DNA of 47,162 bases from Acidobacteriaceae bacterium (lineage in GTDB: Bacteria > Acidobacteriota > Terriglobia > Terriglobales > Acidobacteriaceae). Each line of letters starts with the position of its first letter. Within the stretch, counting starts at the first letter, position 1. The stretch lies in contig PKVW01000041.1 in NCBI GenBank assembly GCA_003131585.1, positions 1 to 47,162 of the forward strand. Reading direction: 5' to 3'. Below the pieces are notes generated by a model. That model did no database searches, was not told the DNA's origin, and worked only from the letters and a program-made list of their open reading frames with translations. This document shows positions 1 through 47,162 of the stretch, in pieces. Both the position numbers and the translations under genes were made by a program.

Positions 1-196
1 TCACGCTTCCCTCATCATTGGCTACCGCAACGTCAAGTTTGCCGTCGCGATCAAAATCCGCCACCGCAACTGCGTATGCGTCTGCTGTCAGGGCTCCGGT
101 CGCGACTCGCCCTCTCGTTTCAAATTGGGCAAGCAGGGGCACGCATACGCAACTGACCCACGCCAGTAAAAAAACGAGCCGTCTCCCAGTACCCAC
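1..196 (-). CDS. Secreted FG-GAP/VCBS-repeat protein, N-terminal part
   Basis: Only the first 65 codons are present; the gene runs off the left edge. Reading the minus strand from a GTG at 196 gives a short basic start (GTGRR), a hydrophobic signal stretch (LVFLLAWVSCVCVPLLA) and then AVADFDRDGKLDVAVAND, a typical FG-GAP/VCBS calcium-loop repeat (DxDxDGxxD). A strong ribosome site, GGGGAGG, ends 7 bases upstream of the GTG and decides the start; an in-frame stop lies at 260-262. Such proteins are exported and form beta-propellers on the cell surface or outside it. The substrate is unknown. Confidence 0.7.
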   Translation of the reverse strand, partial: MGTGRRLVFLLAWVSCVCVPLLAQFETRGRVATGALTADAYAVAVADFDRDGKLDVAVANDEGSV

Positions 197-331
197 GACG
201 CAGCCTCCCCAACTGGGACAAAAGGTTAGCACCGTTTCGCGGGGACAGCTATACGGTTTTCAAAAGAATCAGCCAAAACCAAGACAGCGGCGGACGATGT
301 TGCAGTTCTCTGCAGATTATTGACAAACTTT

Positions 332-790
332 TCAGCCAAGGATGGTACAGTGCTCCAAAACGGTATGCCCAGCTTCAACTATCCCAAAACGGCAATAGCG
401 GGGTGGTTGTGCGAATCCTCGTCGGTTGGAACAAACAATTCCCCGCCACAAGGCCAGCAGTTCTACCAACAGTTCACCAGCGGGTCGCTGTTCCTGGGCC
501 TCTGTGTAAATGCGGTCATAAGTTGTCCCCATAGCCCCGAAAACGTCAACGATGGAACCGATGCGCTTACGGGTGACAAAGGATTCGACGATATCGTAAG
601 CGATATGACAGTAACCGCCCCCTGCAAGAAGAATCATTAAGTCGCGCGTAGAAAAAGAGGGGTGCAAGGTGTTGGCCCTGACGGTTTTCTCTAAATCGGG
701 AGCTTCCGGTGGGGGCAGGTTTGCGAAATCTTTCGCGGCCTGCCCCTGCCGGGGGAGACGTTTAGTTTTTTCTCGCCGCGCTTTTACCAT
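332..790 (-). CDS. Possible small hypothetical protein
   Basis: This is a weak candidate in the 565-base stretch (197-761) that otherwise holds no gene I can support. The open frame is 152 codons, but its first part overlaps the end of the serine hydrolase gene. A more natural start is the internal ATG at 637, giving about 101 residues with a plausible helical middle ([20 protein letters not shown]). There is no clear ribosome site and the third codon positions are not strongly GC, unlike the neighbouring genes. I recognise no family. It could be a decayed gene or a chance frame. Confidence 0.2.
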
Positions 791-1925
791 CAGAGAGGTA
801 TAGGTCGGCGACGTGTTCGGCGATTGCGCCGGGCTTAGCCTGCTCCAGATTCGCCAGTACGACGACCGTCAACTGATCATTCACATAGCGCGCGATTGCG
901 GATTTGAATCCCTGCCAGGCGCCGTCGTGGCTGATCACGCGGTGTCCGTGACGTTCCTCGAGGAACCAGCCGAAGCCGTAACCGTCTTTATTGGGTTGTC
1001 CGTTTTTCAGCTTCGCCGGGGTCCACATCTGGTCGAGGCTTGAGCGCTTCAGCAGTTTCTCGGTGTACAGCGCGGCGTCCCACTTCGCAAGATCTAAAAT
1101 GGAGAAGTACAGGCTGCCATCGGCCGTGGTGTTGACCATGGGTGCCACCCACTCTTGGTTTTTCAGTTCGCCCTTCACCAGGCGGTAACCGGCGGCGCGA
1201 TTGGGAACAATATCGGCCTCGCTGATAATGCGCGTGGTCTGCATATCGAGCGGGTGGAAGATTCGCTCTTGCAGAAAGTCTCCGTAGAATTCTCCGGTGA
1301 CGCGGTGGATCAGAATTCCCAGCGTCAGAAATCCCAGATTGCTGTAATCCCACTTCGTGCCGGGAGGATATGCCAGCGGGATGCCCTCGACCAGCTTCAA
1401 CTCTTCGTCTTCCGTCCAGTCCTTGCGAAAATCGAACTTCTCGGGATAGTCGCCAAAGCCGGCGGTGTGGCTTAGCAGCTCACGCACCGTTACTTCTTTC
1501 CAGGTGACTGGGGCGTCTGCGAAATACTTGGTGAGCGGATCGTCGAGCCCAACCTTGCCCTCCTCGACCAGCATCATCACCGCGGTCGCGGTGAACTGCT
1601 TGCCCACCGATCCCGACTGGAATACCGTTTCCGGCTTAACAGGGACTTGCAGTTCGACGTTGGCCAGGCCGAATCCCTCAGCCTGCACGATCTTTCCGCC
1701 GCGCGACACGAGAAGCGCCACGCCCGGAATGTTCTGCCGCTGCATTTCGCTCCGCACATACTTGGAGACCCCCTTGGAGACGCCGTTGGAGACGTCATCG
1801 GAAACGGTAGAAGCCGCTTGCGCCCGTCCAATCGACGGCGCGATATACGGCAAAGCGAATAGGACGACGAAAGCTGCACACAAAGTCGTCTGGCGCCGGA
1901 GGGGACCGCGGGAGCGTTCTGTCAT
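762..1925 (-). CDS. Serine hydrolase, class C beta-lactamase fold
   Basis: A 387-residue exported protein of the beta-lactamase/penicillin-binding-protein-like serine hydrolase family. The N-terminus is a signal peptide (hydrophobic about 13-35, ending IGRAQA). The catalytic motifs are visible: SVGK at 106-109 (SxxK nucleophile and base), YSN at 194-196 (YxN), and HDG near 333 in the place of the KTG/HxG motif. Family members act as D-aminopeptidases, esterases or muropeptide carboxypeptidases in the periplasm; the sequence does not tell which. A short repeat [11 protein letters not shown] follows the signal peptide. It is transcribed alone on the minus strand, directly downstream of the two tRNA genes. 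Confidence 0.85.
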
Positions 1926-2034
1926 GGTGGAGGCCGAATTGCGGGCACCAGTCTATGGTTTGTGGTGCGGCTTAGGCAAGCTCGCATCGGGCCCGTGGAG
2001 TGGCACAGGCCAAAATGTCGCAGGTTGGGCAGAC

Positions 2035-2109
2035 TGGAGGCGCGGGTCGGAATCGAACCGACGCATAAAGGTTTTGCAGACCTCTCCCTTACCACTTGGG
2101 TACCGCGCC
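2035..2109 (-). tRNA. tRNA-Cys (GCA)
   Basis: The minus strand folds as a cloverleaf. The 7-bp acceptor GGCGCGG pairs with CCGCGCC, the anticodon loop is CTGCAAA with anticodon GCA, and the T arm carries GGTTCGATTCC. The discriminator is U73, the identity base of tRNA-Cys, and CCA is encoded at 2037-2035. It lies 74 bases downstream of tRNA-Gly and probably shares its transcript. Confidence 0.95.
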
Positions 2110-2183
2110 CCTGCTCAATACGTTAGCGTTCCGTGCGGGAAAAGTCCATCTGCGGGGAATCGCTGGACTGAAAAGGAGAACTC

Positions 2184-2258
2184 TGGAGCGGGAGACGGGG
2201 GTCGAACCCGCGACATCGACCTTGGCAAGGTCGCGCTCTACCACTGAGCTACTCCCGC
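2184..2258 (-). tRNA. tRNA-Gly (GCC)
   Basis: The acceptor GCGGGAG pairs with CTCCCGC, the D arm has the usual TAGCTCAGTGGTAGAGC, the anticodon loop holds GCC, and the T loop is GTTCGAC. CCA is encoded. It is the first gene of a two-tRNA unit with tRNA-Cys. Confidence 0.95.
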
Positions 2259-2270
2259 TCGACGAACCTG

Positions 2271-2299
2271 ATTATAAATGAGGTATTCGGCCGCGGCAA
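2271..2299 (-). promoter_or_regulatory. Sigma-70-type promoter for the tRNA-Gly/tRNA-Cys pair
   Basis: On the minus strand a TTGCCG box (2299-2294) is followed after 17 bases by a perfect TATAAT (2276-2271). The predicted start, near 2264, lies about 6 bases before the 5' end of tRNA-Gly, which suits a short leader trimmed by RNase P. Confidence 0.6.
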
Positions 2300-2318
2300 T
2301 GGTGACGCCGCGGGGCCT

Positions 2319-3020
2319 CTAGTGCACCGACCACTGCGGATCGTCCTCCGGCTTCACGACGTGGCCGTCGCGCATGTGGATCATGCGGTCTCCGTACTTG
2401 GCAGCCTCGGGATTATGCGTGATCATCAGTACTGTCTGTCCCAACTCCTGGTTGGACTGCCGTAACATGCGCAAAACGATGTTCGAGTTCTCCGTGTCGA
2501 GATTTCCGGTGGGCTCGTCGGCCAAAACCACCGCCGGCTTGTTGACCAGGGCGCGAGCCAGGGCCACGCGCTGTTGCTCGCCACCGGAAAGTTCGCTCGG
2601 GCGATGGTTCAGCCGCTTGCTCAGTCCCAATAAATCGCAAATGCGGAGGAAGAATGCGGGATCGCGGTCCCCGTTTCCGGAGATTTCCTGCGCGATGGCT
2701 ATGTTAGAACGCGCGTCGAGCGTGGGCAGCAAGTTGAACTTCTGGAAAACGAATCCGATTTTGCGCTTGCGCATTCGGGTGCGCTCCGCATCGGAGAGCG
2801 CGGCGAAGTCGTCCCCATCCATAATTACCTTGCCGGAATCGGCGCGGGTCAGTCCGCCCAGCAGGTAGAAGAGGGTGGACTTGCCGCTGCCCGAAGGGCC
2901 GACCACGGTGACGAATTCTCCTTTTTGCACGCCAAAGGAGATCCCTCGGAGCGCGGGCACGTCGATCTTTCCCACCCGATAAGTTTTGTGTAAATCAATG
3001 GCCTCGATGAATGCGCCCAT
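2319..3020 (-). CDS. ABC transporter ATP-binding protein (MacB/LolD-like)
   Basis: A 233-residue ATPase subunit with every nucleotide-binding motif: Walker A GPSGSGKS near residue 41, Q-loop VFQKFN, signature LSGGEQQ, Walker B VVLADEP followed by TGNLD, and a switch His in MITHNP. The ADEPTGNLD form and the length are typical of the MacB/LolD/FtsE group, which powers lipoprotein release, macrolide export or cell-division machinery. No permease gene lies beside it, so its partner must be encoded elsewhere. It sits between the tRNA pair and a response regulator, both on the same strand, with no overlap. Confidence 0.9.
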   Translation of the reverse strand: MGAFIEAIDLHKTYRVGKIDVPALRGISFGVQKGEFVTVVGPSGSGKSTLFYLLGGLTRADSGKVIMDGDDFAALSDAERTRMRKRKIGFVFQKFNLLPTLDARSNIAIAQEISGNGDRDPAFFLRICDLLGLSKRLNHRPSELSGGEQQRVALARALVNKPAVVLADEPTGNLDTENSNIVLRMLRQSNQELGQTVLMITHNPEAAKYGDRMIHMRDGHVVKPEDDPQWSVH

Positions 3021-3151
3021 GCCAGCTTCGATCTTACACGATGGGCAGTGGAGTGCCGTCCAACGCCGATCGCGAGGTCAGGCCTTGGGCGTCAGGTTTC
3101 ACTTGGTCGAGCTTCCCGGTTGGACGTTTGGACGGAGACGGGAGTTTTCGC

Positions 3152-3574
3152 TCAGGCCGCTCCCTGGCGGTGCGAAAATTGACCGGGTCGCTCCTGCATT
3201 CGTTTGGGACCACGCTTGCGCACCAGAAGCAGGCGGATTCGTTCCAGCAAGTCGGCGGGCGCATACATCCCCCTGGCCAGGAATACGTCGGCTGGCGATT
3301 CATGATCGTAAATGCGGACCTTGCTCGAAATGAGGATGGCCGGAATGTGAGGCGAGAGATGCTTAATGGCCGCGATCAACTGCGAACCGTCCAGGCCGGG
3401 CATGGCCATATCGGTGACTACCAGGTCGATACCTCCAAGCTTGAAGCGTTCCAACGCATCTTCGCCGCGGGAGTAACTCGCCACGCGGTAGCCGCGCGTC
3501 TCGAGCATGATTTTGCGATGAGAAAGAGACTGTTCGTTGTCGTCAACACAAAGAATCGTGCGCTTGGGTTTCAT
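3152..3574 (-). CDS. Single-domain response regulator (CheY-like)
   Basis: A 140-residue receiver domain without an output domain. The acidic pocket is DD in ILCVDDNE, the phospho-acceptor Asp is in LVVTDMAMPG near residue 55, and the conserved Lys is in ISSK near 104. After about residue 120 there is only a basic tail (RKRGPKRMQERPGQF). Such proteins pass phosphate to other proteins rather than binding DNA. No histidine kinase lies nearby, so the input is unknown. Confidence 0.85.
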   Translation of the reverse strand: MKPKRTILCVDDNEQSLSHRKIMLETRGYRVASYSRGEDALERFKLGGIDLVVTDMAMPGLDGSQLIAAIKHLSPHIPAILISSKVRIYDHESPADVFLARGMYAPADLLERIRLLLVRKRGPKRMQERPGQFSHRQGAA

Positions 3575-3778
3575 TCACCGTCCGCATCCGCCGGTTGCCG
3601 GTTGTGACCGGGAGCCAAACGGAAGTTTTCTCTGTTCGCGAAGAATAGAAGAGCGAATGCATGCTATCGGTAAGACGTGAACACTGTAAAGTGGCGTCGA
3701 AGCAAATGGCAGGTTTTGGCCATTGACTTCTTGCGGCCCTGTGAAAGGCGCGATTCTGCGATGCTTGCACGCGGTCGG

Positions 3779-4672
3779 CTAAAGAAAAACTTCGCCGCGC
3801 ATGATTTCGACCGAGTGCCCGCCGACGCGCACGTTTACTACCCGGTTATCGCTGCGCGAGGCACGCACGAAAATCCGGCTGGGCCGCTTCATCTCGATGC
3901 CCTGTTCGATGAGGACTCGCTCGTCGGGTTTAGCCACGCCGTGCGCTACCATCCAGGCCGCGGTACAGCCCGCGGCCGAGCCCGTCGCCGGGTCCTCGCC
4001 GTTGTAAAACAGCATGCGGGCGTGCAGCCGGGCCTCGCGATCCACAGTCTCTCGGGTAACGAAATAAAAGAACTTGCCTGCGGTTTGGGCGAGATATTCG
4101 GCGGCACGGTTGAGATCGATGTGCAGATTCTGTATGACAGCCAGCGACTTCAGCGGCGTCACAGTGAATGCGACTCCAGTGGAGACGGTCTGAATGGGCA
4201 GAGAATCGTCGAAGTCTTGCGCACGCAAGCCGGTCGCCTGCGCGATTGCTCCGCGCTCGTGCCGCATTCCGAAGGTTGGGTCGAGCTGCGTCATCTCGCC
4301 GAAGGGGGGCTCGCCTGCACTCTCTTCGAAATGCACCGGCACTTTGCCGGCGTTCAGCTCAAGCACGACTTTTTCCGCGCCGCTTTGGCCGCGCAGTGCA
4401 AATGCCGTTCCCAGCGTCGGATGACCGGCGAACGGCAGCTCTTCCTGAACGGTGAAGATGCGCACGCGAATGCCTTGCTCCCGTTCGGTGGCGGCATCGC
4501 GGGGCAGGATGAACGTCGTCTCCGAAAGGTTCATTTCCTTCGCGAGCGCCTGCATCTCGGCGCCAGTCAATCCACGGCAGTCGAGGAATACAGCCAGCGA
4601 ATTGCCTTCGAGCGGACGCGAAGAGAAAACGTCCCACTGCGTCATCGCCAGACGCCGTAATGCTTGGCTCAT
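3779..4672 (-). CDS. PhzF-family isomerase/epimerase
   Basis: A 297-residue member of the PhzF/DapF-like fold. The start is placed at the ATG at 4672 because AGGA lies 6 bases upstream and because family members begin just before the xxDVFxxxPLEGN motif, seen here as WDVFSSRPLEGNSLAVF. The catalytic Glu is in NLSETTFI. The conserved GHPTLGTA and DPATGSAAGC motifs of the two half-barrels are both present. PhzF itself isomerises an intermediate in phenazine synthesis, but most homologues, including this one with no phenazine genes around it, have unknown substrates. It is divergent from the peroxiredoxin unit. Confidence 0.85.
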   Translation of the reverse strand: MSQALRRLAMTQWDVFSSRPLEGNSLAVFLDCRGLTGAEMQALAKEMNLSETTFILPRDAATEREQGIRVRIFTVQEELPFAGHPTLGTAFALRGQSGAEKVVLELNAGKVPVHFEESAGEPPFGEMTQLDPTFGMRHERGAIAQATGLRAQDFDDSLPIQTVSTGVAFTVTPLKSLAVIQNLHIDLNRAAEYLAQTAGKFFYFVTRETVDREARLHARMLFYNGEDPATGSAAGCTAAWMVAHGVAKPDERVLIEQGIEMKRPSRIFVRASRSDNRVVNVRVGGHSVEIMRGEVFL

Positions 4673-4804
4673 GAACTGTCCTAAGTTGTGAAGAGTTGAC
4701 TGCAAGGCGCGTACGTGCCGCCTTGCAAAGAACAACAGATGCATGGCGCCGTTCTTGCGATGCAGGAAAACTCGCGGATAACCGTACCGCTGGCCGTCTC
4801 GCGG

Positions 4805-4833
4805 TTGACAGGGTCAGAGCAGGCTTCTATTCT
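4805..4833 (+). promoter_or_regulatory. Sigma-70-type promoter upstream of peroxiredoxin leader
   Basis: A perfect TTGACA (4805-4810) is separated by 17 bases from TATTCT (4828-4833). The start would be near 4840, about 200 bases before the peroxiredoxin ATG, which leaves room for the structured leader described below. Confidence 0.6.
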
Positions 4834-4878
4834 AATCACGTGTTTTGCCCCTCCAATGTCGGCGGCGCGTGTTGTTCC

Positions 4879-4902
4879 ATGTGTCCGCCGTGGTGTGGGT
4901 AG
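4879..4902 (+). CDS. Possible leader peptide MCPPWCG
   Basis: A seven-codon frame with two Cys and one Trp codon sits in the leader. Its last codons (TGG TGT GGG TAG) overlap the proposed antiterminator arm. There is no good ribosome site before it, so translation is uncertain and this is only a candidate. Confidence 0.2.
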   Translation: MCPPWCG

Positions 4903-4923
4903 GGAGCAAACAAGATTTCTTCC

Positions 4924-4957
4924 AACCCACCCGGCGAAACGGGTGGGTTTCGTTTTT
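4924..4957 (+). terminator. Intrinsic terminator in the peroxiredoxin leader
   Basis: A perfect 10-bp stem, AACCCACCCG with CGGGTGGGTT, closes a 6-base GCGAAA loop and is followed by TCGTTTTT. It lies about 80 bases before the peroxiredoxin start on the same strand. Confidence 0.7.
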
Positions 4958-5038
4958 CATCCGAAGGGTTACTCGAATTTGAATGGCTGGCTAACTGTCG
5001 GAACTTCGAGCGAATTGAAATTCGTTGAGGAGAGAAAT

Positions 5039-5722
5039 ATGAGTACCGCAACCGAAACCCTTAGAATCCCCCGCATCAATGACACCGCCCCCAATTTCAC
5101 GGCTGAAACTACACAGGGCACGATCAATTTTCACGAATGGATCGGTGGCGGATGGGCGATTTTGTTTTCCCACCCGAAAGACTTCACTCCCGTGTGCACC
5201 ACCGAGCTGGGCGCCATGGCAGGCCTGCAGCCCGAGTTCGCCAAGCGCAACACCAAAATTATCGGTCTGAGCGTGGACCCCGTGAGCAGTCACGGCAAGT
5301 GGGCCGTCGATATCGAGGAGACTCAGGGCCACAAAGTAAACTACCCGATGATCGGCGACCCGGAGCTCAAGATTGCCAAGCTCTATGGCATGTTTCCGGC
5401 CGAGAGCGTCAATAGCGCGGAGGGACGCACGGCGGCGGACAATGCCACCGTGCGCACGGTATTTGTGGTCGGTCCGGACAAGAAGATCAAGCTCCAGCTC
5501 AGCTACCCCATGAGCACGGGGCGCAACTTCGACGAAATACTTCGAGTCATCGATTCGATTCAGCTCACGGCCAAACACAAAGTTTCCACGCCGGCGAACT
5601 GGAAGCCGGGCGATGACGTCATCATCAGCGGCAATGTCTCTAATGAAGAGGCGCAGAAACAGTATCCCGGAGGCTGGAAGACGCCGAAGCCGTATATGAG
5701 GATCGTGCCTCAGCCTAAATAG
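5039..5722 (+). CDS. 1-Cys peroxiredoxin (Prx6/AhpC-TSA family), copy 1
   Basis: A 227-residue thiol peroxidase that reduces hydrogen peroxide and organic hydroperoxides in the cytoplasm. The catalytic motif DFTPVCTTE, near residues 43-51, contains the peroxidatic Cys. The C-terminal Prx domain (STPANWKPGDDVII, then GGWKTPKPYMR) matches the Prx6 group. There is no obvious resolving Cys, hence 1-Cys. The ATG at 5039 is chosen because GAGGAG lies just upstream; the frame stays open further upstream but would run through the terminator. A second copy follows 116 bases downstream on the same strand. Confidence 0.92.
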   Translation: MSTATETLRIPRINDTAPNFTAETTQGTINFHEWIGGGWAILFSHPKDFTPVCTTELGAMAGLQPEFAKRNTKIIGLSVDPVSSHGKWAVDIEETQGHKVNYPMIGDPELKIAKLYGMFPAESVNSAEGRTAADNATVRTVFVVGPDKKIKLQLSYPMSTGRNFDEILRVIDSIQLTAKHKVSTPANWKPGDDVIISGNVSNEEAQKQYPGGWKTPKPYMRIVPQPK

Positions 5723-5744
5723 TCAAATCAATGGCGTGAGAGCG

Positions 5745-5792
5745 GCGATCTCCGGAAGCAGCACTCAGCACCTCCCTTTTTCCGGAGATCGC
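5745..5792 (+). repeat. 13-bp perfect inverted repeat between the peroxiredoxin genes
   Basis: GCGATCTCCGGAA (5745-5757) and its complement TTCCGGAGATCGC (5780-5792) can form a strong hairpin with a 22-base loop. No T-run follows, so it could be an mRNA stabiliser, a weak terminator or a protein site. Confidence 0.6.
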
Positions 5793-5824
5793 GGTACTAA
5801 TCGCGGTACTAATCGCGGTACTAC
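5789..5824 (+). repeat. Three tandem 12-base repeats (TCGCGGTACTAA)
   Basis: The unit TCGCGGTACTAA occurs at 5789-5800 and 5801-5812, and with one change at the last base at 5813-5824. It ends 14 bases before the second peroxiredoxin start and overlaps the right arm of the inverted repeat. It could be a regulator site or replication slippage. Confidence 0.75.
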
Positions 5825-5838
5825 GAGAAGAGGGACCA

Positions 5839-6519
5839 ATGGCGACCGAAGTGGTGACCGTTGCTGTACCGAGAATCCCGCGTATTAACGAGCCCGCGCC
5901 GGACTTCGAGGTTACGTCCACGCACGGCCTAATCCGGCTCAGCAACTACACGGGAAAAGGCAAGTGGGTTCTGCTGTTTTCCCATCCCGCCGACTTCACC
6001 CCCGTCTGCACCACGGAATTTGTGGAATTTGCCCGCCACGCTCCGGAATTCGAGAAGCACAATGTACAACTCATCGGCAACTCAGTGGATAGTGTGTATT
6101 CGCACATTGCCTGGGTGCGCAACATCGAAGAGAACTTCAAAGTGAAGGTGACCTTTCCCGTGATCGCCGATCTCGACCAGAGGGTGGCCCGGGCTTTTGG
6201 CATGGTGCACGAAGCGGTCAGCGATACGTCCGCCGTCCGCGCCGTTTTTTTCATTGATCCGAAGCAGACCATTCGTGCGCTGCTGTACTATCCGATGTCG
6301 CTCGGCCGCAACATTGATGAACTGTTGCGGATGGCGGAAGCTCTTCAGACCGCCGATACAAACACCTGCGCGACCCCGGCCAACTGGCGTCCAGGCGACC
6401 CCGTGATTGTGCTCGCGCCCGCAACCCAAGCCGACGCGGAGAAGCGCGCCGAAGGGGGCAAAGGTTTGGAAGTCATCGACTGGTATTTGAGCCGCAAGGA
6501 ACTGAACGGCGCCGACTAG
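5839..6519 (+). CDS. 1-Cys peroxiredoxin, copy 2
   Basis: A 226-residue paralogue of the gene upstream. It shares the start RIPRINxxAPxFE and the active site [10 protein letters not shown], with the peroxidatic Cys near residue 57. The C-terminal dimer domain is present ([14 protein letters not shown]), but the tail differs: [16 protein letters not shown] replaces the GGWKTPKPYMR of copy 1, so the two may differ in substrate or partner. The ribosome site is AGAAGAGGG before ATG 5839. Divergence along the whole length suggests an old duplication. Confidence 0.9.
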
Positions 6520-6642
6520 AAAAGGAGCGAAGGGATTCGCCGGGATCGGGCTTCCGGCCCGGAAAGTTAAAGATCGATCTGGGTCAATCCGTGCGGATCT
6601 GTGCCCGGTTTTTGACTGAGAACGAGAACGAGAATAGCCTTT

Positions 6643-6740
6643 GGAAGCGCATGTGGTCCGGTGATCATCCCGGTCTTCAAAACCGGCGGGCGGCAGGTTT
6701 TCCTGTCGCCGGTGCGTTCGACTCGCACACGCTTCCGCCA
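6643..6740 (+). tRNA. selC: tRNA-Sec (UCA), selenocysteine tRNA
   Basis: A 98-base tRNA with all the unusual tRNA-Sec features. The anticodon loop CTTCAAA carries UCA (6677-6679), which reads UGA. The D stem has about 6 bp with a 4-base CGGT loop. The long variable arm is a 9-bp stem (GGCGGCAGG with CCTGTCGCC) around TTTT. The T stem is 5 bp (GTGCG/CGCAC) with a TTCGACT loop. The acceptor GGAAGCG pairs with CGCTTCC, the eighth position is a C-A mismatch, and the discriminator is G followed by an encoded CCA. It implies that SelA, SelB, SelD and at least one selenoprotein exist elsewhere in the genome. Confidence 0.93.
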
Positions 6741-6818
6741 AACAACAAGATTTCCCGAGAAACGCGAGGCCGCTTCCGGAAGGCCATCTCGTTAAGCCGG
6801 GAGAGGACAAACCTGACT

Positions 6819-7790
6819 ATGAAAATCGCCAAGGACGTCACCGAACTGATCGGCCACACTCCGCTGGTGCGGCTCAACAGAGTCACGGAAGGCTGCGTAG
6901 CCGAGGTCGTGGCCAAACTGGAAAGCCAGAATCCCGTGGGCAGCGTAAAAGACCGTATCGGAGTAAGCATGATCACCGAAGCCGCGCGCGCGGGCAAGAT
7001 TCAGCCGGGAAAGACCGTGCTGATCGAGCCGACGAGCGGCAATACTGGAATCGGTCTGGCTTTTGTGGCTGCCGTCAAAGGCTACAGGCTGATCCTGACC
7101 ATGCCGGAAACCATGAGTATGGAACGGCGTGTCCTGCTGCTGGCTTTCGGCGCGGAAATCGTGCTTACGCCTGGTCCAAAAGGAATGAAGGGGGCCATCG
7201 CCAAGGCGCAAGAGTTGCTGGCGAACACGCCCAATAGCTACATGCTCCAGCAGTTCGACAACGCCGCCAATCCCAAGATTCATTTCGAGACCACGGGCCC
7301 CGAGATTTGGAATGACACCGACGGGCGCGTGGACATCCTGATCTCCGGCGTTGGGACCGGCGGGACCATCACTGGCGTCTGCGAGTACATCAAGCCCAAG
7401 AAGCCCTCGTTCAAGGCCGTCGCCGTCGAGCCGGCGGACAGTGCGGTACTCTCCGGTGGAAAGCCCTCGCCGCACAAAATCCAGGGACTCGGCGCCGGTT
7501 TTGTTCCCAAGATACTGCGCACAGACCTCATCGACGAGGTGATTACGGTGACCAACGATGACGCGATTCGCATGGCGCGACGGCTTCCTCTCGAGGAAGG
7601 TCTTTTCGTGGGGATTTCCTCAGGGGCCGCTGTGGTCGCTGCCCTCCAAGTGGCGCGCCGTCAGGAAAATGCGGGAGATCTGATCGTAGTGATTCTGCCG
7701 TCGTTCGGAGAACGCTACTTGAGCACCATCCTTTTCGAAGAGCTTCGCAGCCGCGCGCAGCAGATTCCTACGTCTTCGCTTCCGGACTGA
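6819..7790 (+). CDS. cysK: Cysteine synthase (O-acetylserine sulfhydrylase)
   Basis: A 323-residue PLP enzyme that makes L-cysteine from O-acetylserine and sulfide in the cytoplasm. The PLP Lys is in NPVGSVKDR near residue 44. TSGNTG (substrate loop), GTGGT (phosphate cup) and GISSGA are all present. The start is the ATG at 6819 ([19 protein letters not shown]), the usual family beginning. A longer open frame upstream would run through the tRNA-Sec gene and is rejected. It lies 78 bases downstream of selC. The C-terminal FGERYLST motif is typical of CysK rather than of cystathionine beta-synthase. Confidence 0.93.
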
Positions 7791-8049
7791 TCCCCCGCCG
7801 GAAGCGGCTGGCAGACTAGCCGGCAGGGATATGCCGATCCGGCTAAACTAGCGGCGGCCTGCCAGTGGAAATGTCTGTGGAAATCTGCCCATACCCAGCC
7901 AAATTTTCGGGGTTTCCGCAAGACGCGCGGGTGTATGATGATTTTCCTATAAGCCACCCCAAAGAGCCCAAGCGCGGACGGGCGGAGGGTTCGGTGTCAA
8001 TCGCTACGATTCTGGTGGTTGCCCCTGCCCCCAAGCATCAGGGAGAAAA

Positions 8050-10233
8050 ATGAGAAGAAACCTGCAGTGGTTGGGTGTCTCAATTCTCGGAGTGCTAACC
8101 TTATCTCCAGCTTTACTCGGTCAGGCTTCCCCGGGCTCCGAGGCAGCCGTCCCTGTACCCTCCGACTGGAGTCATCACCACCTTATCTTCTCCAGACCCG
8201 CCACCGCGGAACAGGCTAAGCGCGTGCAGCAGGATCCTCGCTATGGACAGCAGCTCTCTCGCCAGTCGCCAGCGAAGATGCCGGAGGCGGAGACGGGTCG
8301 CGCCCCTGCTTCCGCGTTGCGGCTTGATTCAAGCGCCTCGCTTCCCCGCAAGAATCAGAAACTTAAGCGCGACTGGGAGCAGGACATGGGCAGTGGCGCG
8401 ACTGTCGGCGCCGGGAACTATCCCGCAAAGTTCTCGTTTGCAAGTACGAACGCGAACTGTGCCAGTGCGCCTCAGCCCGATTTCGTCGTCTATGGCACCG
8501 GCCTTTTTGGGTCGACCGGGCAAGCCAACATCGTGGCTTATGACAATCTCTATTCCGGCTGCGGCGGTACGGTGCCCACGGTCTACTGGGCCTATAACAC
8601 TGGCGCCCCGGTCCTGAGTTCTCCCGTATTCTCGCGCGACGGTACGCAGGTTGCGTATGTGCAAAGCAATGGATCGGCGCAGGGGATATTGGTCCTGCTG
8701 AAATGGGCCGCTTCTACCACTGACACCATCATTAGCCCAACGACCCTTACGCGGGTGGTTCGCTCTGCGTATCCTAGCTGCATGGCGCCCTGCATGACCA
8801 CGTGGTCCCTCGTAAATTCGGGTGGCATGCCCGACAACAATACCAACTCCTCCGTCTTCTACGACTACACGAACGACACTGCCTACGTGGGGGATGACTC
8901 CGGCTGGCTCCATAAATTCACGCCAGTATTCAATGGGAGCCCCACCGAAGTGACAACGGGAGGCTGGCCTGTGCAGGTGAACCCCGTCAACCCCACTATT
9001 CTCACCAGCCCGGTTCACGATTTTGCTTCGGGGAATGTGTTTGTGGCGGACAAGGGTGGGTTCTTATATCGTGTCGATTCGACGACAGCCGCGGTGACCA
9101 CTTCCGGCCAGTTGGATTTCTCCAGCAAGTTGGACGGTGGCCCCGGCATCGTACAAGGGCCGATCGTCGATTCCACCGGTGGACTGGTGTACGTGTTCGC
9201 GCCGAGCGACGGGAGCGCGTTTTGCAACGCCGGGGCTGCCTGTGCCGGCGTTTACCAGCTCACCACCAGTTTCATTGCCGGCGATTTTGGATCGGAGGCG
9301 GAGGTCGGAAACAGCACCGTTGAACCGGCGCCGCCAAATCCCCTGTACATTGGCGCTTTTGACAGTGCCTACGAAAACTCCGTGGACCCACCCACAGGAA
9401 ACCTTTATGTTTGCGGCAATACCGGAGGACTTCCAACTTTGTACCAAGTCCCAATTACGGCGGGTGCCTTTGCCGGTCCGGCAGGGATATCCATCACGCA
9501 GCTCACGACGCCCTCCGCTACCCCGCCCTGTTCTCCTGTTACGGACGTCTACAACCCTAATGCGATTGCCGGACCGACGGAATGGATCTTTGTCAGCGTG
9601 CAAGACAATGGTCTGAACTCAGGGTGCGGCGGCGGTGGCTGCCTCTTCAATTTTGAGGACCTGGCCTGGCAGCCCTCCACAACTTATGCGGTGGGGCAGG
9701 AGATTCTTGCGCTCAGCCCAGACGATTCCAGGGTGTTCATCCAGGCGGTCATCCAAGCCGGGACTTCGGGAGTGGCGCCGCCCCGTTGGACCGACTCGGA
9801 AGGTGCCATCATAGCGAACGATGGTACCGTTCAGTGGATCAATCAAGGGCCGCCGACGGGTGCCGCACTGGCGGTCTGGCAGGCCAATCAGGTTTTTGTC
9901 CGAACGGATCCTCGGATCGTCGACAGCAATGGAAACGTCGAGGTAGTGACCACCGCAGGCACGACTGGGGCTGTTACGCCGGCTTGGAGCACGGTTCCAG
10001 GCGGGACCACGACCGATGGTACGGTGACATGGACCAATGCCGGTATGCTCGGTAGCTTTGTGCTCCCTTCCGCCGGAGGCACGAGCGGCATTATCGTCGA
10101 TAACACCGTGAGCTCGGGAACGGAACCGGGAGCTTCTCAGGTATATTTCTCCACTCTGAGCGATCAGATTTGTGGTACGTCCGTCACCCCAGGCGGGTGC
10201 GCGGTGCAGGCGTCGCAGTCGGCATTACAGTAG
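8050..10233 (+). CDS. Large secreted protein, first gene of the RiPP-like operon
   Basis: A 727-residue protein with a signal peptide (MRRNLQWLGVSILGVLTLSPALLGQA). The middle (about 130-470) has many short beta-rich, Gly/Asp-rich segments such as VYGTGLFG and YVGDDSGWLHKF, suggesting a beta-propeller or FG-GAP-like fold. Near the C-terminus two similar modules follow each other: WQPSTTYAVGQEI ... GTSGVAPPRW ... DGTVQWINQG, then VWQANQVFV ... GTTGAVTPAW ... DGTVTWTNAG. These resemble small carbohydrate-binding or phage-fibre-type modules. GGGAG precedes the ATG. The stop lies 16 bases before the small peptide gene, so it is probably co-transcribed. Its function is unknown; it may be an outer-surface partner or target of the peptide. 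Confidence 0.75.
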   Translation: MRRNLQWLGVSILGVLTLSPALLGQASPGSEAAVPVPSDWSHHHLIFSRPATAEQAKRVQQDPRYGQQLSRQSPAKMPEAETGRAPASALRLDSSASLPRKNQKLKRDWEQDMGSGATVGAGNYPAKFSFASTNANCASAPQPDFVVYGTGLFGSTGQANIVAYDNLYSGCGGTVPTVYWAYNTGAPVLSSPVFSRDGTQVAYVQSNGSAQGILVLLKWAASTTDTIISPTTLTRVVRSAYPSCMAPCMTTWSLVNSGGMPDNNTNSSVFYDYTNDTAYVGDDSGWLHKFTPVFNGSPTEVTTGGWPVQVNPVNPTILTSPVHDFASGNVFVADKGGFLYRVDSTTAAVTTSGQLDFSSKLDGGPGIVQGPIVDSTGGLVYVFAPSDGSAFCNAGAACAGVYQLTTSFIAGDFGSEAEVGNSTVEPAPPNPLYIGAFDSAYENSVDPPTGNLYVCGNTGGLPTLYQVPITAGAFAGPAGISITQLTTPSATPPCSPVTDVYNPNAIAGPTEWIFVSVQDNGLNSGCGGGGCLFNFEDLAWQPSTTYAVGQEILALSPDDSRVFIQAVIQAGTSGVAPPRWTDSEGAIIANDGTVQWINQGPPTGAALAVWQANQVFVRTDPRIVDSNGNVEVVTTAGTTGAVTPAWSTVPGGTTTDGTVTWTNAGMLGSFVLPSAGGTSGIIVDNTVSSGTEPGASQVYFSTLSDQICGTSVTPGGCAVQASQSALQ

Positions 10234-10249
10234 CGAGGGATAATCATTT

Positions 10250-10420
10250 ATGGCCATGAATCATTCATCCAGTGAAGAGCCGCGTCCGGCGGCAATCGAG
10301 AAGAAGCCTTACGAGAAGCCGGGTTTTCGCCACGAGCAGGTCTTCGTGACCTCGGCTCTGTCGTGCGGCAAAATCACCAGCACCCAAAGCGGCTGCGGAC
10401 TGAACACGAAGGTCTCGTGA
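10250..10420 (+). CDS. Putative RiPP precursor peptide, 56 residues
   Basis: Reading from ATG 10250 (GAGGGA about 9 bases upstream) gives a 56-residue peptide. The N-terminal half is hydrophilic. The middle KKPYEKPGF (18-26) contains a YxxP motif like the one that PqqD-type recognition elements bind in lasso leaders. The C-terminal part, from about SALSCGK (35-41) to LNTKVS, has Cys39 and Cys49, several Ser/Thr, and ends in Ser. It is followed at once by a peptidase, an HPrK-like kinase, a PqqD-like protein and a radical SAM/SPASM enzyme. The stop TGA overlaps the GTG of the peptidase gene (GTGA). The leader/core boundary is unknown; a core beginning near residue 36-39 is my inference. Confidence 0.72.
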   Translation: MAMNHSSSEEPRPAAIEKKPYEKPGFRHEQVFVTSALSCGKITSTQSGCGLNTKVS

Positions 10421-10944
10421 GGCAGGCCGACAGCGCCCCGGCGGATACTGCCGCCGCTTTAAAGACGAGGTGCGAGCTTGCTGCGGAGGTTCTGCGCACA
10501 TTCGGCAGCCTTCGTTTTGCAGCCACAGGTTGGAGCATGCTTCCGTCGGTTTGGCCCGGGGACACGCTTGTGGTCGAGCGCGTCAGCCCGGATCAAGTGC
10601 ACGTCGGAGACATGGTGCTGGTCGGACGCGACGGCAGGCTCTGTGCTCATCGCATTGTCTCCACGGCAGAAAGTTCTGGGGATCCGCAGTGGATCACTCA
10701 CTGGGTAACCCAGGGCGATGCCATGCTCGCGCCCGATCGACCCGTAATCGAGAGTGAGTTGTTGGGCCGGGTCGATTACCTGATCCGGGCGGGAAGATTA
10801 ATCGCTGTGCGTGCGGAGTTAAGTAGGTTCGAGCGGCTGACAGCCAAGATTGTCCGGCGCTCCGTCCCTGCGGCGCGCGCCCTGGTTTATCTGCACCGCA
10901 TAGCACAAACTCCAGAGAAATCGGCTCTTCCATGCCAGGGCTAG
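10417..10944 (+). CDS. S26/S24-type serine peptidase of the RiPP-like operon
   Basis: A 175-residue protein related to type I signal peptidases of the S26 family. The nucleophile motif is TGWSMLPSVWPGD (Ser40), followed by GDMVLV and AHRI (His78). The His in this place fits the Ser-His form found in SipW/ER-type enzymes rather than the Ser-Lys form. VTQGDAMLAPD and LLGRVDYLIRAG match the later conserved boxes. No membrane anchor is visible. The GTG at 10417 is chosen because it overlaps the precursor stop (GTGA) and has GAAGG just upstream; the longer frame from 10363 would read through the precursor gene. It may cut the leader from the modified peptide (inferred). Confidence 0.75.
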   Translation: MRQADSAPADTAAALKTRCELAAEVLRTFGSLRFAATGWSMLPSVWPGDTLVVERVSPDQVHVGDMVLVGRDGRLCAHRIVSTAESSGDPQWITHWVTQGDAMLAPDRPVIESELLGRVDYLIRAGRLIAVRAELSRFERLTAKIVRRSVPAARALVYLHRIAQTPEKSALPCQG

Positions 10945-11747
10945 CTACACAAGTCGAGTGTTACAGCGTGGTGATTGCGATCGGGGGTATCCCCGTCAGG
11001 GTGAACACGACCGACGCGGATTTCCTCGAGATGCTGCAGGAGCGCTACGCCGGCTTCTTAAGCGCGGAAGCGCGCGCTGAATTCGATTTCGATGTGGACC
11101 TGGTGCCGCCCGCGTTCGCCAATCCGGACGCGGATGTGAGTGTCACCCACCGCTCCGGCCGGTGGTTTATGGAGCGGGGCGATTTTCGTGCCGAGTGGGA
11201 GCCCGCCGCGCGCCGCGGCAGCATTCGCCAGTCCGCGAACCCATACTCGATCGACGCCGTTCTACGCATCGTGCATACGCTGGTGCTGGCCAGGCAGGGC
11301 GGATTTCTTTTGCACTCTGCCAGCGCCATTCGCAACGGAAAAGCTCTCCTGTTCGCGGGTGTCTCGGGAGCCGGGAAGACGACGATTTCACGGCTCGCTC
11401 CCGTGGATGCCACTCTTCTCACCGATGAGATCTCCTACGTTCGCAAAGTGGGCGAGGACTACGTTGCGTGCGGCACGCCCTTCACCGGAGAACTGGCGAA
11501 GCTGGGTGAGAATACGTCGGCGCCGGTGGCCGCACTTTATCTGCTGGCTCAAGGTCCCGAGAATCGCATCGACCCGGTGGCCGTGGCCGATGCCGGGCGC
11601 GAGCTTCTGGCCAATATGCTTTTCTTCGCCGAGGATCAGGAATTGGTTCACTGGGCATTTCAGGCTGCGTGCGACTTCGTACATCGCGTGCCGGTTTACA
11701 GGCTTACGTTTATGCCGGATGCGCGCGTTTGGCAGATGATCGGATAA
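10932..11747 (+). CDS. HPr-kinase-like protein of the RiPP-like operon
   Basis: A 271-residue protein with the C-terminal fold of HPr kinase/phosphorylase. The P-loop is GVSGAGKTT (143-151), preceded by LLHSASA with a His at 128 and followed by LLTDE (Asp165), matching the catalytic elements of HprK-like kinases. Known relatives in lasso-peptide clusters of the paeninodin type phosphorylate the C-terminal Ser of the precursor, and the precursor here also ends in Ser. The start overlaps the end of the peptidase gene by 13 bases, and the next gene begins 2 bases after its stop. It may instead have a recognition or coupling role without kinase activity. Confidence 0.75.
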   Translation: MPGLATQVECYSVVIAIGGIPVRVNTTDADFLEMLQERYAGFLSAEARAEFDFDVDLVPPAFANPDADVSVTHRSGRWFMERGDFRAEWEPAARRGSIRQSANPYSIDAVLRIVHTLVLARQGGFLLHSASAIRNGKALLFAGVSGAGKTTISRLAPVDATLLTDEISYVRKVGEDYVACGTPFTGELAKLGENTSAPVAALYLLAQGPENRIDPVAVADAGRELLANMLFFAEDQELVHWAFQAACDFVHRVPVYRLTFMPDARVWQMIG

Positions 11748-11749
11748 AG

Positions 11750-12076
11750 ATGAATAAGAAAATCTACGTCGCACGAAGTCCGCGGATTGCAGCCCGCATG
11801 CTGGGTGAGGAAATGCTGGTCATGTCGGGTCAGGGTTCGACACTGTTCACGCTGAACCCGACCGCGACCATTCTCTGGCAAGCCGCCGACGGCGCCACGT
11901 CACTCGATGAAATCGTCGAGCGCCGCATCTGCTCCGAGTTTGAAGTGAAGCCCGAGGAAGCGATGCGGGATGCCGAGGCGCTGGCCGAGGATTTGGCCAA
12001 GCATGGCATTCTGCTGATCTCAGAGCAGCCGATCGCGGGGCCGGACTCGCCTGTGCAGGAGCAGCAACAACCATGA
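11750..12076 (+). CDS. PqqD-like RiPP recognition element
   Basis: A 108-residue PqqD-family protein. ARSPRIAARMLGEEMLVMSG, then TLFTLNPTATILWQAADGATSLDEIVE, is the usual beta-hairpin and winged-helix pattern with the LNPTAxxLW signature near 35-44. PqqD-type domains bind the leader of a precursor peptide and present it to the modifying enzyme, here most likely the radical SAM protein. The true start is ATG 11750, two bases after the upstream stop; the frame upstream overlaps the kinase. The stop overlaps the next ATG (ATGA), which suggests coupled translation. The tail after about 90 is Gln/Pro rich. Confidence 0.85.
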   Translation: MNKKIYVARSPRIAARMLGEEMLVMSGQGSTLFTLNPTATILWQAADGATSLDEIVERRICSEFEVKPEEAMRDAEALAEDLAKHGILLISEQPIAGPDSPVQEQQQP

Positions 12077-13224
12077 GCGCCTTGATGCAGGAAATGGGCG
12101 ACCGGGCGTTGCGGCTGGGCGTTCCCTTCAGCGTTCAGCTCGACCTCACCTACCGCTGCAACGAGCAGTGCGTTCACTGCTACCTCGATCACGACGACCA
12201 CGGCGAGATGACCACGGCAGAAATCAAGCATCTGCTCAAGGAGATGGCCGAAGCTGGCGTCTTTATCCTCACCTTGAGCGGCGGCGAGATTTTCATGCGC
12301 AAGGACTTCTTTGAGATTTTGGAATGGGCGCGCGCGCTTACGTTCTGCATCAAACTCAAGACCAATGCAGTGCTGATCCGCGAAGCCCAGGCGGCTCGCC
12401 TCCGCGATCTCGGCGTGGAGTCGATTCAGGTCAGCATCTATTCGCACCGGCCGGAAGTGCACGACGCGATTACCAAAGTCCCAGGCTCGCTGCGGCGGTC
12501 GATCAATGCCATCCGCTTTCTCAAATCACAAGGCCTGAAAGTCATCATGGCCAATGTGCTGATGACGGAAAACATGCAGGACTATCACGGCGTCCGGGCG
12601 CTGGCAGAAGAACTTGGCGCCGACTACACCCTGGACCCGACGGTCACGCCGAAAATGGATGGCGACCGCTCGATCCTGGATTTGAACGCCGGCGAGTCCG
12701 CTCTGCGCCGCTTGTTCCGGGACGAAACTTTCGTGGGCAACGTCGATGAGTTCTGCGCGCCGCCGCCCGCGCCGGACGAAGACAGCATGGAGTCTTTGCC
12801 GTGCAGCGCCGGCCACACCGCCTGCTACGTTTCTCCCTACGGCGAATTTTATCCTTGCGTGCAATTCCCCTTGTCCTGCGGCAACGTCCGGCAGCAGCGC
12901 TTCATCGACATCTGGCGCGACTCCGAGCAATTGAAAGAAGTCCGCTCGATCCGCCTGCGCGATCTGACGAGTTGCTCCCAGTGCGCACACGGCTCGAGTT
13001 GTACTCGTTGCCCCGGCCTGGCATTCATGGAAGGGAATATGCGCGGTCCTTCCACGGCGGACTGTGAGAAATCCTTCGCCCGAACGGGGGTGCCCTCAGC
13101 CAATTTGCTGGCGTCGAAGGAGAAGATCTCCGCGTCCCGTCTGGTGCAGATCCAGATCGTACCGGCGATTACAGGCAGCAGACTGTCCGGCATTGGGATG
13201 CCCGCAAGTGCTGTAGCCTCATAG
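12073..13224 (+). CDS. Radical SAM/SPASM peptide-modifying enzyme
   Basis: A 383-residue enzyme. The radical SAM cluster motif CNEQCVHC (Cys29, 33, 36) and the SAM-binding SGGE (69-72) are clear. The C-terminal half has a SPASM domain: Cys244-x12-Gly257-x4-Cys262, then Cys301, 304, 310 and 313, and Cys331, enough for two auxiliary iron-sulfur clusters. SPASM enzymes install thioether (sactionine, ranthipeptide) or carbon-carbon bonds in peptides, or oxidise side chains. With two Cys in the nearby precursor, thioether formation is a reasonable guess. The ATG overlaps the PqqD stop. About 50 residues after the last Cys match nothing I recognise. Confidence 0.9.
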   Translation: MSALMQEMGDRALRLGVPFSVQLDLTYRCNEQCVHCYLDHDDHGEMTTAEIKHLLKEMAEAGVFILTLSGGEIFMRKDFFEILEWARALTFCIKLKTNAVLIREAQAARLRDLGVESIQVSIYSHRPEVHDAITKVPGSLRRSINAIRFLKSQGLKVIMANVLMTENMQDYHGVRALAEELGADYTLDPTVTPKMDGDRSILDLNAGESALRRLFRDETFVGNVDEFCAPPPAPDEDSMESLPCSAGHTACYVSPYGEFYPCVQFPLSCGNVRQQRFIDIWRDSEQLKEVRSIRLRDLTSCSQCAHGSSCTRCPGLAFMEGNMRGPSTADCEKSFARTGVPSANLLASKEKISASRLVQIQIVPAITGSRLSGIGMPASAVAS

Positions 13225-13225
13225 C

Positions 13226-13287
13226 GAGCGCGCTGCGCTCCAATTCTTCGGCACGCTAGTGGCACAGCTCTGCACCCTCATGCAGAG
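13226..13287 (+). terminator. Two hairpins after the radical SAM gene
   Basis: Two bases after the radical SAM stop, GAGCGC and GCGCTC pair around GCT (13226-13240). A second stem pairs CTCTGCA and TGCAGAG around CCCTCA (13268-13287). Neither has a proper T-run, so termination of the operon here is only suggested. Confidence 0.35.
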
Positions 13288-13418
13288 TGCACCTCGTCGG
13301 CTCGTCTTGGTCTTCCATTCCCGCTGGCGTGCCGGTCGTACAGGTCCCGTTCGTAATGCTGGCCCGGGAAGCGTTCCCGAATATCATGGGCTGGAGCGGT
13401 TCGTCGGGAGGTCTTTCC

Positions 13419-13964
13419 ATGAGCATGAGGTGCAAGCTTTTTCCTGGTCTCGCGGCTACCGTTGCGTTGTTTGCCGCAACCACCTATGCGCAGGATGCGC
13501 CGCCCCTGGGCGATCTCGCGCGGCAGCAGCGCCAGCAAAAGGAACAGTCAAAAACGCCTCATGCCAAGGATACCCAGGCGTCCAAGGTGATCACCAACGA
13601 AGAAATTCCCGAGCACGCGGGATTGGCGCCTGCGGTTGCAGCGGGCAGAGAGGAGAGCCGCACTTCGACGCCTGCTTCCTCGAATGGATCGAAGCAGCCA
13701 GCCGAACACTGGAAGTCGCAGATACTGGCGCAGAAAAACCAGATTGCTTCCCTGCAAAGACAAGTGGACGAGATCAACGAATCGATCCGTTTTGCTCCAG
13801 CCAACTGTGTTGCCAATTGCGTGGGGTGGAACGAACGGCAGAGGGAAAAGCAGCAGCGGGTAGAACGAATGCAAGCCCAACTGGAAGAGGAGAAGAGGCG
13901 ACTGGACGACATCCAGGACTCGGCCCGCAAGCAAGGGTACGGTAGCTCGGTGTACGATCCGTAG
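13419..13964 (+). CDS. Exported coiled-coil protein of unknown function
   Basis: An 181-residue protein with a signal peptide (MSMRCKLFPGLAATVALFAATTYAQD), then LGDLARQQRQQKEQ, a low-complexity linker containing VITNEEIPEH, and a C-terminal charged coiled coil (about 105-170: LQRQVDEINES, WNERQREKQQRVERMQAQLEEEKRRLDD) with two Cys in ANCVANCVG. The ATG at 13419 is preceded by GGGAGG with a 7-base gap; the frame open upstream lacks this. I know similar exported ARQQRxxK/VITNEDIP-type proteins from Acidobacteria by style, but no function. It follows the RiPP operon after 194 bases and is probably a separate unit. Confidence 0.7.
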   Translation: MSMRCKLFPGLAATVALFAATTYAQDAPPLGDLARQQRQQKEQSKTPHAKDTQASKVITNEEIPEHAGLAPAVAAGREESRTSTPASSNGSKQPAEHWKSQILAQKNQIASLQRQVDEINESIRFAPANCVANCVGWNERQREKQQRVERMQAQLEEEKRRLDDIQDSARKQGYGSSVYDP

Positions 13965-14031
13965 CCGTAAGACTCCTGGGAAACATTTTCTTTGCGTCAA
14001 CCGGCCGCAGACTGTTACGAGACAGATATTC

Positions 14032-14640
14032 CTAATTGCCGCCCTTCGTCTTGGGGTAGGGATTCGGATATTTCAGAATCGTGGAAAGGTCCGCGCCGCG
14101 GATAATGCCGGCGGAATGGTAGAACAGTCCCCACGAGTCGATTGTCGAATTGTCGGGAAAGATGCAGGCCTCCAGAACCACGTCAGTGGTGTTGAATTTC
14201 ACCCATCCGCCTCCGGCGGCGTTTATGCCGCCAAACAGGTCCGATCCGCCAAGTTGCGTGCAATAGAGCGAGGCCGGGTTGCCCTGTCCTTGCCCATTCC
14301 AGGCGGTTTGAGCGTAGTAGGCCAGCGCGGCCAGCGAAGGGCTCTGCGTGAAAAGCGTATCGAGGGAAACGTGAATCCGCGAGCCGTCCGAGGCTGAAGT
14401 GTACTGGCAGAAGCCTTGACTCCCCGCAAGTCGCAGCCAATCCTGGATCGCACCGTTGGTGCCGTAGACGGGAACGCGAGTCTCCACCGCTCCGCCCGTG
14501 CTGATACAGTAGGCTGCCCGAGGACGCACGCCGGAAGGCTCACCGTCTTGTGTTGTTGCCGTTTGCGCCGTCGCGCTCAAGAAGGTTCCACACACCATCA
14601 GCCCCGCTGCGATTCCAATGACGTTTCTGGTTATCCACAT
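14032..14640 (-). CDS. Exported protein with two DUF333-like modules
   Basis: A 202-residue protein with a signal peptide (about 1-26, ending SATAQT). Two Cys-paired modules are visible: YCISTGG ... WLRLAGSQGFCQYTS (about 44-82) and NPASLYCTQLGG ... EACIFPDNSTIDSWGLFYHS (about 122-176). The second matches the pattern of the small DUF333 family (NPAxxYCxxxGG ... CxxPDGxxxEEWxLxR). The function of that family is not established. The gene is monocistronic on the minus strand. Confidence 0.6.
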   Translation of the reverse strand: MWITRNVIGIAAGLMVCGTFLSATAQTATTQDGEPSGVRPRAAYCISTGGAVETRVPVYGTNGAIQDWLRLAGSQGFCQYTSASDGSRIHVSLDTLFTQSPSLAALAYYAQTAWNGQGQGNPASLYCTQLGGSDLFGGINAAGGGWVKFNTTDVVLEACIFPDNSTIDSWGLFYHSAGIIRGADLSTILKYPNPYPKTKGGN

Positions 14641-14892
14641 ACCGGTCTCCCCTCAGATTCTGGCGCTTGCCAAATTTCGCAAGAGCCGTGAAAGTCTGAA
14701 AGTTTACCACGGGCATGCGCCCCCGCACCGAATCTTTTCGCGGCCCCAGCCCAAAACCCGTGTCCCATAAGCCGTTTCCTCGATGAGCGAAACTCGGAGC
14801 CATGTCGATCCACTTGACGGGAAGTCGAAGGCCCAGTTTGTGTCCCCTCTTTTCATCTTCCTTCAAACTCTCAGGCGTGCGAAATTAGTTGT

Positions 14893-15408
14893 ATGGCCCT
14901 GGTGGTTCGTCCCTCACGGATTCATGCGGCTGGTGTGTTCACCACCACGCCCGTTCGCAAACGCGCCCGCATCGTCGAATATGCCGGTCCGCGCATCACT
15001 CCAGAGGAGGCCAACCGGTTGTACGATGGCGCTCCCCGTACTTATCTCTATGGTCTGGAGGACGGCAAGACCGTCATCGATGGCGAAGGGTTGGGCGCCT
15101 ACTTGAACCATTCCTGCGATCCCAACTGTGAGATCGACGAAATCAAGAACCGTGCGTGGATCTTCGCTCTCCGCGACATTGCTGCCGGCGAGGAGCTACT
15201 TTGGGATTACAACCTCTACGACGATGACGACCCCGCGCCCTGCCACTGCGGCTCGCCCAAGTGCCGCGGCACCATGTATTCCCGCGAATGGATGGCCAAG
15301 TTGAGGCGCAAGGCTCGCAAGAAGAAGTCAAGGAAGCAAGCCGGTCAAGAGTCCAGGAGCGACGGCGGGAATCGAAAGAACGCCCGAAAACCCCGGCGCG
15401 CTGCGTGA
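14893..15408 (+). CDS. SET-domain protein lysine methyltransferase
   Basis: A 171-residue SET protein. VVRPSRIHAAGVFTTTPV begins the SET fold, VEYAGPRIT follows, and the active site is GLGAYLNHSCDPNCE (about 76-90) with the pseudoknot motif NHSCDPNC. A catalytic Tyr candidate is in ELLWDYNLYD. After it comes a post-SET zinc motif, CHCGSPKCRG (about 118-127). The last 40 residues are strongly basic (KLRRKARKKKSRKQ). In bacteria such enzymes methylate lysines of ribosomal, DNA-binding or effector proteins; the target here is unknown. The ribosome site is poor, so the start is less certain than the frame. Confidence 0.85.
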   Translation: MALVVRPSRIHAAGVFTTTPVRKRARIVEYAGPRITPEEANRLYDGAPRTYLYGLEDGKTVIDGEGLGAYLNHSCDPNCEIDEIKNRAWIFALRDIAAGEELLWDYNLYDDDDPAPCHCGSPKCRGTMYSREWMAKLRRKARKKKSRKQAGQESRSDGGNRKNARKPRRAA

Positions 15409-15462
15409 GGCTGAATGCCGCCGGCGCCTTCTTAGCGTGGCCCTGCTCAGCCAACTTCGCGA

Positions 15463-18400
15463 TTATGCTTTTTCCGGCGCCTTCCCGTGCTCCCGCCAGC
15501 CCTCGATAATCAGATACAACACAGGGATGAAGAAAAGATTCAGCACGGTCGACATGATCATGCCGCCGAACACAGTGGTGCCCACGGAATGACGTCCGTT
15601 TTCGCCGGCTCCGGTGGCTAGAACCAGCGGTACGACTCCCAGGATGAACGCCAGCGAAGTCATTAGAATCGGCCGCAAACGAATCGTCGCCGACTGCAAC
15701 GCGGCTTCCACCAGCGGTATCCCGCGCTGTCGCAACTGTTCCGCGAACTCCACGATCAGAATCGCGTTCTTGCTCGAGAGTCCGACGAGCATCACCAGTC
15801 CCACCTGGCAGAAAACGTCGTTCTGCAGTCCCCGCATCCACTGCGCTCCCAGCGCGCCCAAGAGGGCCATGGGCACGGCCAGCAATACGATGAAAGGGAG
15901 CACGAAGCTTTCGTATTGTGCCGCGAGCGTCAGGTAGACGACCAGCGTGCCCAACCCAAAAAGAATCAGCGTGGTGCCGCCCGATTGCAGTTCTTCCAGC
16001 GAAAGCCCCGTCCAACTGTAGGTAAAGCCCTGCGGCATCTTCTTAGCCAACTCGTCCATCGCGGCAATCGCCTGCCCGGAACTGTAGCCGGGCGCGGCCG
16101 AGCCATCAATCTCCGCCGAGCGGAAGAGGTTGTAATGGCTGATCACCTGTGGGGTTGTAGTTTGCATAATGCTGATCAGGTTATCCAGCGGCACCATCGC
16201 GCCGCCGTCGGAACGCACATAGAACTGCTTCATGTCCTGCGCTTCGGAGCGGAACTGCTTGTCCGCCTGCACGTACACACGATACGAGCGGTTGTTGAAA
16301 TCGAAGTCGTTCACATAGGCCGAGCCCATGTAAACGCCCAGCGTGTCGGTGATTTGCGACAGCGGAATATGCAGGCTCTTCGCTTTCTCGCGGTCGATGG
16401 TCACCAGATATTGCGGATCGTTCGCGGTGAACGGGGTGTAGAGTCCCACCAGTTCCTTGTGTTGAGCGGAGCGCTGCATGAGGTCGTGCGCCGCGTTGGA
16501 TAGCTCCTCGAGTTTGTGCGAAGCCTGGTCCTGCACAATGAACTGAAAGCCGCCGAATTGTCCCAGGCCATTGATCGCCGGAGGCAGGGTGGCAAACACG
16601 ATCGCTCCCGAAATCGAAAACATCCGCGGACGAATCCGGTTCAGAATTGCCGTAGCCGTGTGTGCCTCGCCCTTGCGCTGGGAATACGGCTTGAGCGTGA
16701 CAAAGGTGATCCCCTGGTTGGGCGCGCTCCCCGAAAAGCCAAAGCCCGCCACGGCGAACGTGCCCCAGACCTCGGGTTCGCCGCTAATCAAATCTGAAAC
16801 CTGCTTCCCGATCGCCTTTGTGTATTCCAGGGAAGCCCCAGACGGCGCCTGCATGACGATGACGATATAACCCTGGTCTTCATCGGGGACGAAGCCCGTA
16901 GGCACGCGTTTGAAGACAAAATAAGTGAGTCCCAGGCCGGCGAAAAACAGCACCGCCATCGCCAGCTTGTATTTCAGCAAGTAACGCAACAGGCCACGGT
17001 ACCCACGGGTGAGGACAACGACGCCATCGTCAAACTTTCGCAGCCACCACCACTTTTGCCGGTGGGAGTTGCGCAGAAAAATTGCCGCCAGCACTGGAGC
17101 CAGGGTGAGCGCGTTGAAGGCGGAAATGGCAATGGAAAATGCGATGGTCAGCGCAAACTGGCGAAACAGGATGCCGGTCGTCCCGGGAAAGAAGGCAACG
17201 GGCACAAACACGGCAACCAGCACCAGCGAGGTGGCGAGGACGGCGCTGGTAATCTCGGCAGTGGCCGCCGCCGCCGCTTTATGGGAGTCGTGTTCGCCCT
17301 CAGCGATATGACGCTCAATGTTTTCAATCACGACGATAGCGTCGTCGACGACCAGGCCGGTGGCGAGCGTGATGCCGAACAACGTCAGCGTGTTGATGGA
17401 GAAGCCGAGCAACTTCACAAAGGTGAAGGTGCCGATGAGCGAAACCGGAGTGGCGATAAAGTGAATCATCGTCGTTCTCCAGTCGCCGAGAAAGAGAAAG
17501 ATCACCAAGATGACCAGCAGGATCGCCGAACCTACCGTGAACACCACGTCGCGGATGGATTCGCCCACCGCATCCGTGGTATCGAACGCCACGTGAGCCG
17601 ACATCCCCGGAGGAAAACTTTTCGACAGCCGGTCCAGTTCTGCGATCGCCCGCCGATCGACATCGAGGGCGTTCGCTGTGGAAAGCTGCGTGACGCCAAT
17701 GCCTACGGCTTCCTGCCCGTTAAACTGCAAGTCCGAGCTGTAGTTTTCCGCGCCTAACTCGGCTCGGCCCACGTCTTTCAGGCGGACCAGGGTTCCGTCG
17801 GCGCTGGTTTTGAGAATGATGTTGTCGAACTGGCTGGCTTCGCTCAGCCGGCCGACGACGCGCACGCTGATCTGGTACTGCTGTCCTTCTTTGGCGGGCT
17901 GCTGGCCGACCTGGCCGGCTGCGACTTCCACGTTCTGTTCCGCCAGCGCGTTGACCACGTCAGGCGCGGTCAATCCCCGTCCCGCCATGCGCCCGGGATC
18001 CAGCCACAGGCGCATGGAGTACTTGCGCTCGCCGAAGATGAGGACATCGGCGACTCCGGGAATGCGCTTCAGAGCGTCCTTGACGTAGACGTCAAGGTAG
18101 TTGCTCATGAAGAGCGTGGGGTAGTTGTGCGCGCGATCGGAGATGACCGCCGCGCCGAATACAAAGTTCAGCGAAGTTTTCGCCGTGGTGATGCCGACTG
18201 CCTTGACCGCATTCGGCAGCCGCCCCTGCGCCGTGTTGACGCGGTTCTGGATGTCGACCGTGGCCAGGTCGGGATCGCGGGTCAGATCGAAGGTCGCAGT
18301 AATAGTGCTCGATCCGTCGTTGCCGCTGGTCGAGGTGATGTACTTCATTCCCTCGGCCCCATTGATCTGCTGCTCCAGCGGAATCGTGACCGCGCTCTCA

Positions 18401-18573
18401 ACCGTCTGCGCGCTCGCCCCGGTGTAGAAGCTGGAAACGCCCACCTGTGGGGGAGCGAGGTTGGGGAACTGCGCGATGGGCAGCGTGGGAATCACGGCAG
18501 CGCCCGCCAGAACAATCAGTAGCGCGCAGACCGTGGCAAACACCGGACGCCGGATAAAGAATTCAACGAACAT
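15463..18573 (-). CDS. RND efflux pump inner-membrane transporter (AcrB/MexB type)
   Basis: A 1036-residue HAE1-type RND permease, the normal length for the family. It begins MFVEFFIRRPVFATV with the first membrane helix. LVVDDAIVVIENIERH, in helix 4, carries the paired Asp residues of the proton relay. Two sets of membrane helices flank large periplasmic loops, and the end VVPLVLATGAGENGRHSVGTTVFGGM is typical. The ATG at 18573 is chosen because family members start there; a longer frame would cover the repeat-filled leader. It pairs with the adaptor gene upstream on the same strand. No outer-membrane TolC-like gene is nearby. Confidence 0.93.
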   Translation of the reverse strand: MFVEFFIRRPVFATVCALLIVLAGAAVIPTLPIAQFPNLAPPQVGVSSFYTGASAQTVESAVTIPLEQQINGAEGMKYITSTSGNDGSSTITATFDLTRDPDLATVDIQNRVNTAQGRLPNAVKAVGITTAKTSLNFVFGAAVISDRAHNYPTLFMSNYLDVYVKDALKRIPGVADVLIFGERKYSMRLWLDPGRMAGRGLTAPDVVNALAEQNVEVAAGQVGQQPAKEGQQYQISVRVVGRLSEASQFDNIILKTSADGTLVRLKDVGRAELGAENYSSDLQFNGQEAVGIGVTQLSTANALDVDRRAIAELDRLSKSFPPGMSAHVAFDTTDAVGESIRDVVFTVGSAILLVILVIFLFLGDWRTTMIHFIATPVSLIGTFTFVKLLGFSINTLTLFGITLATGLVVDDAIVVIENIERHIAEGEHDSHKAAAAATAEITSAVLATSLVLVAVFVPVAFFPGTTGILFRQFALTIAFSIAISAFNALTLAPVLAAIFLRNSHRQKWWWLRKFDDGVVVLTRGYRGLLRYLLKYKLAMAVLFFAGLGLTYFVFKRVPTGFVPDEDQGYIVIVMQAPSGASLEYTKAIGKQVSDLISGEPEVWGTFAVAGFGFSGSAPNQGITFVTLKPYSQRKGEAHTATAILNRIRPRMFSISGAIVFATLPPAINGLGQFGGFQFIVQDQASHKLEELSNAAHDLMQRSAQHKELVGLYTPFTANDPQYLVTIDREKAKSLHIPLSQITDTLGVYMGSAYVNDFDFNNRSYRVYVQADKQFRSEAQDMKQFYVRSDGGAMVPLDNLISIMQTTTPQVISHYNLFRSAEIDGSAAPGYSSGQAIAAMDELAKKMPQGFTYSWTGLSLEELQSGGTTLILFGLGTLVVYLTLAAQYESFVLPFIVLLAVPMALLGALGAQWMRGLQNDVFCQVGLVMLVGLSSKNAILIVEFAEQLRQRGIPLVEAALQSATIRLRPILMTSLAFILGVVPLVLATGAGENGRHSVGTTVFGGMIMSTVLNLFFIPVLYLIIEGWREHGKAPEKA

Positions 18574-18581
18574 AGAAGATC

Positions 18582-18778
18582 GGCTTTCGGGCTTCAGCTT
18601 TCGGGCTTCAACGTTCGGGCTTCGGCTCAAACTCCTAGTTTTGACGCGGCACTCGAGCCTGCCATACTGGTAGCGCGGCACACCCTTTGATCGGCCAAGT
18701 GCCAATCACAAACAAATAATCCGGTTGGAAACCTACGACGCAAGGGCCGAAGCCCAAGGCCCGAAAGCCGAAGGCCGG
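18582..18778. repeat. Repeat-bounded spacer between the two RND genes
   Basis: Two exact tandem copies of GCTTTCGGGCTTCA (18583-18610) and a third, diverged copy (to 18628) are followed at about 18744-18778 by inverted versions (GCCGAAGCCC, GCCCGAAAGCC, GCCGGGC). The arms could pair in the mRNA between adaptor and pump. This is typical of dispersed palindromic repeat families. Confidence 0.65.
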
Positions 18779-18781
18779 GCT

Positions 18782-19891
18782 TTAACTTTGCGGAATCACT
18801 GGCGCTCCATCCAGCAGAAACTGCGTCCCCGAGACGATCACTTTGTCGCCGGGCTTGATGCCGTCCTCGACTTCATAATCGTTCCCTACCGTCTGCCCAA
18901 TCTTTAGCGGCTTCTGCCGGGCCACGTACGAACCGCCATTTTGTGGCTCAGCCACAAACGCGAAGTACTGTCCCGCGAGCCGGGATACGGCCAGGATCGG
19001 AACCTGCGGATTCTGGTGCGTTCCCCACACGATACGCGCGCGGATGAACTGCGATTGCCGCAGTGCATCATTGCTATTGGCGATGCGCGCCTTCACCAAT
19101 ACCGTCTGCGTTGTGTTGTCCACCTGCGGCGAGATGAAGCTCACGCGGCTGTCGGCCACCACCTTACCGTCGCTGTCCAGAACCTGCACCGGCAGGTTCA
19201 TCTTGAGCTGCGAGGAGTGTTCAATCGGCACGTACACGTATACTTCGAGACCGCCGGGCTTGTCCACGGTCGTCAGTTGCGTCGTGGTCGTGACCCGGTC
19301 GCCCACGCGCACCGGAACATCCCCAACAATTCCGCCCCAGGGCGCCACGACCCGGTAGTAATGCAGTTGCACTTCCTGCTCGCGAACCTGCGCATCCAGC
19401 GAGCCCATCTGCGCTTGCGCCGCGTCCATCGCGGATTTCGCCTGATCGAGATCCTGCTTACTCACAACGCCCGCCGAATAGAGTCCCTGGGCGCGCTGAT
19501 ACTGCTGCTGCGCCAAACTCAGGTTCGCCTGTTGCGCCGCTCGGGAACTTTCCTGGCTCTTGACCGTGGCCTGCTGCTTGAGTGGATCGATTTCCATCAA
19601 CGGCGCCCCGGCGCCAACCGTCTCGCCAGAGTGCGCGTAGATTTTTGTGACCTGGCCCTCCACCTGCGGCATAATGACGGCCGAATCGCGCGACTTTAGC
19701 GTGGCCACATACTCGGTGGCATCGTTAACCGCAGTTGCTTGTGCCTCTTGCACCTTGACCGGCATTCCCGCCGGACTCTTGGCCTGGGCATTCTGCGCGG
19801 CATGGCTCGAGCATGCCAGCGTGGCTCCGTTTGCCACGAGAGCCACCAGCAGGAGGCCTTGGGTCAAGTAACTATAAAGTCTCTTCAACAT
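18782..19891 (-). CDS. RND efflux periplasmic adaptor (membrane fusion protein)
   Basis: A 369-residue adaptor that links the inner-membrane RND pump to an outer-membrane channel. A lipoprotein signal ends in TLACSS (Cys near 27). The half-lipoyl motifs are in VEGQVTKIYAHSGETVGAGAPLMEID and in VVAPWGGIVGDVPVRVGDRVT. Between them is a coiled-coil hairpin (LSLAQQQYQRAQGLYSAGVVSKQDLDQAKSAMD), and a beta-barrel domain follows. It is the first gene of the two-gene unit. The drug range cannot be read from the sequence. Confidence 0.92.
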   Translation of the reverse strand: MLKRLYSYLTQGLLLVALVANGATLACSSHAAQNAQAKSPAGMPVKVQEAQATAVNDATEYVATLKSRDSAVIMPQVEGQVTKIYAHSGETVGAGAPLMEIDPLKQQATVKSQESSRAAQQANLSLAQQQYQRAQGLYSAGVVSKQDLDQAKSAMDAAQAQMGSLDAQVREQEVQLHYYRVVAPWGGIVGDVPVRVGDRVTTTTQLTTVDKPGGLEVYVYVPIEHSSQLKMNLPVQVLDSDGKVVADSRVSFISPQVDNTTQTVLVKARIANSNDALRQSQFIRARIVWGTHQNPQVPILAVSRLAGQYFAFVAEPQNGGSYVARQKPLKIGQTVGNDYEVEDGIKPGDKVIVSGTQFLLDGAPVIPQS

Positions 19892-20106
19892 GAGTTTCCT
19901 GATTAGACGAGGCTACCGGCCCACCGTTAGGGGTCCATTACAAGATTCCCCCGAAGCTCGTCACGACGCAAAATAATCGCTGACCGCCCAGTGAAGGAAT
20001 AGGGAAAGGTCGGCTTAAAGAGCGCGCTTTCAGACGCCGATAAGAGGGTCTGTTCCCTGTCCCTGAACTCCTCTTCCATCATCTCATTCTGCTACATTGT
20101 TGCGCT

Positions 20107-21156
20107 ATGGAGAAGACTTCCCCGCAGCCTACCCGCAGTTTTGCCAGCGACAACAATGCCGGCGTGCATCCCGAAATTCTCGACGCCCTTGTCCGCGCCA
20201 ACCAGGGCCATGTGGTTGCCTATGGTGACGACCCTTATACCCGTTCGGCAATGAAGAAGTTCGAGGAGCATTTTGGACCGGACATCGCGGTCTTTTTCAC
20301 CTTCAACGGGACCGGCGCGAACGTTCTGGGTCTGCAAGCCCTGACCCGGCCCTTTCACTCGGTCCTGTGCAGCGCCTATGCCCACATCTGCACCGACGAA
20401 TGTGGCGCGCCGGAAAAGCACACCGGCTGCAAGCTGATTCCACTGCCGCAACAGGATGGCAAGATCACGCTGGACTCCGTCCGCCACGCCTACCACGGCA
20501 TCGGCGACGAACATCACTCGCAGCCCCGCGTCATCTCGATTACCCAGTCCACCGAGATGGGAACAGTCTACCAACCCGAAGAGATTCAATCGCTCGCCCG
20601 CTTCGCCCACGAGCATGGCATGTTCCTGCACATGGACGGCGCGCGCATCGCCAACGCAGCCGCCTCGCTCGGCCAAACTCTCCGCCAGGCCACCCTCGAT
20701 GTAGGCGTGGACGTGCTCTCCTTCGGCGGCACCAAGAATGGAATCCTGGGCGGCGAGGCGGTGGTATTTTTTCATCCCGAACTCGGCCACGACTTTCTTT
20801 ACCTGCGCAAGCAGAGCATGCAACTGGCCTCGAAAATGCGTTTCATCGCCGCGCAATTCGAGGCCCTGCTCACCGGCGATCTCTGGCGGCGCAGCGCCGA
20901 ACATGCCAACCGCATGGCTCGCGTGCTGGAAAAGGAAATCAGCCGCATCCCGGAAGTAAAAGTTGTGTGGAAAGTCGAGGCCAACGGCGTTTTCGCCCAG
21001 CTCCCGCGCCACTCCATCGAAAAGATTAAGAAGCATTATTTCTTCTACACGTGGATGGAAGAGGAATCGATCGTGCGCTGGATGTGCTCGTTCGACACCA
21101 CCGAGGACGATGTCCGCAAGTTTGCAAAGGTGGTCGCCGAGGCCGTGAAGCAGTGA
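20107..21156 (+). CDS. Low-specificity L-threonine aldolase
   Basis: A 349-residue fold-type I PLP enzyme of the beta-eliminating lyase/threonine aldolase family, which splits L-threonine (and allo-threonine) to glycine and acetaldehyde. It begins FASDNNAGVHPEI, contains the glycine-rich cofactor region FTFNGTGANVLG, the Asp in HMDGARIANA that holds the PLP ring nitrogen, and the Schiff-base Lys in SFGGTKNG near 210. The length is normal. It is divergent from the RND adaptor gene and monocistronic. Confidence 0.9.
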   Translation: MEKTSPQPTRSFASDNNAGVHPEILDALVRANQGHVVAYGDDPYTRSAMKKFEEHFGPDIAVFFTFNGTGANVLGLQALTRPFHSVLCSAYAHICTDECGAPEKHTGCKLIPLPQQDGKITLDSVRHAYHGIGDEHHSQPRVISITQSTEMGTVYQPEEIQSLARFAHEHGMFLHMDGARIANAAASLGQTLRQATLDVGVDVLSFGGTKNGILGGEAVVFFHPELGHDFLYLRKQSMQLASKMRFIAAQFEALLTGDLWRRSAEHANRMARVLEKEISRIPEVKVVWKVEANGVFAQLPRHSIEKIKKHYFFYTWMEEESIVRWMCSFDTTEDDVRKFAKVVAEAVKQ

Positions 21157-21271
21157 TAAACATTGCTCAGATTCCTTCAGAATGGTTGCTTTTTGCCCCG
21201 CCTTTCAGTAAATTTACTACTCCCCCGCGGCGCGAAAATTTAGCCGGGTGGCTTGGTCCCAGGAGTCGTCG

Positions 21272-21922
21272 ATGAGCCGGAAGTGGTTCAGCGTCATCGC
21301 CCTTATCGCCGTCGCGGCATTCTTATTCAGCTTGTCTAGCTGCGCATTCAATCAGCATCTGACTTCAATTCAAGTCCAGCCCTCCGCGGGCGGCACCTTC
21401 TTCACAGCGGACCCAAGCCTATTCTTTGACTTCAAGGCCTTCGGAACCTATATTCATCCCCCGCACACAGCGGACATCACTGATCAGGTCACCTGGCAGA
21501 CCGACAATCCACAAGTAGTTCAAGTCACCAGTTCAGGCGTGGTCTCGCCGAGTCTCGGCTGCGGTCTGGGCAATGTTTTTGCCACGCTCAAGGACGGCTC
21601 CAACCTGGTTGTAAGCAACTCCGTCCCAGTCACCGTGGACGGACCCGCCAGTCTCGGCTGTCCACAGAGCGGCGCTACGAATAATCTTTCCGTGAATGTA
21701 ACAAGCGGAGGCGCCAACGGCGTGATCGTCAGTTCGCCGGCCGGCATAAATTGTGGAACCACATGTTCCGCCGCATTCGCGGTGAATTCTTCTGTGGCCC
21801 TTACGCCGATGCCTATTACCGGGCATACCTTTGGCGGCTGGGTGAACTGCACAACGACATCTGGGACCACTTGCAATGTGACTATGACTACGGACGTTAC
21901 CGTCGAGGCAAGCTTCAATTAG
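21272..21922 (+). CDS. Ig-like lipoprotein with InlB-type repeat
   Basis: A 216-residue lipoprotein. The signal ends in FSLSSC (lipobox, Cys near 24). It has a BIG2-like Ig domain (LTSIQVQPSAGGTFF to VPVTVDGP), and the C-terminal part (LSVNVTSGG ... FGGWVNCTTTSGTTCNVTMTTDVTVEASF) matches the divergent InlB B-repeat pattern with two Cys pairs. AGGAG with a 6-base gap fixes the start at ATG 21272. It is likely anchored in the outer membrane, with a role in adhesion or structure. A similar but separate lipoprotein lies at 32964-33620. Confidence 0.75.
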   Translation: MSRKWFSVIALIAVAAFLFSLSSCAFNQHLTSIQVQPSAGGTFFTADPSLFFDFKAFGTYIHPPHTADITDQVTWQTDNPQVVQVTSSGVVSPSLGCGLGNVFATLKDGSNLVVSNSVPVTVDGPASLGCPQSGATNNLSVNVTSGGANGVIVSSPAGINCGTTCSAAFAVNSSVALTPMPITGHTFGGWVNCTTTSGTTCNVTMTTDVTVEASFN

Positions 21923-21940
21923 GTTGTTCGGCGCGCCGAA

Positions 21941-22109
21941 TTACTCCGACTGGCCCAGCAGTTTGCCCAGCGTAGGTTTGTGCTTTGCCGCCTTCTTGTT
22001 CTTGTGCGGGACCACTTTCTCGGCCGGGGGGGCCCCGACACGCTCCCGCGCCAACTCCTTCACGGCCTGCACCGCTCGAAACCGTTTCAGCTTTTTCTTG
22101 CGTGCCATT
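21941..22109 (-). pseudogene. Small basic protein gene broken by a one-base frameshift
   Basis: From ATG 22109 the minus strand reads MARKKKLKRF and then loses its coding character. Removing one T from a TTTT run (22082-22079) joins it to a frame that continues RAVQAVKELARERVG ... KKAAKHKPTLGKLLGQSE and ends at the TAA 21943-21941. This second frame has very GC-rich third positions. The joined product would be about 55 residues, strongly basic, of unknown function. Either the gene is broken, the ribosome shifts at TTTT, or the base count is a sequencing error. GAGG lies about 10 bases before the ATG. Confidence 0.5.
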
Positions 22110-22173
22110 TCCTGCCTACCTCGACATTCATGTTGCCATAGCTTGTACCGCGTCGAACATGCAATAATCGTGG

Positions 22174-22258
22174 TTCACGGTCGGACGACGGTCGGTGGTT
22201 GCGGGAGGGTATGACCGGCTAACCGGCTGACGACCAACGACGAGCGGCCAGCGACGAT
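22174..22258. repeat. Low-complexity GACGAC-type intergenic repeat
   Basis: The stretch is built of near-repeats such as GGTCGGACGACGGTCGGTGG, CCGGCTAACCGGCTGACGAC and CAACGACGAGCGG. It resembles the tract before moaA at 27099-27184, which suggests one family of expanding intergenic sequence. Confidence 0.4.
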
Positions 22259-22261
22259 TTC

Positions 22262-22540
22262 ATGGAAGAACGCGAATTTTTCGACGAGCGCACCGAAAAG
22301 AAACCGGCAACGTTAAATTGTCCCCACTGCCACCAGCCCGGCGAGTACGAAGTCACGTGGGTAGTGCGCACCAAGAAGCGCCAGCTTCCCGGCGGCCGCG
22401 CCGACGAGCGCGATCGCGCCCGCTTCGCCAAAGCCCGCTCCTATATGCTGCGCAAAGACGACCTGATGGCCTGCAAGAACATGCGCTGCCGCAAACGCTT
22501 CGAAATCTCCGGCGTGCAGTCGGTGGTCTTCACCGAGTAG
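22262..22540 (+). CDS. Small zinc-ribbon-like protein
   Basis: A 92-residue protein with two Cys pairs placed like a zinc ribbon: NCPHCHQPG near residue 19 and ACKNMRCRKRF near 70. Between them is a basic helix (DERDRARFAKARSYMLRKDD). The start is MEEREFFDERTEKK. I recognise no named family. Zinc binding and a nucleic-acid or regulatory role are inferences from the Cys spacing and charge. Confidence 0.65.
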   Translation: MEEREFFDERTEKKPATLNCPHCHQPGEYEVTWVVRTKKRQLPGGRADERDRARFAKARSYMLRKDDLMACKNMRCRKRFEISGVQSVVFTE

Positions 22541-22558
22541 AACCTACTTGATAAATCG

Positions 22559-22627
22559 TTTTGGGAAGGGCACGCCTTCAGCCGTGCCGCCCAGAGCCAG
22601 CAAAGACGCGGGCTTTAGCCCCTGAGG
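22559..22627 (-). repeat. 69-base palindromic-type repeat, intergenic copy
   Basis: Read on the minus strand it begins CCTCAGGGGCTAAAGCCC and ends GTGCCCTTCCCAAAA, with GGCTGAAG in the middle. The same element, with the same length and order, lies inside moaA at 27440-27508 on the plus strand. Confidence 0.8.
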
Positions 22628-22761
22628 CTCCGGCCGTTCACCCTGCAGATTCCACGCGATCCTTCTAGTTTGCCGGGCCAAGTGCTAATAGCTAACTGCT
22701 CATTTATACTGGGTGGTTTCCCCGTCGCTCCCCGAAGCCACCGGGACTGAGGAGTCATGTT

Positions 22762-23532
22762 TTGAAAATCCTGGTTTGCATGAAGCAGGTGCCGCAGAAG
22801 GATGCACCGCTCAAGCTCAACGAAGCCTCCTCCTGGATCCGCGAAGACGTCTCGTACGAAGTCAACGAACCCGATGCCTTCGCGCTCGAAGAATCGTTGC
22901 GCCAAAAAGAGAAGCACGGCGGAGAGGTCGTCGTCATCACCTCTGGCCCGGCTCGTTCCCAGCAGGTACTGCGGGAAGCCTTGGCCAAGGGCGCCGATCG
23001 CGCCATCCATCTCGAAGACAATGCCTTCGTCGGCCTCGATGCCTTCAACACCGCCAAGGCCTTCGCCGCCGCAATTAAAGACGAAAAATTCGACCTGATC
23101 TTTACGGGTCTGCAATCCGACGATTATGGTTACGCGCAAACCGGTGTCATCCTGGCCGAACTGCTGGGTTGGCCGCATGCCACTATCATCATGCAGATCG
23201 AAAAAACTGACGGCGGCATTAAAGTGAAGCGCGAACTAGAAGCCGGATTCTTCCAGTTTGTCGACATGCCTCTGCCCGCAGTGCTCACCATTCAGTCCGG
23301 CATCAACAAGTTGCGCTATGCCACGCTGATCGGAATCAAGCAGGCGAAGAACAAGCCCATCCGCAAGGTGGCACTCGCCGAAGTTCAGTCCGCCATCGGC
23401 GAGAACCTGCAGAAAATCGAACGCCTCTACGTGCCGCAGAAAACGAAAAAAACCGAGCACATAGAAGGTTCGCCGGCCGAGATCGCGAAAAAGCTGGTGG
23501 ACAAACTGCGCAACGAACTGCGCGTGCTGTGA
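22762..23532 (+). CDS. etfB: Electron transfer flavoprotein, beta subunit
   Basis: A 256-residue ETF beta subunit. MKILVCMKQVPQKDAPLKL is the normal beginning, VNEPDAFALEESLR and VVVITSGPARSQQVLREALAKGADRAIHL follow, and the beta-subunit signature region lies near 162-182 (VKRELEAGFFQFVDMPLPAVLTIQSG). It forms a heterodimer with EtfA, binding AMP and FAD, and takes electrons from acyl-CoA and other dehydrogenases. The start is TTG at 22762, with GAGGAG about 8 bases before it. An ATG TTT TGA mini-frame overlaps this start. It is the first gene of the etf block. Confidence 0.93.
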   Translation: MKILVCMKQVPQKDAPLKLNEASSWIREDVSYEVNEPDAFALEESLRQKEKHGGEVVVITSGPARSQQVLREALAKGADRAIHLEDNAFVGLDAFNTAKAFAAAIKDEKFDLIFTGLQSDDYGYAQTGVILAELLGWPHATIIMQIEKTDGGIKVKRELEAGFFQFVDMPLPAVLTIQSGINKLRYATLIGIKQAKNKPIRKVALAEVQSAIGENLQKIERLYVPQKTKKTEHIEGSPAEIAKKLVDKLRNELRVL

Positions 23533-23618
23533 AGAAGAGTAGCGCCGGCGTCCCGCCGGCTATCGCGCGGGTCGTCTCGCCATCGCAAGCCAGGAGCTAG
23601 AGGCTAGAAGCTGACCTT

Positions 23619-24620
23619 ATGCCCGATACCATCTTAGTAGTTGTCGAACAACGCGAAGGCAAACTCAACCGCGTCTCGTGGGAAACCATCGCCGCCGGGC
23701 AGGCCATCGCCGCCGCCACGGGATGGACTCTCGAAGCCGCCGTTGTCGGGGGCAGCGCGTCCACCTTCGCCGCCGAAGTCGCCGCCAAGAAACTTGCCAA
23801 GGTCTACGCCGTCGAATCGCCGAAGCTCGAGCCCTACACGCCCGACGCCTTCGCTGCCGCGCTCAAGCAGTTCCTCACGGCCAAGCAGCCCAGGCTCGTG
23901 CTCATGCCGCACACCTACCAGGTGCGCGACTTCGTCCCCAAGCTGGCCACCGCCATGGGACGCGCCGTCATCAGCGACTGCATCGGGTTCAAGCACGAAA
24001 ACGGCAAGCTGCTCTTCACCCGTCAGATGTTTCAGGGCAAGTTCGCCGCCGACGTCAGCTTCACTTCCGCCGCTCCGTGGTTCGCCACTTTCCAGAACGG
24101 GTCTTTTCGAGGCGATAAAGCTGAGGCTGGAGCGAGTCCCGCGCCAATCGAAACCGTGAACGTCGAAATCGCGGACATTGTCATCCGCAACAAGCCGCAG
24201 GAAGTGTTCAAGGAAGCGAAGCAGGCCGTCGACCTCACTCAAGCCGAAATTATTGTCTCGGTCGGCCGCGGCATCAAGGAACAGAAGAATATTGAGATGG
24301 CCAAACAGTTGGCGGATGCACTGGGAGGCGAACTCGCGGCTTCACGGCCTATTTGCGACTCCGGCTGGCTCCCCATGGACCGCCAGATCGGCTCGTCTGG
24401 CCAGACGGTCGCGCCCAAGCTTTATCTCGCGCTAGGAATCAGCGGCGCCATTCAGCACATTGTGGGGATGAAAGGCTCACGGACTATCATCGCCGTGAAT
24501 AAAGATTCAGAGGCTCCGATCTTTGAAATTGCAGACTTTGCGATCGTGGGAAACCTGTTCGATATCGTGCCGCCGCTGACGGAGGAAGTGACGAAGGCGA
24601 AGGCGGGAAGCCAAACTTGA
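23619..24620 (+). CDS. etfA: Electron transfer flavoprotein, alpha subunit
   Basis: A 333-residue ETF alpha subunit and partner of EtfB. The C-terminal FAD domain shows the family signature: IIVSVGRGIKEQKNIEMAKQLADALGG, RPICDSGWLPMDRQIGSSGQTVAPKLYLALGISGAIQH, then SRTIIAVNKDSEAPIFEIADFAIVGNLFDIVPPL. The N-terminal domain is MPDTILVVVEQREGKLNRVSWE. It lies 86 bases after etfB. That spacer contains a GCCGGCG/CGCCGGC hairpin (about 23543-23559). Confidence 0.95.
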   Translation: MPDTILVVVEQREGKLNRVSWETIAAGQAIAAATGWTLEAAVVGGSASTFAAEVAAKKLAKVYAVESPKLEPYTPDAFAAALKQFLTAKQPRLVLMPHTYQVRDFVPKLATAMGRAVISDCIGFKHENGKLLFTRQMFQGKFAADVSFTSAAPWFATFQNGSFRGDKAEAGASPAPIETVNVEIADIVIRNKPQEVFKEAKQAVDLTQAEIIVSVGRGIKEQKNIEMAKQLADALGGELAASRPICDSGWLPMDRQIGSSGQTVAPKLYLALGISGAIQHIVGMKGSRTIIAVNKDSEAPIFEIADFAIVGNLFDIVPPLTEEVTKAKAGSQT

Positions 24621-24663
24621 TTCGGAAGACCACTGGCTGGACAGAGGTTCTACAATATTCTTC

Positions 24664-24900
24664 ATGGACATGACTCTTACAGCGGTCTTTGAGGAAGTCC
24701 CCGAATCCGATGGCGGGGGCTATGTTGCCTATACAGAAGAACTCCCCGGAGCGATTTCCGAAGGGGACACCTTAGACGAAGCCCGGGACAATCTGCGGGA
24801 TGCCATCGAACTTATTTTGGGGGCAAACCGCGAGCTGACCGGAAAACGTAGTCCCGGCAAGAGGGTCACTCGGGAAAAAATCAAAGTCTCGGTAGCGTGA
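24664..24900 (+). CDS. hicB: HicB-family antitoxin-like protein
   Basis: A 78-residue protein with the single HicB fold: LTAVFEEVPESDGGGYVAYTEELPGAISEGDTLDEARDNLRDAIELIL. It has no DNA-binding extension, only a basic tail (GKRSPGKRVTREKIKVSVA). HicB binds and neutralises the HicA RNase. It lies between etfA and the ETF-QO gene and is followed 4 bases later by the HicA reading frame. This order (hicB before hicA) is common in the type with short HicB. Confidence 0.85.
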   Translation: MDMTLTAVFEEVPESDGGGYVAYTEELPGAISEGDTLDEARDNLRDAIELILGANRELTGKRSPGKRVTREKIKVSVA

Positions 24901-24904
24901 CGCT

Positions 24905-25097
24905 GTGAAGCGCGTAGACCTGATCCGCCACCTCGAAGCGAATGGGTGTTCGCTCTTTCGAGAAGGCGCAAGACACACTGTTTACTACAATCCGGCCGGG
25001 CAACGGACCACTACGATCCCTAGACATCGACGAAGTCAAGAATCCCACGGCAATGCGCATCTGCAAACAACTTGGCGTGCCGGACCCTCTTCGCTGA
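24905..25097 (+). pseudogene. hicA: HicA-family toxin with a C-terminal frameshift
   Basis: Starting at the GTG at 24905, the frame gives a good HicA start (KRVDLIRHLEANGCSLFREGARHTVYYNP), including the catalytic His in GARHTVYY. At IPRH (about 25027) the frame breaks. Skipping one base in CGACGAAG, near 25031, restores EVKNPTAMRICKQLGVPDPLR and a stop at 25095-25097, the usual HicA end. As written, the frame instead reads RRSQESHGNAHLQ and runs to 25141, into the next gene. The toxin is probably inactive, unless the base is a sequencing error. The intact product would be about 63 residues. Confidence 0.7.
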
Positions 25098-25134
25098 AAT
25101 CTCGCAAAACGTTTATCATACCCAGTCGTTCAAA

Positions 25135-26850
25135 ATGCTGATCTTCCGCAAACCCATCCAGGGTGTCGAGCGTCCGCAAATGCCCGCCGACATAGTGATT
25201 GTCGGCGGAGGCCCGGCCGGTATGGCCTGCGCCCTGCGTCTCTCGCAGCTCATCGACCAGCATAACGCCGTGCACGCCGACTCGCCCTTCAGCAAAGAAA
25301 GCATCTACGTACTCGAAAAAGCTCGCGAGATCGGCCAGCACTGCCTCTCGGGCGCGCTGCTCGACCCGCGATCCATGCGTGAACTTCTCCCCGGCTTCGA
25401 AAAAGAAGCTCCACTCGACGCCCAAGTCACGAAAGAAGCCGTCTACTTCCTCACCGGAAAGAGCAAAGTAAAATTTCCGATTACGCCACCTCCGTTACGG
25501 GACCATGGCAACTACGTCATCTCGCTGAACCGTTTCGTGCAATGGCTGGGCAGCAAGGTCGAAGAAGCGGGCATCACGATCTTTACTGGATTCGCCGGCT
25601 CCGAATTGCTATTCGATGGCGACCGCGTCACCGGCGTCCGCACCGACGACAAGGGCGTGAACAAAGAAGGTCATCAGAAATCCAACTTCGAGCCGGGATA
25701 CGACATCAACGCCAAAATCGTCATCCTCGCTGAAGGCCCTCGGGGATCTTTAACCAAACAGCTCGTCTCGAAATTCGATCTCGCGAAAGACTCCAACCCG
25801 CAAACCTACGGCGTGGGCGTGAAAGAACTCTGGGAAGTTCCCTCCGGTCGCATCGGCCCCGGCGAAGTCATCTACACCATGGGCTGGCCGCTCACCACGA
25901 AAGAATACGGCGGAGGGTGGATTTACGGCGGCAAAGACAACATCGTCTCGCTCGGCTTCGTCACCGGGCTTGACTATCGCGATCCGCGCCTCGACCCGCA
26001 GCGCGTGCTGCAGGAATTCAAGAAGCATCCATTCGTGGCCAAGCTGCTCGAAGGCGGCAAGATGATTCGCTACGGCGCGAAGGCGCTGCCTTACGGCGGC
26101 TGGTGGGCGATTCCTCCCATCGCGGGCAATGGCTGGATGATTCTCGGCGATTCCGCAGGCTTCCTCAATTCCGCGCGCCTCAAGGGAATTCATCTCGCCA
26201 TCAAGAGCGGCATGCTCGCCGCCGAGACTGCCTTCGAGGCGCTGAAGAAAGATGATTCCTCCGCCGCCACGCTGGCTGGATTCCAGAAGAACGTCGAATC
26301 CAGCTGGATCAAAGATGAACTCTGGAAAGTGCGCAACATGCACCAGGGATTCGAGCACGGCTTCTACGCCGGCATGTTCCATACCGCCCTGCAGATGGTC
26401 ACCGGCGGACGCGGTTTGCGCAACCGTTATCCCGCCATCGCCGGCTACCAGCACATGCGCAAACTCGCCGACTTGCCCGTCGACGGCGGCAACGAAGCCC
26501 ACCTGCTCGGCCCCGCCAAAGGCGACGGCAGGCTCACCTTCGACAAGCTTACCGATCTCTACCACTCCGGCACCAGGCACGAAGAAGATCAGCCCTCGCA
26601 TCTCATCATCCACGACACCAACATCTGCAACACCAGATGCGTGAAAGAATTCGGCAACCCCTGCCAGAATTTCTGTCCCGCCAACGTCTACGAAATGGTC
26701 GATGACCCCACTCAACCCAACGGCAAGCGCATCAGCCTGAACCCGTCCAACTGCGTCCACTGCAAAACCTGCGACATCGCCGACCCTTATCAGATCATCA
26801 CCTGGGTCCCGCCGGAAGGCGGCGGCGGCCCGAACTACGACGGCATGTGA
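25135..26850 (+). CDS. Electron transfer flavoprotein-ubiquinone oxidoreductase
   Basis: A 571-residue ETF-QO that moves electrons from reduced ETF to membrane quinone. The FAD motif IVIVGGGPAGMACALRL is at the N-terminus. The quinone and membrane-facing region contains WWAIPPIAGNGWMILGDSAGFLN. The C-terminal 4Fe-4S ligands lie in CQNFCPANVY and NCVHCKTCDIADPYQ, and the protein ends in VPPEGGGGPNYDGM, typical of the family. The start is put at ATG 25135 (MLIFRKPIQGVERP); the upstream frame overlaps the hicA end. With EtfAB it makes a complete electron route, interrupted only by hicBA. Confidence 0.93.
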   Translation: MLIFRKPIQGVERPQMPADIVIVGGGPAGMACALRLSQLIDQHNAVHADSPFSKESIYVLEKAREIGQHCLSGALLDPRSMRELLPGFEKEAPLDAQVTKEAVYFLTGKSKVKFPITPPPLRDHGNYVISLNRFVQWLGSKVEEAGITIFTGFAGSELLFDGDRVTGVRTDDKGVNKEGHQKSNFEPGYDINAKIVILAEGPRGSLTKQLVSKFDLAKDSNPQTYGVGVKELWEVPSGRIGPGEVIYTMGWPLTTKEYGGGWIYGGKDNIVSLGFVTGLDYRDPRLDPQRVLQEFKKHPFVAKLLEGGKMIRYGAKALPYGGWWAIPPIAGNGWMILGDSAGFLNSARLKGIHLAIKSGMLAAETAFEALKKDDSSAATLAGFQKNVESSWIKDELWKVRNMHQGFEHGFYAGMFHTALQMVTGGRGLRNRYPAIAGYQHMRKLADLPVDGGNEAHLLGPAKGDGRLTFDKLTDLYHSGTRHEEDQPSHLIIHDTNICNTRCVKEFGNPCQNFCPANVYEMVDDPTQPNGKRISLNPSNCVHCKTCDIADPYQIITWVPPEGGGGPNYDGM

Positions 26851-27035
26851 TTGAAACGTGAAACTTTTCTTTCGTGCCAAGCTCTATAATTGAAGAAGGT
26901 TTCCGACCGCCCTAGCCTGCGGGCATACCCCGGCTGCGGCGGCGAGGGAGAGACGCGGGCGAGGGCGCCCGCGCCACATTTCCCGAGGGTGCAGGCGGAA
27001 ACGCCCGTGCCTCCCGCGCTCTGCGAAGAGCGCAT

Positions 27036-27085
27036 TGGAAAGGAAACAGCCGCCGGGATGTTCCCGCGTGCGTGTCTCCTTTCCA
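27036..27085 (+). promoter_or_regulatory. Structured element upstream of moaA
   Basis: TGGAAAGGA (27036-27044) is perfectly complementary to TCCTTTCCA (27077-27085). Inside, CGGGA and TCCCG pair around TGT. This two-level hairpin lies 100 bases before moaA. The Moco riboswitch controls moa operons in other bacteria, but I cannot match its consensus here. The rest of the 334-base gap holds a GCGGGCG/CGCCCGC hairpin (about 26957-26973) and the repeat tract that follows. Confidence 0.35.
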
Positions 27086-27098
27086 GAACCAGTCGTTC

Positions 27099-27184
27099 GT
27101 CGATGGTCGTTAGTCGTTGGCCAGCCTCGCGACGAACCGGTTAACGACGAACGGCTAACGACGAACGACAAACGACGAACGACC
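27099..27184. repeat. AACGACGAACG-type low-complexity tract before moaA
   Basis: The left half has GTCGTTCGTCG, GTCGTTAGTCGTTGG; the right half has repeated AACGACGAACGGCTAACGACGA and CAAACGACGAACGAC units in the opposite sense, so the tract can fold on itself. It ends directly at the moaA start and leaves no recognisable ribosome site. Confidence 0.6.
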
Positions 27185-28240
27185 GTGCCCCTCACCGACA
27201 AATTCGGCCGCGCCATCACGGACCTGCGGATCTCCATCACAGACCGCTGCAACTACAAGTGTGTCTACTGCCGCACCGGAAATGAAGGCGCGCTGTACGG
27301 CGACCTGCCCTTCGCCGACTATCTGCGCATGGCGCGCGTGCTGGTTGGGATGGGCATCACGAAGGTTCGACTTACCGGTGGCGAGCCGTTACTACGCAAG
27401 GGCGCGGTCGAGTTCGTCCGCGACCTTGCGCAACTCCGTCCTCAGGGGCTAAAGCCCTTATTTGCTAGGGCCTCCAACGGCAAGGCTGAAGCCGTGCCCT
27501 TCCCAAACCAAAATGCCGACCCCCTCGACATTGCACTAACCACCAACGGCCATCTCCTCGCCGATCTCGCGCAGCCGCTCAAAGACGCCGGCCTCACCCG
27601 CGTCACCGTCTCCATGGACGCCGTCGATCCCGACCGCTTCGCCCGCATCACCCGCGTCCCCAATGGATACGACCACGTCCTCGCCGGCATTCGCGCCGCC
27701 CGCCGCGCCGGACTGCGGCCGCTGAAGGTGAACTGCGTTCTGATGCGCGGCTTCAACGAGGATCAAATCATTCCCTTCGGCATGTTCGCGCGCGAAGAAG
27801 GTGTAACGGTGCGCTTCATCGAATTCATGCCGCTCGAAGAAGGCCGCACCTGGTCTCCCACGACGGTGGTCACACTCGACGAAATCCTGGCCCGCATGGC
27901 CGAGTACCGGCCGCTAGTCGAAATTCCGCACGCGCGCTCGGAAACCGCCCGCCGCTACCGCTTCGACGACGGCGTCGGCGAAATCGGCATCATCGCCCCC
28001 GTCTCCCATCCCTTCTGCGGACACTGCAGCCGCATCCGCATCACCAGCGACGGTAAAATCCGCACCTGCCTGTTCTCGGTCTGGGACCACGACCTTCACG
28101 CCCAAATGCGCCGCGGCGCCTCGGACGAAGAGTTGGAAGATTTCATCCGCGGAGTCGTGGCGAAAAAAGAAGAACGCCACCACATCGGCGAACCGGATTT
28201 CGTGCCAGCATCGAGAACGATGGTGCATATCGGGGGATGA
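27185..28240 (+). CDS. moaA: GTP 3',8-cyclase (molybdenum cofactor synthesis)
   Basis: A 351-residue radical SAM enzyme that starts molybdopterin synthesis from GTP. The N-terminal cluster motif is CNYKCVYC (Cys22, 26, 29), with LTGGEPLLRK for SAM. The C-terminal cluster is in PFCGHCSRIRITSDGKIRTCLFS, and the protein ends in the catalytic GG. The start is GTG 27185 (VPLTDKFGRAITDLRIS). Residues 86-108 (GLKPLFARASNGKAEAVPF and flanks) are an insertion coded by a 69-base intergenic-type repeat, between the FVRDL helix and the DIALTTNG strand. The frame stays open through the insertion. Confidence 0.9.
   Translation: MPLTDKFGRAITDLRISITDRCNYKCVYCRTGNEGALYGDLPFADYLRMARVLVGMGITKVRLTGGEPLLRKGAVEFVRDLAQLRPQGLKPLFARASNGKAEAVPFPNQNADPLDIALTTNGHLLADLAQPLKDAGLTRVTVSMDAVDPDRFARITRVPNGYDHVLAGIRAARRAGLRPLKVNCVLMRGFNEDQIIPFGMFAREEGVTVRFIEFMPLEEGRTWSPTTVVTLDEILARMAEYRPLVEIPHARSETARRYRFDDGVGEIGIIAPVSHPFCGHCSRIRITSDGKIRTCLFSVWDHDLHAQMRRGASDEELEDFIRGVVAKKEERHHIGEPDFVPASRTMVHIGG
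27440..27508 (+). repeat. 69-base repeat inserted in frame within moaA
   Basis: It begins CCTCAGGGGCTAAAGCCC and ends GTGCCCTTCCCAAAC. It matches, in opposite orientation, the intergenic copy at 22559-22627. Its length (69, divisible by 3) and lack of a stop leave the moaA frame intact. Confidence 0.85.
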
Positions 28241-28268
28241 CGTCAGTACCCAACTCCGCAACCAATCA

Positions 28269-29705
28269 CTATTTCGATTCGTCCTTGAGTTTCTCGATTG
28301 TGGTTTCGGCAATGGCTAGATAGGCGCTTGCGCGTTCGTCGGGGTCCTTTAGCTGCTTCGCCCAAGCCAGAGCCGCCTCCGAATGACCGGCTTCCACTTC
28401 GCGTTGCGCAATGAAGCCGAGCGCACGACCCCGGAAATAATGGTCGTTAATCTTTGAGGCTATTTTGTGCGCTCGGTCGAAATGCCCAAGAAAGGCAAAC
28501 GTATCGGCCAACAGCGCCCAGCCGTCCACTTGGTCGCTCCCGAATGCAGGTTTTTCATTTTCTTGCAGCGCCACCTCAAGGGTGTGCTCAGCTCCGGTAC
28601 GATCTCCTGCGTCGATCTGAGCCCATGCCATGTCATGCAGAAGAAGCACACAGCGCTGGTTCCCCAACTTGGCAGCCTCAATCGCGAGTCGAAGAGTTGT
28701 TATCGCGCCGAGGCTGTCGCCCGCTTCTGACTGCTGGTTTGCGGTATCCCGCAGGATCCTTAATTTCACCCAGGGATCGCTGATCTTCAGCGCCGTTCGC
28801 ACCGCTGCGTCAGGGCCCTCTTGCCGCGCTTGGGCAACAGCGATCTGCGTTTGCAGGTCTACCCGCTCATCTTCGACTTCCACTTTCTGCAGAAAGCGCG
28901 TTGCCGATGGCAAGTCGCCGAGCGCGATCGCCGTCCGCGACAGGTCTGACCAGTCTAAATAATCGGGCTTCGCTTTGGCCTCGACGGTTTTCTCCGCTTC
29001 TTCAAAGGCTCGTTGCGCTCCCTCCGGATACCTGTCGCCCAGTGCAGCGGCAACCCCGGTGAGTTGGCGGTCAGGCGGTTCGATAATGAGAGGCAAGCCG
29101 GTTCCTGGCTGAAAGCACGCGTGGATAGCAGCGGTAACCGCCTCGGCAGCCGCCGAATCATTTCCCTTGCCATGCTGCGCGATGGCTATCTCGATGAACG
29201 CGGAACTCCGTGACCCGGGCAAACGGATCCCTGGCGCGGCATTTACTGCGTCTTCGAGAAATCCCCGCCCGATCTCCTGACTAACGATCGTTTTCAGATC
29301 CTCATCGTGTTCAAAAATGTCCTTCACACCATCTGCCTTTGACACGCGGGAGGCGAAATCTTGCAGCGTGGCAGAAGGTTCCAAGGCGGAACGAATCTCG
29401 TCCGCGTAAGGCTTTTTCAGGTGTTTCTGCAGGTAGCGGACGTCGCCGCGATCTCCGACATAGAGGAGGGACTCTAGCAGTTGCTTCACCTTGGCCGAGA
29501 TGGCTCCGTTGAAGCTACTGTCGTCCTCCGCGGCCAGACGAATCACGGCGTCTCGGGCTTGTCGCAGCGTCGCCTGAAGTTCGTGTCGATCTTTCCGATC
29601 TCCTTGTTTCGCCCTTTCTTGTGCCGGCAGTGAAAAGGCGAGAAAAACGCAGGTAAGTAAAAGGAGCCATTCACGTGAGGCAGATAAGGATCGAGTGAAG
29701 CGCAT
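28269..29705 (-). CDS. Exported TPR-like repeat protein
   Basis: A 478-residue protein with a signal peptide (about 10-30, ending FSLPAQE). The rest is almost entirely alpha-helical with TPR-like pairs: SSAFIEIAIAQHGKGNDSAAAEAV, AIALGDLPSATRFLQKV, DMAWAQIDAGDRTGAEHTLEVAL and LGFIAQREVEAGHSEAALAWAKQL. TPR proteins are protein-interaction scaffolds. Nothing in the neighbourhood names the partner. The gene is convergent with moaA. Confidence 0.65.
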   Translation of the reverse strand: MRFTRSLSASREWLLLLTCVFLAFSLPAQERAKQGDRKDRHELQATLRQARDAVIRLAAEDDSSFNGAISAKVKQLLESLLYVGDRGDVRYLQKHLKKPYADEIRSALEPSATLQDFASRVSKADGVKDIFEHDEDLKTIVSQEIGRGFLEDAVNAAPGIRLPGSRSSAFIEIAIAQHGKGNDSAAAEAVTAAIHACFQPGTGLPLIIEPPDRQLTGVAAALGDRYPEGAQRAFEEAEKTVEAKAKPDYLDWSDLSRTAIALGDLPSATRFLQKVEVEDERVDLQTQIAVAQARQEGPDAAVRTALKISDPWVKLRILRDTANQQSEAGDSLGAITTLRLAIEAAKLGNQRCVLLLHDMAWAQIDAGDRTGAEHTLEVALQENEKPAFGSDQVDGWALLADTFAFLGHFDRAHKIASKINDHYFRGRALGFIAQREVEAGHSEAALAWAKQLKDPDERASAYLAIAETTIEKLKDESK

Positions 29706-29789
29706 GATAGAGGCCTGCGCAGTTTATGCTAATGGCTTACGGCTGATTTGCCAGTTACGTTAGTGGGGATTGCGGTATCGTCCGGGAAC

Positions 29790-30623
29790 ATGCGTCCTCG
29801 AAAATTCACAATCTCCGCAACTATTTGTCTCCAGGCAGCCCTCGCACTGGCGCAAGCCTCTTCCTACCTCGGCTTCGACCGCAACGACTACCCCGGCGAC
29901 GCCAACCTCAAAGCCTTACGCCAGACGTTCTCCTACTCCGGCTACTGGCTTAACAATCCTCCCGGCGAGAAAACGAATACCTGGACCGGCCATCGTGCCG
30001 CCGTCGAATCCGCCGGCTTCGGATTCCTCGTGCTCTTCAACGGACGCGTCTATGCCGAACTGAAATCGGTCGCCAACGCAACCAAGGTCGGCAACTCCGA
30101 CGCGCAAGCCGCCGCTGCCGCCGCGCGCCGCGAAGGCTTTCCCGCGCACACCGTCATCTTCCTCGACCAGGAGCAAGGCGGACGCATGTTGCCCGAGCAG
30201 AAAGCCTACCTCTACGCCTGGGTCGACGCCGTCACCGCCGCCGGATTCCGCGCCGGCATCTACTGCTCCGGCATCGCCGCGAAAGATGACGGCAACGTCG
30301 TCACCGCCGAAGACATTCGAGCCAACGCCGCCGGACGCGACATCACCTATTGGGTCACCAACGACGCCTGCCCGCCCGCGCCCGGCTGCGCTTTTCCTGT
30401 AAATCCGCCCGCTCATCCGCCAAGCCCCGCCCAAAGCGGCGTGCGCTTTGCTGAAGTCTGGCAGTTCGCGCAATCCCCGCGCCGCAAAGACGTCGCCGCG
30501 CACTGCTCCAACTACAGCCGCGACGGCAACTGCTATCCGCCCGGAATTTCCGCCGCGCAAAAACTCCAAGTAGACGTGAACGCAGCCATGTCGCCCGATC
30601 CTTCAAACGGCAGATCCCACTGA
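29790..30623 (+). CDS. Exported DUF1906-type glycoside-hydrolase-like protein
   Basis: A 277-residue protein with a signal peptide (MRPRKFTISATICLQAALALAQA). The following region, SSYLGFDRNDYPGDANLKALRQTFSYSGYWL, then AGFGFLVLFNGR, VIFLDQEQGGRMLPEQKAYLYAWVDAVTAAGFRAGIYCSG and the late EVWQFAQSP, fits the Rv2525c/DUF1906 family, a TIM barrel related to GH25 lysozymes. The conserved acidic residues in FDRND and FLDQEQGG could be catalytic. A cell-wall or glycan-cutting role is inferred. The start is ATG 29790, before the signal peptide. Confidence 0.7.
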   Translation: MRPRKFTISATICLQAALALAQASSYLGFDRNDYPGDANLKALRQTFSYSGYWLNNPPGEKTNTWTGHRAAVESAGFGFLVLFNGRVYAELKSVANATKVGNSDAQAAAAAARREGFPAHTVIFLDQEQGGRMLPEQKAYLYAWVDAVTAAGFRAGIYCSGIAAKDDGNVVTAEDIRANAAGRDITYWVTNDACPPAPGCAFPVNPPAHPPSPAQSGVRFAEVWQFAQSPRRKDVAAHCSNYSRDGNCYPPGISAAQKLQVDVNAAMSPDPSNGRSH

Positions 30624-30727
30624 CCCCTTTGGCCGCTAATCCCGCTGGCGCGAACACCCATGTCCACGAATGCCAGGAAGCCAGTTGCCACCTGCCGTTC
30701 TCCCACATGCGGTAGAATAGATTCAAG

Positions 30728-31162
30728 ATGTCCGACCGAACCTTCACTCTCGACGAAGCCCAGTCGCTTCTTCCCGTGCTCGAATCTCTCCTGCGCGCCG
30801 CCATCAGCGGCAAGAAGATCATGGAAGACGTTGAAGCCGAGATGCAGGCGCTCAATCACCGCATCTTCCTCAACGGCGGCACTCACGTCGATGTAGTAGC
30901 CGTCGCCCGCCGCAAGGCCGAGCGCGCCAAGGCCGAGCAACGCGCCAAAGACGCTCTCGCCGAAATCGATTCCATCGGCGTCCAAGTCAAAGATATCGAC
31001 ATCGGCCTGCTCGATTTTCCCTGCGAAGTCGAAGGCCGCGTCGTCCTGCTCTGCTGGAGGACGGGAGAAAACTCCATCACCCACTGGCACGGCACCGACG
31101 AAGGCTTCGCCGGCCGCAAGCCCATCGATGAACGCATCGTCCGCTCGAAGCGAACGAACTAG
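30728..31162 (+). CDS. DUF2203 family protein
   Basis: A 144-residue cytoplasmic protein. FTLDEAQSLLPVLESLL begins a helical N-terminal half, and the C-terminal half carries the family signature GVQVKDIDIGLLDFPCEVEGRVVLLCWRTGENSITHWHGTDEGFAGRKPID. DUF2203 members are small proteins of unknown role found in many soil bacteria. The gene is single. Confidence 0.8.
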   Translation: MSDRTFTLDEAQSLLPVLESLLRAAISGKKIMEDVEAEMQALNHRIFLNGGTHVDVVAVARRKAERAKAEQRAKDALAEIDSIGVQVKDIDIGLLDFPCEVEGRVVLLCWRTGENSITHWHGTDEGFAGRKPIDERIVRSKRTN

Positions 31163-31521
31163 TCTCAGTTCCCAGTAAAACCAAAACCGCCGCCCCATAA
31201 TTCTGCAATTCTGCGGAAAGTATTGACCATCCCGCGTCCTTGGATTTTCGTTCCTGCGAACTGAGAACTGACAGGCTTACGCTTTCCCCCAAACGACACA
31301 TTCCAAACAGCAACATCTTCCCAAGTGCGGTGTTTACACAGGAGGAACGTTCATGAACCCAAACTCCTGGTTTCGCGGGACGTGGTTTCGGAGGACGTGA
31401 TTTCGGAGGACAGTGTTCTGAGCCAGAATCTTCAGCCAGGATCGCGCTTAACCAACGATTTCGCCCGACCGCGCCGCTGCAAGCTATCCAGGCAAGCGCG
31501 CCGGGCATGAGGAAAAACACA
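31163..31521. other. 359-base gap, no gene seen
   Basis: I see no supportable gene. It contains a direct repeat (TTTCGGAGGACGTGA, then TTTCGGAGGACAGTG, about 31386-31414) and short tracts like CTCAGTTCCCAGT and GAACTGAGAACTGACAG that recur in other gaps (about 42934-42970). The ribosome site for the next gene (TGAGGA) is at its end. Confidence 0.5.
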
Positions 31522-32607
31522 ATGAAACTTCACCGTGCAGTTCGTTTTCTATCTTTCGCACTTCTGCTGCTAATTGTTCCGGCAGCCCTCTCTTCCCCAT
31601 CTTCCGCGCAGATCGCGGTTGGTCTTTCGGTCCGCATCGGTCCGCCCGCGCTGCCCATTTACGCCCAACCTATCTGTCCCGGTCCCGGCAATCTGTGGAC
31701 GCCCGGCTACTGGGGCTGGAACGACGATGCCGGCTATTACTGGGTGCCCGGCACCTGGGTGGTCGCTCCCGTGGGCATGCTCTGGACTCCTGGCTACTGG
31801 GGCTGGAACCACGGTTTCTACGCCTGGAACGGCGGATATTGGGGCCCGCACATCGGCTTCTACGGCGGCATTAACTACGGCTTCGGTTACGGCGGCGTCG
31901 GCTTCTTCGGCGGAGAATGGCGCGGTGGCGCTTTCTTCTACAACCGCGCTGTGATGAATGTGGATTCGGTCCACATCACCAACGTCTACAACCGGACGGT
32001 CGTGGTCAACAACGAGTCTCACGTCGCATTTAACGGAGGCGAAGGTGGGGTCGCTGCCCATGCAACCGCGGAAGAGGAATCTGCCGCGCGCGAGCCGCAC
32101 CAGGCTCCTCTGGCGGCGCAGACCGAGCATGAACATGCCGCCAGCCAGAACCGCCAGATGTTCGCGTCGGAAAACCATGGCGTACCTGCAGTTGCCGCCA
32201 CGGCACGCCCGGGCGAATTCAGCGGACACGGCGTGGTCGCCGCCAAGACTGCGGGAGCCGAGTATCACGCCCCCGCCATCTCGCCCAAGGAAGCGCGCGC
32301 GCCGGCACCTGCCGAGAGTCGTTCTTCCGAGGATCGGGGAAATAACAGCCGTCCGGAAACGAACAACCGTCCGGAAATGAACAACCGTCCGGAAAATAAC
32401 AGCCGTCCGGATCAGGCCGAAGGGAACCGTCCGTCCAGCGAATCTCATCCGCCGGCTCGCGCGGAGAACGCGCCGCGAGCGGAAACTGCCCGTCCGCAGA
32501 GTGAGTCGCATCCGAAACCCGCGCCGAAGGCCAAGCCGCCTAAGCCGCCTAAGGCGCCCAAGCACCAGAAGGCGCCCCCCGAGGAGAAGCACGACAAGGC
32601 ACGGTAA
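31522..32607 (+). CDS. YXWGXW-repeat exported protein with Pro/Asn-rich tail
   Basis: A 361-residue protein with a signal peptide (MKLHRAVRFLSFALLLLIVPAALSSPSSAQ). The first domain has repeated aromatic motifs (LWTPGYWGWNDDAGYYWVPG, then LWTPGYWGWNHGFYAWNGGYWG) of the YXWGXW type, then Gly/Phe/Tyr-rich sequence. After about residue 195 it is low-complexity: RPETNN, RPEMNN, RPENNS repeats, then a Lys/Pro tail (PKAKPPKPPKAPKHQK). It is probably an envelope protein. ATG 31522 has GAGGA at a good distance; the upstream ATG at 31507 overlaps that site. Confidence 0.75.
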   Translation: MKLHRAVRFLSFALLLLIVPAALSSPSSAQIAVGLSVRIGPPALPIYAQPICPGPGNLWTPGYWGWNDDAGYYWVPGTWVVAPVGMLWTPGYWGWNHGFYAWNGGYWGPHIGFYGGINYGFGYGGVGFFGGEWRGGAFFYNRAVMNVDSVHITNVYNRTVVVNNESHVAFNGGEGGVAAHATAEEESAAREPHQAPLAAQTEHEHAASQNRQMFASENHGVPAVAATARPGEFSGHGVVAAKTAGAEYHAPAISPKEARAPAPAESRSSEDRGNNSRPETNNRPEMNNRPENNSRPDQAEGNRPSSESHPPARAENAPRAETARPQSESHPKPAPKAKPPKPPKAPKHQKAPPEEKHDKAR

Positions 32608-32963
32608 CAACGTGGCATCAACAGCAGAATGGCCACTGGCTGGTTCCAGCCCTGGCCATTTTGTTCTTTTGAGTTACGAAATGGGGATGTGGGGATGGTG
32701 TGCGAAATGATCATGTGGGGACAGCCGCCCTTCGACTTCGCTCAGGACAGGCCTCCCGCTGTCCTGCGCAGCGCAGCGCCGCATTTGTCCATCGCTGACT
32801 CGTTTTTTCCGCGCAAGCCCCCATCGCTCCGGCGTTCTTACCCCAAGAGCGGCGTTAGCCGCGCTGGTTCCGCGCCGGCACGGAAGTGTACTTCCGCGCT
32901 TGGCCCGAAATCTTCTTCTGCTACAATTTTCAGCAGCGCGCGCCCAAGGAGTCCCAAATAACT
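32608..32963. other. 356-base gap with dispersed repeat
   Basis: No gene is supported. At 32713-32730 it holds ATGTGGGGACAGCCGCCC, one end of the dispersed element also seen at 36727-36772 and 45693-45738, followed by GCTCAGGACAGGCC-type sequence. Confidence 0.55.
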
Positions 32964-33620
32964 ATGTCATCCACGAAATACAAGCTCCGCCTAGCTGGCG
33001 CCTTCGCCGCGCTCGCAACCTTGGCCCTCGCCGTAAGCTGCCGCGGCTTCTTCGTCACCCCGACGATAACGAGCATAACGGTCGGCCCGACCGGCGAAAC
33101 CATTCCGCCGGGCGGTACCCTGCAGATGATTGCTTCGGGCGTTCCGAGCGACGGATCCCCCAATAAGGTCGTGACAGACCAGTCCTTTTGGACTTCGAGC
33201 AACCCGGCCGCAGCGACGGTTGGGCAAAATACAGGTTTGGTCACCGCCGCCTTAACCGTTGCCAACCCGCCGCAAACGACAACCATCACTGCGGCGTACC
33301 AGGCACTCACGCCAGCTACGGCGTCGGTTTCCGTCTGCCCCGCAGTGACGAGCCTCACGATCACCGCCAATCCGCTTACCTTCCCGCACATGACCTCCGT
33401 CTCAATCACATTCACTGCGGCGGCAACGTTCAGCGGCAGTGGAAGCCAGACTGTCACCAATGAGGTAACCTGGAACATTACGGATACAAATGTTCTGTCG
33501 TCGATCACCAGTGGCATCGGCACGACCAGCACCCTCTCAACGGCAGGGGAGTCGACTCAGGTTACGGCCACGCTATGCAACGTCACCAGCACTAATGCGG
33601 TGACCATCACCGCTCAATAA
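32964..33620 (+). CDS. Ig-like (BIG2) lipoprotein
   Basis: A 218-residue lipoprotein. The signal MSSTKYKLRLAGAFAALATLALAVSC ends in a lipobox Cys. Two Ig-like domains follow: ITSITVGPTGETIPPGGTLQMIASG ... FWTSSNPAAATVGQNTGLVTAA, then VTSLTITANPLTFPHMTSVSITFTAAA. It is Ser/Thr rich. The BIG2 domain is typical of surface proteins. AAGGAG is 12 bases before ATG 32964, a little far. It resembles the lipoprotein at 21272-21922 in plan but lacks the InlB-type end. Confidence 0.7.
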   Translation: MSSTKYKLRLAGAFAALATLALAVSCRGFFVTPTITSITVGPTGETIPPGGTLQMIASGVPSDGSPNKVVTDQSFWTSSNPAAATVGQNTGLVTAALTVANPPQTTTITAAYQALTPATASVSVCPAVTSLTITANPLTFPHMTSVSITFTAAATFSGSGSQTVTNEVTWNITDTNVLSSITSGIGTTSTLSTAGESTQVTATLCNVTSTNAVTITAQ

Positions 33621-34074
33621 CGTTCTAGGAGAGGGGCCGTCGCCTGCTAGACCGATCAAGCCCGACGGCTGCTGGCTGATGAGATAACCGTGTCGGGCTC
33701 AGGATCTGACATTTTACGATCACATCGGAGGTGAGAAGACGGGACGAATCCCGACGCCGGTGTACAACCCCGGCTGGACGGGTGCAGCATTGGAGTCAGG
33801 ATTGGCGTGTAGGCACTTGCGTGCCCGCCAGTGGCCCTCGTGTGCAGTCAGACACGATTCAAAAGTGGACCGACCACGCCCTGCATACTAACGTTGTAAG
33901 GTCAATGGCAGGTCGATGCCACCCGTAACGCGATCGTCAGCCACCGCCGCAGAGGATGCCCCATCCTCGCTTTCCTTTGCGGGGGTGGGCAGGTGCGAGT
34001 CGCCGCCCAGCAGCGCGAGGGGCCGAGCGATTCAACCGAACGTTCTCGTTCAGGTAGAAAAGAATATTCACTCC
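33621..34074. other. 454-base gap, no gene seen
   Basis: Nothing coding is supported on either strand. A stem pairs AGCCCGAC with GTCGGGCT (about 33657-33696) with no T-run. GGAGGTGA near 33727 looks like a ribosome site but no good frame follows. Confidence 0.4.
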
Positions 34075-34674
34075 TCATGGAACCGGAACGATATCGAATT
34101 CTATTTTGACTTCGTCTTTCACCTTAATGGTTCCACGCGCGATGCGTATGGGAGTTATGCCGAACTCGCTCTGCTTGAAAGATGCACAACCGCGATAGTG
34201 GCCACCCTGTAAAAACACCTCCACAACGACGGGTTGTTTCTCGCCGTGCAGGCTCAGAATCCCGTGTACTTCCCAATGGGCGCCCCCTTTGCCGGTGACG
34301 GCCGTGGATTGGTAAGAGATTTCTGGAAACTTCTCGACATCGAGAACCGCAGCGCCTTGCATCGTGTGTTGGATCTCGGCACGCTTGTCTGCCGCGATCT
34401 CCGGGTCCAGCACGCGCATCTTGCGCGCGTCCATGCGCAGTTGAACTCTTGCTTGGGCGGAGGAATCGATCTTTCCCTCGTCGATCCTACCCTCTTCAAT
34501 CGGGACTTGTATTTCGTGATCGTGCGCGAACGCCGAAAACACGCCCGATTTGAAAACTCGAATCTTCAAACTAGACTTGTTCACGTCGATCGCTTGGCTT
34601 TGAGCGTAAAGGTTGCTTGGTCCGACCCACACCCCGATTGCCAGCATTCCCAACACCAGCTTCGTAACTCTCAT
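34075..34674 (-). CDS. YceI-like periplasmic protein
   Basis: A 199-residue protein with a signal peptide (MRVTKLVLGMLAIGVWVGPSNLYAQS). The rest fits the YceI lipocalin-like barrel: IDVNKSSLKIRVFKSGVFSAFAHDHEI, IQHTMQGAAVLDVEKFPEISYQST, VHGILSLHGEKQPVVVEVF, ending ITPIRIARGTIKVKDEVKIEFDIVP. Members bind isoprenoid-like lipids and are often stress-linked. The start is taken at the Met before the signal peptide (34674), not at 34713. The gene is single. Confidence 0.85.
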   Translation of the reverse strand: MRVTKLVLGMLAIGVWVGPSNLYAQSQAIDVNKSSLKIRVFKSGVFSAFAHDHEIQVPIEEGRIDEGKIDSSAQARVQLRMDARKMRVLDPEIAADKRAEIQHTMQGAAVLDVEKFPEISYQSTAVTGKGGAHWEVHGILSLHGEKQPVVVEVFLQGGHYRGCASFKQSEFGITPIRIARGTIKVKDEVKIEFDIVPVP

Positions 34675-34832
34675 TGGATTCCCGCCCGCTTCCGCGATCC
34701 TACCCGGCCCCAAGATTGATCTCCTAAGGGGATAAGGATAAGCAACGGTTGCTGGCTAACCGTCACAGGAATGTAAAGAGATTGTTATCTGTTTGTCATG
34801 AGGAGTCATAGCGAATCTATTCTGCTGCGGGT

Positions 34833-34859
34833 GAGCCAGCCCCTCATGGAGGCTGGCTC
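34833..34859 (-). terminator. Hairpin downstream of the aminotransferase gene
   Basis: GAGCCAGCC and GGCTGGCTC form a perfect 9-bp stem with a 9-base loop, about 70 bases after the aminotransferase stop. There is no T-run, so it is only terminator-like. Confidence 0.35.
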
Positions 34860-34931
34860 GACCTTCCCATCACGCTCCCGTCGGACCATGGGGCCAGACG
34901 CCGGAAGCTGAATGCCGGAAGCCATCCTCTA

Positions 34932-36350
34932 CTACTTGCCCACTGGCTGATTCCCAACCTGCTGGATGCACTCTTCGAGCACGTCGAGGGCAACGTCGGC
35001 TTCTTCTTTGGTCACCACCAGCGGCGGGCAAATCCGGATCGTGCTCGGCCCGCAGCCCAAAAACAGTACGCCATGCTCGAACGCCCGCTCGACGATCTGG
35101 TCGCGATCTGCGTTGCCATACTCCTTGGTCGACTTGTCTTTCACGATGTCGCAACCGATCATCAACCCGCGGCCGCGCACATCGCCCACCAGCTTCAGTT
35201 TCGCGGGCCAGCTTGCCATGCGCTTCATCATGTGTGCGCCTACAACGGCGGAATGCTCCAGCAGATTTTCTTTCTCGATCACGTCGAGCGTAGCCAGCGC
35301 CGCCGCGATGCACACTGGATTGCCGCCAAAGGTTGAGGCGTGCGAACCAGGCACCCAGTCCATGATTTCGGAACGCGTCATCGTGATGCCCAGCGGCATA
35401 CCCGACGCAATGCCCTTCGCCATGCAGATCATGTCCGGCTCGACGCCGGTGTGCTCGACTGCCCACCACTTGCCCGTGCGCCCCGCGCCGCTCTGCACTT
35501 CGTCAAGCACAAGGAGGATTCCATGGCGATCGCAGATGCGGCGCAACTCCTGCATGAAGATGGTGGGCGCGACGACGTAGCCGCCCTCGCCCTGCACTGG
35601 CTCGACGAAGATCGCGGCCACTTCCTCGGGAGGCAGCGTCGTCTTGAATAGCTTCTCTTCGATGAAGCGGGCGCAGCCCAAGGCGAACGCGTCAGGATCC
35701 TGGGTGGCGTCTTTGCGTCCGCGATACAGATCGGGATAGGGCACATGAGTCACGCCCGGCAGGAGCGGCGAAAAGCGGCGCCGCTGCTGGGGTTTCGATG
35801 CGGTCAGCGAGAGCGCGCCCATAGTGCGTCCGTGAAACGCGCCGAAGAATGCGATGATGTTCGGGCGCCTGGTGTGATAGCGCGCCAGCTTGAGCGCGCA
35901 CTCGACCGCCTCCGCGCCCGAGTTGCCGTAGTAAATCTTGTGCGGGCCAGGCATGGGCGCGATCTTCGACAGGCGCTCCGCGAGCTGGACCATGCTCTCG
36001 TAATAGAAATCGGTGCCCGACATGTGGATCAGTTCGCCGGCCTGCTTCCGAATGGCGGCGACCACATCGGGATGGCAGTGTCCGGTCGAGACCACGGCAA
36101 TGCCGGCGGAGAAGTCATAGAACTCGTTGCCGTCCACGTCGGTGACGACGATGCCGCGGCCGCTCCTGGCCACGAGCGGATAGGAGCGGGTATAGGACGG
36201 CGAAATATATTTCTGGTCGCCCGCGAGCACGCGCTGGGCGTTGGGCCCGGGCAGGGCGGTCTTGATCTTGGGCCCGTTAGCAGCGGGTCCATTAACAGCG
36301 GGCCCGGCAACTGCGGTCATGATTTTAGTGGTCATGGTTTTGGTGGTCAT
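34932..36350 (-). CDS. Class III aminotransferase (acetylornithine/4-aminobutyrate type)
   Basis: A 472-residue PLP enzyme. YYGNSGAEAVECALKLAR near 140-157 holds PLP, FGAFHGRTMGALSLTASK follows, LVLDEVQSGAGRTGKWWAVEH contains the Asp that contacts the PLP ring, and ICMAKGIASGMPLG has the Schiff-base Lys near 310. Length and motifs fit 4-aminobutyrate or acetylornithine aminotransferase; the substrate cannot be settled. The first 30 residues are a low-complexity extension (MTTKTMTTKIMTAVAGPAVN) absent from most relatives. GGAGG lies 5 bases before ATG 36350, so this start is supported. Confidence 0.88.
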   Translation of the reverse strand: MTTKTMTTKIMTAVAGPAVNGPAANGPKIKTALPGPNAQRVLAGDQKYISPSYTRSYPLVARSGRGIVVTDVDGNEFYDFSAGIAVVSTGHCHPDVVAAIRKQAGELIHMSGTDFYYESMVQLAERLSKIAPMPGPHKIYYGNSGAEAVECALKLARYHTRRPNIIAFFGAFHGRTMGALSLTASKPQQRRRFSPLLPGVTHVPYPDLYRGRKDATQDPDAFALGCARFIEEKLFKTTLPPEEVAAIFVEPVQGEGGYVVAPTIFMQELRRICDRHGILLVLDEVQSGAGRTGKWWAVEHTGVEPDMICMAKGIASGMPLGITMTRSEIMDWVPGSHASTFGGNPVCIAAALATLDVIEKENLLEHSAVVGAHMMKRMASWPAKLKLVGDVRGRGLMIGCDIVKDKSTKEYGNADRDQIVERAFEHGVLFLGCGPSTIRICPPLVVTKEEADVALDVLEECIQQVGNQPVGK

Positions 36351-36832
36351 GGCATCCTCCGTGAGCGGCTTTCAGCGGTTAGCTTTAAGTTATAGGTGGC
36401 GGGACCTCGGATCGCGCGGCCTGGTTCAGCCTACGGATGCCGGGGCGAAGCGGGCGGAGGATTGGTTAGTCGCTACCGAAGAGGCCGGGGCGCAGACGGG
36501 AAGGCAGCATCGCGCGATAGCGCCGCGGGCATACCAGGCAGTGCAGCCAGCACTCGGGCAGATGCGAATTGGGATTGTTGCGCAGCATCGCGAACAGCCG
36601 ACATCACTAAGACATTATAACTTGCGGCGCGGCGCGGCGTAACCCCCGATTTGATTGGGAATGTCGAGATATTTCGCCCTGTGTTCGCCCATGGCGCTGA
36701 GGGGTTCTTATGCTGGGCCCAAGGCTGCCGGGCTTGCGCCCGGCGGACAGCCGAGGGCGGCTGTCCCCACATTTTGACTTCCAGCAGATTGGGCCTTAGC
36801 ATGGGCTGCACCCCAGGGGGCGGGGCTGTCTT
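36351..36832. other. 482-base gap between aminotransferase and kinase
   Basis: No gene is clearly supported. A minus-strand TATAAT (about 36617-36612) precedes a 43-codon frame beginning MSAVRDAAQQSQFASARVLA (about 36604-36473), which could be a tiny gene or a remnant. The right part holds the 46-base repeat. Confidence 0.35.
36727..36772. repeat. 46-base dispersed palindromic repeat
   Basis: It contains GCCGGGC/GCCCGGC pairing around TTGC and ends GGGCGGCTGTCCCCACAT. A copy of the same length lies at 45693-45738 and a partial copy, in the other direction, at 32713-32730. Confidence 0.8.
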
Positions 36833-39778
36833 CTGATCGAGAAAACCATTTCGCATTACCGGATCATCGAGAAGCTTGGCGGCGGCGGCATGGGCGTGGT
36901 CTACAAAGCCGAGGACACGCGCCTTGGCCGCTTTGTCGCGCTCAAGTTTCTGCCTGAAGATCTCGCGCAAGATCGCCAGGCGCTGGAGCGGTTCCGGCGT
37001 GAAGCGAAGGCGGCGTCCGCGCTCAATCATCCCAACATATGCACGATTTACGACATCGGCGAGGAGAATGGGCGCGCGTACCTGGTGATGGAGTTCCTTG
37101 ACGGGGCAACGCTCAAGCACTTGATCGGCGCCCGTCCGATGGAAGTGGAAACGATCCTGGAGCTGGGGATTGAGATTGCGGATGCGCTGGACGCGGCGCA
37201 CACCGAAGGCATTGTGCATCGCGACATCAAGCCCGCGAACATTTTTGTTACCAAGCGTGGACACGCAAAGATTCTCGACTTCGGCCTGGCAAAGGTGAAG
37301 GCCAGCCCGGCGTCGCCGGCGAACATGCCAGAAGTGACGGCGCCGACCGATGTGGCGGTTGAGGAGCATTTGACCAGCCCCGGTTCGACCTTGGGCACGG
37401 TCGCCTATATGTCTCCGGAGCAGGCCAAGGGCAAAGAACTCGATTCCCGCACAGATCTTTTTTCCTTCGGGGTTGTGCTGTATGAGATGGGCACGGGGAC
37501 GCTGCCGTTCCGGGGAGAAACCTCTGCGCTTATCTTTCAAGCCATTCTGGATCGCGCCCCGACTTCCCCGATCCGTTTGAATCCGGACCTGCCATCGAGG
37601 CTGGAAGACGTGATCAACAAGGCGCTGGAGAAAGACCGGAACCTGCGCTACCAGCATGCGGCCGACATTCGCGCCGACCTGCAGCGGTTGAAGCGCGATA
37701 CGGGGAGCGGACGAGCGGTCGCGGCGCAATCCGATTCGTATCCCACTATTCAAGAACCTGGTGCGGCCGCTCCGGCGTCCGGATCTCACAAGCCTGTCTC
37801 CGCTCAGCAGATTGTTCCGGCTGCATCCTCGAGCGCTGTAGCGGTGGCGCACAGTAGCGGTGTTATCGAAAAGAAATCCCGCAAGATGTTGGTACTCGTG
37901 GTCTTGGTCCTCCTCGCCGCCGCGATCGGCGGGGGCCTCTACTTGCGTACGTGGCACTCGTCGAAGCTTACCGGAAAAGACAGCGTCCTGCTCGCAGACT
38001 TCGTCAACACAACCGGGGATCCTGTGTTCGACGGCACTCTGAAACAAGCCCTGGCAGTGCAACTGGAACAATCGCCATACCTCAACATTGTTCCCGATCA
38101 AACCGTCCGCAAAGCCCTTCAGTTCATGGGACGCGCCTCCGACGAACGCGTCACCGGCGCAGTAGCCCGCGAGATCTGCGAGCGCCAGCACATCAAAGCC
38201 ATGTTGAGCGGGTCGGTTGAGACTTTGGGCAGCCAGTATGTCGTCTCACTCGACGCCACCAATTGCGTTACCGGAGATTCCCTGGCTCGCGAGCAAGTAA
38301 CCGCAGCCAGCAAAGAAGCGGTGCTGCCGGCGGTGGGCAAAGCCGCGTCCAGCCTGCGCGGAAAGCTCGGTGAGTCGCTCGCCTCCATACAAAAATTCGA
38401 CACTCCCGTCACGGAAGCCACCACCTCCTCGCTCGAAGCCTTGAAAGCTTACGCTGCGGCCGACGAAAAGCGTAACGGGGGCGGCGAAGCGGAATCCATC
38501 CCTCTCTTCCAGCACGCCATCGAACTGGACCCGAACTTCGCCATGGCCTATGCCCGGCTCTCAGCCATTTACAACAATCTCGGCGAAGAAGACCGGTCTG
38601 TCGAGGTTGCGAAAAAAGCCTTCGACTTACGCGATCGAGTCAGCGATCGCGAGCGCTTCTACATCGACGACCACTTCTACACATCCTCGGGAAACGTCGA
38701 TAAAGACCGGCAAACTCTGGAACTCGCCATCCAGACTTATCCCAACAATTCCAGCGCTTACGGCAACCTCGCGGTGTTGTACTCCATTTTCCTGGGCGAG
38801 TACGAAAAGGCGATTCCTGCGGCGAACGAGAGCACACGCTTTGAGCCGGCCGCGCCCTTCGGCTATTCCATGGCGGCGGGATCTTACATGGCTCTCAACC
38901 GGGTGGAGGAAGCCCAGTCCATACTTCAGCGGGCAATCGACGCCAAGGCCGACAATCTTTTCATTCACCAGCAACTTTACGACTTAGCCTTCCTCAATGC
39001 CGATGCCGCTGGCATGCAACGTGAAATGAAGTGGGCCGAAGGCAAACCCAGCGAATACCTGCTGACCAGCGAGGCCGCGAGTGCAGCCGCTTCGCGCGGG
39101 CAAATACAGAAAGCCGGAGAGCTGCTGAACCGTTCGATTCAGGTGACGGACCGCCTTGGTTTCAAGGAATCCACAGCCGGCACCCAGGCCTCCTGGGCCG
39201 TCGTGGAGGCTGAATTAGGAAACGTAACCAGGGCGCGCGAACTTGCCAATTCCAGCGCGGCCCTTGCGCATGGCCGCGGCAACCTGAACCCAGCCACGCT
39301 CGCCCTTGCCATGATTGGCGACAGCCGCGCCCCAATCATGATGGCGGACTTGGGCCGCCGTTTCCCCGACGACACGCTGTTGCACAACGTGTGGGCCCCA
39401 TCCGTAGCGGCACTGGTGGCCATGAATCGCAAATCTCCGGAGCAGGCCATCGATTCGATGCGCGCGGCCACGCCGTATGAACTTGCCATTTACAGTGGCT
39501 TGCTTCCCATCTACGTCCGTGGGCTCGTCTACCTGGAGGCGAAGCGCGGACCTGAGGCAGCCGTCGAATTCCAGAAAATCGTTGACCATCGCGGCATCGT
39601 TCCCGTTGGTATTGAGCACTCCCTCGCAAAACTTGGCTTGGGGCGGGCCTATACATTGACCGGCGACACCGCCAAAGCCAAAGCCGCCTATCAGGATTTC
39701 TTTGCCCTCTGGAAGGACGCCGACCCCGACATCCCCATTTTCAAGCAGGCGAAATCCGAATACGAAAAACTGAAATGA
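36833..39778 (+). CDS. Membrane Ser/Thr protein kinase with TPR sensor domain
   Basis: A 981-residue PknB-type kinase. The Gly loop is [16 protein letters not shown] (13-28), the catalytic Lys is in ALKFL (38), then HRDIKPAN (129-136), DFGLAK (149) and [10 protein letters not shown]. One membrane helix (about 352-371, [19 protein letters not shown]) separates this cytoplasmic half from a periplasmic one with a [17 protein letters not shown] domain and TPRs. The frame has no ATG before residue 20. The CTG at 36833 falls exactly where relatives have their Met (M-I-x-K-T-I-S-H-Y), so a CTG start is inferred. The next ATG, 36890, would remove half of the Gly loop. Confidence 0.85.
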
Positions 39779-39889
39779 AACATGGCTCGGCCCTGCTCCC
39801 GCTCACGGCGATTCACAAGGACTCTAGAATCCACGGCTACTCCTCTCTTGTCTGATATCTTTTAACTTCCTCTGTTTTCTCACGACAAA

Positions 39890-40819
39890 TTGAAAGCGAC
39901 GAGTCCAAGCCGTTTTGCGGTGATTCTTGCCTTCGGGCTGGTGTATTTGTTCTGGGGCTCGACCTATCTGGCGATTGATATTGCGGTGCAGACCATTCCT
40001 CCGGCGCTGATGTGCGCGGTGAGGTTTTCGATTGCCGGCGTGGTGATGCTGGCGGTGTGCGCGGCGACGGGGCGCAGGATTAGGTATTCGGCGCGGCAGA
40101 TTGCGCTGGCGGCGGTGGTGGGAATCCTGCTGCTGATGGGGGGCAACCTGACGCTGTCGTGGGCGGAACTTTCCGTGCCATCGGGACTGGCGGCACTGAT
40201 CGTGGCCATCACGCCGTTGTGGTTTCTGGTGCTGGACTCGCTGCTGCTCGGCCATCATCACATTTCGTGGCGAGGCAAGGCGGGATTGGGACTAGGGATA
40301 GTGGGATTGCTGGTATTGTTCTGGCCGGAGTTGCACGCGACGTCGGCGATGGGCCGGCGCGAGCTGTTGTCCTCGCTTAGTCTGCTGGGCGGATCGTTTT
40401 CCTGGGCGCTGGGATCGGTACTGTCGAAGCGCTGGCAGTCGGGCATGGACGTGTTCAGCGCGACGGGATGGCAGGTGACGGCGGCGGGCGCGGGAAACTT
40501 TTTGTTTGCAGCAGCGGCGGGAGATTTCGCGCGGGTTACGTGGACGATGCGCGGGGTGGGCGCGGTGCTGTATCTGGTGGTGTGCGGATCGTGGATCGGG
40601 TATACGGCCTACATTTGGCTTCTGGAGCATGTGCCCACGTCGAAAGTGTCGACGTATGCGTATGTGAATCCGGTGGTGGCGGTATTTCTGGGCTGGCTGA
40701 TTCTGCACGAGCGCGTGGATCGCTTCATTGTGATGGGGAGTGTGATTGTGGTGCTCTCGGTGATATTGGTTACCAGCGCGAAGGTGAAAGAGAGAATGGT
40801 GGCGGAGGAGTTGAAGTAG
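39890..40819 (+). CDS. DMT-family exporter (EamA domains)
   Basis: A 309-residue inner-membrane protein with about ten hydrophobic helices in two EamA halves. The first half begins VILAFGLVYLFWGSTYLAIDI, the second begins ELLSSLSLLGGSFSWALGSVLSKR. The family exports amino acids or other small metabolites. The start is TTG at 39890 (LKATSPSRFAVILAF); no ATG fits before the first helix. WLLEHVPTSKVSTYAYVNPVVAVFLGWLILHE near the end is a typical EamA signature. Confidence 0.88.
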   Translation: MKATSPSRFAVILAFGLVYLFWGSTYLAIDIAVQTIPPALMCAVRFSIAGVVMLAVCAATGRRIRYSARQIALAAVVGILLLMGGNLTLSWAELSVPSGLAALIVAITPLWFLVLDSLLLGHHHISWRGKAGLGLGIVGLLVLFWPELHATSAMGRRELLSSLSLLGGSFSWALGSVLSKRWQSGMDVFSATGWQVTAAGAGNFLFAAAAGDFARVTWTMRGVGAVLYLVVCGSWIGYTAYIWLLEHVPTSKVSTYAYVNPVVAVFLGWLILHERVDRFIVMGSVIVVLSVILVTSAKVKERMVAEELK

Positions 40820-40929
40820 CGATGGTCAGTGGTCAGTGGCCAGTCAGGGCCCTGCATTCAGCATTTGGCATGCGGCCAAGAGCGTGCCGGACACCTTTCC
40901 CGCGAGATTCGGAAATACGTTTCCCTAAA

Positions 40930-41664
40930 TTATTTCGCGGCTTCTTCGTCGTCTTCCTCCTCGGTCATCAGATCTACGATGTGGCCGCGGATGGCGAAGG
41001 TTTGTTTGGGGGCGCCTGAGGGCTCGAAGGTGATGCGGGCGGGGCCTCGCTGCCAGGCGGGCACGGGACAGGCGGAATCGGCGGAGGTAGCTTTTATTTC
41101 TCCTTTCTTTTCTTCCCCGGCGTTGCTCTGGGAGGCGAGGATTTTTTTGAGCACGGGTTTGCGGCGGCTGATTTGGGCGACGACGGCGTAGATTTTCTTG
41201 CCATCGTCGGAGATGCCGCAATAGGCGGCGTAATCGCGGTACCAACTGGCGGTGGAGTAGAAAGCGTCGAATTCGGGAAGATTGATAGGGGAAATGTGGC
41301 CGGTGACGCGGTCGACGAGAACCCATCCTCCGGGTTGCCATTGCCAGTGCGGCTGGGAGGTGGATTCCTGGGGAAGGCTGTCATTGACCCGGAAGGCGCG
41401 CCGGATGACGAATAGGCGGTCGGTGACGTCGTGCGCGGAGCCGAGAGTGAATTCCTTGACGCGGGCGTCGAGCAGAAGAGGTCGAACTTTCAGGGTGAGC
41501 GGCTTCTCGTCTCCGGCGCCGGGATCGGGGAACCACTGGACAGCGGTAGACTTACCGAAAGTGATGACATGAGGTTTGGCGGCGGCGGCGACAGCGTTCG
41601 CCGGAATGACAGAGATGAGGAGCGACAGCAATATCCAGCGGCGCGATTGCAACATGCGGACCAT
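40930..41664 (-). CDS. Exported protein of unknown function
   Basis: A 244-residue protein with a signal peptide (MVRMLQSRRWILLSLLISVIPANAVAAAAK). The mature part has short beta-rich stretches: HVITFGKSTAVQWF, LTLKVRPLLLDARVKEFTLG, RLFVIRRAFRVND and WQWQPGGWVLVDRVTGHISPINLPEF. It ends in a very acidic tail (MTEEEDDEEAAK). I recognise no family. The start is set at the Met before the signal peptide; the ATG three codons further on would also do. It is convergent with the DMT exporter. Confidence 0.55.
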   Translation of the reverse strand: MVRMLQSRRWILLSLLISVIPANAVAAAAKPHVITFGKSTAVQWFPDPGAGDEKPLTLKVRPLLLDARVKEFTLGSAHDVTDRLFVIRRAFRVNDSLPQESTSQPHWQWQPGGWVLVDRVTGHISPINLPEFDAFYSTASWYRDYAAYCGISDDGKKIYAVVAQISRRKPVLKKILASQSNAGEEKKGEIKATSADSACPVPAWQRGPARITFEPSGAPKQTFAIRGHIVDLMTEEEDDEEAAK

Positions 41665-41861
41665 GGCCGAGGTTAAGCAGGAAACAGGTTGGAGGACAAG
41701 GTTAGCGGTCACAAATCGCGAACTGGTTCCGCGGTGGGGTTCCGAAGTGGGACAGCAGGCGGGTCAGGCGCTGGAGGACGCGATTGACGGCGCTGATGGC
41801 ATGTGCGTCCGCGCGGTTGAGGTTGACGTTGCGGTAGAATTATGGGAGTAGCAAGTGCGCG

Positions 41862-42929
41862 ATGAGTTTCCCTCACGATTCCCGTCCGGCTGTGAGCGCC
41901 GGGTCCTGGACAACTTTCCAACGAGAAGCGGCTTCCGCTCAGGATATGAGCGGGCCGTGGGCGCAGCGGCGCGTTCCCCGGATTCTGGTGGTAGATGACC
42001 ACCCTGGCATTGCGGGGCTGATGAGCCAGTTGCTTGCCCTGCGCGGCTATGAGGTGGTGACGGCCGCCGATGCGGAGCAGGCGGAGGTAGAGGTGCGGCG
42101 GCAGGCGCCCGACCTGATTCTGTCGGATGTGAAAATGCCAGGGAAGTCAGGCCATGAACTATGCCGCGAACTCAAGAGAGATCCGGCCACGCGACTGATT
42201 CCCTTCGTGCTGATCACGGGACTAAGCGACAGCTCGGACAAGATGCGGGGAATTGAAGCGGGAGCGGACGACTTTTTGAACAAGCCGGTTCTGGCGGAAG
42301 AGTTGACGGCGCGGGTGAAGTCGTTGCTGCGGGTAAAGGAATTCACCGACGAGTTGGAGACGGCGGATTCGGTGCTGTGCACGCTGGGGCTGATCGTGGA
42401 GGGCCGCGACCCTTACACCGAAGGGCACTGCGAGAGGCTGGCATTACGCGCCGCGGATTTGGGACGGCATCTGGGACTGGATGAAGATTCGATCATGGCG
42501 CTGCGCCGCAGCGGATATTTGCACGACCTGGGCAAGATTGCGGTGCCGGACGGAATTCTGAAGAAAGGCGGCGACCTGACACTTCCGGAATGGGCGATCA
42601 TGAAGCAGCATCCGGTGACCGGGGAGAATATCTGCAAGCCGCTGAAGTCGTTGAGACTGGTGCTGCCGGTCATCCGGCATCATCATGAGCATGCGGATGG
42701 ATCGGGCTATCCCGACGGATTGCGGGCAGGCGAGATCCCGCTGCTGGCACGGGTTTTGCAGGTGGTGGATGTGTACGATGCGCTGTGCACGGCGAGGCCG
42801 TACAAGCCCGCGCTGGCGCACGATCAGGCCGCGCAAACCATGCGCGAGGAAGCCCGCCAGGGCTGGTGGGACGCCGAACTGGTGAATGAGTTTTTCAGCA
42901 TGCTCGCGGAAAAACGCAGCGTGGCGTGA
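41862..42929 (+). CDS. Response regulator with HD-GYP phosphodiesterase
   Basis: A 355-residue two-domain protein. The receiver is about 40-155 (ILVVDDHPG, phospho-Asp in LILSDVKMPG, Lys in FLNKPV). The output is an HD-GYP domain: GYLHDLGKIAVPDGIL, then HHHEHADGSGYPDGL, which keeps the metal ligands and the GYP loop. HD-GYP enzymes break down cyclic di-GMP (some cyclic GMP-AMP), so it should couple a phosphorelay to second-messenger turnover. The N-terminal 38 residues are not conserved. No partner kinase is nearby. Confidence 0.92.
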   Translation: MSFPHDSRPAVSAGSWTTFQREAASAQDMSGPWAQRRVPRILVVDDHPGIAGLMSQLLALRGYEVVTAADAEQAEVEVRRQAPDLILSDVKMPGKSGHELCRELKRDPATRLIPFVLITGLSDSSDKMRGIEAGADDFLNKPVLAEELTARVKSLLRVKEFTDELETADSVLCTLGLIVEGRDPYTEGHCERLALRAADLGRHLGLDEDSIMALRRSGYLHDLGKIAVPDGILKKGGDLTLPEWAIMKQHPVTGENICKPLKSLRLVLPVIRHHHEHADGSGYPDGLRAGEIPLLARVLQVVDVYDALCTARPYKPALAHDQAAQTMREEARQGWWDAELVNEFFSMLAEKRSVA

Positions 42930-43110
42930 GAGGCAGTTCTCAGTTCCCGGTGTCTCGATTTTCAGTTCCCTCGACCGGCTCTTTACGACGTACAATGGCG
43001 AAGCAATTTTTGGGGCAACGGGTTTGAGGCGGGCGACATCTTAAGCGTTCCCGATGCGGCTTGCGGACGGCTTTGGGCACGGCGCACGGAAATCCAGATT
43101 GAAGAACATC

Positions 43111-43890
43111 ATGTACAGCATCGTCATCCCGGCCTACAACGAAGGCGAGCGCCTGGGGGTAACTCTGGAGAAGGTGCTGGCATACGTGCGCGAGCAGGGA
43201 TGGAATGCGGAAGTGATCGTGGTGAACGATGGATCGCGCGACAACACGGCGGAGATCGTGCGCGGGTTTGCGGAAAGAGAGCCGGTATTGCGGCTGGTGG
43301 AGAATCCCGGCAATCGCGGCAAAGGTTATAGTGTGCGCAATGGCATGCTGACCGCGCGGGGCGACGTGGTGGTGTTCAGCGACGCGGATCTCTCTTCGCC
43401 CATCGAAGAGATGCCGAAGTTGTTGGCGGCGCTGGCGGCGGGGGCGGACATCGCCATTGGTTCGCGCTGGCTGCGGGCGGAATTCCAGACGCGGCGGCAG
43501 TCGCTGCACCGGCAGCTTTTTGGAAGGATCTTCAATTTGTTGCTGCGGGTTATTTTGGGGCTGCGCTTCAAAGATACGCAATGCGGCTTCAAAGCTTTTA
43601 CCCGCCGGGCCGCGCAAACGATTCTGCCGCTGCAGCGCATCGAGCGCTGGGGCTTCGATCCTGAGATTCTTTTCCTGGCGCGAAAGTTTGGATTTCGCGT
43701 GGAGGAAGTGGCCGTGCTTTGGGGGCACAGCGGGGACACACGGCTTCATCCGCTGGTGGATGGGGCGCGCATGTTTCAGGAGATGCTGCGCATCCGCTGG
43801 TATAACCTGACGGGCAAGTATGACGGCGGTTCCGCAGTGAGCGCGCAGTCGACTAAGACGCTGCCCGGGGGGCCGGCCGCCAGAACATGA
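43111..43890 (+). CDS. GT2 glycosyltransferase, dolichyl-phosphate-glucose synthase type
   Basis: A 259-residue glycosyltransferase. MYSIVIPAYNEGERL is the GT-A beginning, VIVVNDGSRDNT and VVVFSDADLSSPIEEM give the DxD-type acidic motifs, and DTQCGFKAFTRRAAQTILPLQRIERWGFDPEILFLARKFGFRVEEVAVLWGH is the signature of ALG5/DPG-synthase-like enzymes that attach a sugar to a polyprenyl phosphate. There are no membrane helices. The start at ATG 43111 is fixed by the family's beginning. Confidence 0.9.
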   Translation: MYSIVIPAYNEGERLGVTLEKVLAYVREQGWNAEVIVVNDGSRDNTAEIVRGFAEREPVLRLVENPGNRGKGYSVRNGMLTARGDVVVFSDADLSSPIEEMPKLLAALAAGADIAIGSRWLRAEFQTRRQSLHRQLFGRIFNLLLRVILGLRFKDTQCGFKAFTRRAAQTILPLQRIERWGFDPEILFLARKFGFRVEEVAVLWGHSGDTRLHPLVDGARMFQEMLRIRWYNLTGKYDGGSAVSAQSTKTLPGGPAART

Positions 43891-43924
43891 CCCAAAGGCG
43901 GTACGAATCGAATTAAACCTCCAG

Positions 43925-43953
43925 TTGTGTAGTTACACTCCTATAGTTATAAT
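43925..43953 (+). promoter_or_regulatory. Promoter of brnTA
   Basis: TTGTGT (43925-43930) and a perfect TATAAT (43948-43953) are 17 bases apart. The start would be about 43960, only about 5 bases before the brnT ATG, so the mRNA would be leaderless or nearly so. CACT (43936-43939) and AGTG (43954-43957) flank the -10 region and could belong to an operator for BrnA. Confidence 0.6.
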
Positions 43954-43964
43954 AGTGACATGAC

Positions 43965-44273
43965 ATGCTACGGTTCGAATGGGACAACGCCAAGGCGCGA
44001 GCCAACCGGCGAAAACATGGGGTTAGCTTCGAGATCGCGCGGCAAGTCTTCGAAGATCCCGACGCGTTTGTGGAACAGGACCGAATTGAAGGTGGCGAAC
44101 GCCGATGGCAAACGATTGGAACGGTGGATGGCGTATTGCTGCTGCTGGTAGCCCATAATATTGAAGCCGGTGATGACGAACCGGATGAGACCATTCGCAT
44201 CATTTCGGCGCGGCGGGCCAGCCGGAGGGAAAGAAAACGCTATGAAGAAGAGCGTCAAAAGAACTACTTCTAG
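43965..44273 (+). CDS. brnT: BrnT-family toxin (RelE-like RNase)
   Basis: A 102-residue toxin: FEWDNAKARANRRKHGVSFEIARQVFEDP is the family start, then TIGTVDGVLLLLVAHNIE and the active-site end IRIISARRASRRERKRYEEE. BrnT cuts mRNA on the ribosome and is held by BrnA. The gene overlaps brnA by 32 bases. ATG 43965 is chosen over the ATG at 43959, which is in another frame. Confidence 0.9.
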   Translation: MLRFEWDNAKARANRRKHGVSFEIARQVFEDPDAFVEQDRIEGGERRWQTIGTVDGVLLLLVAHNIEAGDDEPDETIRIISARRASRRERKRYEEERQKNYF

Positions 44274-44538
44274 TCCACTGACGGCGCAGCAGCGACGCGA
44301 GGCCGCTGCTTTGGCTTCGATGCCGGATGACAAGATCGACTACTCCGACATTCCTCCCCTCACAGACGGCTTTTGGAAGCACGCAGTACGCAATCCCTTC
44401 TACCGGCCAGTCAAGCTACAACTGACCGTCCGACTGGACGCCGATGTGGTTGCCTGGCTGCGCGAGCAGGGCAAGGGGTATCAGACCCGAATCAATGCTT
44501 TGCTTCGAGCGGCAATGGTGGATGATGTAACTGGGTAG
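44242..44538 (+). CDS. brnA: BrnA-family antitoxin
   Basis: A 98-residue antitoxin. Linker MKKSVKRTTSSPLTAQQRREAAALASMPDDKIDYSDIPPLTD binds the toxin; the C-terminal ribbon-helix-helix (KLQLTVRLDADVVAWLREQGKGYQTRINALLRAAM) binds DNA and represses the operon. The start is ATG 44242, inside the end of brnT, so translation is coupled. Its last 47 bases overlap, on the opposite strand, the end of leuB. Confidence 0.9.
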   Translation: MKKSVKRTTSSPLTAQQRREAAALASMPDDKIDYSDIPPLTDGFWKHAVRNPFYRPVKLQLTVRLDADVVAWLREQGKGYQTRINALLRAAMVDDVTG

Positions 44539-45619
44539 TGCTCCTGGATCCTCGTGCCGCTTCCACCACCCGGCTCCCCATTTCCGAGGTGGAAACTGGT
44601 TTTTGTCCAGATCTGGCCAGGTCTGCGGTGCGGGAGCCTTGATTCAGTGCGGCGCTGACCGCGTTCTCGATGCAAGCGGCTTCGTTCTCCAGCCCAAAAG
44701 AATGGCGGAGGAGCAGGGCGGCGGAAAGAATCGCGCCGAGGGGATTCGCGATGCCCTTGCCGGCAATGTCGGGCGCGGAGCCGTGGACAGGCTCATACAC
44801 ACCGACCGGGCCTCCGATGCTGGCTGAGGCGAGCGGGCCGAGCGAACCGACCACTCCACCGGCCAGGTCCGAGAGAATGTCGCCAAACATGTTTTCGGTG
44901 AGCACCACATCGAAATCTTTGGGACGCTGCACCAGCGACATGGCGGCGGAATCCACGTACATGTGAGAGAGTTGCACTCCCGGATAATCTTTCGCGCAGC
45001 GGGTAACGACTTCGCGCCACAGGCGGGAACACTCGAGAACATTGGCTTTGTCGACGGAGAGAACTTTGTGGCGGCGCTTCACGGCGAGGTCGAAGGCGAC
45101 ACGGGCGATGCGTTCGATGGCCGACTCGTCGTACGTCATGGTGTTGGTGGCAATGCGGGAGCCGGGCGCGCCCGCGATAGAACGCGGCTCTCCGAAATAA
45201 AGCCCTCCCAGCAGCTCGCGGACGATCATGATGTCGGTGCCTCGAACCAGATCGGCGCGCAGCGGTGAACAGTCTTCCAGTGCGGGAAAGCAGATGGCGG
45301 GACGCAGGTTGGCGTAGGCGCCGAGTTCGCGGCGCAGGCGGAGGAGTCCGGCTTCGGGGCGAAGGTGGTTGGGATAGTGATCGAACGCAGGACTTCCTAC
45401 TGCGCCGAGCAGGACCGCGCGGGACGCAAGGCACGACTGAATTGTATCGGCAGGCAGAGGATCATTGGCGGCCGTCAATGCCGCGCCGCCGATGTTCTTG
45501 CGCTGGAGCTGAAGTTGGTGGCCGAAGGCGTCGGCTACGGCTTGAAGAACGAGGACAGCTTGCTCGGTGACTTCCGGGCCGATCCCGTCGCCGGGGAGGA
45601 TGGTGAGGTTCAGATGCAT
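44492..45619 (-). CDS. leuB: 3-isopropylmalate dehydrogenase
   Basis: A 375-residue decarboxylating dehydrogenase of leucine synthesis. It has ILPGDGIGPEV at the start, RAVLLGAVGSPAFD, the substrate loop LRPEAGLLRLRRELGAYANLRP, YDESAIERIARVAF, the catalytic VDKANVLECSRLWREV, and the metal/NAD region NMFGDILSDLAGGVVGSLGPLASAS, then PVHGSAPDIAGKGIANP. After about 345 comes an unusual tail (GSRVVEAARGSRSTTQLHHPP) that overlaps brnA. It is downstream of leuA with a 147-base spacer holding a repeat. Confidence 0.93.
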   Translation of the reverse strand: MHLNLTILPGDGIGPEVTEQAVLVLQAVADAFGHQLQLQRKNIGGAALTAANDPLPADTIQSCLASRAVLLGAVGSPAFDHYPNHLRPEAGLLRLRRELGAYANLRPAICFPALEDCSPLRADLVRGTDIMIVRELLGGLYFGEPRSIAGAPGSRIATNTMTYDESAIERIARVAFDLAVKRRHKVLSVDKANVLECSRLWREVVTRCAKDYPGVQLSHMYVDSAAMSLVQRPKDFDVVLTENMFGDILSDLAGGVVGSLGPLASASIGGPVGVYEPVHGSAPDIAGKGIANPLGAILSAALLLRHSFGLENEAACIENAVSAALNQGSRTADLARSGQKPVSTSEMGSRVVEAARGSRSTTQLHHPPLPLEAKH

Positions 45620-45692
45620 GCGGGGATTAGTTTAATGGAAACCGCTTTTGCGGCGCAGGATTCCCAGCGAGAAAGCGGTGGTATCCCAACCC

Positions 45693-45738
45693 GCCGGGCT
45701 GCGCCCGGACGGAGAGCCGCGGGCGGCTGTCCCCACAT
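45693..45738. repeat. 46-base dispersed palindromic repeat, copy between leuA and leuB
   Basis: It begins GCCGGGCTGCGCCCGG and ends GGGCGGCTGTCCCCACAT, in the same order as the copy at 36727-36772. It lies in the leuA-leuB spacer and could fold in their common transcript. Confidence 0.8.
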
Positions 45739-45766
45739 AAATCTTCCGAAGGCATCCGGTAAACCG

Positions 45767-47122
45767 CTAGACGCCCCAGAGATAGTCTTCCTGATCGTGA
45801 TGGTGATCGACGGGAACGGGCAGCGGCACGCCGAAGGCGTTGGTTTGCGGCGCCAGTGGAAACGGCCGGGGTGATTCGTGACTTGAGGCAGTGGCGGCGG
45901 CAAGAGTTGTTTCAAGCGGCTCGAACAGCGGAGCCGCTGATGCCGCCGGCTTGTGGGTGTCACGGATCAATTCCAGCAGGTGATGATCTTCGACATGTTT
46001 GATTTTGTCGGCGAGGCGAACGAAGCGGCGATAGATGTCATCGAGAGCGCGGCGGTCGAACTGGCAGCCGAGTCGTTCGCAGCGTTTCGCGAGAGCGTGA
46101 CGGCCGGAGTGCTTGCCCAGAACGAGTTTCGAGTCGGGCACACCGACCGACTGGGGCGTCATGATCTCGTAGGTCAAGGGATTCTTGAGTACACCGTCCT
46201 GGTGAATGCCGGCTTCGTGCGCGAAGGCATTGCGTCCGGTGATGGCCTTGTTGGGCTGCACGGGCACGCCGGTGATTTCGCTCAGCAGCTGGCTGGCGGG
46301 GAACAGATGTTCGCCGACAATGCCGGTCTCGTAGGGATAGCGATCATGGCGAACCCGCATCGCCATGACGATCTCTTCGAGCGAAGCGTTGCCGGCACGC
46401 TCGCCGATGCCGTTGATGGTGCATTCGATCTGGCGCGCGCCCGCCTTCACGCCGGCGAGTGAATTGGCCACCGCCATGCCGAGATCGTTGTGGCAATGGG
46501 TGGAGAAGCGCGCCTTGTCGGAATTGGGCACGCGCTCGCGCAGCATCTTGAACAGCGCGAAATATTCCTCCGGCACCGTATAGCCGACGGTGTCGGGGAT
46601 ATTGATGGTGGTGGCGCCGGCATTGATGGCGGCTTCCACGCAGCGGCAGAGGAAATCCTGCTCGGTGCGGGTGCCATCCTCGGCCGACCATTCGACGTCG
46701 TCGGTGTGGCTGCGCGCGCGGGTGACCTGCCCGATCACCATCTCGTAGACCTCGTGCGGCTCCTTCTGCAGCTTCCACTTCATGTGCACCGGCGAGGTGG
46801 AGAGAAACGTATGGATGCGCTTGCGCCGGGCCGGCTTGATCGCTTCCGCACAGCGGTCGATGTCTTTCGGCGACGCGCGTGAGAGACCGCAGATCACGGC
46901 GTTCTTGGAGCGCTTGGCGATCTCGTGCACGGCGGCAAAGTCGCCTTCCGAGGCGATCGGGAAACCGGCCTCGATGATGTCCACGCCCATGGTGTCGAGC
47001 AGCTCGGCCACGGCGAGTTTCTCTTCATGCGTCATGGTCGCGCCGGGACACTGCTCGCCGTCGCGCAACGTCGTGTCGAAGATGACGACGCGGTCCTTGT
47101 CGGACTGGGTCTTGTTAGTCAT
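45767..47122 (-). CDS. leuA: 2-isopropylmalate synthase without regulatory domain
   Basis: A 451-residue synthase that joins acetyl-CoA and 2-oxoisovalerate, the first step to leucine. [20 protein letters not shown], the zinc motif [17 protein letters not shown] and GKHSGRHA are intact. LeuA is usually 500-570 residues with a C-terminal leucine-binding regulatory domain. Here that domain is missing: after [12 protein letters not shown] (about 390) only an Ala/Pro-rich tail of about 55 residues follows, so feedback control by leucine may be lost. AAGGA lies 8 bases before ATG 47122. The catalytic part reads like alphaproteobacterial LeuA, which may indicate transfer (inference). Confidence 0.92.
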
Positions 47123-47162
47123 GGCATTGATCCTTCTCGTCGAATGCGCCGCTTTTGGGCGC

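Follow-up and report, generated by a model that had tools for sequence, protein, structure and literature searches.

Which pathway, if any, is formed by a small peptide gene and the enzyme genes that follow it? This is the question raised by a locus in the window, a 47,162-nucleotide stretch of DNA from an Acidobacteriaceae bacterium.

Organization of the locus

Six co-directional and closely packed genes lie on the forward strand at 8050-13224 (Table 1). The propeller and peptide genes are separated by 16 bases. The peptide gene overlaps the S26 gene by GTGA, with the S26 start (GTG) at 10417. The S26 and HPrK-like genes overlap by 13 bases, a 2-base gap precedes the PqqD gene, and the latter overlaps the radical SAM gene by ATGA. 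A previous sequence-only reading had described six genes on one strand with overlaps or gaps of at most 16 bases. It also placed a Cys-containing peptide of 56 residues directly before the peptidase, kinase, PqqD and radical SAM genes. Gene calls bear out both descriptions, and the junctions read from the sequence confirm the spacing. The first gene, encoding a secreted beta-propeller protein, was absent from that account. It seems to belong to the system.

Table 1. Features of the locus, with positions in the window.
Feature	Position	Strand	Remarks
Secreted beta-propeller protein, 727 aa	8050..10233	+	N-terminal hydrophobic segment; propeller body; C-terminus ...AVQASQSALQ
Precursor peptide, 56 aa	10250..10420	+	Second in-frame ATG at 10256
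YxxP leader motif (YEKP)	10310..10321	+	Predicted contact of the PqqD-type protein; Y and P invariant, 66/66
F-V-T	10343..10351	+	Predicted leader cleavage after Thr 10349-10351
Predicted core, 22 aa	10352..10417	+	Two invariant Cys: 10364-10366, 10394-10396
C-terminal Ser codon	10415..10417	+	Predicted phosphorylation site; Ser in 68/69 rows
S26 peptidase, SipW/archaeal type, 175 aa from GTG	10417..10944	+	Predicted leader peptidase
HPrK-like kinase, 271 aa	10932..11747	+	GxSGxGKTT and DE motifs; fold match
PqqD-type RiPP recognition element, 108 aa	11750..12076	+	PF05402, 3.2e-14
Radical SAM/SPASM enzyme, 383 aa	12073..13224	+	CxxxCxxC at 29-36; Pfam matches

Conservation of the precursor peptide

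We fetched 80 related loci using the radical SAM protein as query. The peptide is present in 68 of them and in the window, which gives 69 rows; 66 of these were aligned, leaving out L084, L071 and L091. The gene is frame-broken in L084 and L111. Eight loci carry the enzymes and no detectable peptide (L038, L053, L066, L074, L081, L092, L108 and L109). In the leader, differences concentrate at third codon positions (27102, versus 9123 and 8138 at the other two). Together with its presence in most loci, this shows that the peptide is more than a chance ORF. Conservation of the small peptide had been set beforehand as a check, with its absence counting as refutation. The peptide is kept intact, with Ser at its end, in 67 of the 80 loci, and it co-occurs with the kinase. 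Locus L076 belongs to a cultured carrier, Granulicella mallensis X5P3.

The motif F[EV][TVI] is found in all 66 aligned precursors, as FET in 40 and FVT in 21. The two Cys and the C-terminal Ser are likewise present in 66/66. Between the two Cys, only the Gly and Lys beside the first one reach 90% in the core consensus. [Y/W]xxP is described as a leader motif for such recognition proteins (PMC13381572; PMC12710340). A second peptide match in the window's own genome (G000:C51:49113-49241) is weak and lies inside a 119-residue frame with no leader; we took it as chance.

Distribution and co-occurrence

In the 80 loci, the radical SAM enzyme, itself the query, is present in 80, PqqD in 79, the kinase in 77 and S26 in 75. 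In 250 genomes of the window's bacterial family, peptide and kinase occur in 49 each and together in 47 (Fisher p 7e-46, kinship ignored). The kinase has no accompanying peptide match in G023 and G832. The two peptide-only genomes, G839 and G842, were counted as such on weak peptide matches (E 1.5e-4 and 8.2e-4).

Shorter relatives of the precursor extend across the phylum: outside the window's family, 50 of 396 genomes have one. The last residue of the more distant precursors is Ser in 49 of 53 and Thr in two. Kinase matches were found in 21 of 22 searched genomes with distant precursors; the exception is G169, whose precursor ends in Phe. In this search, matches were accepted at E 1e-5 or better and a number of them are partial with respect to the profile, so that further HPrK-like proteins may be among them. 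Six other genomes (G093, G131, G151, G259, G305 and G329) also have kinase matches. Another distant precursor (L243, genome G236) ends in Gln though its genome has kinase matches. Radical SAM genes lie in 29 of 48 distant precursor-bearing loci, one of which (L142) was fetched with the radical SAM protein. In three of the more distant loci (L129, L130 and L142), the same five genes are arranged differently.

Outside the phylum, 369 genomes from the class of Thermomonas yielded one with the peptide, which is the centre genome of that sample. Five Pseudomonadota rows fall among the Acidobacteriota in the radical SAM tree. We took this tree as unrooted because the outgroup branches are very long and one of them (OUT_L141) falls inside the ingroup. 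Horizontal transfer or, for MAGs, misbinning would account for these rows.

The predicted leader peptidase and cleavage site

The S26 protein scores below the cut-offs of Peptidase_S24 (21.2 bits, cut-off 23.3) and of signal peptidase TIGR02228 (31.9 bits, cut-off 51.85; 1.1e-7). Nevertheless, at least 95% of 75 S26 rows retain each of S58, H96 and D119 (193-residue numbering, from 10363). The protein has no strong hydrophobic segment, and from its sequence it is probably soluble. Cleavage by this peptidase is predicted after F-E/V-T, leaving a core of about 22 residues. A cut before the first Cys, at A-L-S/A/T by the signal-peptidase -3/-1 rule, was also considered. We dropped it because position -1 is occupied by Arg, Gln or Phe in relatives, and because an experimental F-E-T site exists in the LPP system (see below).

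The kinase and the terminal Ser

The kinase scores 44.9 bits against the ScmC family, below the cut-off of 125. Its catalytic residues (GxSGxGKTT and DE) are conserved, and structure comparison gives a PEPCK/HPrK fold. Foldseek matches include HPrK/P, and all 50 VIA-align matches listed are PEPCK; a sequence search of the PDB with the kinase returned no significant match. Thus, the S26 and HPrK-like assignments made previously are upheld by conserved catalytic residues, and for the kinase also by fold, at scores below the curated cut-offs.

The terminal Ser is the only core Ser/Thr conserved at 90% or more. Its codon is TCG in 20 rows, TCA in 19, TCC in 19 and TCT in 10, followed by any of the three stop codons. 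Core length from the first Cys varies between 17 and 20 residues (67 rows measured; the Cys-spacing counts exclude L084 and L034). With all four TCN codons, three stops and varying lengths, the residue is kept at the protein level. The GTGA/ATGA overlap with the following gene does not account for it, as the stop codon is TAG or TAA in 27 of 69 rows. Common descent partly explains it, because the codons are all TCN and never AGY, and selection on the residue would permit both. In lasso clusters, the residue phosphorylated by HPrK-like kinases is a C-terminal Ser (PMC8498205). Here, too, the terminal Ser is the probable target of the kinase. This target is pointed to by the sequences and was absent from the sequence-only reading.

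The PqqD protein, the radical SAM enzyme and the Cys

The PqqD protein exceeds the PF05402 cut-off (53.5 bits against 23.4), as the radical SAM enzyme does those of Radical_SAM (77.3 against 29.5) and SPASM (40.2 against 21.5). Beyond CxxxCxxC, the enzyme conserves Cys 228, 244, 262, 301, 304, 310, 313 and 331. It matches many families, with MftC and AhbD among the top scores, and none of the 25 matches listed is above its cut-off. By sequence, the nearest solved structure is SkfB (E 9.4e-15), a thioether-forming sactipeptide enzyme, followed by PqqE (7e-7). Radical chemistry at the Cys of the core has about an even chance. A disulfide or metal binding could equally be conceived for the two residues.

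Comparison with described systems

The closest described system is that of the linear polyphosphorylated peptides (LPP) of Bacillota (Popov et al. 2026, PMC13381572). There, the kinase was shown to phosphorylate the peptide and the peptidase, LppS, to cut after F-E-T; the roles of LPPs are stated as unknown. Both systems have a SipW/archaeal-type leader peptidase with catalytic Ser/His/Asp, a discrete recognition protein, an HprK-like kinase, and a leader with YxxP and F-E-T before the cut site. The Ser/His/Asp spacing is 38 and 23 here, versus 39 and 25 in LPP (S29/H68/D93). From the leader Tyr to Phe, the spacing is 11 here and 13 in the LPP consensus. On the other hand, LPP lacks the radical SAM enzyme, the Cys core and the terminal Ser, all present in the acidobacterial system. 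The phosphorylatable Ser of LPP is at core position 3, where our precursors, if cut after F-E/V-T, have Leu (65/66) or Val (one). The LPP kinase acts on that Ser rather than on the terminal residue, so the target of such kinases differs from one family to another. The conserved core genes of LPP also include an NTP transferase and an MsbA-like exporter; neither is among the 26 window proteins scanned. Here there is a secreted propeller partner, and the hosts are Acidobacteriota with a few Pseudomonadota.

Paeninodin-like lasso clusters likewise have an HPrK-like kinase, a discrete PqqD-type protein, a [Y/W]xxP leader and a C-terminal Ser as kinase target (PMC8498205). In contrast, the present cluster has a radical SAM enzyme and an S26 peptidase, and no cyclase. 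The absence of an Asn-synthetase-like lasso cyclase, claimed previously, agrees with our scan of the 26 window proteins. The lasso B2 leader peptidase (PF13471) has no match in the window's genome and is found in one of 10 genomes searched; we rejected a lasso pathway on this ground.

The SynChlorMet cassette (NCBIfam TIGR04248-TIGR04251) provides the top named matches of the kinase (ScmC) and of PqqD (ScmD), and it shares a radical SAM/SPASM enzyme. However, two radical SAM proteins (ScmE and ScmF) figure among its family names, against one here. Identity with it was ruled out by scores below cut-offs: besides ScmC, ScmD has 27.1 of 100 bits and ScmE 104.4 of 400. The PQQ pathway was ruled out in the same way (PqqD 15.4 of 46 bits, PqqE 100.4 of 381). 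Sactipeptides and ranthipeptides share the radical SAM/SPASM enzyme, with SkfB as nearest structure, and a Cys-containing core. They differ from this system, in which no more than two Cys are conserved, the recognition protein is discrete, a kinase and S26 are present, and the thioether is a prediction.

The sequence-only reading stated that no described class has exactly this set. This stands in that we found none in the open-access literature; it must be qualified in that LPP shares the peptidase type, recognition protein, kinase and leader motif, though not the radical SAM enzyme (PMC13381572).

Putative secreted partners

Structure comparison shows that the propeller model resembles YxaL and BamB, which we take to be PQQ-repeat-like propellers. 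Precursors are paired with secreted propeller genes or, in other families, with a gingipain-like C25 peptidase. Some precursor and propeller pairs have no enzyme genes nearby, which suggests enzymes working in trans.

Proposed pathway and alternatives

The locus presents the general RiPP feature, a conserved leader-bearing precursor gene beside a recognition protein and modifying enzymes. Gene content and conservation, motifs, catalytic residues, co-occurrence and propeller pairing are read directly from sequence. From these we infer the chemical steps and their order, where the leader is cut, how the product is exported and what the partner does. A RiPP pathway that uses these enzymes on this peptide is quite likely. 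The PqqD-type protein would bind the YxxP leader and present the peptide to the radical SAM/SPASM enzyme. The latter would cross-link the core, most likely as a thioether at one or both invariant Cys. The HPrK-like kinase would then phosphorylate the C-terminal Ser, and the S26 peptidase would release the core. Finally, the product may leave the cell, through an ABC-2 exporter in one branch, and act with a large secreted partner, here the propeller protein. As a whole, such a pathway with two modifying enzymes and these steps is the best explanation, and we hold it to be likely.

An outlying branch of LPP is an improbable alternative. Phosphorylation and cleavage would then be the chemistry that matters, to which the radical SAM enzyme was added later and secondarily. 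The peptidase with its similar catalytic spacing, the recognition protein, the kinase, YxxP and F-E-T are common to both and would fit. Nevertheless, core position 3 lacks Ser, radical SAM genes also accompany distant precursors, no NTP transferase is among the 26 window proteins scanned, and LPPs are described as restricted to Bacillota (PMC13381572).

In another, very improbable reading, the two Cys are engaged in a structural disulfide or a metal site, and the radical SAM enzyme has a different substrate, such as the propeller. The Cys are invariant with little conserved between them, and the enzyme-free gene pairs suggest that peptide and propeller belong together. However, PqqD-type proteins are known to work on peptides, and it is this peptide that carries the invariant YxxP. 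Slightly less probable still is a peptide-derived redox cofactor, comparable to PQQ or mycofactocin, carved by the radical enzyme and the peptidase and used by the propeller as quinoproteins use PQQ. The PqqD protein, a SPASM enzyme with MftC and AhbD among its top scores, and the YxaL- and BamB-like model are consistent with it. Against it, scores are below family cut-offs (PqqE, and MftC with 135 versus 265 bits), and the core consensus has no Tyr, unlike PqqA. A terminal Ser and a kinase also make little sense for a cofactor, and one branch lacks the propeller but has an exporter.

A possible wider class, and export

Extending the preferred RiPP pathway, we tentatively suggest a phylum-wide class in Acidobacteriota, which we consider possible rather than probable. 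Central trans-acting enzymes would modify the peptide by radical chemistry and phosphorylate its last residue. Each precursor would travel with a large secreted partner of its own, which in the window's family is a beta-propeller and in others a C25 peptidase. The modified peptide would serve that partner specifically, as ligand, inhibitor or activator, and would not be a free antibiotic. If the preferred pathway is right, the system joins radical SAM and HPrK-type phosphorylation, a pairing that we did not find in the open-access literature. The motif YxxP...F[E/V]T...C...C...S-COOH would find many clusters in poorly cultured soil Acidobacteriota, and the last residue as target would be a testable rule for this kinase group. 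Through the pairing with propellers or C25 peptidases, the function of such peptides can be approached.

Regarding export, an ABC-2 permease family is present in 23 of the 80 loci. In the window, an ABC ATPase gene is located at 2319-3020, on the opposite strand and 5 kb from the six genes.

Gene cluster in the window

The cluster lies on contig C6 of a 3.9-Mb genome (75 contigs). Among its close relatives are MAGs named Acidobacteriaceae and Candidatus Sulfotelmatobacter. The sequence-only reading had proposed six co-directional genes with short gaps or overlaps, and the gene calls give the same junctions.

Genes of the cluster, each co-directional with the other five
Gene	Position
Propeller	8050-10233
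Peptide	10250-10420
S26 peptidase	10417 (GTG start)-10944
Kinase	10932-11747
PqqD	11750-12076
Radical SAM/SPASM	12073-13224

Among the window proteins, PqqD, Radical_SAM and SPASM passed the Pfam cut-offs. The S26 peptidase and the kinase reached no family cut-off by sequence in Pfam or NCBIfam. No family in either was found for the precursor, its weak matches being DUF5972 (E 0.083) and one NCBIfam entry (0.15).

Just upstream (4715-7790) are two peroxiredoxin-like proteins and one cysteine-synthase-like protein, judged by eye from translations. The window also encodes a small SET-domain protein (14893-15408, PF00856), here in a bacterial host. A second radical SAM protein, of MoaA type (27035-28240, PF06463 and PF04055), is apparently unrelated to the cluster.

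Conservation of the precursor and its kinase

The RiPP-like system is real, conserved and phylum-wide. With the radical SAM protein as query, 80 related loci were collected. A pattern search found the peptide in 68 of them and in the window; 67 of the 68 peptides are intact and end in Ser, and that of L084 is frame-broken. As for the 12 remaining loci, a contig end truncates the peptide region in L035 and L073. L068 is likewise truncated, yet its C-terminal half is visible and ends in Ser. The L111 peptide is frame-broken, and in eight loci no peptide was found. At L053 (3392-5705) the cluster is apparently decayed, with propeller fragments and a shortened kinase; the peptide and S26 were not found there.

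Codon differences across 68 leader stretches number 27102 at the third position versus 9123 and 8138 at the others. Every row of the precursor alignment (66 rows) has Tyr8, Pro11, Phe19, Cys26 and Cys36. The residue at position 20 is Glu (n = 43) or Val (n = 23), and that at position 21 is Thr (n = 61) or Val/Ile (n = 5).

We drew 250 genomes from the window's family. The peptide occurs in 49 and the kinase in 49: both in 47, peptide only in two (both weak matches), kinase only in two, neither in 199. Fisher's test on these counts gives 7e-46, uncorrected for relatedness.

Five of the 80 loci are titled Pseudomonadota (L068, L081, L082, L100, L102), and the tree places them among acidobacterial rows. 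In 369 genomes drawn from the class of Thermomonas, the peptide was found in none but Thermomonas itself.

Terminal serine and kinase

All 66 aligned precursors end in Ser, which closes cores of 17 to 20 residues from the first Cys. All four TCN codons encode it, and each of the three stop codons occurs after it. No further core Ser/Thr is conserved in 90% of this alignment. The HPrK-like kinase is predicted to phosphorylate the terminal Ser, because the HPrK-like kinases of lasso clusters act on a C-terminal Ser (PMC8498205).

Radical SAM enzyme

Conservation of the three radical SAM Cys and of eight more reaches 95% or higher across 81 rows. By sequence, the nearest solved structure is SkfB (E 9.4e-15), followed at about 7e-7 by cytosylglucuronate decarboxylase and PqqE. 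The 25 NCBIfam matches listed all fell below their cut-offs, so the bond formed is not readable from sequence. A thioether at Cys would be our guess.

Comparison with described systems

The comparison drew on PMC13381572, PMC8498205, PMC12710340, PMC7470986, PMC8692599, PMC10885120 and PMC8326336. LPP RiPPs belong to Bacillota (Popov et al. 2026, PMC13381572). Their leader, YxxPxVLxHQxIxFETxxS, is cut after F-E-T by the SipW-like LppS (S29, H68, D93). The other components are the recognition protein LppB, the HprK-like kinase LppK, which phosphorylates core Ser 3, an NTP transferase and an MsbA-like exporter.

Both systems share the peptidase set, YxxP and F-E/V-T. However, the Tyr-to-Phe stretch is two residues shorter in the window system, and core position 3 is Leu instead of Ser. 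The radical SAM enzyme, two Cys, terminal Ser and proposed partner, the secreted propeller, belong to the window system only. The main text of PMC13381572 contains neither "radical SAM" nor "Acidobact". Judged by titles and abstract openings in the open-access literature and by passages of the papers named above, no description was found of a radical SAM enzyme and an HPrK-like kinase within one RiPP pathway. The system is of the RRE/HPrK/signal-peptidase kind, with predicted radical chemistry as an addition.

Reach across the phylum

The 66-row alignment matches 13 of 396 phylum genomes, seven of them outside the family. The same five genes occur in other orders at three distant loci, L129 and L130 (found with the peptide) and L142 (with the radical SAM protein). 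A short form, MKKPYEKPxIxxxExxEARAxxCxK...C...GPxxS, is common among distant precursors. An alignment of eight such precursors matches 55 of 396 genomes, 50 outside the family (E up to 0.001; a few may be chance).

The 53 distant peptides (48 loci) end in Ser (49), Thr (2), Phe (1) or Gln (1). Kinase, PqqD, radical SAM and S26 are all present in 6/48 loci, the first three without S26 in 10/48, other enzyme subsets in 14/48, and no enzymes nearby in 18/48. The kinase was matched in 21 of 22 distant-precursor genomes searched (E 1e-5; some matches cover the profile partly). In G169, the sole genome with no kinase match, the last residue of the precursor is Phe. An exception is the Gln-ended precursor (L243), as its genome, G236, does have kinase matches.

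In other Acidobacteriota families, short precursors adjoin a gene for a gingipain-like (C25) peptidase that is large and secreted, at loci including L130, L135, L215, L219, L220, L222, L223, L229, L232, L235 and L238. This protein family is present in 25 loci, and Pfam gives C25 in all seven proteins sampled. Others lie directly 3' of a protein of ~400-540 aa, in L131 (6532-8333, two precursors in tandem), L134 (4735-6311), L216, L218, L221 and L224; modifying enzymes are not nearby in these six. This protein had no Pfam match in L131 and L134, the two scanned. Finally, at L137 (8128-10133) a precursor lies behind the ABC-2 exporter pair, with none of the enzymes in 16 kb, and the top-scoring kinase match in the same genome sits on a different contig.
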